Below are positions 1 through 64,000 of a stretch of DNA of 64,000 nt, piece after piece (the stretch's first letter is position 1; every line of letters begins with the position of its first letter). The translations under genes were made by a program, and so were the position numbers. Under the pieces are notes generated by a model. It searched no databases. It was not told the origin of the DNA and saw only the letters and a list, made by a program, of their open reading frames with translations. The DNA is from Emcibacter nanhaiensis (GTDB lineage: Bacteria > Pseudomonadota > Alphaproteobacteria > Sphingomonadales > Emcibacteraceae), in contig NZ_VFIY01000005.1 of the NCBI RefSeq assembly GCF_006385175.1, forward strand, positions 131,501 through 195,500. The letters are read 5' to 3'.

Positions 1-1014
1 GGCGGCACCTACAAGGAAACCTTCCTGCTGCATTACAACTTCCCGCCCTATTCCGTGGGTGAAGTTGGCCGCATGGGCGGCACCAGCCGTCGCGAAGTCG
101 GCCACGGCAAGCTGGCCTGGCGGGCGCTGAAGGCAGTGCTGCCGTCTCGTGAGGAATTCCCCTACACCCTGCGCCTGGTCTCCGAGATTACGGAATCCAA
201 CGGGTCGTCCTCCATGGCGACGGTCTGCGGTGGGGCACTGGCGCTGATGGATGCCGGTGTGCCGATCAGCCGCCCCGTCTCCGGGATTGCCATGGGCCTG
301 ATCCTGGAAGGCAGTGACTATGCAGTTCTGTCCGACATCCTGGGTGACGAGGATCACCTGGGTGACATGGACTTCAAGGTGGCCGGAACTTCCGAAGGGA
401 TTACCTCCCTGCAGATGGACATCAAGATCGCCGGTATCACCAAGGAGATCATGGAAGTGGCCCTCAACCAGGCAAAGGGCGGTCGTGCCCATATCCTGGA
501 CGAAATGAACAAGGCCCTGTCCGGTGCCCGGACTGAGATGAGCGAGCATGCCCCGCGCATCGAGACCATCCAGATCAACAAGGAAAAAATCCGTGAAGTC
601 ATCGGTACCGGTGGCAAAGTGATCCGCGAAATCTGTGAAGTGACCGGCGCCAAGGTGGACATCGAGGACGACGGCACCATCAAGGTGGCTTCTTCCGACG
701 CCAAGGCCATCGAGGCCGCCCTGAAATGGATCGAAGGCATTGTTGCCGAGCCGGAAGTGGGCAAGATCTATGAAGGTAAAGTGGTCAAAACCGTTGATTT
801 CGGCGCCTTTGTCAACTTCCTCGGCAGCCGTGACGGTCTGGTTCACATCAGTGAAATGGCCAAGGAACGTGTCGGCCAGGTCACAGACGTGGTCAAGGAA
901 GGCGACATGGTCAAGGTCAAGGTGCTGGGCATCGATGACCGCGGCAAGGTGCGCCTCAGCATGAAAGTTGTTGACCAGGAAACTGGTGAAGATCTTTCTG
1001 CCGACAAAGAATAA
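1..1014 (+). CDS. pnp: Polynucleotide phosphorylase, C-terminal part (5' end outside window)
   Basis: The reading frame is open from base 1, so the gene begins upstream of the window; 337 codons and the stop are present. PNPase is a trimeric 3'-5' exoribonuclease using phosphate, part of RNA decay in the cytoplasm. What remains is most of the second RNase PH-like core, then a KH domain with the GTGG loop ([17 protein letters not shown]) and a C-terminal S1 domain ([20 protein letters not shown]). The acidic tail ends the protein at the usual place. A small hairpin overlaps the stop codon and a terminator-like hairpin follows. Identification is secure from the KH-S1 arrangement and the core motifs. 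Confidence 0.97.
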
Positions 1015-1109
1015 CCGTTTCTAACGGTTAAATAACGCCTGAAAGCGCCAGATTACTTGCAACGGAGGGAGTTTCTCTCCATATATTAAAGCAAGGCTGG
1101 CGCTTTTTC
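1013..1109 (+). terminator. Hairpins after pnp: stop-codon hairpin and probable terminator
   Basis: AACCGTT (1013-1019) pairs with AACGGTT (1023-1029) around a 3-nt loop that starts inside the stop codon. Further on, AAAGCGCCAG (1042-1051) pairs with CTGGCGCTTT (1097-1106), followed by TTTCC. The long 45-nt loop contains a weaker GGAG/CTCC hairpin. The second structure looks like a terminator with an internal arm; the long loop makes this less certain. Confidence 0.5.
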
Positions 1110-1128
1110 CGGCTTATCAGACGAGGTA

Positions 1129-2541
1129 ATGTGGGTAATGAAGTCAATTGAACCGCTCATGATATCGGGCAAACGTGTTCTTCCGCTGGTGGAAGGCGGT
1201 AAAGGGATCTCCGCCACCAACGGAATCAGTTCCGGTGCGTGGGCGGCTGCAGGCGGCGTCGGCACCGTTTCCTGCGTCAATGCGGACAGCTATGACGAGG
1301 ACGGCAACGTCATTCCCCAGATTTATCACGGCAAGACCCGTCAGGAACGCCACCAGGAACTGATCCGCTATGGCATTGACGGTGGCGTGACCCAGATCCA
1401 GCGGGCCCATGAAGTGGCTGGCGGCGAAGGGCGCCTGCATATCAATGTGCTGTGGGAAATGGGCGGCGCCGAAGCGGTCCTCCAGGGGGTTCTGGAGAAA
1501 ACCAAGGACCTGGTGCACGGCATTACCTGCGGTGCCGGCATGCCGTACCGGTTGAGCGAAATCGCGGCCAAATACGGTGTTTACTATCATCCGATTATTT
1601 CTTCCGCCCGGGCCTTCGGCATCCTGTGGAAGCGGGCCTACAAGAAATCTGCCGACTGGCTGGGCGGCGTGGTCTATGAAGATCCGTGGCTGGCCGGCGG
1701 CCATAACGGTCTCAGCAATGCGGAAGACCCGCGCAAGCCCCAGGATCCCTATCCCCGGGTGGCGGCGCTGCGCAAGCTGATGAACAGCTTCGGCCTCAAT
1801 CATGTGCCGATCATCATGGCCGGCGGCGTCTGGTATCTGCGCGACTGGGAAAAGTGGCTGGACAACCCGGAAATCGGCCCCATCGCCTTTCAGTACGGCA
1901 CGCGCCCGCTGCTGACCAAGGAAAGCCCCATTCCCGAGAAATGGAAAGAAGCGCTGCTGACGCTCAAGGAAAATGATATCCTGCTGCACCGGTTCAGCCC
2001 GACCGGCTTTTACTCTTCGGCGGTCAAGAATGATTTCCTGAACGAATTGACGGAGCGGGAACAACGGCAGATTCCGGCCAGCGCCAAGGCCAACCCGGAG
2101 GAAGGCTTTACCGCCGAGCTGCAGGTGGGCAAAAAGAAACATTATGTGCGTCCGGACGATGTGTCCAGGGCGGAAGACTGGATTGCCCAAGGCTTCGGCG
2201 AGGCGCTGAGAACGCCGGATGACACCCTGGTGTTTGTATCCGCAGAAAAGGCGGCGGAGATCCGTCAGGACCAGCGGGATTGCATGGGCTGTCTCAGCCA
2301 GTGTAAATTTTCCAACTGGTCGCAGGTGGAATCACAGAATTATTCCACCGGCAGGAAGGCCGATCCGCGCAGCTTCTGTATCCAGAAAACACTGATGGAT
2401 ATCGCCCACGGCGGATCAGTGGACAACAATCTGATGTTTGCGGGGCATTCGGCCTATAATTTCGCCAAGGACCCCTTTTACAGCAATGGGTTCGTCCCGT
2501 CGGTGAAGCAGTTGATCGATCGAATCCTGACCGGGGACTAG
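1129..2541 (+). CDS. Nitronate monooxygenase / 2-nitropropane dioxygenase-like flavoprotein
   Basis: 470 residues with the FMN-dependent TIM-barrel pattern of the NMO/NPD family: the AGGHNG motif lies at about residues 189-194 and the phosphate-binding segment IIMAGGVW at about 228-235. Family members oxidise alkyl nitronates such as propionate 3-nitronate, but many are uncharacterised. It is longer than typical NMOs (about 320-380) and has a C-terminal extension with a cysteine group (CMGCLSQC near 385-392), unusual for the family. The listed ATG and a second ATG at 1138 are both possible; GAGG at 1123-1126 suits 1138 better. No partner gene is obvious next to it. Confidence 0.75.
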   Translation: MWVMKSIEPLMISGKRVLPLVEGGKGISATNGISSGAWAAAGGVGTVSCVNADSYDEDGNVIPQIYHGKTRQERHQELIRYGIDGGVTQIQRAHEVAGGEGRLHINVLWEMGGAEAVLQGVLEKTKDLVHGITCGAGMPYRLSEIAAKYGVYYHPIISSARAFGILWKRAYKKSADWLGGVVYEDPWLAGGHNGLSNAEDPRKPQDPYPRVAALRKLMNSFGLNHVPIIMAGGVWYLRDWEKWLDNPEIGPIAFQYGTRPLLTKESPIPEKWKEALLTLKENDILLHRFSPTGFYSSAVKNDFLNELTEREQRQIPASAKANPEEGFTAELQVGKKKHYVRPDDVSRAEDWIAQGFGEALRTPDDTLVFVSAEKAAEIRQDQRDCMGCLSQCKFSNWSQVESQNYSTGRKADPRSFCIQKTLMDIAHGGSVDNNLMFAGHSAYNFAKDPFYSNGFVPSVKQLIDRILTGD

Positions 2542-2662
2542 GAAAATCGGTTACCCGCAGGTAAAAAATTTCCAATATTTACTATTTTCTGGTAATTTGG
2601 AACGTATATAAAAGGGCGGATAACAGCCCACGGGGCAATGTTAAGTATCAGGAGAAGTAGAG

Positions 2663-3094
2663 GTGTCCAAGATTAACAGGGAAAGACCATATGCACACGC
2701 GCTGAATAAACTGCGTGATGCCGGTCTGCGTCCCACGCGTCAGCGCCTGGCGCTGGCCAAACTTCTGTTTGACGGTCATGACCGCCATGTGACGGCGGAA
2801 ATGCTCTATGAAGAAGCCGGCATTCTGAGCGCAAGTGTTTCGCTTGCCACGGTGTATAACACCCTGCATCAGTTCACGGATGTTGGCCTGCTGCGGGAAG
2901 TGGTGGTTGATTCCGGCCGTACTTATTTCGATACCAACACGTCGGATCATTATCACTTTTTCCATGAAGAAGACGGTCGTCTTGAAGATGTGCCGCTCGA
3001 GGCCGTAGAAATCGCCAGTCTGCCCAAGGCTCCGGCAGGCAAGGAATATTCACGGGTCGCGGTTGTCCTTCATGTGAAGGACGCCGAACAGTAA
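2663..3094 (+). CDS. irr: Fur-family iron-response regulator, Irr-like
   Basis: 143 residues starting at GTG, preceded by AGGAGAAGTAGAG, a good ribosome-binding site. The N-terminal winged helix (LRPTRQRLALAKLLF ... SLATVYNTLHQFTDVGLL) is that of Fur proteins. The segment YFDTNTSDHYHFFHE with the HxH motif is characteristic of Irr, the alphaproteobacterial haem/iron-responsive regulator that replaces Fur. The N-terminal haem motif (GCPW/GCPV) of Bradyrhizobium Irr is absent, as in many Irr proteins, and there are no cysteine pairs for a structural zinc. It stands alone. PerR/Fur is the alternative, less likely because of the DTNTSDHYHFF signature. Confidence 0.8.
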   Translation: MSKINRERPYAHALNKLRDAGLRPTRQRLALAKLLFDGHDRHVTAEMLYEEAGILSASVSLATVYNTLHQFTDVGLLREVVVDSGRTYFDTNTSDHYHFFHEEDGRLEDVPLEAVEIASLPKAPAGKEYSRVAVVLHVKDAEQ

Positions 3095-3104
3095 AGATGA
3101 ATGG

Positions 3105-3129
3105 GGACTGGCCCGACCGGGTCAGTCCA
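3105..3129. repeat. Inverted repeat between convergent genes
   Basis: GGACTGGCCCG and CGGGTCAGTCC are inverted arms with one G-T mismatch and a short loop. It lies between the Irr-like gene and the convergent SH3 gene and overlaps the end of the latter. No clear U-run follows on either strand, so its role as a terminator is only possible. Confidence 0.35.
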
Positions 3130-3649
3130 GTTCCTCCCCTTCCAGGGTGCCCCACAGGCTGTCTTGCCGGGTCCATCCCTTGAATCCCTGGATATCAAGC
3201 CTGCACCACCCGCTTTCACATTCCAGAAGTTCGCCGATGACGCCGCCTTCGGCCACCACGGTGACATCTGACTCCCGGTCGGGTTTTTCGTAAAGCGCCA
3301 GGTTCTGGTCGAGGATGAGGACCGTCCGGCGACTTGACACCAGTGACCCCCAGATCCAGCCGGTCGCCCCTTCGGAATCAATAAACTTGCGCCATTCGCC
3401 ATACTCGGCAACCACCTTGACCGGCAGGCCTCTTCGCTTGAAAATCCATTTGATGGGATATTGCCGGTCCGGCCCGGTACGCACATTCACCGTATCCTTG
3501 GCCAGGGACACAAACCGCGGCACCGGATAGCCCGATTTGCCGATCACCACCTTCTCCTTGGCCGGGGCGGTGGCAGGGCAAACGATCACCAATGCGCAGA
3601 GCAAAAGTGCCAGCAGCTTCCGGAAACCATACTTTCTTCGGGCGGTCAT
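3122..3649 (-). CDS. Exported SH3-domain protein
   Basis: 175 residues from an ATG preceded by GAAAGGA. An upstream in-frame ATG at 3703 would add 18 residues, but the chosen start puts a basic n-region directly before a hydrophobic stretch (LLALLLCALVIVCPATAPA), a normal Sec signal peptide. The mature part holds two bacterial SH3-like units (VNVRTGPDRQYPIKWIFKRR and a second around LALYEKPDRESDVTVVAEGG). Such exported SH3 proteins usually bind the cell wall; the precise role is unknown. Confidence 0.75.
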   Translation of the reverse strand: MTARRKYGFRKLLALLLCALVIVCPATAPAKEKVVIGKSGYPVPRFVSLAKDTVNVRTGPDRQYPIKWIFKRRGLPVKVVAEYGEWRKFIDSEGATGWIWGSLVSSRRTVLILDQNLALYEKPDRESDVTVVAEGGVIGELLECESGWCRLDIQGFKGWTRQDSLWGTLEGEELD

Positions 3650-3847
3650 ATCGGTCCTTTCTCCCTCTCCTAGATTTATGTCGCTGCGGGAGGCGTTCGT
3701 CAAGGGACAAGAATGTTTACTGGTGAGTAGATTTCTTTGCTCTAGACATTTGAAAGTAGGAGAAACTTCTGCTAGAGATTGATCTTAAGAGGATTTGTGT
3801 CACACCCCTCTCCGATATACAGGAAAATGAGAAAACGGAGCCGCCGG

Positions 3848-4834
3848 ATGTCTTCCAGAAAGCCATTGGTTATTGTCACGCGAAAATTGCCGGACCCCAT
3901 CGAAACGCGGATGATGGAGCTTTTCGATGTAAAGCTCAATCTGGATGATCATGCCTTTTCCACCACGGAAATGATCGAGGCGGTCAAGGAAGCGGACGTG
4001 CTGGTGCCGACGGTGACCGACCGGATCGATGCCCGGATCCTGGCCCAGGCGGGACCGGACCTGAAACTGATCGCCAACTACGGCGCCGGGGTGGACCATA
4101 TCGACCTGGCCAGCGCCCGCCAGCGCGGTATCACCGTGACCAATACCCCTGGGGTATTGACCGAGGACACCGCCGACATGACCATGGCCCTGCTGCTGGC
4201 TGTGCCGCGCCGCCTGATTGAAGGGGTGGAGCTGCTGCAGTCCGGCGACTGGAAGGGCTGGGCGCCCACCGGCATGCTCGGCACCCGGATCTGGGGCAAG
4301 CGTCTGGGAATTATCGGCATGGGCCGGATCGGTGCCGCCGTGGCCCGCCGGGCCAAGGCCTTCGGCCTGTCCATTCATTACCATAACCGCCACCGCGTTT
4401 CCCAGGATGTGGAGGAGGAGCTGGAAGCGACGTATTGGGAAAGCCTGGACCAGATGCTGGCCCGGATGGATATCATTTCCGTCAACTGCCCGCATACGCC
4501 GGCCACCTTCCACCTGCTGTCCGCGCGCCGGCTCAAGCTGCTGCAGAAACATGCCTATATCATCAACACCTCGCGCGGCGAGGTGATTGATGAGAACGCC
4601 CTGATCCGCATGCTGAAGGCGGAACAGCTGGGCGGCGCCGGCCTTGATGTGTTCGAGAACGAACCGGCCGTCAATCCCAAGCTGCTGGAGCTGCCCAATG
4701 TGGTGGCCCTGCCGCATATGGGGTCCGCGACCCGGGAAGGCCGCAATGACATGGGGGAAAAGGTGCTGATCAATATCAAGACCTTTGCCGACGGCCACAA
4801 TCCGCCGGACCGGGTGCTGGAAGACTGGTCCTAG
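3848..4834 (+). CDS. D-isomer 2-hydroxyacid dehydrogenase (glyoxylate/hydroxypyruvate reductase type)
   Basis: 328 residues. The NAD(P)-binding motif GMGRIGAAVARRAKAFG, the NTSRGEVIDENAL segment with the catalytic-region Arg, and PHMGSATREGR with the catalytic His mark the D-2-hydroxyacid dehydrogenase family, and the last is typical of glyoxylate/hydroxypyruvate reductases. ATG 3848 was chosen over in-frame ATGs at 3779 and 3827 because the homologous N terminus (KPLVIVTRKLP) begins there and CGGAG precedes it. It ends convergent with the next gene, the two stops sharing the four bases CTAG. Substrate specificity is inferred, not shown. Confidence 0.85.
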   Translation: MSSRKPLVIVTRKLPDPIETRMMELFDVKLNLDDHAFSTTEMIEAVKEADVLVPTVTDRIDARILAQAGPDLKLIANYGAGVDHIDLASARQRGITVTNTPGVLTEDTADMTMALLLAVPRRLIEGVELLQSGDWKGWAPTGMLGTRIWGKRLGIIGMGRIGAAVARRAKAFGLSIHYHNRHRVSQDVEEELEATYWESLDQMLARMDIISVNCPHTPATFHLLSARRLKLLQKHAYIINTSRGEVIDENALIRMLKAEQLGGAGLDVFENEPAVNPKLLELPNVVALPHMGSATREGRNDMGEKVLINIKTFADGHNPPDRVLEDWS

Positions 4835-5286
4835 CCGAGGCCCGGAAACTCCAGCGGACCGAGGTCGGGCTCGACCCAGCCATATCTTGCCGGTACCGAA
4901 AACAGCAGCTCTTCACTGTAATAGCGAAGCGGGAAATCCTTGTCGCCATAGGGGCCGAGGATCAACCGGTTGAGGTTGTCGACATAGTCGGTGTCCGGTG
5001 CCGGCTGCTCGATAAAATGGCTGATGGCCTTCAGGTAAAACAGGGTGATGGTTTCATGGTAGCCGTCGCTGTCTGAATTGGGCGTGCCGACCGATGTATT
5101 GTGGCGGCGAATAATGCCGGGCATGTCGATGAGGCATTTTTCCAAGCCATGGCGGTTGAGCAGGCAGTAGCCCGCCGCGAGGTGTCCCTCGTGGGTCCAT
5201 TCCGCCCTGGGCAGGCATTCCGCACAGAGGCGGTCGGTCAGTGAGTCAATCTCTTCCCGGCTGGCAAAGGTCTGTCTGTCTGTCAT
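4831..5286 (-). CDS. Conserved hypothetical protein (WTHEGHL / YHETITLFYL motifs)
   Basis: 151 residues from an ATG preceded by a strong GGGGGAGG site; an upstream ATG at 5325 is unlikely. No known catalytic family was recognised. Distinctive segments are EWTHEGHLAAGYCLL, MPGIIRRHNTSVGTPNSD and GYHETITLFYLKA, whose His, Tyr and Glu residues suggest a helical protein with a possible polar or metal site. It is the last gene of the minus-strand series after the MoeB-like gene, 23 bases downstream, and is probably co-transcribed. Confidence 0.6.
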   Translation of the reverse strand: MTDRQTFASREEIDSLTDRLCAECLPRAEWTHEGHLAAGYCLLNRHGLEKCLIDMPGIIRRHNTSVGTPNSDSDGYHETITLFYLKAISHFIEQPAPDTDYVDNLNRLILGPYGDKDFPLRYYSEELLFSVPARYGWVEPDLGPLEFPGLG

Positions 5287-5309
5287 GATCCTCCCCCGTT
5301 CATGGTTGG

Positions 5310-6062
5310 TTATGGCTTGCTGCAATAGGGGCAGCCGGGATCCTTGGGCAGTTTTATTTTCCGCATGCCCGTGCCCAGCGCGTCATAAATCACCAGCTTG
5401 CCGGCCAGGCTGTCGCCCAGCTCCAGAAGTTCCTTGAGCACCTCCACCGCCATCAGGGTGCCGACCACGCCGGCCACGGCGCCGAGGATGCCCTGTTCGG
5501 CGCAATTGCCGATATTGCCCGGGTCTTCCGGCACCAGGCAGCGGTAGCAGGGCTTGTCTGCTTCGTAGCCCTTAAAAGTCGCGAGCTGGCCGTCGAACTG
5601 GCTGAGCGCGCCGGAAACGAGCGGTTTTTTCTGTTTGAGGCAGATATCGTTGACCAGGAAGCGGGTGGAAAAATTGTCGGTGCCGTCCACCACCAGGTCG
5701 TATCCGGCGATCAGCGGCTCGGCATTGTCGGCTGCCAGGCGCAGCGGGTGCTGGATCACCTGCACGTCCGGATTGAGCCGGGCCACCAGGTCCGCGGTGC
5801 TGGCGGTCTTTGGCGTCTCCAGCTTGTCGGTCATATGAATGATCTGGCGCTGCAGGTTGCTGAGGTCGACGACGTCATCATCAACAACGCCAAGGGTGCC
5901 GACCCCGGCAGCGGCAAGATACATGATCAGCGGGCTGCCCAGCCCGCCGGCGCCGATGACCAGCACGCGGGAGGACAGCAGTTTCTGCTGTCCCGCGCCG
6001 CCCACTTCCTTGAGGATGAGATGGCGGGCATAGCGCTCCAGCTGGTCGTCAGTCAGAATCAT
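5310..6062 (-). CDS. moeB: MoeB/ThiF/HesA-family E1-like adenylyltransferase
   Basis: 250 residues. It has the adenylate-binding start of the family (GAGGLGSPLIMYLAAAGVG, DDDVVDLSNLQRQ), the NCAEQGILGAVAGVVG segment, and two CxxC zinc pairs (CYRC and the C-terminal CPYC). The family activates the C-terminal glycine of a sulphur-carrier protein (MoaD or ThiS) by adenylation. The reading frame continues upstream to 6236 but the homologous start MILTDDQLERYARHLILKEV is at 6062, overlapping the preceding gene by 14 bases, so translation is probably coupled. There is no rhodanese domain at the C terminus. moeB versus thiF cannot be settled without the carrier. Confidence 0.85.
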   Translation of the reverse strand: MILTDDQLERYARHLILKEVGGAGQQKLLSSRVLVIGAGGLGSPLIMYLAAAGVGTLGVVDDDVVDLSNLQRQIIHMTDKLETPKTASTADLVARLNPDVQVIQHPLRLAADNAEPLIAGYDLVVDGTDNFSTRFLVNDICLKQKKPLVSGALSQFDGQLATFKGYEADKPCYRCLVPEDPGNIGNCAEQGILGAVAGVVGTLMAVEVLKELLELGDSLAGKLVIYDALGTGMRKIKLPKDPGCPYCSKP

Positions 6063-6315
6063 GTGGGGGTTCTTCGTCTTCGTCCTCGTCAGGCAGCTCT
6101 TCATCAGGGGGCGCGATGACATAGATGGCATTTTCGATGGCGAGCAGGTCGGCGGGGCCGTGAACTTCTTCGCCGTTGCAATAGACAGAGAATTCCTCCA
6201 GGCCGACAGCCCGGGCTTCGGCCAGGAAGCGGTCAATGGTCACCTCGCTCAGCGGCAATGTGCATTCACTGCCGCTGACGCGCAGGATGGCGACCGCTTC
6301 GTCGGCCTTGCTCAC
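6049..6315 (-). CDS. Small acidic protein, possible beta-grasp (MoaD/ThiS-like) without diglycine
   Basis: 88 residues, not assigned to a family by direct recognition. The predicted order strand (VAILRVSG), strand, helix (TIDRFLAEARAVGL), strand (FSVYCNGEEV), loop, strand (NAIYVIAP) resembles a ThiS/MoaD beta-grasp, including the NGE-V segment of ThiS proteins. The C terminus is not GG but an acidic tail (DEELPDEDEDEEPPHDSD). It lies between cysK (2-base gap) and the overlapping E1-like gene, exactly where a sulphur carrier would be expected. The fold is an inference; a plain hypothetical is the fallback. Confidence 0.55.
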   Translation of the reverse strand: MSKADEAVAILRVSGSECTLPLSEVTIDRFLAEARAVGLEEFSVYCNGEEVHGPADLLAIENAIYVIAPPDEELPDEDEDEEPPHDSD

Positions 6316-6317
6316 AT

Positions 6318-7277
<960 letters not shown>

Positions 7278-7338
7278 TTTAGCCTCCTGATGAATGTCTA
7301 TTAGTCTGTACGGCTTTCAGTATCTATTCGGTCTGTTG

Positions 7339-7794
7339 CTAGATTGTGAAAACGAATTCCTTGTCGGAGTCAGACTCGACTCCTTTGAGTTTGGCCCGCT
7401 CACAAAGATCCTGCAACGTGATATTATCCAGTTTATCCATAATTTCCTGGTTCAGTTCGTCCAGCAGCGGGTTGATCACCTTGGTGCCGAGATCGGACTG
7501 GGAAACGAATTCGGTCTTGATGTTTTTGCTGTCCAGTTCATTGATGACCCGGACGATTTCTCCCACGGTGATGCGCCGCCGCTCCTTGGCCAGGAAATAG
7601 CCGCCTTTGGGCCCGCGCACACCCTTGAGGATGCCGGTGCGGACCAGCTGCTGCATGACCTGTTCCAGATAGCGTTGGGGAATACCCTGTCGCTTGGTGA
7701 TATCCCGGCTCTGGACCGGATTGACCCGGCCGTTGTAGGCAATATCGGCAACGGCTTCCAGGGCATAGATCATTTTTTTGGTCAGTCGGAACAT
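7339..7794 (-). CDS. Rrf2-family transcriptional regulator without Fe-S cysteines (CymR-like)
   Basis: 151 residues with the Rrf2 winged helix (RLTKKMIYALEAVADIAYN, IPQRYLEQVMQQLVRTGIL, GVRGPKGGYFLA). The only cysteine is in LQDLCERAK, so the three-cysteine cluster ligand set of IscR, RirA and NsrR is missing; an Fe-S cofactor is unlikely. Placement directly before cysK suggests control of cysteine or sulphur metabolism, as for CymR, but that is inference. ATG is preceded by AGGGAGAAAACC. It follows dut by 15 bases, so it may be read from the coaBC-dut transcript. Confidence 0.8.
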   Translation of the reverse strand: MFRLTKKMIYALEAVADIAYNGRVNPVQSRDITKRQGIPQRYLEQVMQQLVRTGILKGVRGPKGGYFLAKERRRITVGEIVRVINELDSKNIKTEFVSQSDLGTKVINPLLDELNQEIMDKLDNITLQDLCERAKLKGVESDSDKEFVFTI

Positions 7795-7809
7795 GGTTTT
7801 CTCCCTGCC

Positions 7810-8265
7810 TCAGGTGCCCGTGCCGGTGGACCCGAAGCCACCGCTGCCGCGGGCGGTCTCGTCCAGGCTGTCGCGCTGGTCCCAGCTGATCTGGGTGACC
7901 GGGGCAATAACCATCTGGGCAATACGCATGCCGCGGGTGATGGTGAAATCCTCGTCGCCATGATTGATCAGGATGACTTTGACCTCGCCGCGATAATCTG
8001 CGTCGATTGTCCCGGGCGTGTTGAGGACAGTGACGCCGTTTTTCCAGGCCAGGCCGGAGCGGGGCCGCACCTGGGCCTCAAAATTACCGGGCAGGGCCAT
8101 GGCGAAGCCGGTCGGGATCAGCTTGCGCTCCCCGGGCTTGAGCACTACTTGCTCGCCTTCAGCGACAGCGGCCATCAGGTCCATGCCGGCGCTGTGTGAA
8201 GTTTCATATTCCGGCAGTTTCAAGCCCTGTCCGTGTTCAAGAATCTGTATACCTACATTTGACAT
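7810..8265 (-). CDS. dut: dUTP diphosphatase
   Basis: 151 residues, standard trimeric dUTPase that hydrolyses dUTP to dUMP and pyrophosphate. All five motifs are visible: [30 protein letters not shown] with the catalytic Asp, RIAQMVI, and the Gly-rich tail [10 protein letters not shown]. Start ATG follows GAGGGGAAGATA. It lies 18 bases after coaBC on the same strand, the usual coaBC-dut pairing in Proteobacteria. Confidence 0.96.
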
Positions 8266-8283
8266 TATCTTCCCCTCGGCCTG

Positions 8284-9504
8284 TTATCTGAAGTGTTTTT
8301 CTATTTCCGCCGCCAGCTGGGCGGCGATCTGTTCCTTGTCCGCTTCCGGCCAGGAAACCTCGCCCTCCGCGGTGATCAGGGTGACGGCATTGCGATCGCC
8401 GCCCATGACGCTGCCGCCCTCACCGAAGGACACATCGTTGGCGACAATCCAGTCGCAGTCCTTGCGTTCCCGTTTGGCGCGGGCATGTTCGGTGACATTT
8501 TCCGTTTCCGCGGCGAAACCAACGACCAGGTCGGGCCGGCTCTCTTTGAGCGCAGAAAGGGTTTTCAGGATATCCGGATTTTCCACCAGATGCAGGTCCG
8601 GCAGCCCGTCTTTCTGTTTCTTGATTTTCTGACCGGCAACACCCTCGCTACGCCAGTCGGCCACGGCGGCGACACAGACGGCTGCGTCCGCCGGCAGGGC
8701 GCCTTCCACAGCGGCCAGCATGTCGCGGGCCGATTCCACGTCAATCCGTTCCACCCCGTCGGGGCAGTCCAGCGCGGTCGGTCCGGACACCAGGGTGACA
8801 CGGGCGCCGAGCCCGGCCAGGGCGGCGGCAAGGGCATAGCCCTGCTTGCCGCTGGAGCGGTTGGCGATATAGCGGACCGGATCAATGGGCTCGTGGGTCG
8901 GACCGGCGGTGACAATGACATGCTTGCCGCTGAGCGCGCTCCCCGCCCGGCGGCTTTCGAAAAATTCCTCAACGGCGCGGACCATATCCGGCACCTCGGC
9001 CAGCCGTCCGGCGCCCACTTCGCCGCACGCCAGGTCCCCGGCCCCGGGGGCAATTACCTTGATTCCGTCCTCCTGCAATTGCTTGAGGTTGCGCTGGGTC
9101 GCCGGATGCTCCCACATTTTGGTGTTCATGCTGGGGGCGATCAGTACCGGTTTGTCGGTGGCCAGCAGCGCGGTGGTGGCCAGGTCGTCGGCAATGCCGG
9201 CGGCCATTTTCGCCATCAGGTCGGCGGTGGCCGGCGCCACCAGTACCAGATCGGTTTCCCGGGACAGGCGGATATGGCCCATTTCCGCTTCGTCGGTCAG
9301 GGAGAAGAGGTTCTGGTAGACTTTTTCTTCCGCCAGGGCGCTGACCGACAGCGGGGTGACAAACTGCGCCCCGCCTTTGGTCAGGACCGGCCGGATCCGC
9401 ACACCGCGTTCTTTCAGGCGCCGGATCAGCTCCAGCACCTTGTAGGCGGCGATCCCGCCGCCGATGATCAGCAGCAGTCGCTTGTTAGTCAGGATATCAG
9501 TCAT
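8284..9504 (-). CDS. coaBC: Bifunctional phosphopantothenoylcysteine decarboxylase / phosphopantothenate-cysteine ligase
   Basis: 406 residues, full length. The N-terminal CoaC flavoprotein domain shows GGGIAAYK, the catalytic His in MGHIRLSRE, APATADLMAKMA, the substrate loop APSMNTKMW and ACGEVGAGRL with its catalytic Cys. The C-terminal CoaB ligase begins at about residue 190 with HVIVTAGPTHEPIDPVR and IANRSSGKQG. Together they carry out two consecutive steps of coenzyme A synthesis. A candidate promoter lies 40-80 bases upstream, and dut follows by 18 bases. Confidence 0.96.
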   Translation of the reverse strand: MTDILTNKRLLLIIGGGIAAYKVLELIRRLKERGVRIRPVLTKGGAQFVTPLSVSALAEEKVYQNLFSLTDEAEMGHIRLSRETDLVLVAPATADLMAKMAAGIADDLATTALLATDKPVLIAPSMNTKMWEHPATQRNLKQLQEDGIKVIAPGAGDLACGEVGAGRLAEVPDMVRAVEEFFESRRAGSALSGKHVIVTAGPTHEPIDPVRYIANRSSGKQGYALAAALAGLGARVTLVSGPTALDCPDGVERIDVESARDMLAAVEGALPADAAVCVAAVADWRSEGVAGQKIKKQKDGLPDLHLVENPDILKTLSALKESRPDLVVGFAAETENVTEHARAKRERKDCDWIVANDVSFGEGGSVMGGDRNAVTLITAEGEVSWPEADKEQIAAQLAAEIEKHFR

Positions 9505-9552
9505 TAACGAACTTCATTGCAGATAAATCAGCAAAAATTTTACACCCGAGAC

Positions 9553-9581
9553 AATCTAGGTCTGCCTTTGTGGAAAATCAA
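9553..9581 (-). promoter_or_regulatory. Candidate sigma-70-type promoter for coaBC-dut-rrf2-cysK
   Basis: On the minus strand TTGATT (9581-9576) is separated by exactly 17 bases from TAGATT (9558-9553). Both boxes differ from consensus at two or fewer positions and the unit lies in the 98-base, AT-rich gap between ubiB and coaBC. Start would be near 9546, about 40 bases before the coaBC start. A pattern match only. Confidence 0.4.
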
Positions 9582-9602
9582 TATTTTACCGCAAAATAAA
9601 TG

Positions 9603-11144
9603 TTAATTAAACAATATGTACAGGACATAACCCGCCACTCCGGCGGTAAGGGCGCCGGCAAAGCCAAGCAGGAAGGGTTTGTAACGGCTGCCGTTTTGGC
9701 GACCGCTGGTCAGTTGCTGCATATGCCGGGCGGCATCGGCGATCTGTTCCAGGTCTTCCACCAGCTTGGGCACTTTTCGCGCCGCCGCGAGGATGGTTTC
9801 CGCCACTTCGCGAATCTGTGCCTGGGGCCCCAGGTTGTTGCGCATCCATCTTTCGATGATCGGGCGTGAAGTTTCCCACATATTGATGCCGGGATAAAGG
9901 TCGAGCGCGACACCTTCCGCCGTCACCATGGTTTTCTGCAGCAGCAGGAGCTGCGGCTGGGTCTGCATGTTGAAGGTCTCGGTGGTTTCAAACAGCTGGG
10001 CCAGCAGCTTGCCGATCGAGATTTCATTGACCGGTTTGCCGATCACCGGATCGCCGATCGCCCGCAGCGCCTGCTTGAACTTGTCCAGCGACTGGTCCGG
10101 CGGCACATAGCCGATATCGAAATGGGCCTGGGCGATGCGATCATAATCCTGGTTGAGGAAACCCAGCAGAATCTCAGCCAGGGCCCGCCGGGTCTTGCGA
10201 TCCAGCCGTCCCATGATTCCGAAATCGATGGCGGTGATTTTACTTCCTTCCCGGGCGAACAGGTTGCCCTGGTGCAGATCGGCGTGGAAGAAGCCGTCGT
10301 CCAGGGCCTGGGCCAGGAAGGTCTGGACCAGGTTTTCGGCCAGGCGGCGGCGATCGATCCCGGAGGCTTCAAGGGCGGCCTTGTCGGAAAAGGCGATGCC
10401 TTCCACCCATTCGGTGGTCAGCACCTGCCGGCCGGTGCGGTCCCAGTCCACTTTCGGCACGTCATAGTCACTGTTGTAGGCCATATTCTCCCTGAGCTGG
10501 GACGAGGCGGCCGCTTCATAGCGAAAATCCATTTCCACGGAAATGGTTTCGGAAATGGTCTCGATCACCTTGGTCGGCCTGAGGCGGCGTGACTTGCGGG
10601 AAAAACGCTCGACCAGCCGGGCCAGCCATTCGAAACTTTCCAGGTCGCGGGCAAAGGCCTGCTCGATTCCCGGGCGCAGCACCTTGACGGCGACCTTGCG
10701 GCCGTCGGTGGTGGTGGCCCGGTGCACCTGGGCCATGGAGGCGGCCGCGACCGGTTCCACTTCGAAATCGGAATAAAACTCAGAGATATCTCCGCCCAGT
10801 TCGCGGGCAATGATTTTTTGCGCTTCCTCCCCCGGGAAGGGCGCGACCCTGTCCTGCAGACGCATCAGGTCCAGCGCCACCTCGGCGCCGATCAGGTCCG
10901 GCCGGGTGGCCAGGGCCTGGCCGAATTTAATAAAGGTGGGGCCAAGGCTTTGCAGCGCCAGCACCAGGCCGGTATTGGGTTCTTCGTCCGCTTTGGGAGG
11001 ACGGATTCGCTTGATGGTTTTGAGCTGGTCGAGGGCGCCGGGTTTTTCCCCGAACAGGTTCAACAGGTCCGTCAGCGCATCATATTGAGCCAGGGTATAG
11101 CCCACCCGGACCAGGCGGCCGATATGACGGAGGCTGCGGAACAT
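9603..11144 (-). CDS. ubiB: Ubiquinone biosynthesis atypical kinase UbiB (ABC1 family)
   Basis: 513 residues from ATG 11144; an in-frame start ten codons earlier would overlap ubiE. UbiB is a membrane-associated ATPase/kinase-like protein needed for ubiquinone synthesis. Visible family features are the KxGQ motif in FIKFGQALATRPDLI, the Ala-rich loop AAASMAQVHRA, the Lys of KVAVKVLRPG, the catalytic-type HADLHQGNLF and AIDFGIMG. Two hydrophobic segments at the C terminus (FLLGFAGALTAGVAGYVLYILF) are the expected membrane anchor. It begins one base after the ubiE stop region, so the pair is an operon. Confidence 0.95.
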   Translation of the reverse strand: MFRSLRHIGRLVRVGYTLAQYDALTDLLNLFGEKPGALDQLKTIKRIRPPKADEEPNTGLVLALQSLGPTFIKFGQALATRPDLIGAEVALDLMRLQDRVAPFPGEEAQKIIARELGGDISEFYSDFEVEPVAAASMAQVHRATTTDGRKVAVKVLRPGIEQAFARDLESFEWLARLVERFSRKSRRLRPTKVIETISETISVEMDFRYEAAASSQLRENMAYNSDYDVPKVDWDRTGRQVLTTEWVEGIAFSDKAALEASGIDRRRLAENLVQTFLAQALDDGFFHADLHQGNLFAREGSKITAIDFGIMGRLDRKTRRALAEILLGFLNQDYDRIAQAHFDIGYVPPDQSLDKFKQALRAIGDPVIGKPVNEISIGKLLAQLFETTETFNMQTQPQLLLLQKTMVTAEGVALDLYPGINMWETSRPIIERWMRNNLGPQAQIREVAETILAAARKVPKLVEDLEQIADAARHMQQLTSGRQNGSRYKPFLLGFAGALTAGVAGYVLYILFN

Positions 11145-11145
11145 G

Positions 11146-11946
11146 TCAGATCCGCCATCCCGAATGAAGCGCAACCACGCCGCCGGTCATGTTGCGGTAG
11201 GTGACCTGCCGGAACCCGGCTTCTGCGATCATGCTTTTGAATTTTTCCTGGGACGGGAAGCGGCGGATGCTTTCCACCAGATACTGGTAGCTGTCCTTGT
11301 CGCCGGTGATCCACTGGCCGAAGCGGGGAATCAGTTCGAAGCTGTAGACGTCATAGAGTTTTTCCAGCACCGGCAGGTCGACCTGGCTGAATTCCAGGCA
11401 CAGGAAATGGCCGCCCGGTTTCAGCACCCGGTAAGCTTCGCGGAGCGCCTGGTCGATATTGGTGACGTTGCGGATGCCGAAGGCGATGGTATAGGCGTCC
11501 ATGCACTGGTCCGGCAGGGGCAGGGTTTCGGCATTGCCGCACACCCAGTCGATATGGTCGAGGATGCCCCGGTCAATTGCCCGGTCGCGACCGACGGTCA
11601 GCATATTGTCATTGATGTCACAGACGGTGACGTCCGCCGGATTCTCCACGTTGCCGGGGAACTTGCGGGCGGCTTCCAGGAAGCGAAAGGCAATATCGCC
11701 GGTGCCGCCGGCCACATCAATCAGCTTCATGCCCGGCTGCGGGCGCAGCACCCGGATCATCTCGTCCTTCCACAGCCGATGCATGCCGGCGCTCATGACA
11801 TCATTCATCAGGTCATATTTGCGGGCCACATTGTCAAACACATTGCGCACCAGGCCCTGCTTGCTTTCCCGCTCTACGGTGCGGAAACCGAAATGGGTGG
11901 TTTCGCTCTGGTCTTTTATCGGCTCTTCTGTATTCTTCTCGCTCAT
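11146..11946 (-). CDS. ubiE: Ubiquinone/menaquinone biosynthesis C-methyltransferase
   Basis: 266 residues from the second ATG (first at 11958). S-adenosylmethionine-dependent C-methyltransferase of quinone synthesis. Signatures: [22 protein letters not shown], the SAM loop [14 protein letters not shown], and [23 protein letters not shown]. It is divergent from mutM across a 74-base gap and overlaps or abuts ubiB downstream, the normal alphaproteobacterial order ubiE-ubiB-coaBC. Confidence 0.95.
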
Positions 11947-12020
11947 GGCTCGGAACATAGCCCACTCGCGGGGTCTGTTCCAGCATATTGTTGCAGGATA
12001 AGGAAGAATCAGGAGGGCGA

Positions 12021-12860
12021 ATGCCTGAATTACCAGAAGTGGAAACCGTATGCCGGGGAATCGCCCCGGTGCTGGAAGGCCGAACGCTGGTCCGGGTAGA
12101 GCAGCGCCGGGCCGACCTGAGGTTTCCCTTTCCCGACCGGTTCGTCGAACGCCTGGAAGGACAGACGGTGGAGCGCATCAGCCGGCGCGCCAAATATATC
12201 CTCGCCTCCCTGTCCTCGGGAGAGGTGCTGATCATTCATCTCGGCATGTCGGGGCGCATGACCCTGATACCGGCAGCGGAAATGAAGGAGTTCACGCCGG
12301 GCAAGCACGACCATGTGATTTTCGAGACCGACCGCCACGACCTGGTTGTCTTTAATGATCCGCGCCGCTTCGGCCTGATGGACCTCTGCCCCGAGCAGGA
12401 GCTGTCCAGCCACAAGCTGTTTGTCGGCATGGGGCCGGAACCGCTGGGCAATGAATTCAACGAAGAATATCTGTCGGAAAAATTCCGCGGCAAGAAAACA
12501 TCTGTAAAAGCGGCCCTGCTGGACCAGCGGATTGTCGCGGGACTCGGCAATATCTATGTCTGTGAGGCATTGTTTTATGCCGGTATCTCGCCGAAGCGCC
12601 AGGCCGCGTCAGTGGCGGGAAAGCGGGCGGCGAGGCTGGTACCGGCGATCCGGGATGTGTTGCAGCGGGCCATCGCCGCCGGGGGATCCACCCTCAAGGA
12701 TTATGCGCGGGTGGACGGCGAACTGGGGTATTTCCAGCATAATTTCGCCGTTTACGGCCGGGAGGGCGAGCCCTGTCCGAAAAAGGGTTGTACCGGGACG
12801 ATCAAGCGTATTGTCCAGGGCGGCCGCTCCACATTCTATTGTCCTGTCTGCCAGGGTTAG
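12021..12860 (+). CDS. mutM: Formamidopyrimidine-DNA glycosylase (Fpg/MutM)
   Basis: 279 residues. Start chosen at MPELPE because Pro2 is the catalytic nucleophile and Glu3 is also catalytic; the frame is open further upstream but that would bury them. The GGAGGGCGA before it is a good ribosome-binding site. The helix-two-turn-helix region ([20 protein letters not shown]) and the C-terminal zinc finger (CPKKGC ... FYCPVCQG) are intact. It excises 8-oxoguanine and ring-opened purines and nicks abasic sites. Divergent from ubiE. Confidence 0.97.
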
Positions 12861-12862
12861 CT

Positions 12863-13294
12863 ATGCTGGGCCCGATGATTACACCCCGGAAAATATCTCT
12901 GATCATGCTATTCCTGGCCAGCCTGGCGCTGGCTTTGCCGGGTTTTGTCGTGCCGGCTATGGCCCAGGAAGAGAATTTCATGGAAGACCTCGACCTGCCG
13001 CTGTTTCCCGGGACAAGCGAGGTGGAGGAAGAGCGGGTTGTCTTTGACAGCCCGGGTGGCCGGATCATCAAGGCCATGGCGACGGGACCGGTGAGCGCCC
13101 AGGCGGCCTATGACTATTACCGGGTCGTTGTGCCGTCCCTGGGCTGGGATGTTTCGGAACAACCGGTGCCCGAGGAGCAATGCGAGGAAACCGCCCAATA
13201 TTGCCTGGTGGCGGTGCGGGACGACGAATCCCTGGTCATCACAATTTCATTTGATCGCCAGACGGTAATTCGCTATTCAGTTACTCCTGAGTAA
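12863..13294 (+). CDS. Small exported protein of unknown function
   Basis: 143 residues from ATG 12863 (139 from ATG 12875), beginning 2 bases after the mutM stop. A signal peptide is clear: basic PRK, hydrophobic ISLIMLFLASLALALPGFVV, cleavage likely after AMA. The mature part has a short alpha/beta unit (AQAAYDYYRVVVPSLGWDV ... LVITISFDRQTVIRYSV) resembling small domains of alphaproteobacterial exported proteins in which a helix and an 'LGW' turn precede antiparallel strands. Two cysteines (EEQCEETAQYC) may form a disulfide. Function not recognised. Confidence 0.65.
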   Translation: MLGPMITPRKISLIMLFLASLALALPGFVVPAMAQEENFMEDLDLPLFPGTSEVEEERVVFDSPGGRIIKAMATGPVSAQAAYDYYRVVVPSLGWDVSEQPVPEEQCEETAQYCLVAVRDDESLVITISFDRQTVIRYSVTPE

Positions 13295-13358
13295 CAAATT
13301 CCCCAGGGGCTTGAGTGGCGGTGACGCCTGTGCCGCCTGACAAAAAAGGAGAAAAAGC

Positions 13359-14135
13359 ATGTCCTATGAAATGATTCTGGTAGACCGGAAAGAGCCAGTT
13401 GGTCTCATTACCCTGAACCGGCCCGAGGCCCTGAACGCCCTGAACGGCAAACTGATGGACGAGATGACCAAAGCCCTGCGCGCCTTCGAGGCGGATGACG
13501 AGATTCGCGCTATCGTCATTACCGGCAGCGAGAAAGCCTTTGCCGCCGGCGCCGACATCAAGGAAATGCAATCCAAAGGCTATATGGACGTGTTCAAGGA
13601 AGATTTCATCACCGCCAACTGGGAAGAAGCCACCCGCTGCCGCAAACCGATCATTGCCGCCGTGGCCGGCTATGCCCTGGGCGGCGGCTGTGAACTGGCC
13701 ATGATGTGCGACTTTATCCTGGCGGCGGAGAATGCCAAATTCGGCCAGCCGGAAATCAAGCTGGGCGTGATTCCCGGCGCCGGCGGCACCCAGCGCCTGA
13801 CCCGTTTCGTCGGCAAGTCCAAGGCCATGGAGATGGTCCTGACCGGCCGCATGATGGATGCGGAAGAAGCCGAACGGTCCGGCCTGGTCAGCCGCATTGT
13901 GCCCACCGACCAGCTGGTGGAGGAGGCCCTGGCGACAGCGGGCAAGATCGCCGAGCTGTCCATGCCGTCCGTGATGATCGCCAAGGAATGCGTCAACAAG
14001 GCCTATGAAACCACCCTGGCGGAAGGCGTGATGTTCGAGCGGCGGATTTTCCATTCCCTGTTTGCCACAGAGGACCAGAAGGAAGGCATGTCCGCCTTTG
14101 CCGAAAAACGCACGCCTGAATTCAAGCATAAATAG
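13359..14135 (+). CDS. Enoyl-CoA hydratase
   Basis: 258 residues, crotonase superfamily of normal length. Hydrates 2-enoyl-CoA to 3-hydroxyacyl-CoA in beta-oxidation. The oxyanion-hole segments [11 protein letters not shown] and [15 protein letters not shown] are present, and both catalytic glutamates of short-chain enoyl-CoA hydratases fall in the [12 protein letters not shown] and [20 protein letters not shown] stretches. AAAGGAGAAAAAGC precedes the ATG. It sits between mutM and rpsT, a conserved alphaproteobacterial position. A 15-base tandem duplication covers its stop codon. Confidence 0.93.
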
Positions 14136-14149
14136 TTCAAGCATAAATA
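14121..14149 (+). repeat. Tandem duplication across a stop codon
   Basis: TTCAAGCATAAATAG (14121-14135), the last four codons and stop of the hydratase gene, is followed directly by TTCAAGCATAAATA (14136-14149). The two copies are identical over 14 bases. The duplication leaves the protein unchanged because the first copy already holds the stop. Confidence 0.9.
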
Positions 14150-14180
14150 ACGGCGAACAGTAGCGAATTCTGACAAGGAA

Positions 14181-14206
14181 AAGGCGGCCTGGCCGCCTTT
14201 TTTGCT
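14181..14206 (+). terminator. Rho-independent terminator after the enoyl-CoA hydratase gene
   Basis: AAGGCGGC and GCCGCCTT form an 8-bp stem (14181-14199) followed by a run of six T. Confidence 0.85.
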
Positions 14207-14277
14207 GCTTAATCGCCCGGTGTGCTGTTTTTTGTGGAGAATCTGGTTAAAATTACCCCGGAAGGGTGAAAAGCTTG

Positions 14278-14306
14278 TTGACCTTGCCCACGGGCATGTT
14301 TATAAG
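14278..14306 (+). promoter_or_regulatory. Sigma-70-type promoter for rpsT
   Basis: TTGACC (14278-14283), 17 bases, then TATAAG (14301-14306). Start would be about 14313, giving a leader of roughly 115 bases before rpsT. Close consensus match in the right place between a terminator and the gene. Confidence 0.65.
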
Positions 14307-14426
14307 CCACGACTTGAAAATTAATCAAAAGGTTTTGAGGCTGGCGATTCTCCGGCTGCCGGGAAAATAAGACCCCGGGCACAGCAAGATGTAGAACGCA
14401 GCCCTAGAGAAAGATAGGTTTACCTG

Positions 14427-14693
14427 ATGGCAAATACTTTACAGGCCAAGAAGCGAGTACGTCGTAACGCAAGAAAAGCTGATGTTAACAAATCCCGCCG
14501 CAGCCGGATTCGCACTTTTGTGAAAAAAGTCGAACTGGCCCTGGAAGCCGGCAATGCGGAAGAGGCCCGCGAGGCCCTGCGCCAGGCTCAGCCGGAACTG
14601 ATGCGTGGTGTGACCAAAGGCGTCCTGCACAAGAAAACAGCGTCCCGCAAAGTTTCCCGTCTGGCAAAACGCGTCAAAGCGATCTCTGCCTGA
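14427..14693 (+). CDS. rpsT: 30S ribosomal protein S20
   Basis: 88 residues, the normal length for bS20, very basic and helical. Characteristic N terminus [19 protein letters not shown] with [16 protein letters not shown], and C-terminal [17 protein letters not shown]. Binds 16S rRNA early in small-subunit assembly. Own promoter upstream and a terminator just downstream make it a single-gene unit. rpsT beside dnaA is a conserved alphaproteobacterial arrangement. Confidence 0.98.
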
Positions 14694-14747
14694 GGCATTT
14701 CCGAGTCGCCGGCTGGCCGGCTGAAAAATGGCTCGAAAACGGCTTTT

Positions 14748-14780
14748 AAAAGCTGCACCTTTGATGGTGCGGCTTTTTTT
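14748..14780 (+). terminator. Rho-independent terminator of rpsT
   Basis: AAAAGCTGCACC pairs with GGTGCGGCTTTT around the loop TTTGAT (one G-U pair), followed by a run of T to 14780. Confidence 0.85.
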
Positions 14781-15178
14781 GTGGGAAAGCTCCCGGGGTG
14801 GCGACAGATAATTTCAGGTGTTCTTTTTTGCCAGACCCCGGATTTCGTGACAACCACAACATCTTGTGGGTACCCCCCAAGTCAAGCCATATAGAGAGAA
14901 TTTATTTGCACTTGCGACCATCGAATCAGTTGACCGCCACGGGCTCTGAAATGTAGGCTTGTCTTTCCCCCTTCAAGAGGGAAATCGTGTGACGGACCGG
15001 TCATAATTAATGGTGCCGCCAGGCCCTTAAAAAATACCGCCGTTGTGCAAGTCATACCCCCTCAGACCGGGGGTATTTTCTGGATTTTTAGTGATAAACC
15101 GCACATTTTGCGCGGCAGGGATTTTTTGATTGTTTAGCTATCCGGTCCTGAGGCCGGACACAGGTGGGTAAGGGAAGA
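14781..15178. other. Non-coding region between rpsT and the rhodanese-dnaA unit
   Basis: About 400 bases with no credible gene. It contains an inverted repeat CCACAA-N4-TTGTGG (14854-14869), a weak promoter-like TTGACC-N18-TAGGCT (14930-14959), and a hairpin ATACCCCC/GGGGGTAT (15054-15076) followed by T-rich sequence. No TTATNCACA DnaA box was found, so there is no support for an origin here despite the adjacent dnaA. Confidence 0.6.
15054..15090 (+). terminator. Hairpin in the rhodanese-dnaA leader, terminator- or attenuator-like
   Basis: An 8-bp perfect stem ATACCCCC (15054-15061) / GGGGGTAT (15069-15076), 7-base loop, then TTTCTGGATTTTT. It lies about 100 bases before the rhodanese start and so could terminate upstream transcription or act within the leader. 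Confidence 0.45.
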
Positions 15179-15598
15179 ATGACGGGATTTGCCGGCGACG
15201 TTTCTGTGGAGGAAACCTGGGAAGCACTGAAGACCAGTCCGGATGCTGTTCTTGTGGATGTAAGAACGGATGCGGAGTGGAATTTCGTCGGCATCAGCGA
15301 CCTGAATGCCCTGGGCAAGCAGCCTGTGCTGATCAGCTGGCAGGTCTATCCGTCAATGCAGGTCAATCATGATTTTGTCGCCATGATGCAGGAACAGGGA
15401 ATCGAGAAAACCGCCCCTGTCTATTTCCTGTGCCGGTCCGGGGTGCGCTCGCGGGCGGCGGCGGAAAAGGCGGCGGCCGAAGGATACCAGGCCACCTACA
15501 ATATTGCCGGGGGATTCGAGGGGGACAAGGATAATAATCAACATCGGGGCAGGATGAACGGATGGAAAGCGGCAGGGCTTCCATGGATTCAGCAGTAA
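15179..15598 (+). CDS. Rhodanese-like sulfurtransferase
   Basis: 139 residues, a single rhodanese domain. The active-site Cys is in YFLCRSGVRSR, a six-residue loop (CRSGVR) as in single-domain sulfurtransferases, and the conserved Asp-Arg start AVLVDVRTDAEWNFVG and the end NIAGGFEGD are present. Probably transfers sulfane sulphur to an acceptor. ATG 15179 is preceded by AAGGGAAGA; a GTG at 15164 is possible. It ends 9 bases before dnaA, so the two are probably co-transcribed, which is unusual for the dnaA neighbourhood. Confidence 0.9.
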   Translation: MTGFAGDVSVEETWEALKTSPDAVLVDVRTDAEWNFVGISDLNALGKQPVLISWQVYPSMQVNHDFVAMMQEQGIEKTAPVYFLCRSGVRSRAAAEKAAAEGYQATYNIAGGFEGDKDNNQHRGRMNGWKAAGLPWIQQ

Positions 15599-15607
15599 GG
15601 GGAAGAA

Positions 15608-17083
15608 ATGCACAATAACAAGGGGTTAAAACCGGACGTCGGTTTTGAGGGTGTGGGAAGTGATATGGAACTCCAGTGGTCCCGGGTTCTGGAAAGACTG
15701 AAAACGGAATGCGAAGAAGGCGTTTTTAACAGCTGGTTCAAGCCTCTGGCGCTGGTCAATGTGGACGAAGGCTGTGCCGTGATGGCCGCCCCGACCCGTT
15801 TTATGCGCAACTGGCTGCAGTCCAACTATGCCGAACGAATCCGCCAGGCCTGGAGCAAGGAAAACCCTGACGTCACCGACATCAGCATTATTGTCCTGTC
15901 CGGCTTCAAGTCCGCAGAACCGCAGGGGACCCTGCTGGACAATGATGAACAGGATGAAGCCCGCCCGTCCGCCAGTGAACGGAAACAGACCGCTGCCGGC
16001 CGCAAGCCGAAGGCTTCCGGCGAAACCCGGGTGGTGCAGAATAATTCCGGCACTGAATTCGGCGCCCCCCTTGACCCCCGCTTCACCTTTGACAGCTTTG
16101 TGGTCGGCAAGTCCAACGAACTGGCCTATGCGGCGGCCCGCCGGGTGGCGGAAAATACCGCAGTCCATTTCAACCCGCTGTTCCTGCACGGCGGTGTGGG
16201 CCTGGGTAAAACCCACCTGATGCACGCCATCGCCTGGGCCAACAAGCAGATGTTCCCGGAACGCCGGGTGCTGTATCTGTCGGCGGAACAATTCATGTAT
16301 CAGTTCATCAGTTCGATCCGTTTCAAGGACACCATGTCCTTCAAGCAGAAGTTCCGCTCCGTGGACCTGCTGATGATCGACGACCTCCAGTTCATCGCCA
16401 ACAAGGAATCCACCCAGGAAGAGTTCTTCCATACCTTCAACGCGCTGATCGACCATCATCACCAGGTGGTGATTTCCGCCGACCGCTCGCCGACTGACCT
16501 GGAAGGGATCGAGGAGCGTATCCGCTCCCGCCTCGGCTGGGGCCTGGTGGCGGACATCCATCCCACCGACTATGAACTGCGGCTCGGCATCCTGCAGCAG
16601 AAGGCCAACAGCGTGCCCGAGGTGGAGATCCAGACCGAGGTGCTGGAGTTCCTGGCGAAAAGGATCACCTCCAACGTCCGCGAACTGGAGGGGGCGCTGA
16701 ACCGGATGGTGGCCCATGCCACCCTGATCGGCCGGCCCATCACCATGGAAATGACCCAGGAGGTGCTGCAGGACCTGCTCAGGGCCAATGACCGCCGGGT
16801 GACCATTGATGAAATCCAGCGCCGGGTAGCCGACTATTTCAACATCCGCTTGTCGGACCTGCTGTCCTCGCGCCGGGCGCGCCAGGTGGCGCGGCCGCGG
16901 CAGATCGCCATGTACCTGGCCAAGGAGATGACCTCAAAGTCCCTGCCCGAGATCGGCCGGAAGTTCGGCGGCCGGGACCACACCACCGTCATGCATGCGG
17001 TGAAGCGGATTGACGAGCTGCGCCAGACCGACAGCGTGCTGGAAGAGGATATCCTCCATCTGGAGCGGATTTTCAGCACCTGA
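15608..17083 (+). CDS. dnaA: Chromosomal replication initiator protein DnaA
   Basis: 491 residues. Domain I is at about 20-100 ([21 protein letters not shown]), a charged linker at 105-145, the AAA+ domain with Walker [10 protein letters not shown] near 196 and Walker [10 protein letters not shown], and DNA-binding domain IV with the [15 protein letters not shown] signature at about 454-468. It binds DnaA boxes and opens the origin. ATG 15608 follows AAGGGGAAGAA; an internal ATG at 15665 would also give a standard protein. A terminator follows the stop. Confidence 0.98.
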
Positions 17084-17116
17084 CGGAGGTGTTTCTGACC
17101 CGTTTTTCCCTGTTTT

Positions 17117-17144
17117 CCGGCGCTCCCTGTGAAGCGCCGGTTTT
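17117..17144 (+). terminator. Rho-independent terminator of dnaA
   Basis: CCGGCGCT (17117-17124) pairs with AGCGCCGG (17133-17140), 8-base loop, then TTTT. It implies that dnaN has its own promoter within the 230 bases that remain before it, where no clear consensus was seen apart from a TATATATAA stretch at 17342-17350. Confidence 0.7.
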
Positions 17145-17371
17145 CGTTCAGCGACTCGGCGAAAATCCTTGCAAAAATGCCTTTGACCGGGGCGGGCTGT
17201 ATGCTAGTCTGAGACAGGAAAAGAGTGGCCTGACGGACAGGGAAGAATGCCGCGTTTTGCGAAGGAGGCAAACAGGCTGAAAACCGGTCCGGTTTCGATC
17301 GCAGAAGGGGAGAATCCGGCCGCACTTTCAATGGTTTGTTTTATATATAAAATGAGAAGCGCGATTAAAAA

Positions 17372-18493
17372 ATGAAGCTGAATATCGAACGCGGTGCCTT
17401 ACTGAAATCCCTTGGCCATATCCAGAGTGTTGTTGAGCGCCGGAATACCATTCCGATCCTGTCCAACGTTCTATTGGAAGGGGAGCAGGGTCATCTGAAC
17501 CTGGCCGCGACGGACCTTGACCTTGCCATTTCCGAGACCGTGCCCGGGGAAACGTCAGAGCCGGGCGGTATCACGGCGCCGGCGCATACGCTTTATGACA
17601 TCGTGCGCAAGCTGCCGGAAGGCAGTCAGGTAGAGCTTTATTACGATATCGACACCCAGCGCCTGTCCATCAGCGCCGGCCGGTCGCGTTTCACCCTGTC
17701 CTGCCTGCCGCGGGAGGATTTCCCGGTCATGAATGAAGGCGACCTGCCGATCAACTTCCGGCTCGCCAGCATTGACCTGAAGCGACTGATCGACAAAACC
17801 CGTTTCGCGGTCTCCACCGAAGAAACCCGTTATTACCTGAACGGCATCTATATCCATGCCACCGATGATGACGAAGGATCGCCGGTGCTGCGCGGCGTGG
17901 CCACGGACGGTCACCGCCTGGCCCGCTTCGATATGGAGCAGCCCGACGGCGCGGTCAACATGCCCGGCATCATCGTGCCCCGCAAGGCGGTGGGCGAGCT
18001 GCGCAAGCTGATCGACGAATATGAGGGCGATGTGGATGTGGCCCTGTCCGAAACCAAGATCCGTTTCTCCTTTGCCGATATCGTGCTGACTTCCAAGCTG
18101 ATCGACGGCACCTTCCCGGACTACACCCGCGTGATTCCGGAAGGCAACGACCGGGTCATGGAAATTGACGCCAAGCAGTTTGCCGAGGCCGTGGACAGGG
18201 TGTCCACCATTTCCACCGACAAGACCCGTTCCGTGAAACTGTCCATTGGCGAGGGAAAACTGCAGCTGTCCGTGAACAGCCCGGAGCATGGCACCGCGAC
18301 CGAGGAGCTGGGCTGCAGCTACAGTTCCGAAGACATGGAAATCGGCTTCAACTCCCGTTATCTGCTGGATATCCTCGCCCAGATCAACGGCGATATGGCG
18401 GAAGTCCTGCTGGCGGATTCCACGGCGCCGACGGTGCTGCGGGATATGACAGATGAAGGGGCGCTGTATGTCCTGATGCCCATGCGGGTATAA
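17372..18493 (+). CDS. dnaN: DNA polymerase III beta sliding clamp
   Basis: 373 residues, normal for the three-domain bacterial clamp. Start MKLNIERGALLKSLGHIQSVVERRNTIPILSNVLLE and the conserved end PTVLRDMTDEGALYVLMPMRV are diagnostic. The homodimer encircles DNA and tethers DNA polymerase III and other clamp-binding proteins. Lies in the classical order dnaA-dnaN-recF-gyrB; 143 bases separate it from recF. Confidence 0.98.
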   Translation: MKLNIERGALLKSLGHIQSVVERRNTIPILSNVLLEGEQGHLNLAATDLDLAISETVPGETSEPGGITAPAHTLYDIVRKLPEGSQVELYYDIDTQRLSISAGRSRFTLSCLPREDFPVMNEGDLPINFRLASIDLKRLIDKTRFAVSTEETRYYLNGIYIHATDDDEGSPVLRGVATDGHRLARFDMEQPDGAVNMPGIIVPRKAVGELRKLIDEYEGDVDVALSETKIRFSFADIVLTSKLIDGTFPDYTRVIPEGNDRVMEIDAKQFAEAVDRVSTISTDKTRSVKLSIGEGKLQLSVNSPEHGTATEELGCSYSSEDMEIGFNSRYLLDILAQINGDMAEVLLADSTAPTVLRDMTDEGALYVLMPMRV

Positions 18494-18636
18494 CTTGGGC
18501 CGCCGCGAGAAAATTTTGTCTGGCGACAGAAATGAACATAAACCTGCCGGAATGCCACGGCCTCCGGCAGTTCTGGCTGGATTTTTTCCGCAGTTGCCCG
18601 ACGTATCAAATGTAAGGGGCATATCGGACGTTTAAT

Positions 18637-19836
18637 ATGCTGAAGCAGGAATCCCCGATCATAGTGCAGGAAACTTTGCCGCCGAGAGTGGCAGTGGAGC
18701 GGTTGCTGCTGACGGATTTCCGGTCTTACGAGTGTGCGGACATTCGTCCCGACGGCCGCAATGCGGTCTTCATCGGTCCCAACGGCGCCGGCAAGACCAA
18801 TCTCCTGGAGGCGGTGTCCTTCCTGGCGCCCGGTCGCGGGCTCAGGCAGTGCAAGCTGTCCCAGGCGACGCGCCTTGGCGCTGCCGGCCCCTGGGCGGTG
18901 GCGGGACGGCTGGCCACCCCGGACGGGGAGATGGAGGTGGGCACAGGCCTCGCGCCCCGTAATGGCGCAGCGCCTTTTGCCGAGAATGTGGAAGAAGGCG
19001 CGGACCGGCGCATTGTACGCATCGACGGGGAAACTGTGTCCAGCCCGGCCGTGCTCGGGGATTTTATCCAGGTGACCTGGCTGACCCCGCAGATGGACCG
19101 GTTGTTTCTGGAAGCGGCTTCCGGACGCCGGCGTTTTCTCGACCGGATTGTCGCCGGGTTCCACCCGGGGCATAGCCGGGAAGTGAATGCCTTTGAAAAG
19201 GTGATGCGGGACCGTAACCGCCTGCTGTCCGAGGGCTCTGCCGACGGTTCCTGGCTGGCGGCGCTGGAAGCCCGGATGGCGGAACATGGTGTCGCCATTG
19301 CCGCCGCGCGACTGCAGGCGCTGGACCATCTGGCCGGCGCCATCGAGGTCAGCACCTCAAGTTTTCCGCGGGCGCATCTGTCCCTGGACGGGGAACTGGA
19401 AAGCGGCCTCAGGGAGCGGCCGGCGGTGGAGGTGGAAGAAGGATATGCGGAAATCCTGGCCCGGATGCGCGGGCAGGACAGCCGCGCCGGCCGCACACTG
19501 GCCGGGCCGCACCGCACCGACCTGTTGGTGCGCCATGTGGCGAAGGATATGCCGGCGGAGCTTTGCTCCACCGGGGAACAGAAGGCCCTGCTGATCGGGA
19601 TTACCCTGGCCAGCGCCCGCCTGACGGCGCTCCATTTCGGGGCGGCGCCGGTGTTGCTGCTGGACGAGGTGGCGGCCCATCTCGACGAGATGCGGCGTAG
19701 CGCCCTGTTCGATGAACTTTGGGCGATCGGCTCGCAGGTCTGGATGACCGGCACCGATCGCAGCCTGTTTGAAAGCCTGGGGGACCGGGCGGCGATCTAC
19801 CGGGTGGATGACGGCCGGATCGTAAAAGCATTGTAA
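18637..19836 (+). CDS. recF: DNA replication and repair protein RecF
   Basis: 399 residues. SMC-like ATPase that helps load RecA at gaps. Walker A is GPNGAGKTNLLEAVSFL, the RecF-typical start LLLTDFRSYECADI precedes it, the ABC signature region is STGEQKALLIGITLA and Walker B is PVLLLDEVAAHLDEMRR. The N-terminal 17 residues ahead of the usual start are extra, so an internal start is possible. Twenty bases separate it from gyrB. Confidence 0.96.
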   Translation: MLKQESPIIVQETLPPRVAVERLLLTDFRSYECADIRPDGRNAVFIGPNGAGKTNLLEAVSFLAPGRGLRQCKLSQATRLGAAGPWAVAGRLATPDGEMEVGTGLAPRNGAAPFAENVEEGADRRIVRIDGETVSSPAVLGDFIQVTWLTPQMDRLFLEAASGRRRFLDRIVAGFHPGHSREVNAFEKVMRDRNRLLSEGSADGSWLAALEARMAEHGVAIAAARLQALDHLAGAIEVSTSSFPRAHLSLDGELESGLRERPAVEVEEGYAEILARMRGQDSRAGRTLAGPHRTDLLVRHVAKDMPAELCSTGEQKALLIGITLASARLTALHFGAAPVLLLDEVAAHLDEMRRSALFDELWAIGSQVWMTGTDRSLFESLGDRAAIYRVDDGRIVKAL

Positions 19837-19853
19837 AGTAGATGAGGGAATAA

Positions 19854-22304
<2,451 letters not shown>

Positions 22305-22307
22305 GGA

Positions 22308-22937
22308 TCAGGCGATCGATTTAGTCTGACGGCCCACAGTCCCGTGCGCGGCCTCGGTCGGCAGCGGAATAGCCGTCATGCAGTTCAACAGCATGGTGAT
22401 GTTGCCTTTGTTGTCCGCGAGGGGCAGGGTCAGGCGCCGCCATTGCCAGGCTGATCTTTCCTGCCGCGCCGGGCTGGCATATTCCGCATAACAGGGGATG
22501 GCCGAGGCCTGGCAATATTGGTAGATGGCCAGATGAAATTCGCCGTCGTTGTATTTTTTGTTCGGGAACCTGGCGGCTAGTTCGGTCAGCCTCATGCCCT
22601 GCAGGTCCTGTCGTGCAAAATGGGCGATGTTTGAACCATAGAGGCGATATTTATAGTCGCGGCCGTCGTCGATGGATTCCAGGAGAGAAACATTGCCCAG
22701 CGCGATGCCCAGTCTTGAGGGCCGGATGCTGTCCCGGCCGGGGGTTGTGCCGGTCTCCGCTTTCTGGGCGATCCAATACTGATAGGCATAGCGGATTTTC
22801 TGGCAGGGCAGAGTACCCAGCTCCGGATTCTTCCGGATCACCGGCCTGGGCAGACCCCGCTGGACCACATAGTCCTGCAGGGGCTGGATATTGTCATTGG
22901 CCAGTTCGTGGGCCAGCTGGTTAAAATGAGCCGCCAT
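22308..22937 (-). CDS. PAS_5-type domain protein
   Basis: 209 residues. The central part (RDSIRPSRLGIALGNVSLLESID ... YKYRLYGSNIAHFARQDLQGMRLTEL) is the pattern of the alphaproteobacterial PAS_5 family, in which a degenerate PAS fold binds an unknown ligand. No output domain, membrane segment or signal peptide is visible. It is single, convergent with gyrB. Function unknown. Confidence 0.75.
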   Translation of the reverse strand: MAAHFNQLAHELANDNIQPLQDYVVQRGLPRPVIRKNPELGTLPCQKIRYAYQYWIAQKAETGTTPGRDSIRPSRLGIALGNVSLLESIDDGRDYKYRLYGSNIAHFARQDLQGMRLTELAARFPNKKYNDGEFHLAIYQYCQASAIPCYAEYASPARQERSAWQWRRLTLPLADNKGNITMLLNCMTAIPLPTEAAHGTVGRQTKSIA

Positions 22938-23263
22938 CTGTTGGTTACCTGAAGTTAGAGTTAATTAAACTTAACCATACGCAGAACTGAGAGTTGGCGC
23001 TGGATATCAGGTTTTGATTCAGAAGCAAGGCAAAAAAATTTTATGGATTTATCTTCCATTCAAACGGTCGTTTAAGTAATATTGTTATTCGTTGACGCAA
23101 CTCAGGAATATAAATTGTCGCGGGTCGTTCCCGTGCCCGCCGGCGTCCGAATCGGGGGTTTGTCATGGATAATTGGCAAATTGGCGAAATAATTTCCTAT
23201 AAATTGCCATAATTCCCGATAGAATACGCCAGGAAAATAAACGTCAAAAGTTAATTCAATTAC
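22938..23263. other. AT-rich divergent intergenic region
   Basis: 326 bases between the PAS_5 gene (leftwards) and the PBP gene (rightwards). TTAACCAT at 22971-22978 equals a CtrA half site and has TTAA 6 bases upstream, one short of the full TTAA-N7-TTAA spacing. No convincing promoter consensus or gene was found. Confidence 0.4.
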
Positions 23264-25180
23264 ATGGCCAGTAGCAGAGATCAGAAAAAGCCGGAGAAAA
23301 GCAGGAAGAAACGGCGGGACTCCCGCCGGGCTGAAATTGCCGGAAAGCCGGGCAAGAAACCGCCGCGCAAGGGCCTGGCCAAATTTTTTTACGGGCTGAT
23401 GGTGGTTCTGGTCTGGGCGGTAATCCTGCTAATTCCCGTCACGCTCTATTATGCCCACGACCTGCCGGATGTCACGGATATTGAGGCTACCCCCGGTCGC
23501 GACACGGTGATGATCCTCGACCAAGAGGGCGAGATTCTCGCCTCCTATGGCAATGTCTATGGCGAATGGCTGGACATGGAGGACATTCCTGCTGAATTTG
23601 TCCAGGCCCTGGTGGCGACGGAAGACCGGCGGTTTTTTGGCCATTTTGGCATTGATATCAGGGGGCTGGCCCGGGCGGTCTGGCAGAATCTGTCCAACCG
23701 CAGCCTGGTTGAAGGCGGCAGCACCATTACCCAGCAACTGGCGAAAAACCTGTTCCTGTCATCGGAAAAAACGGTGAAGCGGAAGATCCAGGAAATGCTG
23801 CTGTCCTTCTGGCTGGAAATGAATTTTTCCAAAGAGGAAATTCTCACCATTTATGCGAACCGGGTCTATTTCGGCGCCGGGGCCTACGGGATCGATGCGG
23901 CGGCCCGCACCTATTTCGGCCATGACGCGCGTAATCTCAGCCTGACCGAGGCGGCCATGCTGGCCGGCGTGCTCAAGGGGCCGGCGCTTTATTCCCCGTT
24001 CCGCGACCTGCAGCGGGCCTATCAGAGAACGGAAGAGGTGCTGGACAATATGGTCGACGCCTCTTTCATCAAGCGGGAGACGGCGGAGCGGGCGAAAAAG
24101 GCGGATGTGAATATTGCCGGCGCGGCCGCCACCGGTGATTTCAGATATTACACCGACTGGATCTTTGAGCAGATTCCGGACCTGATCGGCCAGCCCACCG
24201 AACCCATTGTCGTCTATACCACCCTCAAGCAGAACACCCAGATGAAGGCCGCCGGGGCGGTGCAGCAGATCATGGACCGGGAAGGGGTGACCCGCAACGC
24301 CAGCCAGGCGGCGCTGGTGTCCATGGACCCGGACGGGGCGGTGCGCGCCATGATCGGCGGGCGGGATTACGGGCAAAGCCAGTTTAACCGGGTGAGCCAG
24401 GCCCGGCGCCAGCCCGGTTCCGCCTTCAAGCTGTTTGTCTATCTGGCGGCCCTGGAGCGGGGGCTCACGCCCCAGACCACCATGCGGGATTCACCGGTTA
24501 TTCTCGATGGCTGGGAGCCGGGCAACTATACCGGGGACTATCTGGGCGAAATCACTCTGGAGACCGCCTTCGCCAATTCCATCAACACAGTGGCGGTGAA
24601 GCTGGCGGAAAAAATCAACCGCCGCAACGTGTCCGCCATGGCGCGCCGCCTGGGGATCACCACGCCCATTGTCGAGGAGCCCAGCATGGCGCTCGGCACC
24701 TCGGAAGTCTCCCTGCTGGAAATGACGGCAGCCTATGCCGCGGTGTTTAACGGCGGCTACAAGGTGGTCCCTTACGGCATCCTGGAAATTCAGAACAGCG
24801 CCGGCCAGATTCTCTATCGCCACATGCCGGGACCGCCGGAGCAGGTTCTGGCGCCGGCAACGGCGCAGACCATGCAGGAAATGCTGGCCCGGGTGGTGAC
24901 CGAGGGGACCGCCAAGGCGGCCCGGATGGACTTTCCCGTTGCCGGCAAGACCGGCACGACCCAGAGTTACAAGGATGCCCTGTTTATCGGCGCCGGCCTC
25001 GACACTGTCAACGGGGTCTGGGTCGGTAATGATGACGCCTCCGCCATGAACAAGGTCACCGGTGGCGGTACGCCGGCCCGGATCTGGAAAAACTTTATGC
25101 TCAGGGTGTCCCTGGACCGGAATGATGCCACCCTTGTCACACCGAATGTCAGCCCCCGGACCAAGCCGGGGAATCAGTGA
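23264..25180 (+). CDS. Class A penicillin-binding protein (PBP1A/1C-like, transglycosylase-transpeptidase)
   Basis: 638 residues. A basic cytoplasmic N terminus (about 35 residues rich in Lys/Arg), one membrane anchor (FFYGLMVVLVWAVILLIPVTLYY), a glycosyltransferase-51 domain with the catalytic Glu in ATEDRRFFGHFGID near 117-130 and EGGSTITQQLAKNLF, and a transpeptidase domain with SxxK (SAFK, Ser386), SxN (SIN, Ser439) and KTGTT (from Lys562). It polymerises and cross-links peptidoglycan in the periplasm. It is shorter than PBP1A proteins with OB insertion. No clear Shine-Dalgarno sequence precedes the ATG. Confidence 0.93.
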   Translation: MASSRDQKKPEKSRKKRRDSRRAEIAGKPGKKPPRKGLAKFFYGLMVVLVWAVILLIPVTLYYAHDLPDVTDIEATPGRDTVMILDQEGEILASYGNVYGEWLDMEDIPAEFVQALVATEDRRFFGHFGIDIRGLARAVWQNLSNRSLVEGGSTITQQLAKNLFLSSEKTVKRKIQEMLLSFWLEMNFSKEEILTIYANRVYFGAGAYGIDAAARTYFGHDARNLSLTEAAMLAGVLKGPALYSPFRDLQRAYQRTEEVLDNMVDASFIKRETAERAKKADVNIAGAAATGDFRYYTDWIFEQIPDLIGQPTEPIVVYTTLKQNTQMKAAGAVQQIMDREGVTRNASQAALVSMDPDGAVRAMIGGRDYGQSQFNRVSQARRQPGSAFKLFVYLAALERGLTPQTTMRDSPVILDGWEPGNYTGDYLGEITLETAFANSINTVAVKLAEKINRRNVSAMARRLGITTPIVEEPSMALGTSEVSLLEMTAAYAAVFNGGYKVVPYGILEIQNSAGQILYRHMPGPPEQVLAPATAQTMQEMLARVVTEGTAKAARMDFPVAGKTGTTQSYKDALFIGAGLDTVNGVWVGNDDASAMNKVTGGGTPARIWKNFMLRVSLDRNDATLVTPNVSPRTKPGNQ

Positions 25181-25300
25181 CGGGCCGGATGCGGCGCAGA
25201 CTGGACGAGGGATAAATATAAAAATGACTGCAATATCAACACTTGCATAAGGCACGGGATGTTATGACTTTAGGATTTAGACAACAACAGGACCAGTGGA

Positions 25301-25768
25301 ATGCCAGCACTTAATATTTCTGTGAATGAACTCGACAAATATCTGGACAAAGAAATCGGGACCACCGGTTGGATGGAGATTACCCAGGGCAGGATCACCA
25401 AATTCGCCGAAGCTACGGGCGATTTTCAGTGGATTCATGTGGATGTGGAACGGGCCAAATCGGAAATGCCTGACGGCAAGACCATTGCCCATGGCTATCT
25501 GGTCCTGTCCCTGGTGCCGCAGTTTTTTGACAGCCTGATCAGCATCAGCGGTCTGCGCTACGGCCTGAATTACGGCCTCAACAAGGTGCGTTTCACCTCG
25601 CCGGTGCAGGCCGGTTCCCGGGTGCGCGCCACCATGAAGCTCCTGGAAACGGATCACCGCAAGGACAATACTATGCTCGCCACGTTCCAGGTGGTGATGA
25701 GCCGCGAAGGCCAGGAACGGCCGGTAATGCTGGCGGAGATGCTGGTGCTGCTGGCGCCGGCCGGCTAA
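25301..25768 (+). CDS. MaoC-like hot-dog dehydratase
   Basis: 155 residues. The hydratase-2 motif with catalytic Asp and His is visible in FAEATGDFQWIHVD, followed by AHGYLVLSLVPQF, and the hot-dog strand pattern runs to the end. Family members hydrate (R)-specific enoyl-CoA or related thioesters. It ends convergent with the YgjP-like peptidase gene; the two stops overlap by four bases (CTAA). Substrate not shown. Confidence 0.87.
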   Translation: MPALNISVNELDKYLDKEIGTTGWMEITQGRITKFAEATGDFQWIHVDVERAKSEMPDGKTIAHGYLVLSLVPQFFDSLISISGLRYGLNYGLNKVRFTSPVQAGSRVRATMKLLETDHRKDNTMLATFQVVMSREGQERPVMLAEMLVLLAPAG

Positions 25769-26469
25769 GCTTCGAACTGCAGCGCCATCAGGCGCGGGCC
25801 GTGTTCCCGAAGCCAGCGGCGCGACCGGTCGCGGTGATCCACCAGCCGGTCCACTTCGCGCCAGAAGGCGGCGCTGTGGTTCATTTCCTTGAGATGTGCG
25901 ACCTCATGGGCGACCACATAGTCCAGCACGGAGGCCGGCGTCATGATCAGGCGCCAGGAAAAAGACAGGGTTTTGCGTGAAGAACAGCTGCCCCAGCGGC
26001 TTTTGGGATCGCCGATGCGAACCCTGTGGCAGGTCACGCCCAGCAGGGCGGTCTTTTCTGCAACCGCCTGTTCCAGCTGGGTCCGGGCCTGCTTTTTCAG
26101 CCAGTTGAGCAGGCGAACATCAAAACCACCCGCCGGTCCGCCGACAATGATCTGGCCCTCCTGCCTGTCGACGCGCCCGGCCTGGTCCGGCCGGTGCAGG
26201 ATCAGGTGGTCGTGCCCCAGGAACGACAGATAGCGGTCGGGGCCGAGCACCTCCTGATCCGCGTAAATTTCCAGCTGTCCCAGAAGCCAGTCCAGATTGC
26301 GTTCCACAAATGTCATGGCGGTGGCACTGGACGTGCGCGGCGGCGTGGTAAGCACCGCCGCCCGGCGGGCGGCATCATACCTGAGTTTCAGCCGCCGGGC
26401 CCGGCTGTGGGGTTTGAGGAGGACCGCCAGCTCGGCGCCGTTCGGCAACCGGACGGTTGTTTCATTCAT
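25765..26469 (-). CDS. YgjP-like (DUF45) metallopeptidase
   Basis: 234 residues from ATG 26469; the open frame continues to 26634 but the family start ([19 protein letters not shown]) is here. The zinc motif [11 protein letters not shown] (HExxH with a third His) and [19 protein letters not shown] are the hallmarks of the YgjP/SprT-like M48-related family. Start overlaps the end of the upstream YcgN gene by 8 bases, so translation is likely coupled. The substrate is unknown. Confidence 0.87.
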
Positions 26470-26932
26470 CTTCCGCCCCCTCCGGATATGCCCATTCGAT
26501 GATATGGTCTTCCAGGTCCAGGGCATCCCGTTCGTGCACCACTTTGCCGCGGACGGAAATCCCGGCGGCATGAACCGTCTCCGGATCGCCGGAGACCAGC
26601 GGGTGCCAGTCGTACAGTTCTTTTCCCTCGGCAATCAGCCGGTAGGCGCAGGTTGCCGGCAGCCAGACGAATTCCGGCACCTGGTCGGCGCTGAGGACGA
26701 CGCAGTCGGGAACCAGCAGTCTGCGCTGTTCATATTTCATGCACCGGCAGCTGTCGTGATCCAGCAGGCGGCAGGCCACATTGGTGTAGGCGATTTCACC
26801 GCTGTCTTCATCCTGCAGTTTGTGCAGGCAGCATTGTCCGCAGCCGTCGCACAGGCTTTCCCATTCCTCCCGGCTCATTTCCTCCAGGGACTTTTCTTTC
26901 CAGAAAGGGCGGGCGTCCTGAGGGGCTGCCAT
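26462..26932 (-). CDS. YcgN-type cysteine-cluster protein (UPF0260/YkgJ)
   Basis: 156 residues from ATG 26932, one base after the sco stop (TGACATG); a TTG nine bases earlier is less likely. Eight cysteines include CDGCGQCC and CRCMKY, the UPF0260 pattern thought to bind metal or an Fe-S cluster. [32 protein letters not shown] and [13 protein letters not shown] are conserved family stretches. Sits in a three-gene operon sco-ycgN-ygjP. Confidence 0.9.
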
Positions 26933-26933
26933 G

Positions 26934-27584
26934 TCAGTCAACCGGGATCAGCCGGTTCAGCTTCTCGGCCATTTCCTCCGGTGTGGTGCCGTAGCTGAAA
27001 TGGCTGAGATAGTCGCCCCGGGGGTCCATCAGGTAGATAATGGACGTATGGTCCACCAGATAATCCGTCGCGGCGGTGCTTTCGGTTTTTTCAGCATAGA
27101 CCCGGTAGGTTTTCTTGATGGTGTTGATTTGCTCGACAGTGCCGGTCAGGCCGATCAGCTTGTCATGGAACAGGGCGACATATTGTTTCATCACTGCAAC
27201 GGTATCCCGCTCCGGATCGACGGTGATAAACAGGGGGGCGATTTTGGCCAGCCGTTTCGCCGGAATCTGGTCGAGTGCGGTGGACATGGCCTGGAGCTCC
27301 GTCGGGCACACATCGGGACAGAAGGTATAGCCAAAATAAATCAGCATATATTTGCCGGCGAAATCCTTTTCGGTCACGGTCTCGCCATCCTGGCTTACAA
27401 GTTCAAACGGGCCGCCGATCAGGGCCTTGGCGTTTTCCCGGGCCGTTCCCTCGGACGACGGGCTGCTGCCAATCACCGAGATCAGCCAGACCGCCGTGAG
27501 GACGGCAATGGCGACAGCTATCAGCAGGCCCAGCGGCAGGGGAAATTTTCCGGTGGAGGGATCGTTGGGATGTCTTTTTGCCAT
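26934..27584 (-). CDS. SCO1/SenC-family copper chaperone
   Basis: 216 residues from the second ATG (the first is at 27608). A single N-terminal membrane anchor ([20 protein letters not shown]) tethers a periplasmic thioredoxin fold with the Cu-binding CPDVCP motif and the third ligand His in [12 protein letters not shown]. Such proteins deliver copper to the CuA centre of cytochrome oxidase or act as thiol reductases; no oxidase gene is in the window. First gene of the operon with the YcgN and YgjP proteins. Confidence 0.92.
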
Positions 27585-27669
27585 AGCTCTGTTTTCTTTT
27601 GCCTTCAAATCTTTTAAACATGTACCTATATAGTGTGGGAACGGGATGAATGGAAGGCTGGAGTTTGTA

Positions 27670-28251
27670 ATGCATTCACAAAGAAACTGGTCGGCGATGG
27701 TGGCGGGGATATCACTTGTGATGTCGCTATTGTGCCTGATGCCCCAGTCAGCGGCCGCCTATTCCGATGCCTATAATTTTCTGAAGGCGGTCAGGGAACA
27801 GAACTACCGCGACGTCAAGATGCTGATCGAGAAAGGCGTCAATGTAAATACCCGCGATTATGATGACGGCTCCACACCGCTGCTGATTGCTGTGTCCAAG
27901 AAGGATACCGCCCTTGCCGGCTACCTGTTGCAAAGTGGCGCCAAACCGGACCTGGACCTGGAAACCACCGGGGAAACCCCCCTGATGATTGCCGCCCGGC
28001 AGCGGGACGAACCTATGGTTTCCCTGCTTCTTAAATATGAGGCAGATATGGACATGGGCGATAAAAACGGCGAAACGGCCCTGATGAAAGCCGTCCGGTC
28101 CAATGCCTTGTCGGTTATCGAACTGATGATCGAAAACCAGGCGGACCTGACCCTGGAGGATTATTCCGGGCGCACCGCTCTGCAACATGCCAAGGAACTG
28201 CGGCGCCGGAACATCGTCCGTATGCTGGAAGAGGCTGGCGCCGACTACTGA
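27670..28251 (+). CDS. Periplasmic ankyrin-repeat protein
   Basis: 193 residues from ATG 27670 preceded by CTGGAG; a start at 27646 would lengthen the signal n-region. A signal peptide (MVAGISLVMSLLCLMPQSAAA) is followed by about four ankyrin repeats: DGSTPLLIAVSKKDTALAGYLL, GETPLMIAARQRDEPMVSLLL, GETALMKAVRSNALSVIELMI and GRTALQHAKELRRRNIVRML (each a typical TPL-x-A pattern). The role is probably protein binding in the periplasm. It ends directly against the EAL-like gene, the two stops forming TGATCA. Confidence 0.85.
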   Translation: MHSQRNWSAMVAGISLVMSLLCLMPQSAAAYSDAYNFLKAVREQNYRDVKMLIEKGVNVNTRDYDDGSTPLLIAVSKKDTALAGYLLQSGAKPDLDLETTGETPLMIAARQRDEPMVSLLLKYEADMDMGDKNGETALMKAVRSNALSVIELMIENQADLTLEDYSGRTALQHAKELRRRNIVRMLEEAGADY

Positions 28252-29586
28252 TCAGCCTTCGAGCAGTTTGTCCACATAATGCCCCTGGAACATATGCAGG
28301 CCCATGTTCTGGCCGAAGCGGATCGCTTCCTCGCTGTCGCAATGGCACAGGACGATCCTCATCTGGCCGTGGTTTTTGAGGGCCTCCAGCAGCGCCCGGC
28401 GGGTTTCATCCTGTAATACCCGGGTATAGGACTTGCGCCAGTAGATTTTCAGAAAATCCACATTCAGCAGACGACGGTCCAGGATGCCGATGGACTGCAG
28501 GTCCATGGCGTCGATGGAGATCTTGTAGCTATAGCCGGACAGTTTTTTCTGGGCGTCATAATAGGCATTGACGTCGGAAAGCACATCGAACAGCTTCATT
28601 TCCAGAATCAGCGGCTGCGAGCTGATGTTCTTATAGGCGGCGACAAACTTGTCGAACTCCCTGGTCATCACCGTATCCACATTGATATTGATGCTGCGGA
28701 CGGTTGCCGGGTCGCCAAAGCCGCTGGCGAGGACGCCCATGAGTTTATGATCAAAACTGCGGGTCAGGCGCTGGAACAGCCATTTATCGGCATGCATGTT
28801 ATAGCCGGGCAGGATTTTCTTGCTGACTTCGTCGACCGAAATGAAAAGCTCTGAGAAGACGGTTTGCGGCCGGGACTCCCCGACGATCACACAGGCATCC
28901 TGGGTCGACACCATGGGAAGCATGTCGATATTCTGCAGGCCGCGCTCCAGCTTGTCGAGCTCCATCGGCCCCATGGGCGGAATTTCCGTGCGCTTGAAAA
29001 TGGTTTCATATTTGGGCCGGGTGGTCGGCTGCGGCGCCTTCCTGACCGCGGGTTCCGCTGGCTCTTCCCTGCGCTTGAGGCTTTTCACCATTTGCTGCAG
29101 GCTGGTCAGGGGAGAGGAAGACGGTTTCTGCTCCACTTCCGCTTCCGTGCCGTTATAGAGGTTTTCCACCAGGCTATAGAATTTCTCGAAATCCTCATCC
29201 AGGTTATACCAGTCGCATAGTTCCGTGTCCCGTCCGGCATCCAGATATTCTTTCAGGACCGGGCTGCTTTTGACCGCCCGGCGGGCATCCAGAATCGCCT
29301 TGTCGAGGACGGTGAGCGGCGCATCCCTGCAGATAAAGAACAGGTCGAAATTGTCATTCCAGTACAGATGGCCGTCGTGGCGCTGTACCAGGGGATTGAA
29401 GGCGGTGGCGATATTGCGGCGGTTTACCGGCTGTTTGTGCATCCGGTCAAGCAGCGAAAAATGAAGATGAATCGCCCGGTATCCCTTGTGATGGCGTTTA
29501 AGGGACCTGGCTTTATGGTAGAGTTCCGCCACCTGTGAAGGTGTCGCGGAACTTTCCGCATATGCATTATTCTTTTCGGGCAACAT
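28252..29586 (-). CDS. Soluble protein with degenerate EAL domain
   Basis: 444 residues, no membrane segment. The last 250 resemble an EAL domain: VFSELFISVDEVSKKILPGY (SEL in place of EAL), LILEMKLFDVLSD where the second acid of ExxE is lost, ISIDAMDLQSIG in place of DDFG, VDFLKIYW, and the closing GLHMFQGHYVDKLLE. Several Mg-binding acids are therefore missing, which argues against phosphodiesterase activity and for ligand binding or protein interaction. The N-terminal 190 residues are unassigned with a proline/charge-rich linker (150-200). Lies next to a LapG-like gene, both on the minus strand. Family name inferred from these similarities. Confidence 0.7.
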   Translation of the reverse strand: MLPEKNNAYAESSATPSQVAELYHKARSLKRHHKGYRAIHLHFSLLDRMHKQPVNRRNIATAFNPLVQRHDGHLYWNDNFDLFFICRDAPLTVLDKAILDARRAVKSSPVLKEYLDAGRDTELCDWYNLDEDFEKFYSLVENLYNGTEAEVEQKPSSSPLTSLQQMVKSLKRREEPAEPAVRKAPQPTTRPKYETIFKRTEIPPMGPMELDKLERGLQNIDMLPMVSTQDACVIVGESRPQTVFSELFISVDEVSKKILPGYNMHADKWLFQRLTRSFDHKLMGVLASGFGDPATVRSININVDTVMTREFDKFVAAYKNISSQPLILEMKLFDVLSDVNAYYDAQKKLSGYSYKISIDAMDLQSIGILDRRLLNVDFLKIYWRKSYTRVLQDETRRALLEALKNHGQMRIVLCHCDSEEAIRFGQNMGLHMFQGHYVDKLLEG

Positions 29587-29657
29587 TTATCCACATTACC
29601 TGTACAGCTACTGTTTGAGCCAGAATAGCCTGAATTTAGTTAAAATTTGGTATGATT

Positions 29658-30317
29658 CTACATGCGGTGCAACCACCAGGCATTTTCGTTGATGGAATAG
29701 AGAGGCTTGTAGTGGAGGATTGTTTTCTCCTGCACCACATACTGGATCTGGTTGTCGAGCACCCAGGTCTTGTCCTTGTCAAACACCACCAGCACCGCAT
29801 GGGCCACATCCAGGTTGGTGTCCTGGACGACGACAATCCGCATGTTGTCGGCCGGCACGCCAAGCGCCTTGAGGCTGTAGTATTTGGCAATGGCATAGTC
29901 TTCGCAATCGCCGTCCTTGGTGAAAAACTGGCGCAGGGTGGCCCAGTAATCCTTGACCCCCCAGTTGATGATGTCGGTGATGTAGGGCGCCCGGTTCATA
30001 TGCCGGTTGATCCGGTCCAGCTGCAGGCTGAGGTCCTTGTTTTTCAGACCGGCAATCAGGTCATTCCATTCGTCGATCGGGCACTGGAAGTTTACCGTCA
30101 CGCGGCACGGCCCCTTGCGTTTGTGCCCGGGGTCCGTTTCCGCCGCGTGGCGTTCGACCATGCCGTTCCATTTTTTGAAGGCGCTGAGCTGGTGGCTCAT
30201 GATTTCGCGCGAGCCGAACAGGCCGTTCTCCCGGGCCTGGACGGGGGTGGACAAAGGCAGGGCAAAACAAAGGATGAGCAGGGAAAATATTCTTTTAAAA
30301 AACTTGTGCCGGCGCAT
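29658..30317 (-). CDS. LapG-like transglutaminase-type cysteine peptidase (BTLCP)
   Basis: 219 residues with a signal peptide (FSLLILCFALPLSTPVQA). The catalytic triad of the bacterial transglutaminase-like family is visible: Cys138 in KDGDCEDYAIAKYY, His173 in VAHAVLVV and Asp188 in TWVLDNQ. Asp137-Cys138-Glu139 matches the calcium-coordinating residues around the LapG cysteine. LapG cleaves adhesins at the cell surface when c-di-GMP falls, restrained by LapD. The expected adhesin is not in the window. Adjacent genes carry EAL- and HD-GYP-like domains, fitting a c-di-GMP link. Confidence 0.87.
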   Translation of the reverse strand: MRRHKFFKRIFSLLILCFALPLSTPVQARENGLFGSREIMSHQLSAFKKWNGMVERHAAETDPGHKRKGPCRVTVNFQCPIDEWNDLIAGLKNKDLSLQLDRINRHMNRAPYITDIINWGVKDYWATLRQFFTKDGDCEDYAIAKYYSLKALGVPADNMRIVVVQDTNLDVAHAVLVVFDKDKTWVLDNQIQYVVQEKTILHYKPLYSINENAWWLHRM

Positions 30318-30459
30318 GGTCGGACGGATCCTGTTATGGTAAAAACTTTATATATTAATGGCTTGCATCCTGTCATAATGGTAAAGATTAAGTGACAGTA
30401 ACGGGCCCTGAAGTCCGGTTTTACCAGTTTATGGTTACCAAACCTTAAAGAGCGGGAAA

Positions 30460-32574
30460 ATGGCAGACAATTCATTCTGGAAAGTCAGAAGCGCCGGCAC
30501 GGCGATTTCCGTGCTGGTTTTGGCGGCGGCGGTGGCGGCCATGATCTTTGCTTTCAGGTTTGCAGAAGCGGAAAAAGAACGTGACCAGCTGGTCTGGCAG
30601 AACCAGATGTCGGTGATCCTGGCCGGCCGCCAGGCGGCGATCGAGGAATGGCTGGCGGAACAGACCACATCGCTGCAAAAACTCACCGACAATGCGGCAC
30701 TCCGGATCTATCTGGCCGGGGTGGCCGACATGCCCGAAGACCAGGCCAGCCGCACTGACGACCAGCTGGCGCAAATGGAATATCTCGGCAACCAGCTCAA
30801 AGGCCATGCCCTGCGCAATGGATTCGTGCCGCCGCGGCTGGAGGAAAGCCGCGAGATAGGCGCCAGTCTTGATGTGGCCCGCGTGGCCGGCCTCGCCCTG
30901 ACCAACGCCCAGGGCCAGGTATTGGTGTCCACCTCGGAAATGCCGTCGGTGACCCGGGCGGTGGCGGCCTATATGGAGGCCGGCGCCGGGACCGAACCGC
31001 TGGTCTACGGCCCCTATCCGGCGGAAAACGCCCAGCCGGTCATCGCTTTTGTGGCGCCCGTTTACGGGGTGCAGGAAGATGAGGATTCCGCCGCCATCGG
31101 GTTTGCCGTGGGGATCAAACTTCTGGACCAGGGCTTTTTCCGCAAACTCAACCAGCCCGGTGACATGTCCCGGACGGCCAGGACTTATCTGGTGCGGGAC
31201 CGGGCCGGGGTTGTGCAATATCTTTCCCCGGTGGAAATGAAGAATGGCGATGTCAACGCCCCCCTGACCTTCATGCTGGATGAAAAGACCCCGTCGCTGG
31301 CGGCGTCCTTTGTCCTCGAAAACCCGGGCGGGTTCGCCGAGCGGATCAATTATGAAGGCGACCGGGTGCTGGTCACCGGCCGGCAGATTGCCGGCACCGA
31401 CTGGAGCCTGGTGCGGACGGTTGATTCCACCGAGGTGCTTGGCCGGGTGGAAACCCGGCGGCGGAATATTTTGTGGATTTCCGGCCTGATTATCCTGACG
31501 GTCACCGTTCTGCTGCTTTTGATCTGGCGCCACGGCGTTTCGGTCCGGGTCAGCCAGGCGGCGGAACGGCAGCGGGTGCTGGCGGCAAAATATGAAAAGC
31601 TCAGTCATTTCATGGAAGTGGTGACCGACAGCCAGCCCACCTCGATCACCGCGGTGGACGAGGAAGGGCATTATACCTTTGCCAACCGGCAGGCGGAAAA
31701 GGAAATCGGCATGGCGCGCCAGGATATTATCGGCCAGCCGTTGAAGAAAATGCTGGAAGCTGCGGCGGCCCGGGAAGCCGCGGCCCATTGCCAGGAAGTG
31801 CTGGATGAGGACCGGGCGGTGTCTACCCTGCTCACCCGGGAGGACGGCCGCATGACCCTGAAGGCCGACTATCTGCCCCTGAATGTGGGAGGAGAAAAAG
31901 GCGTCCTGATGGTGATGGAGGACCTGACCCAGCTGGTCCGGGAACGGGAGCGGCGGGAACAGGCGCTGAAGAACCTGATCCAGACCCTGACCATGATCAT
32001 CGACAGCCGCGACCCCTATAGCGCCAATCATTCCGCCCGGGTTGCCGAAGTGGCCGGCACCATTGCCCGGGAAATGGAGTGTGACGATGTGACCGTGGAG
32101 ACGGTGGAAATTGCCGGCGCGCTGATGAACCTGGGCAAGATCCTGGTGCCGCGCGAGGTCCTGACCCGGCCCGGCGAACTGTCCTCCGAGGAACTGATGA
32201 CGGTGCGGGAAAGCATCCAGAAGAGTGCCGACATGCTGGAAGGGCTCGATTTTGAAGGGCCGGTGGTCGAGACCCTGCGCCAGATTCGCGCTCACTGGGA
32301 TGGCTCCGGTATGCCGGCGGGGCTGGCCGGTGAGGATATCCTGTTGTCCGCCCGTATTGTCGCCGTGGCCAATGCCTTTGTCGCCATGGTCAGTTCCCGC
32401 GCCCACCGGCCGGGACTGGATATGGAAGAATCAGCGCTGGTGCTGATGAATGATGCGGAAAAAATATATGACCGCCGGCCGGTTTCCAGCCTGCTGAATT
32501 ATCTGGAAAACCGCGGCGGGATTGAACAGTGGAAAAGTTTTGGCGTGTTTGACGCGCCGGTGGATGAGGCCTAG
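30460..32574 (+). CDS. Membrane sensor with periplasmic (Cache-type) region, PAS and degenerate HD-GYP domain
   Basis: 704 residues. Membrane segments at about 12-34 and 337-360 enclose a periplasmic region of 300 residues, probably Cache-like. A PAS domain follows at about 385-490 (ITAVDEEGHYTFANRQAEKEIGM), then an HD-GYP-like domain at about 500-690. The latter keeps NHSARVAEVA and HWDGSG but the HD pair is ALMNLGKI (HD replaced by MN), GYP is GMP, and ADxxDA is VANAFVAM. Metal-ligand residues are thus lost and c-di-GMP hydrolysis is unlikely. Convergent with the Hpt gene, stops overlapping by CTAG. Divergent from the LapG-like gene. Confidence 0.8.
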   Translation: MADNSFWKVRSAGTAISVLVLAAAVAAMIFAFRFAEAEKERDQLVWQNQMSVILAGRQAAIEEWLAEQTTSLQKLTDNAALRIYLAGVADMPEDQASRTDDQLAQMEYLGNQLKGHALRNGFVPPRLEESREIGASLDVARVAGLALTNAQGQVLVSTSEMPSVTRAVAAYMEAGAGTEPLVYGPYPAENAQPVIAFVAPVYGVQEDEDSAAIGFAVGIKLLDQGFFRKLNQPGDMSRTARTYLVRDRAGVVQYLSPVEMKNGDVNAPLTFMLDEKTPSLAASFVLENPGGFAERINYEGDRVLVTGRQIAGTDWSLVRTVDSTEVLGRVETRRRNILWISGLIILTVTVLLLLIWRHGVSVRVSQAAERQRVLAAKYEKLSHFMEVVTDSQPTSITAVDEEGHYTFANRQAEKEIGMARQDIIGQPLKKMLEAAAAREAAAHCQEVLDEDRAVSTLLTREDGRMTLKADYLPLNVGGEKGVLMVMEDLTQLVRERERREQALKNLIQTLTMIIDSRDPYSANHSARVAEVAGTIAREMECDDVTVETVEIAGALMNLGKILVPREVLTRPGELSSEELMTVRESIQKSADMLEGLDFEGPVVETLRQIRAHWDGSGMPAGLAGEDILLSARIVAVANAFVAMVSSRAHRPGLDMEESALVLMNDAEKIYDRRPVSSLLNYLENRGGIEQWKSFGVFDAPVDEA

Positions 32575-32993
32575 GCACCGTCCAGGGATTTATCGACCAT
32601 GCTTTTCAGCTGGGCAACCAGTTTCTGCCCGGCATGGCCGCCGGCGCCGGTGATATCGTCACTGATGATCAGGTCCATGGCCTTGAGATGGGCGTTGATA
32701 ATCTTGAAGCTCGCGGTTTCGGCCGGGTCCACCTTGCGCAGGTAGGAGCAGAGCGAGCCGCCGACATCTGTCATCAGGTGATAGCCGAAACTGCCGCCCA
32801 TGCCCTTGATATTATGAGACAGGTCATAGAGCTGTTCCAGCACGCCCGCAGTGAACTTTTTCCGGCCGTCTTCATACAGTTCAATGATACTGAACATGTC
32901 CTTGATCTGGCTGCGGGTCCAGTGGAGGTAGGTATCTGCAAGGCCGTTGATGGCTTCCTGGGCTTGTGAAACGGGATTCAGGGGAGAACTCAT
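32571..32993 (-). CDS. Hpt-domain phosphotransfer-like protein
   Basis: 140 residues, helical. The histidine of the Hpt motif is His60 in YDLSHNIKGMGGSFGYHLMT, with the small residues after it that Hpt domains need; the helices before (HWTRSQIKDMFSIIELYEDG) and after (VGGSLCSYLRKVD) fit. It probably receives or shuttles phosphate between a hybrid kinase and a response regulator, neither of which adjoins it. A perfect CtrA-type site lies 117 bases upstream. Confidence 0.75.
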   Translation of the reverse strand: MSSPLNPVSQAQEAINGLADTYLHWTRSQIKDMFSIIELYEDGRKKFTAGVLEQLYDLSHNIKGMGGSFGYHLMTDVGGSLCSYLRKVDPAETASFKIINAHLKAMDLIISDDITGAGGHAGQKLVAQLKSMVDKSLDGA

Positions 32994-33109
32994 AGATGGC
33001 TCTCCGGCACGCCGAAACCTGAAAACAGCGGGGTGGTCATGGTAAAAATACGGTCAGATAATTTCGGCATCCAGGGGCTCTCCTTGATCCCAATGCTAGG
33101 GGCGAAAGA

Positions 33110-33125
33110 GTTAACAAAGGGTTAA
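33110..33125 (-). promoter_or_regulatory. Candidate CtrA-binding site (TTAA-N7-TTAAC)
   Basis: Read on the minus strand the sequence is TTAA CCCTTTG TTAA C, matching the CtrA consensus TTAA-N7-TTAAC exactly. It is 117 bases ahead of the Hpt gene start on the same strand. Pattern match only; nothing shows binding. Confidence 0.5.
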
Positions 33126-33170
33126 TGTCCAGGCCGCTTTTAGAGGGCCTGCAGCCGATGCCGGAAGTAA

Positions 33171-33203
33171 AGAAAAAAGCGTCCTGTCTGGTGACAGGAC
33201 GCT
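33171..33203 (-). terminator. Rho-independent terminator of the small membrane protein gene
   Basis: A perfect 11-bp stem AGCGTCCTGTC (33178-33188) / GACAGGACGCT (33193-33203), loop TGGT. On the minus strand it is followed by TTTTTTCT. It lies 58 bases after the stop of the 33261-33470 gene. Confidence 0.9.
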
Positions 33204-33260
33204 CAAGTAAAAGTACTTATCAGGGCTTAAGTACTCAGGGTATCTGTGGAGGAAATGGAA

Positions 33261-33470
33261 TCACTCGGGATGCTTGGCTTCCCAATCTTTGACAACCTTA
33301 CTGCGGCTGGTCAAAATGCCGCTCACCACATAAATACACAACCAGCCAACGAATACGGTGACGATCATGAATGTGGCCGGTAACAGCAGGTCGGGACCTG
33401 TCAGCATAATGGAGATCCAGAGGATCAGTGCCAAAAATGCGCTACCGGCGAACGTAAGGATATTTGTCAT
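33261..33470 (-). CDS. Small two-segment membrane protein
   Basis: 69 residues, not assigned to a family. Two hydrophobic segments (TFAGSAFLALILWISIMLTG and ATFMIVTVFVGWLCIYVVSG) predict an inner-membrane hairpin with a charged cytoplasmic tail (SRSKVVKDWEAKHPE). Isolated, with a strong terminator downstream and GGAAAA before the ATG. The terminator supports a real gene. Confidence 0.65.
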   Translation of the reverse strand: MTNILTFAGSAFLALILWISIMLTGPDLLLPATFMIVTVFVGWLCIYVVSGILTSRSKVVKDWEAKHPE

Positions 33471-33582
33471 TATTTTTCCTTTTCCAATACTGAGTCTTAT
33501 AACAGCCCTGTGAATCTGTTCACATTGACATAGGTCAAATTAATGAAACTTGGGAAAATTTCAAGCAACTTCTGCAGGAAGT

Positions 33583-33612
33583 AAAAGAAACCTCCGGCCG
33601 ACAGGCCGGAGG
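33583..33612 (-). terminator. Rho-independent terminator of the SleB-type gene
   Basis: CCTCCGGCC (33591-33599) pairs with GGCCGGAGG (33604-33612), loop GACA, 9 bp, followed on the minus strand by TTTCTTTTAC. Confidence 0.85.
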
Positions 33613-33620
33613 GACGTGGA

Positions 33621-34220
33621 TCAGGATTCTTCCCGATAGAAAATATGCTTGCCGACCTGTAGCGTCGGACGCATGTGACTGGCCCAGCTCGGGCTGACGT
33701 AGGTGGCGTGATAATGGGTGGAGCGGGCGGTAATGTCGCTGTAGGTATTGCTCAGGACCCGTTCCGCGATCTGGATGGCGACTTCCCAGGAGGCCATTTC
33801 GTAGGGATTGTCGGACCGGCCGTCACAGGCAAAGGAGAACTGGCACAGGTTGCGCATATGTTCATTCTGGAACACCACGCCGCAGATGCTGTCCGGGAAC
33901 CGATGGTCCTTGACCCGGTTCATGATGACATAGGCCACAGCCACCTGGCCTTCATAGGGTTCGCTGCGGGCCTCGAAATAAATGCCCTGGGCCAGGCAGC
34001 GGAACTCTTCCGGAGAAATACTGACCTGGTCAACCTGGCTGTACAGGTCGCGCTGGCGGTTGCCCGCCGCCGACTTTGCGATGCTCAGGCTCGATTCCTT
34101 GACCACGGCCGGTGCAATAGACGCTTCGCTTTCGGACTGTGTGGCAAGAAAAACACCGGTGACGGCCAGCATAATGCCGACCGGGACCAACAGACTTGCA
34201 ATAACTCCAAACTTCTTCAT
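33621..34220 (-). CDS. Cell-wall hydrolase, SleB/CwlJ family
   Basis: 199 residues from ATG 34220, after GGAGAGCTGTT; the open frame continues upstream without homology. An N-terminal hydrophobic segment (IASLLVPVGIMLAVTGVFLAT) anchors or exports the protein. The hydrolase-2 domain at about 65-199 has the pattern CLAQGIYFEARSEPYEGQVAVAYVIMNR with the catalytic Glu, and FSFACDGRSD and HYHATYVSPSWA near the end. It is probably a lytic peptidoglycan enzyme in the periplasm. Strong terminator after it. Confidence 0.85.
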   Translation of the reverse strand: MKKFGVIASLLVPVGIMLAVTGVFLATQSESEASIAPAVVKESSLSIAKSAAGNRQRDLYSQVDQVSISPEEFRCLAQGIYFEARSEPYEGQVAVAYVIMNRVKDHRFPDSICGVVFQNEHMRNLCQFSFACDGRSDNPYEMASWEVAIQIAERVLSNTYSDITARSTHYHATYVSPSWASHMRPTLQVGKHIFYREES

Positions 34221-34560
34221 AACAGCTCTCCATCCGAAAAACCGGATACAGGGTTGCCTTAACAATTTTAAGCGCACGACAACCGTCGAACAGGTTACCA
34301 CCTGATCGAAACCCACTTCTGAAAGTGCCTTGCAACTATGTTTATGATTATTGTTAGGCTGTTTCCTCACAAATTCCGGTTCAAGCCAAACGTCCGGAAT
34401 TCAATTGCCGCCATTTAAATTCTCAACTAAAACTCTACTGGTTAGCGAAGCGGCTCCGCTTGATTCGCGGCGAATTTAGTCAAATTTTAACTAACTGTCA
34501 ACTTGTTGGCAAGAAAACGTTAAGGAAATCCGCCATTTTTGGCTCTCAGGAACATTCGAG
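34221..34560. other. Divergent intergenic region with a small hairpin
   Basis: 340 bases between the SleB-type gene and the 34561 gene. It is AT-rich; a short hairpin AAGCGG-CT-CCGCTT lies at 34447-34460. No promoter consensus and no gene were recognised. Confidence 0.4.
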
Positions 34561-34896
34561 ATGAGTAAAAAGCCCATAAAGCTCAATGCGTTACAAAAAA
34601 AGACCCTGGCCCTGTTCCAGGAGCTGGCAAAACACCCGGAAAGCGGTAGTTTTGATGCAGACTCGGGGGAGGCGACGGTGGCTTTCCTGCCCCGCCCGCA
34701 TGGCGATCATGTCCATATCGGCGATTATGTGGTGTCGGCCCGGGACGCCAGCGGGTTCCAGAATGAAAAGGTCTGGCAGGCGCTTGAGCGCAAGGGGCTG
34801 ATCCGGTCGGGCTATCCCCTCCAGCTCACCCTGACCGCTGACGGCCTGGCCTATGAAACAGGCCTCCTGGGGGCGCTGGAACAGTCCGACCACTGA
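34561..34896 (+). CDS. Conserved hypothetical protein
   Basis: 111 residues. It was not recognised as a named family. The first half is basic and helical (IKLNALQKKTLALFQELAKHP), then an acidic stretch and the patch FLPRPHGDHVHIGDYVVSARDASGF, with a HGDHVH histidine cluster that might bind metal. The second half (VWQALERKGLIRSGYPLQLTLTADGLAYETG) looks like a winged-helix-type wing. No signal peptide and no neighbour that explains it. Confidence 0.6.
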   Translation: MSKKPIKLNALQKKTLALFQELAKHPESGSFDADSGEATVAFLPRPHGDHVHIGDYVVSARDASGFQNEKVWQALERKGLIRSGYPLQLTLTADGLAYETGLLGALEQSDH

Positions 34897-35026
34897 GGTG
34901 CAAGTGGATTGACTTCACAAATATTTGATGACGGGCTGTCGGCGGGAAAACGTATAAAAGGATGCAGCTAGGGGTATCGGGCCCGCAACGGCTTGGCAAC
35001 GGAACATGAAACAAAAAGGGAAGACT

Positions 35027-35854
35027 ATGTATCTGACAAAGGGAATATCAGCAGGAAAACGTCTGTTCGGCCTGGGGGCCATCACCGTGGTAATGATTCT
35101 GGGCGCCGCGTCCGCCGGCACAGCCATGACCTTGGACGAGGTGATCGCCGGCGATCACCGCACCGCCGGGGAAAAGGCGCGCGACCAGTACCGCCACCCC
35201 AAGGAGACTCTGGAATTTTTCGGTCTTAAAAAGGACATGACGGTCGTCGAACTGACGCCCGGCGCCGGCGGCTGGTACCAGAAAATCCTCGCCCCCTATC
35301 TTCGGGACGAGGGGGTCTATTACGGCGCCTCTTATAATCCGGAAAGCACGCGGGACTATTACAAGCGTGCCATTGCGAAGGAAAAAGAGCGCCTGGACAG
35401 CCGCCCCGACCTTTATGGCAAGGTCAGGATGACGGTGCTGGAGCCCCCTGCCCACCTGAATGTCGCCCCGGCAGGCAGTGCGGACATGGTACTGACCTTC
35501 CGTAACTATCATAACTGGGCCATGGGCGGGCAGGAGAAAGCGGTTCTCGCCGCGGCCTTCAAGGCGCTGAAGCCGGGCGGGATTTTCGGCATCACCGATC
35601 ATCGCCGCGCGCAGCCGGCGGAGCGCAGCGGTTATATTGACCCGGAAGCCGTCAAGGCGGTGGCCAAGGCAGTCGGCTTTGAGTTCGTCGCCTCGTCCGA
35701 GATCAACGCCAATCCGAAAGACGTGGGCGATCATGAAAAAGGGGTCTGGACCCTGCCGCCGACTCTGTCCGGCGATCCGGCACATCATGAGGCAATGAAG
35801 AAAATCGGCGAAAGCGACCGCTTTACCCTGAAATTCCGCAAACCGGTCAATTAA
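35027..35854 (+). CDS. Exported class I SAM-dependent methyltransferase-like protein
   Basis: 275 residues from ATG 35027, preceded by AAGGGAAGACT; ATG 35006 would add seven residues. A signal peptide (RLFGLGAITVVMILGAASAGTA) is followed by a Rossmann methyltransferase core: VVELTPGAGGWYQKIL for the SAM loop, and the motifs MVLTFRNYHNWAM and ALKPGGIFGITDHR. Family members are widespread in Proteobacteria but of unknown substrate. A SAM-dependent enzyme with a signal peptide is unusual because SAM is cytoplasmic. Single gene. Confidence 0.8.
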   Translation: MYLTKGISAGKRLFGLGAITVVMILGAASAGTAMTLDEVIAGDHRTAGEKARDQYRHPKETLEFFGLKKDMTVVELTPGAGGWYQKILAPYLRDEGVYYGASYNPESTRDYYKRAIAKEKERLDSRPDLYGKVRMTVLEPPAHLNVAPAGSADMVLTFRNYHNWAMGGQEKAVLAAAFKALKPGGIFGITDHRRAQPAERSGYIDPEAVKAVAKAVGFEFVASSEINANPKDVGDHEKGVWTLPPTLSGDPAHHEAMKKIGESDRFTLKFRKPVN

Positions 35855-35879
35855 ATCTTAGTCTGCCGGGACGAGCGGC

Positions 35880-36287
35880 TTAATGCTGTTCGTCCCCCTT
35901 GAGGCCAAGCGCCCACATCATGCCGACCACCCCGCCCTTGAGGACCGGCAGCAGCGCTAGCGACAGGGCCAGGGCCACTGTCGGCCACAGGGTAATCTGC
36001 AGCCAGGTGGGCGGGTGGAGTATGGCTTCCATATAGACCAGGGCCGGTACCACGATATGGCCGACGATAAAGATGGTGAGATAGGGCGGGAAATCATCCG
36101 CCCGGATGTCGCCCAGTTCCGTTTTGCAGACATCACACTCCCCGGTCACCTTCAGGTAGCCGGAAAAGGCCCGGCCTTCGCCGCAACAGGGGCATTTGCG
36201 CCTGAGCCCCTTTTTGATGGCCTCCATAACTGAGGGCTTGCTGCCGCCGTAGCTTTTGGCAGTCTGGCTGTCGACAATATCGTTCAT
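35880..36287 (-). CDS. DUF983 membrane protein
   Basis: 135 residues. N-terminal zinc-ribbon-like CPCCGEGRAFSGYLKVTGECDVC with two CxxC pairs, then DDFPPYLTIFIVGHIVVPALVY and ITLWPTVALALSLALLPVLKG, the two hydrophobic segments of DUF983. The function is unknown. Immediately downstream of the 3-hydroxyisobutyrate dehydrogenase-type gene (14 bases), same strand, so part of slyX-mmsB-like-DUF983. Confidence 0.85.
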   Translation of the reverse strand: MNDIVDSQTAKSYGGSKPSVMEAIKKGLRRKCPCCGEGRAFSGYLKVTGECDVCKTELGDIRADDFPPYLTIFIVGHIVVPALVYMEAILHPPTWLQITLWPTVALALSLALLPVLKGGVVGMMWALGLKGDEQH

Positions 36288-36301
36288 CCCTGAAACTCCG
36301 A

Positions 36302-37177
36302 TTACTTGTTTCTGTTCAGACGCGCGATCAGGCTGGAGGTATCCCAGCGACCGCCGCCCATGTCCTGGACTTCGGCATAGAACTGGTCCACCAGGGCCGT
36401 GAGCGGCAGGCTGGCCCCGTTATTCCGGGCCTCATCGAGCACAATGCCCAGGTCCTTGCGCATCCAGTCTACGGCAAAGCCGTAATCAAACTCCCCCTTC
36501 AGCATGGTTTCATAGCGGTTTTCCATCTGCCAGCTCTGGGCGGCACCCTTGGAAATGGCGTCGATGACCTCGGCTCCGTCCATGTCGGCGGCCTGCAGGA
36601 AATGCAGCGCTTCGGACAGCCCCTGCACCACCCCGGCGATGCAGATCTGGTTGGCCATCTTGGCGATCTGGCCGTTGCCGGCGTCGCCCAGGTATTTCAT
36701 TTTGCGCGCATAGCAGTCCATAACCGGCTCGGCCAGGTCGTAAGCATTCTTGTCGCCGCCGATCATCACCGTCAGCGCGCCGTTTTCCGCCCCGGCCTGG
36801 CCGCCGGAGACTGGCGCGTCGAGGAACAAAAAGCCTTTTTCCGTTGCCGCCTTGTGCAGCTCCCGCGCCAGGCTGGCGGATGCTGTGGTGTGATCGACAA
36901 AGATCGCACCGGGCTTCATACCCATATAGGCACCATCGTCACCGAATACAATAGACCGCACGTCGTCGTCATTGCCGACGCAGGCGAAGACAAGATCGGC
37001 ATCTGCAGCCGCTTTCCGCGGCGTCGCAGCCATGTCGCCGCCATAGGTGGCGCACCAGTCTTCCGCTTTTGCCGTCGTGCGGTTATAAACCGTGACCTGG
37101 TGTCCCGCTTTTTGCAGATGACCGGCCATGGGATAGCCCATGACGCCAAGTCCGATGAATGCCAGTTTTTTACTCAT
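36302..37177 (-). CDS. 3-Hydroxyisobutyrate dehydrogenase-family NAD-binding enzyme
   Basis: 291 residues from ATG 37177; a TTG at 37192 would overlap slyX. It has the N-terminal Rossmann loop FIGLGVMGYPMAGHL, the substrate signature FLDAPVSGGQAGAENG, the catalytic Lys in GQIAKMANQ, and the second domain. The beta-hydroxyacid dehydrogenases include MmsB, tartronate semialdehyde reductase and others; the exact substrate is not decided. Confidence 0.85.
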   Translation of the reverse strand: MSKKLAFIGLGVMGYPMAGHLQKAGHQVTVYNRTTAKAEDWCATYGGDMAATPRKAAADADLVFACVGNDDDVRSIVFGDDGAYMGMKPGAIFVDHTTASASLARELHKAATEKGFLFLDAPVSGGQAGAENGALTVMIGGDKNAYDLAEPVMDCYARKMKYLGDAGNGQIAKMANQICIAGVVQGLSEALHFLQAADMDGAEVIDAISKGAAQSWQMENRYETMLKGEFDYGFAVDWMRKDLGIVLDEARNNGASLPLTALVDQFYAEVQDMGGGRWDTSSLIARLNRNK

Positions 37178-37188
37178 ATTCTTGTCCG

Positions 37189-37404
37189 TCAATAATGGGG
37201 CGGTTTTTCATAGACCGGGCCCTGGCCTTCGTCGGCATCCTCTTCGAGGACACTGAGGCGGCTTTCGGTCTTCTGGAGGGATTTCTTCAGCCGGTCGATC
37301 TCGTGCCACTGCCGGGTGACCATGTCGCTCAGGTCGTGGATCTGCTGATCCTGATGGGCCAGGCGAATCTCCAGGTCGGTCAGTTTGTCGGAAGTATCTG
37401 TCAT
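37189..37404 (-). CDS. slyX: SlyX family protein
   Basis: 71 residues of coiled-coil heptads (LTDLEIRLAHQDQQIHDLSDMV, EIDRLKKSLQKTESRLSVLE) ending in the family's PPHY. SlyX-type proteins are small and of unknown function. Just upstream of the dehydrogenase gene on the same strand. Confidence 0.85.
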   Translation of the reverse strand: MTDTSDKLTDLEIRLAHQDQQIHDLSDMVTRQWHEIDRLKKSLQKTESRLSVLEEDADEGQGPVYEKPPHY

Positions 37405-37486
37405 GCTTTGCCTATATCATGTGCGGGCGCACCCTCCAAGGCCTAATACATCGGCCTTCGGTGATATATAGTGCCGGGCCCGGCAG

Positions 37487-37517
37487 AAAAAAGCCCCGAA
37501 GATCTCTCTCCGGGGCT
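37487..37517 (-). terminator. Rho-independent terminator of gltBD
   Basis: On the minus strand AGCCCCG (37517-37511) pairs with CGGGGCT (37498-37492) around a 12-base loop, then TTTTTT (37492-37487). It is about 50 bases after the gltD stop. Confidence 0.8.
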
Positions 37518-37566
37518 CAGTGTTTGATCGATATTGGGTATTTAACGATCAAGAATTCTTGGAATA

Positions 37567-38988
37567 TCAGCGCGGCAGCTTGGTGGATCCCATCAGGAAT
37601 TCATCCACGGCGCGGGCCGCCTGGCGGCCTTCGCGGATCGCCCAGACCACCAGCGACTGGCCGCGGCGCATGTCGCCGGCGGCAAAGACCTGGGGCAGGC
37701 TGGTCTGATACTGGTCGGTATCGGCCAGCACGTTGCCGCGCCCGTCCAGGGATACCCCCAGTTCGTCCAGCATGCCTTCCTTGACCGGGTTGGTGAAACC
37801 CATGGCCAGCAGCACCAGGTCGGCCTCGATCTCGAACTCGCTGCCGTCGATTTTCTGGAAGTTGGCATCCACCTTAAAGCATTTGAGGGCGGCCACATTG
37901 CCGTTGCCGTCATCGATGAATTCGGCGGTGTTGATACTCCAGTCCCGATCGGCGCCCTCCTCCTGGGAGGTGGAGGTGCGCAGCTTCATGGGCCAGTTGG
38001 GCCAGGTCAGGCCCTTGTTTTCCTTGACCGGCGGTTTCGGCATGATCTCGATCTGGGTAACGGACAGGGCCCGCTGGCGGATCGAGGTGCCGATACAGTC
38101 GGATCCGGTGTCGCCGCCGCCGATGACCACGACTTTCTTGCCGCCGGCGAGAATGTCCTTTTCATTGCCGAGCGGTTCCTCGGAAACCCGGCGGTTCTGC
38201 TGGGTCAGGAACTCCATGGCGAAATGAACGCCGTTAAGCTCGCGGCCCGGCACCGGCAGGTCGCGGGGCTGTTCGGAGCCGCCGGTCAGCAGCACCGCAT
38301 CATAATGGTCGACCAGCTTCTGGGCCGGAATATCCTCACCCACGGTCATGCTGGTCCAGAAGGTCACCCCTTCCTCTTCCATCTGGCGCACGCGCCGGTC
38401 AATCAGCTTCTTGTCCAGTTTGAAATCGGGGATGCCATAGCGCAGCAGGCCGCCGACCCGGCGGTTTTTCTCGTACACGGCCACATTGTGACCGGCCCGG
38501 GCCAGCTGCTGGGCGGCGGCAAGGCCGGCCGGGCCGCCACCGACGACGGCGACTTTCTTGCCGGTTTTTTCCCTGGCCGGCTGCGGTCTGACCCAGCCGT
38601 TTTCCCAGCCCTTGTCGATAATGGCGCATTCGATGGTCTTGATGGTGACCGGCATATCCTCGATGTTGAGGGTACAGGCCGCCTCACAGGGCGCCGGGCA
38701 GATGCGGCCGGTAAATTCCGGGAAGTTATTGGTGGAATGCAGGGTCTCCAGCGCGGTTTCCCAGTCCTCGTTCCAGACCATGTCGTTCCAGTCCGGGATC
38801 ATGTTGTTGACCGGACAGCCGCTGTGGCAATAGGGAATGCCGCAGTCCATGCAGCGTCCGCCCTGCTGGACCACCACATTTTCCGGCAGCGGATTGACGA
38901 ACTCGCTATAGTGGCGGACGCGGTCACCGGCAGGGGCATAGGTCCGGTCCTGACGTGAGATTTCCAGAAATCCAGTAGGTTTACCCAT
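37567..38988 (-). CDS. gltD: Glutamate synthase small subunit
   Basis: 473 residues. Begins [15 protein letters not shown] with the Fe-S cysteines [17 protein letters not shown] and [13 protein letters not shown], then FAD site [19 protein letters not shown] and the NADPH site [15 protein letters not shown]. Feeds electrons from NADPH to the large subunit. Two bases separate it from gltB. Full length. Confidence 0.97.
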
Positions 38989-38990
38989 GA

Positions 38991-43646
<4,656 letters not shown>

Positions 43647-44249
43647 TTTCTCTCCGTCTCCTCAACTAGTTCTATTACAGGCCGTGAAAACAGCCTTTTC
43701 GTCCCGATGGCTTTAAGGACGACAGGCTCCGTATTTTACGGCCCGTGGCGCGCCTGAATAGGTCTGGTGACATATTTTCGGCATGCCAAAGGCAGAAAGG
43801 CACTGCTTCACCTTCCGATGCAAGTGAAGTCACGCTTTCAGCACTGGTCGTTTAAGTGTCCGCAGAATGTGATTTTGTAATAAGTTTCTGCAGCAAACCC
43901 TGTATCCGGGCATATTCGTACCGACTGGGATTGAAAAAAGCAAGTTTTTACATGCACATGCCGCAGGGGCGAAGGAGGGAAAAGACGGACCTGAAGGGAA
44001 AAAATAAATATTATCAATTGATTAACCTCATTTGGGCGGCGGGAAAAAATTTCGCATATCTCGATTAAACAGGATAAAATTCTTTGAAAGCTATTTCCTT
44101 TGGCAGGTAATTTTGAATGTCGCCCGGGAAATCAGCGGGCTGGCCTTGGCTAAGCGATTGATATATCTAGGGATAAATCAACAGGCAAATATGGTGCGGG
44201 ATCAACTGATTCCCGTGCAGAATTTTGAACAGGATAGAATGTAGCGCGT
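43647..44249. other. Long non-coding region between gltB and hrpB
   Basis: About 600 bases; open frames here have poor codon use and no ribosome-binding site. A 5-bp hairpin CCGTA/TACGG occurs at about 43727-43740. Promoters for gltB (leftwards) and hrpB (rightwards) must lie here, but none could be named. No RNA gene was recognised. Confidence 0.5.
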
Positions 44250-46796
44250 ATGGCCCGGATTCCGGACATTATAAAAGAGACTGATCTGCCGGTTCGGGAG
44301 ATTCTCGATGATGTCATCTCCTGCCTGAAGCGGGAGAACCGGCTGGTGGTCCAGGCGCCGCCCGGGGCCGGCAAGACGACTATCCTGCCGCTGGCACTGC
44401 TGGACAGCGGCCTCGCCGGCGACGGCCGGATCCTGATTCTGGAACCGCGCAGGCTCGCCACCCGGGCGGCGGCACACCGGATGGCCGACCTGCTGGGCGA
44501 GGAAATCGGCCGTACCGTCGGCTACCGGGTCAGGCTGGAAAGCCGGATCAGCCGGGAGAGCCGCATCGAGGTGGTGACCGAAGGTATCCTGACCCGCTAT
44601 TTGCAGGACGATCCCGCGCTCGAGGGAATTTCCATGATTCTGTTTGACGAATTCCATGAACGCTCGCTGGATGCGGACCTGGGTCTGGCCCTGGCGCTGG
44701 ATTGCCAGGACGGGCTCCGGGAAGACCTGAAGATCATCGTCATGTCGGCGACGCTCGACGGCGACCGGGTCGCAACCCTGATGGACGGGGCGCCCATGGC
44801 CACCAGCGTCGGGCGCAGCTATCCGGTGGAGATGCGCTATCTGGAGCGGGACCCGCAGGAGCGGATCGAGCCGCTGATGGCGGCGAAAATCCGCGAAATT
44901 CTGGGGCAGGAGGACGGCAGCATCCTCGCCTTCCTGCCCGGCGCCGGGGAGATTCGGCGGCTGGCGGAGCTGCTGAGTGAAAGTCTCCGGGACGGGAATA
45001 TCCTGGTTTGCCCGCTGTTCGGCATGATGAGCAATGAAGAACAGGACATCGCCATCCAGCCGGCGCCACCCGGCAAGCGCAAGATCGTGCTCGCCACCTC
45101 CATTGCCGAAACCAGCCTGACCATCGAAGGCATTCGCATTGTGGTGGACAGCGGGCTGATGCGCCTGTCCCGCTATGATGTGAATAGCGGCATGACCGGG
45201 CTGGAGACGCGGCGGGTGTCGCGCGCCGCTGCGGACCAGCGGGCGGGGCGGGCCGGCCGGCTGGAGCCCGGGATCTGTTACCGGATGTGGAGCGAGCCCG
45301 CACAGCGCAGCCTGGTGCCCTTTTCGCCGCCGGAGATCGCCCAGGCCGACCTGGCGCCGCTGCTGCTGCAACTGGCCTGCTGGGGGGTCATTGACCCGGC
45401 TTCCCTGCGCTGGCTCGATGCGCCGGAGCCCGCCCCACTGGCGGAGGCAAGCCAGCTGCTGGGCCAGCTCGGGGCGCTGGACGGCCAGGGCCACGCCACA
45501 GCGCACGGGCGGCGGATGGCGGCACTCGGCATGCATCCGCGATTGTCCCATATGGTGCTGACGGCGAAGGAAAAAGGTTTCGGGGCCACGGCGGTGTGGC
45601 TGGCGGCGCTGCTCGAGGAACGGGATATCCTGCGCGGCAGCGACGCAGACATCGGCCGCCGGCTGGAGATATTGGCCGAGGCGGCTGGTGGCAACAAATC
45701 CGTCCTGCGTGCCCGCGGCGTTGACCGCGGGGGGATGAACCGGATTTTGCGGCAGGCGAAAATCTGGCTGCGGGAGTTGGGCCTGGGCCGGGACGATCGG
45801 CCGGAGCGTAACGATGCCGGGCTGTGCCTGGCGCTTGCTTACCCGGACCGGGTGGCGGCCAACCGGCAGCGCACTGCCCCCGCACGGCAGCGCAAGGGCC
45901 AGTTTCTGCTGGCCGGCGGCCGGGGGGCGATATTGCCACCGGAAGATCCGCTGGCGGTAGAAGACTATCTGGCGGTGGCCAGTCTCGACCGGGGTGACCG
46001 GGACGCCCGCATCTTCCTCGCCGCGCCGCTCAGCCTGGCGGAGATTGAGGAATTGTTTGCAGAGGCGATCACGGAACAGGAAACGGTGGCCTGGGATGAA
46101 GGTTCGGGTACGGTCCAGGCCCGCCAGCAGCGGAAACTTTATCGCCTGACCCTGTCCGAAAAACCGCTGGCGGACGTTCGTCCCGAACTTGTGCAGCGGG
46201 CGCTGCTGGACTATGTGCGCCGGTCCGGCACCGATATCCTGCCCTGGGATAAAGAGAGCCGACATCTTCGTGACCGGGTCAATTTTATCCGCCGTCACCT
46301 GCCGGACGTTGACCTGCCGGACCTGAGCGGGGACGGGTTATTGGCGACACTGGAAGACTGGCTCGGTCCCTGGCTCAATGAAGCCCGGCGCCGGGATGAC
46401 CTGAAAAAACTCAATATGGGGGCAATCCTCTCCGCTTATGTGGGCTGGCAGGGGAACCAGGAGGTGGATCGGCTGGCGCCGGAGAGAATTTCCGTCCCCG
46501 GCGGATCGAACATTGCGCCTGACTATAGCCAGGATCCGCCGGTGCTGGCGGTCAAACTGCAGGAAATGTTCGGTGTGACGGAAACACCCCGGGTGCTGGA
46601 CGGGCGGGTGCCGCTGCTGGTCCATCTATTGTCCCCGGCCGGTCGGCCGCTGCAGGTCACCCAGGACCTGGCCGGATTCTGGAAAGGCGCCTACGACGCG
46701 GTGCGCAAGGATATGCGCGGGCGCTATCCGAAACACCCCTGGCCGGAGGATCCGCTTACGGCAGTTCCCACCCGGCGCACCAATCCCCGGAAATAG
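44250..46796 (+). CDS. hrpB: ATP-dependent helicase HrpB
   Basis: 848 residues, normal length. DEAH/RHA-family motifs: Walker A PPGAGKTTILPLALL, motif II LFDEFHERSLDADLG (DEFH), motif III VMSATLDG, motif V ATSIAETSLTIEGIR and motif VI DQRAGRAGRLEPG. HrpB-type C-terminal region ends with the conserved RYPKHPWPEDP. RNA helicase family of uncertain cellular role. Weak ribosome-binding site; single gene. Confidence 0.95.
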   Translation: MARIPDIIKETDLPVREILDDVISCLKRENRLVVQAPPGAGKTTILPLALLDSGLAGDGRILILEPRRLATRAAAHRMADLLGEEIGRTVGYRVRLESRISRESRIEVVTEGILTRYLQDDPALEGISMILFDEFHERSLDADLGLALALDCQDGLREDLKIIVMSATLDGDRVATLMDGAPMATSVGRSYPVEMRYLERDPQERIEPLMAAKIREILGQEDGSILAFLPGAGEIRRLAELLSESLRDGNILVCPLFGMMSNEEQDIAIQPAPPGKRKIVLATSIAETSLTIEGIRIVVDSGLMRLSRYDVNSGMTGLETRRVSRAAADQRAGRAGRLEPGICYRMWSEPAQRSLVPFSPPEIAQADLAPLLLQLACWGVIDPASLRWLDAPEPAPLAEASQLLGQLGALDGQGHATAHGRRMAALGMHPRLSHMVLTAKEKGFGATAVWLAALLEERDILRGSDADIGRRLEILAEAAGGNKSVLRARGVDRGGMNRILRQAKIWLRELGLGRDDRPERNDAGLCLALAYPDRVAANRQRTAPARQRKGQFLLAGGRGAILPPEDPLAVEDYLAVASLDRGDRDARIFLAAPLSLAEIEELFAEAITEQETVAWDEGSGTVQARQQRKLYRLTLSEKPLADVRPELVQRALLDYVRRSGTDILPWDKESRHLRDRVNFIRRHLPDVDLPDLSGDGLLATLEDWLGPWLNEARRRDDLKKLNMGAILSAYVGWQGNQEVDRLAPERISVPGGSNIAPDYSQDPPVLAVKLQEMFGVTETPRVLDGRVPLLVHLLSPAGRPLQVTQDLAGFWKGAYDAVRKDMRGRYPKHPWPEDPLTAVPTRRTNPRK

Positions 46797-46968
46797 TGGT
46801 TAAATGACTCCGGAAAAATCGAGTCTTGTTGTATGATGGCAAGACAGGCCTGTTTCTTCCCTGTCCCCTGGAAAGGAATTTTGAACCGGCATTATTTTTT
46901 TCACCGGCAAAATTAACTATAAACAGCCATTTTTTTCAGAAAAATGACAGTCAAGAGAAAAGTTTGAA

Positions 46969-46984
46969 ATACTAGTTATTGACA
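46969..46984 (+). promoter_or_regulatory. NrdR-like box 1, overlapping the -35 element
   Basis: ATACTAGTTATTGACA is a partial match to the NrdR consensus (ACACWATATWTWGTGT type). Its start is 32 bases before box 2, three helical turns, which is one of the usual NrdR spacings. Alone it would be weak; the spacing makes it credible. Confidence 0.45.
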
Positions 46985-47007
46985 AGGGGCAGGGGTGTAA
47001 ATACCAT
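46979..47007 (+). promoter_or_regulatory. Promoter of nrdAB
   Basis: TTGACA (46979-46984), 17 bases, TACCAT (47002-47007). Perfect -35 and a four of six -10. Start near 47014, giving a leader of about 245 bases. NrdR-like boxes overlap both elements, the expected repressing geometry. Confidence 0.6.
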
Positions 47008-47016
47008 ATCTTGTGT
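47001..47016 (+). promoter_or_regulatory. NrdR-like box 2, overlapping the -10 element
   Basis: ATACCATATCTTGTGT matches the 16-base NrdR palindrome pattern well (right arm TTGTGT, A/T-rich centre). It covers the -10 box of the nrdAB promoter. Confidence 0.6.
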
Positions 47017-47181
47017 CGAGGGTGATGCGAAGGGGTAACGGAGCAGAAAGCTTTTATTCTATAAGGTCCTAGCAATTGTTAACTATAAAAGGGCCAGCCA
47101 AATCACAGCTTTTATGCCAACCATTTTCATGACGCAGGGCCTTCTCAGTCGGGCAATTTTCTGGCCTGGATTCTGGTTTCG

Positions 47182-47203
47182 AAATCGTTCGGGGGAACGA
47201 TTT
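47182..47203 (+). promoter_or_regulatory. Perfect hairpin in the nrdA leader
   Basis: AAATCGTTC and GAACGATTT form a 9-bp stem around GGGG, 57 bases before the nrdA GTG. No long T-run follows, so it is probably a leader structure rather than a terminator; it could also be an operator. Confidence 0.5.
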
Positions 47204-47259
47204 ATAGGATGAAGTTGGGCGAATCGGATGACAGGTTTTAAGCACTCAAAGGTGGGATA

Positions 47260-49095
47260 GTGTCGGTTTCAGTTCTTACAGATGCAGTTCAGGTCAAGGA
47301 CCATTCACGGGTTGAAATAGACCCGTCACGTGATGCGCTTTTAACGGATTTCGGCAAAGCAACGCTGACGGACCGTTATCTGATGCCGGGAGAGTCCTTT
47401 CAGGATCTTTTCGCGCGGGTGGCCAGTTATTACGGAGACAACCGGGAACATTCGCAGCGTCTTTATGATTATATCAGCCAGCTCTGGTTCATGCCGGCCA
47501 CGCCGGTGCTCAGCAACGGCGGCACCAAACGCGGCCTGCCCATTTCCTGCTTCCTCAATGAAGCGGATGACAGCCTCAACGGCATCGTCGGCCTGTGGAA
47601 CGAGAATGTCTGGCTGGCGGCCAAAGGCGGCGGCATCGGCAGCTACTGGGGCAACCTGCGCTCCATCGGCGAGTCCGTTTCCTCCAACGGCAAGACCTCC
47701 GGCATCATTCCCTTTATCCGGGTGATGGACAGCCAGACCCTGGCGATTTCCCAGGGGTCCCTGCGGCGCGGCAGTGCGGCGGTTTATCTGCCGATCAGCC
47801 ATCCGGAAGTGGAAGAGTTTATCGAAATCCGCCGGCCGACCGGCGGTGACCCGAACCGCAAGGCGCTGAACCTGCATCACGGCATTGCCATTTCCGATGC
47901 CTTCATGCGCGCGGTGGAAAATGACGAGGAGTGGGCGCTGCTCAGCCCCCACGACCAGTCCGTCCAGCGCACCGTCGGTGCCCGTGACCTGTGGATCCGC
48001 ATCCTGACGGCCCGCATTGAAACCGGCGAACCCTATATGCTGTTCATTGATCATGTAAACCGGGCCACGCCGGAACATCACAAGCTGGCCGGCCTCAATG
48101 TGAAAACCTCCAACCTGTGCTGCGAGATCACCCTGCCCACCGGTATTGATCATCTCGGCAACCAGCGCACCGCTGTCTGCTGCCTGTCTTCCCTGAATAT
48201 GGAAAAGTTCGACGACTGGAAGGACGAGGAGCTGTTCATCGAAGACGTCATGCGCTTCCTGGACAATGTGTTGCAGGACTTTATCGACCGCGCACCGGAC
48301 AGCATGGCCCGGGCCAAATATTCCGCCATGCGTGAACGCAGTGTCGGGCTTGGCATTATGGGCTTTCATTCTTTCCTGCAGGACCGGATGATTCCCTTTG
48401 AATCCGTCATGGCCCAGGTCTGGAACAAGAAGGTCTTCAAACATATTGATGAGCAGGCCAGGGCGGCATCCCGCAAACTGGCCGAAGAGCGCGGCGCCTG
48501 CCCCGATGCGGCCGACTATGGCATGATGGAAAGATTCTCCAACAAGTCTGCCATTGCGCCGACGGCGTCGATTTCCATCATCTGCGGCGGGGCGAGCCCG
48601 GGGATCGAGCCCATTGCGGCCAACAGCTTCACCCAGAAAACCCTGTCCGGGTCCTTCAATGTGCGCAGCCGCGCCCTGACCCGTCTGTTGGAGGCCAAGG
48701 GCAAGAATACCGACGAAATCTGGTCCAGCATTACCGTTAATGGCGGGTCCGTGCAGCATCTGGATTTCCTGAGCCAGGACGAGAAGGATGTGTTCAAGAC
48801 CGCCTTCGAACTGGATCAGCGCTGGGTGGTGGAACATGCCGCCGACCGGGCACCGTTCATCGACCAGGCCCAGTCCGTCAATGTGTTCCTGCCGGCCGAC
48901 GTGCACAAGCGCGACCTGCACCAGGTGCATTTCCAAGCTTGGAAAAAAGGCGTCAAAAGTCTTTATTACTGTCGTTCCCTGTCCATTCAGCGGGCGGAAA
49001 GCAGTGAAGCCTCCACCAAGGCTCAGATGGAAAAGGCCTTGGTGGCCCAGGCACAGGAAAGCACCAATTATGAGGAATGTCTTTCCTGCCAGTAA
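47260..49095 (+). CDS. nrdA: Ribonucleoside-diphosphate reductase alpha subunit, class I, without ATP-cone
   Basis: 611 residues from a GTG after AGGTGGGATA. Reduces ribonucleotides to deoxyribonucleotides with NrdB. The redox and thiyl cysteines are recognisable: PISCFLNEADDS, TSNLCCEITLP, and AVCCLSSLNMEKF, plus the C-terminal shuttle pair ECLSCQ; PTASISIICGGASPGIEP is the conserved Pro-Thr-Ala segment. Common NrdA proteins are about 750 residues and start with an ATP-cone; here the core starts almost at once, so the overall-activity site is absent. nrdB follows after 75 bases. Confidence 0.95.
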   Translation: MSVSVLTDAVQVKDHSRVEIDPSRDALLTDFGKATLTDRYLMPGESFQDLFARVASYYGDNREHSQRLYDYISQLWFMPATPVLSNGGTKRGLPISCFLNEADDSLNGIVGLWNENVWLAAKGGGIGSYWGNLRSIGESVSSNGKTSGIIPFIRVMDSQTLAISQGSLRRGSAAVYLPISHPEVEEFIEIRRPTGGDPNRKALNLHHGIAISDAFMRAVENDEEWALLSPHDQSVQRTVGARDLWIRILTARIETGEPYMLFIDHVNRATPEHHKLAGLNVKTSNLCCEITLPTGIDHLGNQRTAVCCLSSLNMEKFDDWKDEELFIEDVMRFLDNVLQDFIDRAPDSMARAKYSAMRERSVGLGIMGFHSFLQDRMIPFESVMAQVWNKKVFKHIDEQARAASRKLAEERGACPDAADYGMMERFSNKSAIAPTASISIICGGASPGIEPIAANSFTQKTLSGSFNVRSRALTRLLEAKGKNTDEIWSSITVNGGSVQHLDFLSQDEKDVFKTAFELDQRWVVEHAADRAPFIDQAQSVNVFLPADVHKRDLHQVHFQAWKKGVKSLYYCRSLSIQRAESSEASTKAQMEKALVAQAQESTNYEECLSCQ

Positions 49096-49101
49096 AATTC
49101 C

Positions 49102-49124
49102 GCCTGCCGGTTTCCCCGGCAGGC
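49102..49124 (+). promoter_or_regulatory. Intercistronic hairpin between nrdA and nrdB
   Basis: GCCTGCCGG pairs perfectly with CCGGCAGGC around TTTCC. No T-run follows. It may protect the nrdA message end or tune the ratio of nrdA to nrdB. Confidence 0.55.
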
Positions 49125-49170
49125 TACTAAGAAATTGTGATATCAAAATTTAATTTAAAGGGTTCCGGCC

Positions 49171-50130
49171 ATGTCCCTGTTAAAGGAACGTATTGTCTAT
49201 AAACCATTCCAGTATCCTTGGGCCTATGATGCCTGGCTGACCCAGCAGCGTATTCACTGGCTGCCGGAAGAAATTCCCATGGCGGACGATGTAAAGGACT
49301 GGAACCTGAAGCTGTCAGCGACCGAAAAACATCTGCTGACCCAGATTTTCCGCTTCTTCACCCAGGCCGATGTGGAAGTGAACAACTGCTACATGCGCCA
49401 CTACACCCGGGTCTTCAAACCGACCGAGGTACAGATGATGCTGGCGGCCTTTTCCAATATGGAAACCATTCATGTGGCGGCCTACAGTCACCTGCTGGAT
49501 ACGCTGGGCATCCCGGAAGTAGAGTATGAAGCCTTCCTCCGCTATGAACAGATGAAGGACAAATACGACTATATGCAGGTCTGGGGCGTGGAAACCAAGG
49601 AAGATATCGCCAAGACCCTTGCGGTATTCGGCGGCTTTACCGAAGGGCTGCAGCTGTTTGCTTCCTTCGCCATCCTGATGAATTTCCCCCGCTTCAACAA
49701 GATGAAGGGCATGGGCCAGGTGGTGACCTGGTCAGTCAGGGATGAAAGCCTGCATACCAACAGCATCATCAAGCTGTTCCATACCTTTGTGAAGGAAAAT
49801 CCGGAAATCTGGACCGAGGAACTGCAGAACGACCTGATCGAGGCCTGCAAGACTATTGTCGAGCATGAAGATGCTTTTATCGACTTGGCGTTTGAGCTCG
49901 GCGACGTGGAAGGCCTGACCGCCAAGGAAGTGAAAAATTATATCCGCTATATTGCCGACCGGCGCCTTAACCAGCTTGGCCTCAGTCCGATCTATTTCGT
50001 GGGCAACAACCCGCTGCCGTGGATGGATGAGATCCTCAACGGTATCGAGCACACCAACTTCTTCGAGAACCGGGCGACGGAATATTCCAAAGCCTCCACC
50101 AAAGGCTCCTGGGAAGAAGCCTTCGACTGA
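49171..50130 (+). CDS. nrdB: Ribonucleoside-diphosphate reductase beta subunit, class I
   Basis: 319 residues. Ferritin-like diiron protein holding the tyrosyl radical. Ligand and radical residues are in SNMETIHVAAYSHLL (Glu, His and the Tyr at the radical position), GGFTEGLQLF and RDESLHTNSI (Glu and His). KSF-type end SKASTKGSWEEAFD. Start ATG after GGGTTCCGGCC. Second gene of the nrdAB unit, closed by a terminator. Confidence 0.95.
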   Translation: MSLLKERIVYKPFQYPWAYDAWLTQQRIHWLPEEIPMADDVKDWNLKLSATEKHLLTQIFRFFTQADVEVNNCYMRHYTRVFKPTEVQMMLAAFSNMETIHVAAYSHLLDTLGIPEVEYEAFLRYEQMKDKYDYMQVWGVETKEDIAKTLAVFGGFTEGLQLFASFAILMNFPRFNKMKGMGQVVTWSVRDESLHTNSIIKLFHTFVKENPEIWTEELQNDLIEACKTIVEHEDAFIDLAFELGDVEGLTAKEVKNYIRYIADRRLNQLGLSPIYFVGNNPLPWMDEILNGIEHTNFFENRATEYSKASTKGSWEEAFD

Positions 50131-50160
50131 TCGTACCGGCGCTGCCAGATATTCAACAGG

Positions 50161-50189
50161 CACCCTCCCGCCGGGGAGGGTGTTTTATT
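50161..50189 (+). terminator. Rho-independent terminator of nrdAB
   Basis: CACCCTCCC (50161-50169) / GGGAGGGTG (50174-50182), loop GCCG, then TTTTATTT. The T-run overlaps the end of the convergent prsT gene, whose stop is at 50185-50187. Confidence 0.88.
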
Positions 50190-53007
50190 TCCAGCTGTCA
50201 AAAAGTTTCCGCGCCTCGTCGCGACCGTCAAAGGCCTGATCCGACTGCAGGGCTTCGGCCAGCATCTTGCGGGCTTCCGACCGGCGGCCAAGCTTATCAA
50301 GGGTGACTGCCAGGTGATATTTGGTCTCCGGGCTGCTGTAGCTGATCACCAGCGCCTTCCTGAGCAACGGCAACGCCTTTTCCGGGTTGCCGTTCCGGGT
50401 CTCGATCCAGGCCAGCGTATCCATGATGTTGACGCTTTCCGGGGCCAGCGCCAGCGCTTTCTGCGCATAGGCCAGGGCCTTGTCTGTGTTGCCCTGGTCA
50501 TAATGCAGGTTGGCGGCATTGTTCAGCAGGGCCGGCATATTGGGATAGTGCTGCAAAAGTTCTTCATAATGGCTGAGTGCCTTTTGCGGCTGGCCATTGA
50601 GCTTGTAGGCAGTGCCAAGGGTCATGGCCGCCACCAGATCCTCGGGATATTTGGCGAGCCAGGTCTTCAGCCGGGCGATACCCTTGGACAGCTGGCCGCT
50701 GTCCTTGTAGGCGCGGAACAGGCCCAGCATCGCCAGCGGGCTGTCGCCGACCTTGAGGGCGGCATTATAGGATTTCTCGGCCGCAGCCGTATCCCCCACC
50801 GCCATATGCAGGTCCCCTTCCAGAATGTCGGCGGCCGGCGACCCCTCGGTCAGGCGGCGCAGCGGCTTTAGCAGTTCCAGGCCGTTCAGCCGGTCCTTGT
50901 CCTCAATCGCCATATGCACGAGGGCAATATAGGCCTCCTTGAGTTCGGGGTCCCAGGCGATGGCTTTTTTCAGGGACGTCTCCGCCCCCTGGCGATCGCG
51001 GACGGCCAGCTCGGCCCGGGCCAGGGTCATCAGGGCCGCGCCCCGGTTGATGGAATATTCCACTGCCAGTTCATAGGCGTCGATGGCCTTGTTGGGGTTG
51101 TTGGCTTTCATCTGCAGATCGCCGATCATGGTATAGACATCTTTGTCTTCCGGGAACCGGTTGGTGAATTCATCGGCAGTCTTGATCGCCTCGTCGAGTT
51201 CACCGAGTTGCTCCAGCATGCCGACCACCTTGCTGAGCGTGATGGCATTGTTGCTGTCCATGCTGTAGGCCTTCCGGTACCACAAAAGGGCCTGCTCATT
51301 CTGTCCGGTATTCTTGTAAATATCGCCCAGTTCCACCATCAGGTTATAGGCATCCGGCAGTTCCTCCATTTTTTTCTTGATCCGGGCGATCGCCTGATCG
51401 GTCTTGCCGTCCACCACATCCATCCGGGCGAGGCGGATCTGGGCGTTCAGGTTGTTGGGGTCGAGCTCGATGGCTTTTTCAAGATAGGTGCGGGCTTCTT
51501 CCCTTTTGCCCGCAAAACCGAGGGCCGTGGCATAGAGCTCGTTAATGAAGGAGTTATCCGGCGCCTTGTCCTTGAGGCCGCGGACAATTTCGATGGCTTT
51601 CTCATGCTCCCCTGCCCGCTGGTAGGCCTGGGCCAGCAGCAGTTTCACCGTGGTCGAATCCAGATTATGCTGTTCGGCCTGGATCAGGCTTTGGATCGCT
51701 TCCTGCATGGACCCGGCGGCCATTTTGCCCCGGGCCAGGTTGGTATGGCTCTGGGCGGAGTCGGGCATCAGCCGGACCACCTTCTCGAAATAGCGGTTTG
51801 CCTTGGTGGTATTGCCCATCTCGAGATAGGAAATACCGAGCAGGGTCAGAATGGTCGGGTTGTTGGGCTGGGTCCGGTCGGCATTGGTAAGGACGATACT
51901 GGCGGCCGTCGGATCTTCCGCCTGCAACTCAAGGGCGCCCAGCACCCGCATGGCGCTGACGTCATCCCGTTCCATTTTCAGGTAATCCTGCAGGAACTGG
52001 CGGGCTTCATCCAGGTTGCCGAACTGGAAGTTGGTCAGCCCGGCCAGATAATAATAGCTGGGGTTGGCTTTCATGACCTCGTCCGGCACGGCGCGCAGGG
52101 TATTGATCACCTCGCTCATGGTGGCGCGGGATTCTTCTTCCTTACCGCGGGCGGCGCGGATCACGGCCTTCAGGTATTTGGCCCGGGGTTCCTGGGGGAT
52201 AAGGTCCAGGATATAGTCCACGTCTTCCTCGGCCTGGTCCAGTTGCCGCTGGTCGATATAGAGGGCGGCCCGGGTCAGGCGGGCGGCAAGATGGCTGTCG
52301 TCAATGGCCAGGGCCTCGTTGACGGCGTCTAGGGCTTCCTTGTTGTAGCCCCTGATCTTGTAGATCTTTGATTTCATGATCCAGGCATTCGGATCCGGGG
52401 TCAGGCTTTCCAGCGCGCTGTCGATATATTCCATGGCCTTGCCATATTGCTTGCGCGCGGAGGCGACCTTGGCCCGGCCCAGCTTGGCGATATGATAGTC
52501 GGGGGTCATTTCCAGGGCCATGGCGTAACTTCTGTCCGCATTGGCCAGTTTGCGCTGTCCGAAATAGGCTTCCCCTCGCAGGAAAGCGATTTCCGTTTCG
52601 ATCCGTCGGTCCCGGTTGCCGTTGCGGATGGTTTCCAGCAGCCGGTCATATTTGCTTTGCAGGACATAGGCGCGGCCGAACAGCACGGACAGCCGGTCCA
52701 TGTCGGCGCCATGTTCGCGGGCGAACTCCAGCTCGATTTCGGCGCCGGCGCCATCCCCGGCGGCAATCAGGGTTTCGGCCAGAAGAATACGCGAGGGGAT
52801 ATGTTTGGGGTCGGCCTTGAGGGCATTCTTCAGATGAATGAAGGTTTCTTCATATTTTTCCTCATGGAAACTGGTCAGGGCTTTCTCATAGGCGGAGCTG
52901 GCCTCCGAGCCGGCGGCGATAGTGACAGCGGGCGCGCCTATGGTCATCGCCATGGTGATGAAGGCGGCAATCGTTACTGTCCGGAGTTTCATGAAGTCTA
53001 AAGCCAT
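50185..53007 (-). CDS. prsT: PrsT-like TPR protein of PEP-CTERM/exosortase systems
   Basis: 940 residues from ATG 53007 (ATG 53031 and 52992 are alternatives). A signal peptide (LRTVTIAAFITMAMTIGAPA) is followed by more than twenty tetratricopeptide repeats, for example LLAETLIAAGDGAGAEIELEFA, AYQRAGEHEKAIEIVRGL and AANLHYDQGNTDKALAYAQKAL. Length about 930, the 'GDGAGAE' start and the repeat pattern fit PrsT, found with XrtA exosortases and thought to act in exopolysaccharide or protein export to the surface. Divergent from a PEP-CTERM protein gene. Generic TPR protein is the fallback. Confidence 0.75.
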   Translation of the reverse strand: MALDFMKLRTVTIAAFITMAMTIGAPAVTIAAGSEASSAYEKALTSFHEEKYEETFIHLKNALKADPKHIPSRILLAETLIAAGDGAGAEIELEFAREHGADMDRLSVLFGRAYVLQSKYDRLLETIRNGNRDRRIETEIAFLRGEAYFGQRKLANADRSYAMALEMTPDYHIAKLGRAKVASARKQYGKAMEYIDSALESLTPDPNAWIMKSKIYKIRGYNKEALDAVNEALAIDDSHLAARLTRAALYIDQRQLDQAEEDVDYILDLIPQEPRAKYLKAVIRAARGKEEESRATMSEVINTLRAVPDEVMKANPSYYYLAGLTNFQFGNLDEARQFLQDYLKMERDDVSAMRVLGALELQAEDPTAASIVLTNADRTQPNNPTILTLLGISYLEMGNTTKANRYFEKVVRLMPDSAQSHTNLARGKMAAGSMQEAIQSLIQAEQHNLDSTTVKLLLAQAYQRAGEHEKAIEIVRGLKDKAPDNSFINELYATALGFAGKREEARTYLEKAIELDPNNLNAQIRLARMDVVDGKTDQAIARIKKKMEELPDAYNLMVELGDIYKNTGQNEQALLWYRKAYSMDSNNAITLSKVVGMLEQLGELDEAIKTADEFTNRFPEDKDVYTMIGDLQMKANNPNKAIDAYELAVEYSINRGAALMTLARAELAVRDRQGAETSLKKAIAWDPELKEAYIALVHMAIEDKDRLNGLELLKPLRRLTEGSPAADILEGDLHMAVGDTAAAEKSYNAALKVGDSPLAMLGLFRAYKDSGQLSKGIARLKTWLAKYPEDLVAAMTLGTAYKLNGQPQKALSHYEELLQHYPNMPALLNNAANLHYDQGNTDKALAYAQKALALAPESVNIMDTLAWIETRNGNPEKALPLLRKALVISYSSPETKYHLAVTLDKLGRRSEARKMLAEALQSDQAFDGRDEARKLFDSWK

Positions 53008-53210
53008 TCCTGGTCCCCATACCCTATGCAACTAGGTTGTTCTTAATAATTTGGTCATGAATATCATCTATTTAGAGATAATATAAAAGACAATAGAATG
53101 ACAATGGTTACAAAAGCTCTAAACCCGGTAAATTAATTCAAAAGCGGTTTCGAACGGCAACGGACGATATATACCAGAGGTGGAGTAACTATGGTTGTAC
53201 CGAAATGGGA

Positions 53211-53222
53211 CAGTTGCAACTG
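53211..53222. promoter_or_regulatory. 12-base palindrome upstream of the sigma-54 promoter
   Basis: CAGTTGCAACTG is a perfect 12-base palindrome, about 85-95 bases before the -24 element. This is a usual distance for an enhancer bound by a sigma-54 activator such as PrsR. Candidate only. Confidence 0.35.
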
Positions 53223-53305
53223 ATTTGTCGGAATATTTTACAGAATCTTGAATCAATCTCGCAGGCAGTTTTTGTAAGTCATTGAAATTACTATATATCA
53301 TTTTG

Positions 53306-53321
53306 TGGCACGGAAATTGCT
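53306..53321 (+). promoter_or_regulatory. Sigma-54 promoter of the PEP-CTERM gene
   Basis: TGGCACGGAAATTGCT fits the sigma-54 consensus TGGCACG-N4-TTGCW exactly, with GG at 53307-53308 and GC at 53319-53320. Start would be about 53332, 100 bases before the gene. Sigma-54 control fits the PrsK-PrsR two-component system of PEP-CTERM loci. Confidence 0.8.
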
Positions 53322-53431
53322 TTTGGTTGTTCAGAGATTGTAATTCTGGTTGATTTCTATATAAGAAAGTCAACATATAGTATAGCTCAGCAGAGATTAT
53401 AGATTTAAGCGTTTACGCACAGAGGTGGGTC

Positions 53432-54268
53432 ATGAAAATCTTAAAAACTTTTGGAATTGCGGCAGGTCTGTCCATGGCAGCCATGTCCACAGCCCAGGCG
53501 GTTGACTACGATATTGCCGACAATCTGGGGAATCATCAGTACAGCTATATTGGTGCCGGCAGCAACCAGGACCATATCGGTGGCGGTGATTATGACGTGT
53601 ACGGCATGACGGTAGACCGTGCCGATAACGGCATGATGACCGTGCGGATCTATACCGAATTTGTCGACCATGTGGGCCAATATGATTTCGGCGATCTGTT
53701 CATGAGCGTGCAGAGCGGCGGGGATTCCGCGGCCTGGAAGCCTTATGGTTCTGCGCCTTATTATCAGGACGAATTCAATAACAACGGTGAAGACACCACT
53801 TGGGAATATGCCTATAACATCAATAACGGCTCCAACGATCCGCAGTTTGGCCAGTTGGTAAGCATCAACAGCCCGATGGATTCAGACTCCTACCAGTTTG
53901 GGACTGTTCGTTACACCGGTGGTAGTGCCAACGAGCATGTCTATGCGCTGGATGAATCAGCTCACCGGGAATGCGCACCGGGCCAGGGCTGCCAGTGGGT
54001 TAAAGACCATTACACAACTATTGGCGGATTCGGTACGGTGGACAAGAACACTTCCCAGGATTATCTGGAGTTTGCCTTTGATGTGTCCGGAACTTCCCTG
54101 GCGACAGCCAGCCAGATTGCGTTCCACTGGACCATGAGCTGCGCCAACGACATTATCGAAGGCATGGTTGAGTTCCGCCCGCCGCAGGTTTCCGAACCAG
54201 CCATTTTCGGCCTGCTGCTTGCCGGACTGGGCGGTATTGCCTACCGCCGCCGCAAGGCCCGCGCCTGA
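53432..54268 (+). CDS. PEP-CTERM sorting-domain protein (SEP variant)
   Basis: 278 residues. Signal peptide (IAAGLSMAAMSTAQA), an acidic aromatic mature domain of unknown fold with FHWTMSCANDIIEG near the end, and the C-terminal tripartite signal: QVSEPAIFGLLLAGLGGIAYRRRKARA (a Ser-Glu-Pro-Ala motif in place of Pro-Glu-Pro, a hydrophobic segment, and a basic cluster). The motif is the target of exosortase, which would cut and pass the protein to the surface. An exosortase is not in the window. A sigma-54 promoter and a terminator frame the gene. Confidence 0.85.
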   Translation: MKILKTFGIAAGLSMAAMSTAQAVDYDIADNLGNHQYSYIGAGSNQDHIGGGDYDVYGMTVDRADNGMMTVRIYTEFVDHVGQYDFGDLFMSVQSGGDSAAWKPYGSAPYYQDEFNNNGEDTTWEYAYNINNGSNDPQFGQLVSINSPMDSDSYQFGTVRYTGGSANEHVYALDESAHRECAPGQGCQWVKDHYTTIGGFGTVDKNTSQDYLEFAFDVSGTSLATASQIAFHWTMSCANDIIEGMVEFRPPQVSEPAIFGLLLAGLGGIAYRRRKARA

Positions 54269-54297
54269 TCCTTCGGGCGAAAAGAAATTAACGGAAG

Positions 54298-54327
54298 CGG
54301 CCCCCTGTCCGGGGGCCGTTTTATTTT
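54298..54327 (+). terminator. Rho-independent terminator of the PEP-CTERM gene
   Basis: CGGCCCCC (54298-54305) pairs with GGGGGCCG (54311-54318), then TTTTATTTT. It overlaps the 3' end of the convergent msrB gene. Confidence 0.85.
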
Positions 54328-54722
54328 GCCTTTTTGAAATCCAGCGAGGCGGAATTGATGCAATAGCGCAGGCCGGTGGGGGCCGGGCCGTCGGGGAAGA
54401 CGTGGCCGAGATGGGCGTCACATTTGGCGCACAGCACTTCGTCCCGCACCATGCTGTGGCTCAAATCCTGATGAACGGTAATGTTGGCAGGATCAATGGG
54501 CTCGTAATAGCTGGGCCAGCCGCTGCCGGAATCATATTTGCTTGCCGAACTGAACAGCGGCGTGCCGCAGCAGATACAATGGTAGGTGCCGGCTTCCTTG
54601 TGATCCCAGTATTTATTGGCGAACGCCCGTTCCGTGGCGCCCTTGCGGGTGACTTCATACTGCAGCGGGTCCAGCTGGTCGCGCCAGGCGTCGTCGTCTT
54701 TTTCTATCTTGTCGCTCATCAT
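54321..54722 (-). CDS. msrB: Peptide-methionine (R)-S-oxide reductase
   Basis: 133 residues. The catalytic Cys121 is in [12 protein letters not shown], and two zinc pairs in [10 protein letters not shown] and [25 protein letters not shown] is conserved. Reduces the R form of methionine sulfoxide in proteins. The first ATG overlaps the stop of the upstream dehydrogenase gene (ATGA); a second follows at once. msrA lies 6 kb away. Confidence 0.96.
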
Positions 54723-56110
54723 TCATCCTCCAGATCGACAATCTTGCCGGGATTGAGAATATTTTTCGGGTCGAACGCCCGCTTGATGGCCTGCATATAG
54801 TCAAGCGCCGGGCCGTGTTCCAGAGGCATGAATTTCTTTTTGCCGATTCCCACCCCATGCTCGCCGGTGCTGGTGCCCTCCAGACGCAGGGCCCGCTCAA
54901 CCAGGCGGTCGTTGAAGCTTTCAATCATCTTCACATCCTCGGGATCCTGTTTGTCAAATACCAGCGTCAGGTGGAAATTGCCGTCCCCCACATGACCGAC
55001 CAGCGGGGCGATAATCCCTGTCTCTTCAATATCCCGGTAGGTGTCCAGCACACATTCGGTCAGCCGTGAAATAGGAACGCAGACGTCGGTCGCCCAGAAG
55101 TCCTTGCCCGGATACCTGGCCTGCACGGCATAAAAAGCGTCATGCCGGGCTTTCCACAATTTGTTGCGGTCTTCGGTCCGGGTCGCCCACCGGAAATTGC
55201 TGCTGCCATGGCCGGCGGCAATATCGCCGAACAGTTCGGCCTGTTCCTGCACCGACTGTGTGCTGCCGTGGAATTCAAGGAACAGGGTTGGTTTCGCCGC
55301 ATAGTCCAGTTTTGCATAGTCGTTGATCAGCTCCATCTGCAGCGGATCGACCAGTTCGATCCGGGCGACGGGGATGCCCACCTGTATGGTTTCCACCACC
55401 GTTTTGACCGCGCTTTCCAGGTTGTCAAAATGGCAGACGGCGGCGGACATGGCCTCGGGAATGCCATAGAGCCTGAGCGTGATCTCGGTGATGATGCCGA
55501 GCGTGCCTTCCGCCCCGGTCAGCAGGGCATTGAGGTCATAGCCGGCGGCCGATTTCTTGGCCCGGCTGGAGGTACGGATGATCTGCCCGTCGGCCATCAC
55601 CGCCGTCAGGGCCCGCACATTGTCACGCATGGTGCCGTAGCGCACCGCGTTGGTGCCCGACGCCCGGGTTGACGTCATGCCGCCAAGGGAGGCGTTGGCG
55701 CCCGGGTCGATGGGAAAAAACAGGCCCTGGTCCCTGAGCGCGTGGTTCAGCTCTTCGCGGGTGACCCCGGCCTCTACCGTAGCGTCCAGGTCTTCCGCAT
55801 GGATGCTGACAATCCTGTTCATGCCGCTGAGGTCGATGCACAGCCCGCCTTCCAGGGCCAGGAAATGACCCTCCAGCGAGGTGCCGGTACCGAAGGCGAT
55901 GACCGGCACGTCGGCCTCATGACAGAGTTTGACAAGACGACTCACTTCTTCTGTGGTGTTCACGAAGGCCACGGCTTCCGGCAGGGCCGGCGCCAGGTGG
56001 GTCAGGCTGGTGCCGTGATGTTCCCGGACCGCCTGGGCGACGGACAGGCGGTCGCCGAGAATATCTCTCAGTGACGGCAGTATTTTCTGGATATTTCCCT
56101 GTCGTGACAT
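54719..56110 (-). CDS. FAD-linked oxidase, D-lactate dehydrogenase (cytochrome)-type
   Basis: 463 residues. PCMH-type FAD domain with [47 protein letters not shown] and [18 protein letters not shown], and the C-terminal cap ([30 protein letters not shown]). Oxidises a D-2-hydroxyacid, probably D-lactate or glycolate, into the electron chain. Overlaps msrB by 4 bases, so probably co-transcribed. Confidence 0.88.
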
Positions 56111-56211
56111 GTTCCTTCTTGCTCCCTTAACGCTTCCTGACTAGTCTCACATGATTGGCGCCAGAACTCAAACATTGATGCATCCGTCATCTCGGACAAG
56201 GGGAGAATGAT

Positions 56212-57252
56212 ATGGCCCATCGGATAATCCAGATTCATGTCAGGGAAGGGGCGGGCGACCTGTTCCGGAAAACCCACAAGATTGCCCGGGTGGTTGACAG
56301 CTGGCCGGTGGGTGATGACGGCTCTTGCCTTGCCCTTCTGGTCAGGACCCAGGATGTACAGGCGGTAACGGACCGTCTGCAGGATATTTTCCCCAAGAGC
56401 CATATCAACAGGATTATCATTCAGCCGGTCGAGGCCATCCTGCCGCAGCCCAAGGATACAGGTCCGGTGGAGTTGCCGTCGGAGGACAAGGACCAGAAGG
56501 CGAAGGAAAACGGCAAAGCCAAAAAGGCGCCAAAACCATTTGCCGGCGTCAGCCGGGACGAGCTTTATGCAGATATTTCCCGCGGCGCCGAGCTCAGCAA
56601 CAGCTTTATGCTGCTGGTGGTTTTTTCCACCATTGTCGCCGGCATCGGCCTGATCGAGAATAACGTGGCGGTGGTGATCGGCGCCATGGTGATCGCCCCC
56701 CTGCTCGGCCCCAATCTGGCGCTGGCCCTGTCCACGGCGCTGGGCGACCTTGACCTGATGGGCCGTTCCATCCGCACCATGGTGACAGGATTTGCCATTG
56801 CCCTCGCGCTCAGTATCTGCCTCGGCTATTTCTGGACCGGTCCGCTCGACAGCCAGGAGCTGCTCAGCCGCACCGAAGTGGGCTTTGACAGCATCGCCCT
56901 GGCGCTGGTGTCCGGGGCGGCGGCGGTGTTGTCGCTGGCGAGCGGCATTTCCAGCGTCCTGGTGGGCGTCATGGTCGCGGTGGCGTTGCTGCCGCCGGGG
57001 GCGACCATGGGGATTATGATCGGATCGGGGAATATGGAGGCGGCCCAGGGCGCGGCGCTGCTGCTGGCCGTCAACATTGTCTGCGTCAATCTCGCCGCCA
57101 AGCTGGTGTTCTTCTTCAAGGGCGTGGGCCCGCGCGAATGGTACGAGAAGCAGAAGGCCAAACAGGCCATGATTTTTTATCTGTTTTTCTGGCTCATCAG
57201 CCTGGTTGTTCTGGGATTCGTTATTCTGGAACGGGCGCGTGTCGCTTTCTAG
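56212..57252 (+). CDS. DUF389 / TIGR00341 membrane protein
   Basis: 346 residues. A soluble N-terminal domain of about 90 residues, a charged linker rich in Lys/Glu (about 88-108), then at least six hydrophobic segments with the family signature NNVAVVIGAMVIAPLLGPNLALAL and VLVGVMVAVALLPPGATMGIM. Transport or channel function has been suggested for the family but is not known. Its stop overlaps that of the convergent DUF1853 gene (CTAG). Confidence 0.88.
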   Translation: MAHRIIQIHVREGAGDLFRKTHKIARVVDSWPVGDDGSCLALLVRTQDVQAVTDRLQDIFPKSHINRIIIQPVEAILPQPKDTGPVELPSEDKDQKAKENGKAKKAPKPFAGVSRDELYADISRGAELSNSFMLLVVFSTIVAGIGLIENNVAVVIGAMVIAPLLGPNLALALSTALGDLDLMGRSIRTMVTGFAIALALSICLGYFWTGPLDSQELLSRTEVGFDSIALALVSGAAAVLSLASGISSVLVGVMVAVALLPPGATMGIMIGSGNMEAAQGAALLLAVNIVCVNLAAKLVFFFKGVGPREWYEKQKAKQAMIFYLFFWLISLVVLGFVILERARVAF

Positions 57253-58100
57253 AGATCTGACAAGAGGTGGGACCAGTTGTCGGGGACGATGAAGCCCCGG
57301 TGAACTTCCCGCCACCCGCCGTTTTGATTGCGCAGCGCCGCCAGCAGAACCGGCCGGTCGCCATGGGCAAGCCTGTCCGACACCCGGGCCGTCATCTCCT
57401 CCGGCGAGTGGATGTTTTCCTGTTGCAGTGAGGTGCGCACGTCGAGCCAGAATGGTTTACTCAGTTCCAGCCAGAAAGCCTCCTGTCGCAGGATATCCTC
57501 CATGTTCTTTTCGCCGGTCCACCAGCCTTTCAGGTGGGCGGGGTTGACGTCATCTGGTGTAATAAATTCACCATGGACCCAGTTCTCCAGGGGATGAAAC
57601 AGGCAGCCCCGGGTGAAGGCATGGACGTCGGGAGTTTCATAGCCCAGGGCCTGCAGGGTTTTTCGGCCTGCTTGCGTTCCTGACAACTGTAGTTGCCGGT
57701 CCATCATCTTGGCCAGTTTCAGGTCCAGCCGGTCCCGGCGTCCGGGCCCGATCCAGTCCTGTGCCCGTTGGCAGGAACCGGTGCCGAGGTAGAATTTGAC
57801 CGTTGTTTCCACATGGTGCGCCTGGCCGTCCCGGTAAAACAGGAAATCGAATTCTCCTTTGGTGATGCCTTCGTCCGTCACTTGGATGTTTCGGCGCACA
57901 CCGCTGATTTTTTCATCCCGGGCCAGGACTGCGGCGAACAGATTTTCAAAATAGGGGCCGAGCGCCCGGGAGGGGGCCAGATCAGGGGGAAGGTCGGTGT
58001 CCGCAAGCGGCCGGCGGTCTTCCAGCCACTCCGGCAAGGGACGGGAGATCAGGCTCGGCATGTCAAGAAGCCATTGAAAATCATAGAGATATCTGTGCAT
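57249..58100 (-). CDS. DUF1853 protein, possible PD-(D/E)XK nuclease-like fold
   Basis: 283 residues with the DUF1853 pattern (LGPYFENLFAAVLARD, VHGEFITPDD). A cluster GEFDFLF (Glu83, Asp85) followed by HVETTVKF (Glu98, Lys102) resembles the acid-acid-Lys arrangement of restriction-type folds, but nuclease activity is only inferred. No neighbour explains a role. Confidence 0.8.
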   Translation of the reverse strand: MHRYLYDFQWLLDMPSLISRPLPEWLEDRRPLADTDLPPDLAPSRALGPYFENLFAAVLARDEKISGVRRNIQVTDEGITKGEFDFLFYRDGQAHHVETTVKFYLGTGSCQRAQDWIGPGRRDRLDLKLAKMMDRQLQLSGTQAGRKTLQALGYETPDVHAFTRGCLFHPLENWVHGEFITPDDVNPAHLKGWWTGEKNMEDILRQEAFWLELSKPFWLDVRTSLQQENIHSPEEMTARVSDRLAHGDRPVLLAALRNQNGGWREVHRGFIVPDNWSHLLSDL

Positions 58101-58213
58101 GGGAATATGTGGTTAAGATTAATGACTCCGCATTTGCCGGTTTTAAGTGTAGAATGACTGCAGCATGCCGGTAAAGAGGGGTGCGAAAATAAAAACAATC
58201 GAGGAGATTTCAT

Positions 58214-58468
58214 ATGGAATTTTTGTGGTTTCTGATCATTGGAGCCGTAGCCGGTTTCCTGGCGGGGAAAATCATGAAAGGCGGAGGTTTTGGACTGCTT
58301 GGCAACCTGATTGTCGGGATTATCGGCGCGGTGCTCGGCGGCTGGCTGTTCGGCGTGTTGGGCATATCTGTGAGCGAAGGCCTGATCGGCAGCCTGATCA
58401 CCGCCGTGGTCGGTGCCGTCGTATTGCTTTTTATCGTCGGCTTTTTCAAGAAGAACAAGGCAGCCTGA
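58214..58468 (+). CDS. GlsB/YeaQ/YmgE-family small membrane protein
   Basis: 84 residues, three hydrophobic helices of Gly-rich type (FLIIGAVAGFLAGKIMKGGG, GNLIVGIIGAVLGGWLFGVLG, LITAVVGAVVLLFIVGFF). This is the stress-response family 'transglycosylase-associated protein'. GAGGAGATTTCAT precedes the ATG. Closed by a terminator, so probably a single-gene unit. Confidence 0.92.
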   Translation: MEFLWFLIIGAVAGFLAGKIMKGGGFGLLGNLIVGIIGAVLGGWLFGVLGISVSEGLIGSLITAVVGAVVLLFIVGFFKKNKAA

Positions 58469-58518
58469 CCCGGTTAAAGCCGTCGCCGCAAAAAACCGGC
58501 AATTCCCAAATAAAAGCG

Positions 58519-58551
58519 ACAGGGAGAATATCTCTTCTCCCTGTTTTTTTT
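58519..58551 (+). terminator. Rho-independent terminator after the GlsB gene
   Basis: ACAGGGAGAA (58519-58528) / TTCTCCCTGT (58535-58544), loop TATCTC, then a run of eight T. Confidence 0.9.
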
Positions 58552-58614
58552 GACCTGGTCATCACTATCTGTAAAATCGACACCCAACCATAAGCGGAGC
58601 AGGAAATCAGCAAA

Positions 58615-59664
58615 ATGCAATTCAGTCAGTTTGGAATAACCGATATTAAGGTCTCGCGCATCTGTCTCGGCACCATGACCTGGGGGGAACAGAATACGGA
58701 ACAGGAGGCATGGGAACAACTGGATTACGCCACCGGCAAGGGCGTCAATTTCATTGATACTGCGGAACTCTACCCGGTCCCCCGGCGCGAGGAAACCCAG
58801 GGCCGGACCGAAGAATATATCGGCAACTGGATGGAGGCCCGGGGCAACCGGGATAAAATTGTTCTGGCGACCAAGGTCATGGGGCGGTCGGATATGCCCT
58901 GGTTTCGTCCTTTTACCGATATTACCCGGCTCAACCGGGAACAGATCACCTATGCGCTGGAGCAGAGCCTGAAACGGCTGAAGACCGACTATGTGGATCT
59001 TTATCAACTGCACTGGCCGGACCGCCCCATCAATCTTTTTGACCAGTCCCGGGGCTACAAGCATATTGAAGACGATGACGCGGTGCCGCTGGAGGAAACC
59101 CTCGGCGTGCTTGATGACCTGGTAAGGGAAGGCAAGATCCGGGAAGTGGGCCTGTCCAACGAAACGCCCTGGGCCACCATGAAATGCCTGCATCATGCCG
59201 AGACCCGGGGACTGCCGCGGGTGCAGTCGGTCCAGAACGCTTACAACCTGCTGAACCGGCTGTATGAGCATGGCCTGGCGGAAGTGAGCCACCGGGAAGG
59301 GGTGGCCTGCCTGCCTTACTCTCCCCTCGGCGGCGGCACCCTGAGCGGTAAATATCTGGGCGGGGCCCTGCCGGAAGGCAGCCGGCGCCAGCTGTTCGGC
59401 AGATTCACCGACCGGTACCAGAAGGTCAATACGGACGACGCGGTCGCGGCCTACAAGGCGCTGGCGGAGGAACATGGCCTCAGCCTGGTGCAGATGGCCC
59501 TGAAATTTGTCGACAGCCGTGACTTTGTGACGTCAACTATCATCGGCGCCACCACGATGGCGCAGCTGGAGGAAAATATGGCGGCCTTTGAGCTGGCATG
59601 GACCGAGGAGCTGGAACAGGGCGTCAGCAGGATATTCGAGAAATATCCTAATCCGGCTCCTTGA
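58615..59664 (+). CDS. tas: Aldo/keto reductase, Tas family
   Basis: 349 residues. (beta/alpha)8 NADPH enzyme. The catalytic Tyr is in FIDTAELYPVPRREETQGRTE, Lys in VLATKVMG, and the His of YQLHWPDRP; NTEQEAWEQLDYATGKGVNF and SNETPWATMKCL are Tas-like. The E. coli homologue can restore tyrosine auxotrophy when overexpressed; the natural substrate is unknown. Own terminator downstream. Confidence 0.87.
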   Translation: MQFSQFGITDIKVSRICLGTMTWGEQNTEQEAWEQLDYATGKGVNFIDTAELYPVPRREETQGRTEEYIGNWMEARGNRDKIVLATKVMGRSDMPWFRPFTDITRLNREQITYALEQSLKRLKTDYVDLYQLHWPDRPINLFDQSRGYKHIEDDDAVPLEETLGVLDDLVREGKIREVGLSNETPWATMKCLHHAETRGLPRVQSVQNAYNLLNRLYEHGLAEVSHREGVACLPYSPLGGGTLSGKYLGGALPEGSRRQLFGRFTDRYQKVNTDDAVAAYKALAEEHGLSLVQMALKFVDSRDFVTSTIIGATTMAQLEENMAAFELAWTEELEQGVSRIFEKYPNPAP

Positions 59665-59688
59665 GACCGGCCGCGCGTTGAAAACAGG

Positions 59689-59716
59689 AAAGGGAGCCGG
59701 TCGGGCTCCCTTTTTT
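59689..59716. terminator. Rho-independent terminator of tas, possibly bidirectional
   Basis: AAAGGGAGCC (59689-59698) / GGCTCCCTTT (59704-59713), then T to 59716. On the minus strand the stem is followed by CTTTCCTGTTTT, so it may also close the convergent peroxidase gene. Confidence 0.8.
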
Positions 59717-59736
59717 ATGAACGCATTCCCGTTGCG

Positions 59737-60810
59737 TCAGTCATCCACCGGCTTGATCATGTCGGACGGGCCGATGGGCAGGCTTGGCAGGGTGATCCTG
59801 GGCTGGTCTCCGGTCAGGCTTTCCAGGAAGGCGACAATATCGGCTACATCTTCCTTGCTCAGCTCTTCATCCAGCTGAGCCTTGGCCATAACCTGGACCG
59901 CTTCTCCCAGGTCCCAGACCACGCCGGAATGGAAATAGGGCGCGGTCAGCGCCACGTTGCGCAAAGCGGCAGAGCGGAAACTGTAGGCATCGCCCTCATC
60001 CCCGGTGAGATCCTGGACACCTTTGTCCTCCCGGGGCAGGATTTTCTTGTCCGGCATATTCATCACGCCGAACTGGAAGAAACCGCTGCCGCCGAGGTTG
60101 ACGCCGGAATGGCAGGCTGTGCAGCCGTAATCCATGAAGGCACGCAGGCCGCGTCTCTGCCGGTCGCTCAGGGCTTTCTCGTCCCCTTTCAGGAAACGGT
60201 CAAACGGCGCATTGGGGGTAATCAGCTCCCGGGCTTCGAAGGCGGCAATGGCCTTGGCCACATTGGTGTAATTGACCGGCTGCTTGTCACCCGGAAAGGC
60301 TTTCCGGAACAGGGCCACATACTGCGGGATAGAAGACAGGGTTTCCACCGCCAGATCCTCCCGGTGCGCCATCTCCACCGGATTGGTGATCGGACCCTTG
60401 GCTTGCTCGGTCAGATCGGCGGCGCGGCCGTCCCAGAACTGGCTGTCGTTAAAGACCGAATTCAACACGGTCGGGGAGTTGCGGCCGCCCAACTGCCAGG
60501 TGTGGCCGACAGATTTGGGACGCATGTCCACGCCGGCGGTGGCGACATTATGGCAGCTGTTGCAGCTGAAGACCCAGCTTTTGGACAGACGGGGCTCGAA
60601 ATAAAGCATTTTGCCGAGCTCAACCTTTTCTTCAGTCAGCGGATTGTCCTCTGACTGGGGCACCGTTTCCGGCAGCGGCTCGAAATAGTCACGGGCCTCG
60701 TCCAGAAGCTCGTCACAGCAGGCGGGAGGAGTCGAGGCGGCGGCGGAAGCAGCCATGGCGGACAGCACAGCGATCAAAGTCTTGCGACGAAAAATTCTGG
60801 AGATTTTCAT
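59737..60810 (-). CDS. Di-haem cytochrome c peroxidase (MauG/CcpA family)
   Basis: 357 residues with signal peptide (LIAVLSAMAASAAA). Two CxxCH haem sites: CNSCH (Cys83-His87) and CTACH (Cys230-His234). WQLGGRNSPTVLNSVFN and DGRAADLTEQAKGPI are family motifs. Reduces hydrogen peroxide in the periplasm using cytochrome c electrons, or performs oxidation as MauG does. Single gene. Confidence 0.92.
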   Translation of the reverse strand: MKISRIFRRKTLIAVLSAMAASAAASTPPACCDELLDEARDYFEPLPETVPQSEDNPLTEEKVELGKMLYFEPRLSKSWVFSCNSCHNVATAGVDMRPKSVGHTWQLGGRNSPTVLNSVFNDSQFWDGRAADLTEQAKGPITNPVEMAHREDLAVETLSSIPQYVALFRKAFPGDKQPVNYTNVAKAIAAFEARELITPNAPFDRFLKGDEKALSDRQRRGLRAFMDYGCTACHSGVNLGGSGFFQFGVMNMPDKKILPREDKGVQDLTGDEGDAYSFRSAALRNVALTAPYFHSGVVWDLGEAVQVMAKAQLDEELSKEDVADIVAFLESLTGDQPRITLPSLPIGPSDMIKPVDD

Positions 60811-60990
60811 TATCAGACCTCATTCAGAAAGAACCGGGGAGTCAAAATTATATTTCAACACAAATAAATTATAAAATATTGTTTTCTCTAACTTCTACTG
60901 GATGCTTTGATAAATACCGGAATTGAGTTAAATGACATTGATGTGGAACAATACGCGACATATTTTTGACAGACGTCCGGAGAAAACAGA

Positions 60991-61467
60991 ATGACGAAGG
61001 AAATTGCAACATTTGCAGCGGGGTGCTTTTGGGGGGTGGAGCTGGAATTCGGTAAGGTTCCGGGCGTGACCTCCACCCGGGTCGGCTATACCGGCGGGCA
61101 TCTGGAAAATCCGACCTATGAAAAAGTTTGTGAGGATACGACCGGTCATGCGGAAGCTGTGGAAGTTGAGTTCGACCCGGCGGTGGTGAGTTATCAGGAG
61201 CTGCTTGATAAATTCTGGGGCATGCATGACCCGACAACACGCCATCGGCAGGGACCGGATATCGGTTCACAGTATCGCTCGGCCGTTTTCTGCCACAGTG
61301 AAAGTCAGAAGACGCAGGCTGAAGAATCGCTGGCCCGGGAGGACGCTTCCGGACGCTGGGCGAACCCGGTGGTCACAGAAATTCTTACGGCGGAGAAATT
61401 CTGGCCGGCAGAGGAATATCATCAGAAATATTTGCAGAAACGCGGCATAGATATTTCCTGCCACTAG
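60991..61467 (+). CDS. msrA: Peptide-methionine (S)-S-oxide reductase
   Basis: 158 residues. Catalytic Cys12 in AAGCFWGVELEF, plus GYTGGHLENPTYEKVCEDTTGHAEAVEV and DPTTRHRQGPDIGSQYRSA. Reduces the S form of methionine sulfoxide. The ending GIDISCH may contain a resolving Cys. CGGAGAAAACAGA precedes the ATG. Complements msrB in the window. Confidence 0.96.
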   Translation: MTKEIATFAAGCFWGVELEFGKVPGVTSTRVGYTGGHLENPTYEKVCEDTTGHAEAVEVEFDPAVVSYQELLDKFWGMHDPTTRHRQGPDIGSQYRSAVFCHSESQKTQAEESLAREDASGRWANPVVTEILTAEKFWPAEEYHQKYLQKRGIDISCH

Positions 61468-61682
61468 GAAAAGATAATAGAAATCAAAGGGCTTATGCTG
61501 GTTCGTTACCTATGGCATCGGTATGTTTTGCAGAAAGAGTCGACCCGGCGGATGCTGCTGTCTTCGAACTTTAGATGCAATAGATTGTTGTGTTTTTGTT
61601 AGAGGGCTCTAAATTTGTAAGCGTCTTTTAAACGGAAGTTCGGCTGGTATGTAGCCTGGTTCGATAAGTTGACTCGGGGAAC

Positions 61683-63368
61683 ATGGGGATTAGGTCAGGG
61701 AAAAAAATGGGTACTTCAGCCGAAAAGCGGGAAAAGGGACGACAGATCCTTTTCCAGTTGCTCTTTGGCCTGATTATCATTGTTTTCATCATTGCCTCGC
61801 TGGTGGTTACCACAAATTTGCAGAAGCAGAATGTCCTGGAGGAAGCCCGGCAGGAAACCCGCCGCAAGCTCATGGATACCGCCTTTTTTATCCGACAGCA
61901 GTTGGACAGGGACATTTATCTGCTGAAAAGCCTGACATCATATGTCTCGGTTCATCCTGACCTCAAGGAGGCCCAACTGAAGCATTTTACCGGCGATGTA
62001 TTCCAGCGGGACTCTCATGTTGCAAGTGTAGGCATTTCCGCGGGATACCGGATCGGTTTTGTCTATCCCGAAAACGGCAATCGTGTTGTGATCGGCCTGA
62101 ATTATTTTGACTTGCCGGATCAGCTTTCTTCCATAGAAAAGGCCCGTAAAACCGGAGAAATTCAGCTGGATGGTCCCAGCCTGTCGATTCAGGGCAATGT
62201 TGTGCTGTTTCTCAGGGGACCTGTTTATGGGCCCCAGCCCGAAGGTAAGGAAGGACAAGCGGAATTTCTGGGCTTTGTGTCCCTGCTGCTCGACGTGGAC
62301 CGTCTTTTTGCAGAAACGGCGCTTGCGATGTCGTCGCCGACCTATACAGACTTCGAGTATACTGTCAGGACCAGGGATAAGAATGGCAGCGGCTATATTA
62401 CAGTTCATGGAGAGGATATCCCGCCCGGCATGCCGGTCCTGACAACCGAGATGCAGGTGCCTGGGGGAATCTGGGAACTGGTGGCCAAACCGTCCCCCCT
62501 CCCGACCACAATACAACCGGTGCAGTGGATAATCTGGGCCGGCGGATTGTTCCTGATCATTTTTGTGATTATTTTCACCGTTACCCGCGTCAAATATATT
62601 GAGAACAGATTTGAAGCCCAGGCGAATCTCCGCAAGGCGCTGCTGCAGGCGGAAAAGGCGAACCGTGCCAAGTCGGAATTCCTGGCCAATATGTCCCATG
62701 AACTGCGTACGCCGCTCAACGCCATTATCGGGTTTTCAGACATCCTTAAACAAAGCGCTGACCTGAATGTCAGTCGTGAAAAATTTACCGAGTATGCCCG
62801 CGATATCAATGAAAGCGGCAGCCATCTGCTGGAAATTATCAATGACATTCTGGACCTGTCCAAAGTTGAAGCGGGAAAATATGTAGTTCATGAAGATGTT
62901 GTCTGGCTGGAGGAAATTGCCGGACAGTGTGCGCGTCTGCTTGTGGACAATGCGAAGGTCAAGCGTATCCACTTATCCAGCCGGTTCCAGGAAGGGTTTC
63001 CCGCCCTGAAGGCGGATGACAGGCTGATGAAACAAATCCTGATCAACCTGCTGACCAATGCCATCAAATTCACACCGGAAAAAGGACGGGTGGATATTAT
63101 CGGCACCTTCCAGCCGGGTGACGGTGTCATGGTTACCGTGGCAGATACCGGGATCGGCATGTCGGAGAGTGATATCGAGCGGGCGATGGAGCCGTTCGGT
63201 CAGGTGGAATCCTATCTGACAAGATATCATCAGGGCACCGGCCTGGGCCTGCCGCTGGTCCGGGGGTTTGTGGAACTCCAGGGAGGCGAGGTGGAGATTG
63301 ACAGCACACCCGGCCAGGGGACCAACGTCCGGATAACTTTTCCAGAAAACCGGGTTGTAAAGCCGTAA
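61683..63368 (+). CDS. CHASE-domain sensor histidine kinase
   Basis: 561 residues (ATG 61707 is an alternative; both have ribosome-binding sites). Membrane segments at about 22-44 and 280-300 enclose a periplasmic CHASE domain ([30 protein letters not shown]). HisKA is at about 330-395 with the phospho-acceptor His in [14 protein letters not shown], then HATPase_c with [15 protein letters not shown] and GTGLGLPLV. No receiver or PAS domain. Faces the next kinase gene across 6 bases. Confidence 0.92.
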
Positions 63369-63374
63369 GACTTG

Positions 63375-64000
63375 TTATGCCAGCCTGGGGAGCCGGACGA
63401 TGGCGGTTGTGCCGAAATGTTTTTCCGACCTCAGTTCAACCTGCCCGTTCAGGAGGCAGGCAAACCGACTGACCAGAGTCAGGCCAAGTCCTGTGCCCTC
63501 GCGGGACCGGCTGTAGCTGTTATCGACCTGAACAAACGGTTCCATGACTTTTTTGAGTTCTTCGGGGGACATGCCGAGGCCATTGTCCTTGACGAATATT
63601 TCCAGTGTATCGCCGTCGACTTTCGCCGCGGCCTGCACCCTGCCGCCTTGAATGTTATATTTTACGGCATTTGATAACAGGTTGATGACGATCTGCCGGA
63701 GCAGCCTCATGTCTGTCCGGAATTCACAATCAGTTATTTCGATCTCCAGCTTGATATTTTCTTTTTGTGCCAGTGTGGCGATAAAATCACGGCATTCCTC
63801 CATCATGCCGCCGACGTGGAAGTCACCCACAGAAAGTTCGATCTTCCCGGCCTCCACCTTCGCCAGGTCTAGGATGTCGTTGATCAGGTCAAGCAGATGC
63901 AGGCCGCTTTTGCGGATCGCCTGGATATAGTTTCTTTGCCGTTGTTCATCCAGCGGGATGTCATGGAGCAGCATGAATTCCGCGTAGCCGATCACCGCAT
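63375..64000 (-). CDS. Histidine kinase, C-terminal part (5' end outside window)
   Basis: The frame is open to the right edge, so only the last 208 or so codons are present. The end of the HisKA helices (AVIGYAEFM ... LHLLDLINDILDLAKVEAGKI) and the complete ATPase domain (NLLSNAVKYN, DNGLGM, GTGLGLTLVSRF) are visible. The phospho-His lies beyond the window. It is a different kinase from the CHASE protein facing it, not a copy. Confidence 0.9.
   Translation of the reverse strand, partial: AVIGYAEFMLLHDIPLDEQRQRNYIQAIRKSGLHLLDLINDILDLAKVEAGKIELSVGDFHVGGMMEECRDFIATLAQKENIKLEIEITDCEFRTDMRLLRQIVINLLSNAVKYNIQGGRVQAAAKVDGDTLEIFVKDNGLGMSPEELKKVMEPFVQVDNSYSRSREGTGLGLTLVSRFACLLNGQVELRSEKHFGTTAIVRLPRLA

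Follow-up and report, generated by a model that had tools for sequence, protein, structure and literature searches.

The window considered here, a stretch of 64,000 nucleotides of Emcibacter nanhaiensis DNA, contains a protease gene and a receptor gene that are transcribed away from each other and are flanked by genes for a degenerate GGDEF-EAL protein and an Hpt phosphotransfer protein (Table 1). The GGDEF-EAL gene is co-directional with the protease gene and lies 71 bp downstream of it, and the Hpt gene is convergent with the receptor gene, which it overlaps by 4 bp. An earlier note on this DNA had placed an intact LapG-like protease between a dead EAL protein and a membrane HD-GYP protein, and all three genes do lie there in that arrangement; the note overlooked two features, namely, the degenerate GGDEF-like N-terminal domain of the EAL protein and the Hpt gene. 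The core of the module is best seen as the protease and the HD-GYP protein, with the GGDEF-EAL and Hpt genes as lineage-specific accessory neighbours. Between the EAL gene and a SCO1/SenC gene (window positions 26934-27608) lies a gene (27646-28251) for a small protein with ankyrin repeats and a hydrophobic N-terminus.

Table 1. Features of the protease-receptor locus in the window.
Feature	Position	Strand	Product length	Remarks
Degenerate GGDEF-EAL protein gene	28252-29586	-	444 aa	soluble; Pfam EAL E=1e-7
LapG/DvhG-type periplasmic cysteine protease gene (Peptidase C93, BTLCP)	29658-30317	-	219 aa	Pfam C93 E=3e-18
Divergent intergenic region	30318-30459	.		142 bp, common to the protease and receptor genes; compare the median gap of 135 bp among loci
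DvhD-type receptor gene (dCache-PAS-HD-GYP)	30460-32574	+	704 aa	Pfam HD_5 6.5e-36, PAS_4 and a weak dCache_1
Hpt phosphotransfer protein gene	32571-32993	-		Pfam Hpt 22.0 bits, under the 24.6-bit cut-off

The protease carries a signal-peptide-like segment at its N-terminus and the Cys-His-Asp triad of the C93 fold (C138, H173 and D188), which, together with the GDCED motif, is invariant in 30 aligned sequences; D137 and E139 occupy calcium-site positions. By alignment, the catalytic positions are intact. The nearest solved structures by profile are those of LapG (4u65/4fgo, E about 2e-31), and the match to the NCBIfam family CystProtLapG (NF045674; E=2.4e-28) reaches 98.9 bits, under the 320-bit equivalog cut-off.

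Pfam matches, hydropathy, and an AF2 model give the order of the receptor as a first transmembrane segment (about residues 12-34), a periplasmic dCache domain (about 35-335), a second transmembrane segment (about 336-357), a PAS domain, and an HD-GYP domain; the dCache_1 match is under the Pfam cut-off, and the assignment of this domain is supported by the AF2 model and Foldseek. The HD motif is replaced by M556-N557, the HHE stretch by I609-R610-A611, GYP by GMP, and the later metal-binding Asp by N638. These changes are not private mutations, since the HD motif occurs in none of 95 sequences of the receptor type and Asn occupies the N557 position in 89 of the 93 sequences that extend over it. 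Thus, the description of a membrane Cache/PAS protein with HD-GYP changed to MN/GMP was borne out by the sequence and its 95 relatives, and the HD-GYP domain is, judging from these motifs, catalytically dead and devoid of metal ligands.

The closest relatives of this receptor of known structure are the pieces of DvhD. Among PDB entries, the profile of the receptor family best matches DvhD (9rc0, E=4.5e-62; 9rbz, 4.8e-49), whereas enzyme-type HD-GYPs trail it (e.g., 5z7c, 1.4e-35). The AF2 model was built without templates, and a Foldseek search with it recovers each of the three solved DvhD pieces: the PAS/HD-GYP part (9rc0, 6e-14), the c-di-GMP-bound HD-GYP domain (9rbz, TM 0.8), and the periplasmic dCache domain (9rc2, 7.5e-9, TM 0.77). 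In a tree of a short domain that holds only one Desulfovibrio sequence, receptors and the DvhD type stand apart from HD-GYPs with intact motifs (support 98.5/99). Convergent loss of HD instead of common ancestry with DvhD is disfavoured, as the split stays at 88.5/90 once the motif columns are removed. By sequence and modelled structure, then, the receptor is a DvhD homologue over all three domains.

In published work, DvhD of Desulfovibrio is a c-di-GMP receptor without hydrolytic activity, and its control of the protease DvhG is said to parallel the action of LapD; this c-di-GMP-dependent control, which operates without LapD, emerged from work of 2024-2026 (PMC13090378, which cites Karbelkar et al. 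2024, PNAS). The earlier note had proposed that c-di-GMP is coupled to periplasmic proteolysis otherwise than in the Lap system; as a novelty, this suggestion falls, because the arrangement is already known as DvhD/DvhG. In common with the Desulfovibrio vulgaris pair, the window has a dCache-TM-PAS-dead HD-GYP receptor beside a BTLCP protease and keeps several c-di-GMP contacts. Four of the eight canonical contacts are identical to those of DvhD (Y520, L574, M643 and R647), D665 is a conservative change from E668, and three are altered (K582 to L579, Y621 to M618, and Y652 to H649); at the bridging residues (P564 and R517), the proline is kept, a lysine is replaced by arginine, and an arginine by glutamate. 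By analogy with DvhD, the dead HD-GYP domain would be expected to bind c-di-GMP, and, given the altered contacts, its affinity may differ. There are further differences from the Desulfovibrio system: the window receptor has MN where DvhD has SQ for HD, and GMP for GYP; receptors of the window type have a conserved periplasmic QPG motif and W64; the window genes are divergent, whereas those of DvhD/DvhG lie in an adhesin/T1SS operon; and the window locus has additional GGDEF-EAL and Hpt neighbours, with no substrate found in this genome. Within these differences, the locus is probably a variant of the DvhD/DvhG system.

The pairing of receptor and protease is widely conserved. Among 68 named loci with enough flanking sequence, the protease divergently adjoins the receptor in 62 (median gap 135 bp), and such pairs are found in Emcibacterales, Kordiimonadales, Sneathiellales, Rhodospirillales, and others; the conservation of gene order, which the earlier note had proposed to check, holds for these two genes. 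Across 387 alphaproteobacterial genomes, a C93 match is present in 63 of 73 genomes with the receptor and in 57 of the 314 without it (odds ratio 28, p=3e-28, phylogeny-uncorrected). It could be argued that the dCache/HD-GYP protein acts on its own, as a receptor for a periplasmic ligand or for c-di-GMP, and has only a divergent promoter in common with the protease. In agreement with this, and counting against a protease switch, a C93 match is missing from ten of the 73 genomes with the receptor, among them the single-contig genomes G203 and G411, and in one genome a receptor gene is divergent to an EAL gene with no C93 gene between them. Nonetheless, the strength of the co-occurrence, the DvhD precedent, and the parallel receptor and protease clades make such independence quite improbable. 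In the former two genomes, which belong to one genus (g87 of family f74; L253 in G203, L252 in G411), the receptor is of the MN type and the QPG motif is kept. The EAL gene opposite the receptor in the latter genome (G123, L257:6636-9956) is itself degenerate. In another genome (G030, L155:10501-14028), the receptor frame is 1175 aa long and runs into a peptidase C69/C45-like region, for which a fusion or a frameshift is possible.

Two types of receptor can be distinguished. In some alphaproteobacteria, an operon comprises a T1SS ABC gene, an HlyD gene, a C93 gene, and a receptor gene with SQ for HD, as in DvhD; gene functions were profiled in L153, which has a TolC gene ahead of the operon, and the layout of L151 and L152 is the same. 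The window receptor represents a second, MN type, which is usually divergent from its protease, and both types occur within one genome (L151). Proteases paired with SQ receptors form a clade of their own in a tree that is likewise of a short domain (97/99), as do the SQ receptors, and these parallel clades point to joint inheritance. In the gammaproteobacterium Halochromatium roseum (L240), the genes next to an MN-type pair encode a response-regulator protein with an EAL domain and a protein resembling PAS/GAF histidine kinases; the presence of the pair in this species suggests horizontal transfer.

The two accessory neighbours behave differently from the core pair. The description of a soluble EAL-like protein with SEL and lost metal ligands was accurate: S245-E246-L247 sits on the strand expected for EAL, the acidic ligands, DD included, are for the most part missing, and no membrane segment is seen by hydropathy; SEL itself, however, is not conserved among relatives (T/V/S at position 245 and H/K/R at 247). 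The AF2 model (pLDDT 82.5) adds the degenerate GGDEF-like N-terminal domain, and its best PDB folds are GGDEF-EAL tandems, including the cytoplasmic part of LapD. On the strength of this fold, and because its gene is the next co-directional one after C93 in 38 of 57 loci, the protein might be taken for a soluble LapD-like reader and the main c-di-GMP sensor of the module. This is highly improbable: the family occurs in 108 of the 387 genomes, is widespread without C93, and has no association with it across the class (p=0.27), and, lacking a membrane segment, the protein cannot itself reach the periplasm. As a core partner of the protease it was rejected owing to the same want of co-occurrence. 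Thus, of the idea that two flanking degenerate domains stand in the place of LapD, the half concerning the HD-GYP pseudo-enzyme, which adjoins the protease, stands, whereas the EAL protein is no equal partner; similarly, the expected co-occurrence of three genes narrows to that of the HD-GYP and protease genes, although the EAL gene keeps its frequent position next to C93. In other Alphaproteobacteria, genes of the degenerate EAL family are often paired side by side, apart from any protease found (G197:C14:29003-31050, G406:C1:13343-15402, and others). The Hpt protein carries H60 in the motif HNIKG, with the His invariant in 18 aligned sequences; its gene is downstream in 23 of 60 loci and is part of the neighbourhood in Emcibacter/Kordiimonas-type genomes. 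Together, the GGDEF-EAL and Hpt proteins probably provide some lineages with a second input from the cytoplasm.

Compared with the LapD/LapG/LapA system of Pseudomonas fluorescens, the locus shares a C93 Cys-His-Asp protease and a membrane receptor that joins a domain in the periplasm to a non-catalytic c-di-GMP-type domain on the inner side, but the window receptor carries dCache and HD-GYP domains. The periplasmic domain of LapD (LapD_MoxY_N, PF16448) was not detected in any of the 41 genomes of the order, in a search whose control was weak, the family being silent in the control genomes as well, and no HAMP-GGDEF-EAL membrane receptor was found at the locus; within these bounds, the results agree with the stated absence of LapD, with an HD-GYP protein in its place. 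We consider it likely that the locus encodes an inside-out switch of the DvhD/DvhG type. In such a switch, the receptor would be anchored in the inner membrane and its dead HD-GYP domain would bind cytoplasmic c-di-GMP without degrading it; binding would alter the receptor dimer, and the signal would travel via the PAS domain and the transmembrane helices into the periplasm, where the dCache domain would restrain the C93 protease at high c-di-GMP and let go of it when c-di-GMP drops. Once freed, the protease would cut a protein of the cell envelope, and the anchor of an adhesin secreted by a type I system is the most likely target. Homology with DvhD in three domains, the dead HD site, the intact protease positions, the conserved pairing, and T1SS adjacency in one family were observed here, while c-di-GMP binding, the dCache-protease contact, signal transmission, and the direction of control are modelled on DvhD, and the adhesin substrate is a guess from genomic context.

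C93/BTLCP proteases are reported to be widespread in Alphaproteobacteria and their regulator to be mostly unknown (PMC4241560). Within this context, the receptor, a conserved neighbour across several orders, is a concrete candidate regulator of these proteases. Since it combines this conserved adjacency with a homologue of solved structure, the regulation of C93 proteases becomes directly testable. The findings suggest that DvhD-type receptors may govern many of the LapG-like proteases that occur without LapD in Alphaproteobacteria and that protease receptors with a dead HD-GYP domain extend beyond Desulfovibrio; the text of PMC13090378 names Desulfovibrionales only, and its class-level figure may already include Alphaproteobacteria.

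The substrate of the protease is a separate matter. A LapA-like adhesin with a LapG cleavage site, which the earlier note had proposed to look for, was not found in this genome: no LapA-type retention family was over the cut-off in the 41 genomes (G004 has one weak match), a search of this genome for a FecR-type adhesin returned only two short FecR proteins, and the large T1SS-linked proteins examined in it show no convincing retention domain ahead of a [TAP]AAG site. Among the genes examined that adjoin the pair in the window, none is a T1SS gene; the LssB-type T1SS genes of this genome are on contigs C4, C9, and C10. A possible, if somewhat doubtful, alternative keeps the receptor in control of the protease but replaces the T1SS adhesin, as the substrate, by a factor of capsule or envelope biogenesis. 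C93 proteases can indeed serve non-adhesin pathways, which counts against an adhesin-directed switch: HvyA, a BTLCP, restrains capsulation in Caulobacter and, like the window protease, is an alphaproteobacterial periplasmic C93 enzyme without LapD (PMC4241560). Moreover, the pair is a two-gene unit in the 62 loci and is not beside T1SS genes in most mapped loci. However, unlike the window protease, HvyA is encoded in a capsule export locus and is cell-cycle controlled, and no receptor of the window kind is described for it in the parts of that paper drawn on here. Furthermore, LssB-type T1SS are overrepresented in receptor genomes (odds ratio 5.3, p=1e-8, 387 genomes, phylogeny-uncorrected), and in family f79 the pair adjoins T1SS genes, lying beside an LssB T1SS ABC gene and an HlyD gene in G206 and near a large FecR-NIDO-cadherin-RTX adhesin, an LssB ABC gene, and an HlyD-like gene in G285. 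A broader version, which we regard as unlikely, would have MN-type DvhD-like receptors control, throughout the class, C93 proteases that are detached from the adhesin operon and act on a substrate other than a LapA-type adhesin; in some lineages, this control would integrate two cytoplasmic inputs, one from a dead GGDEF-EAL reader that is soluble and one from an Hpt phosphorelay. Elsewhere in the E. nanhaiensis genome (G000:C4:731922-745449, L245/L246), three RTX-repeat proteins flank an LssB-type T1SS and carry a lipobox-like segment, LAACGGGG or LAGCGGGG, near residue 55, which is perhaps an alternative anchor.
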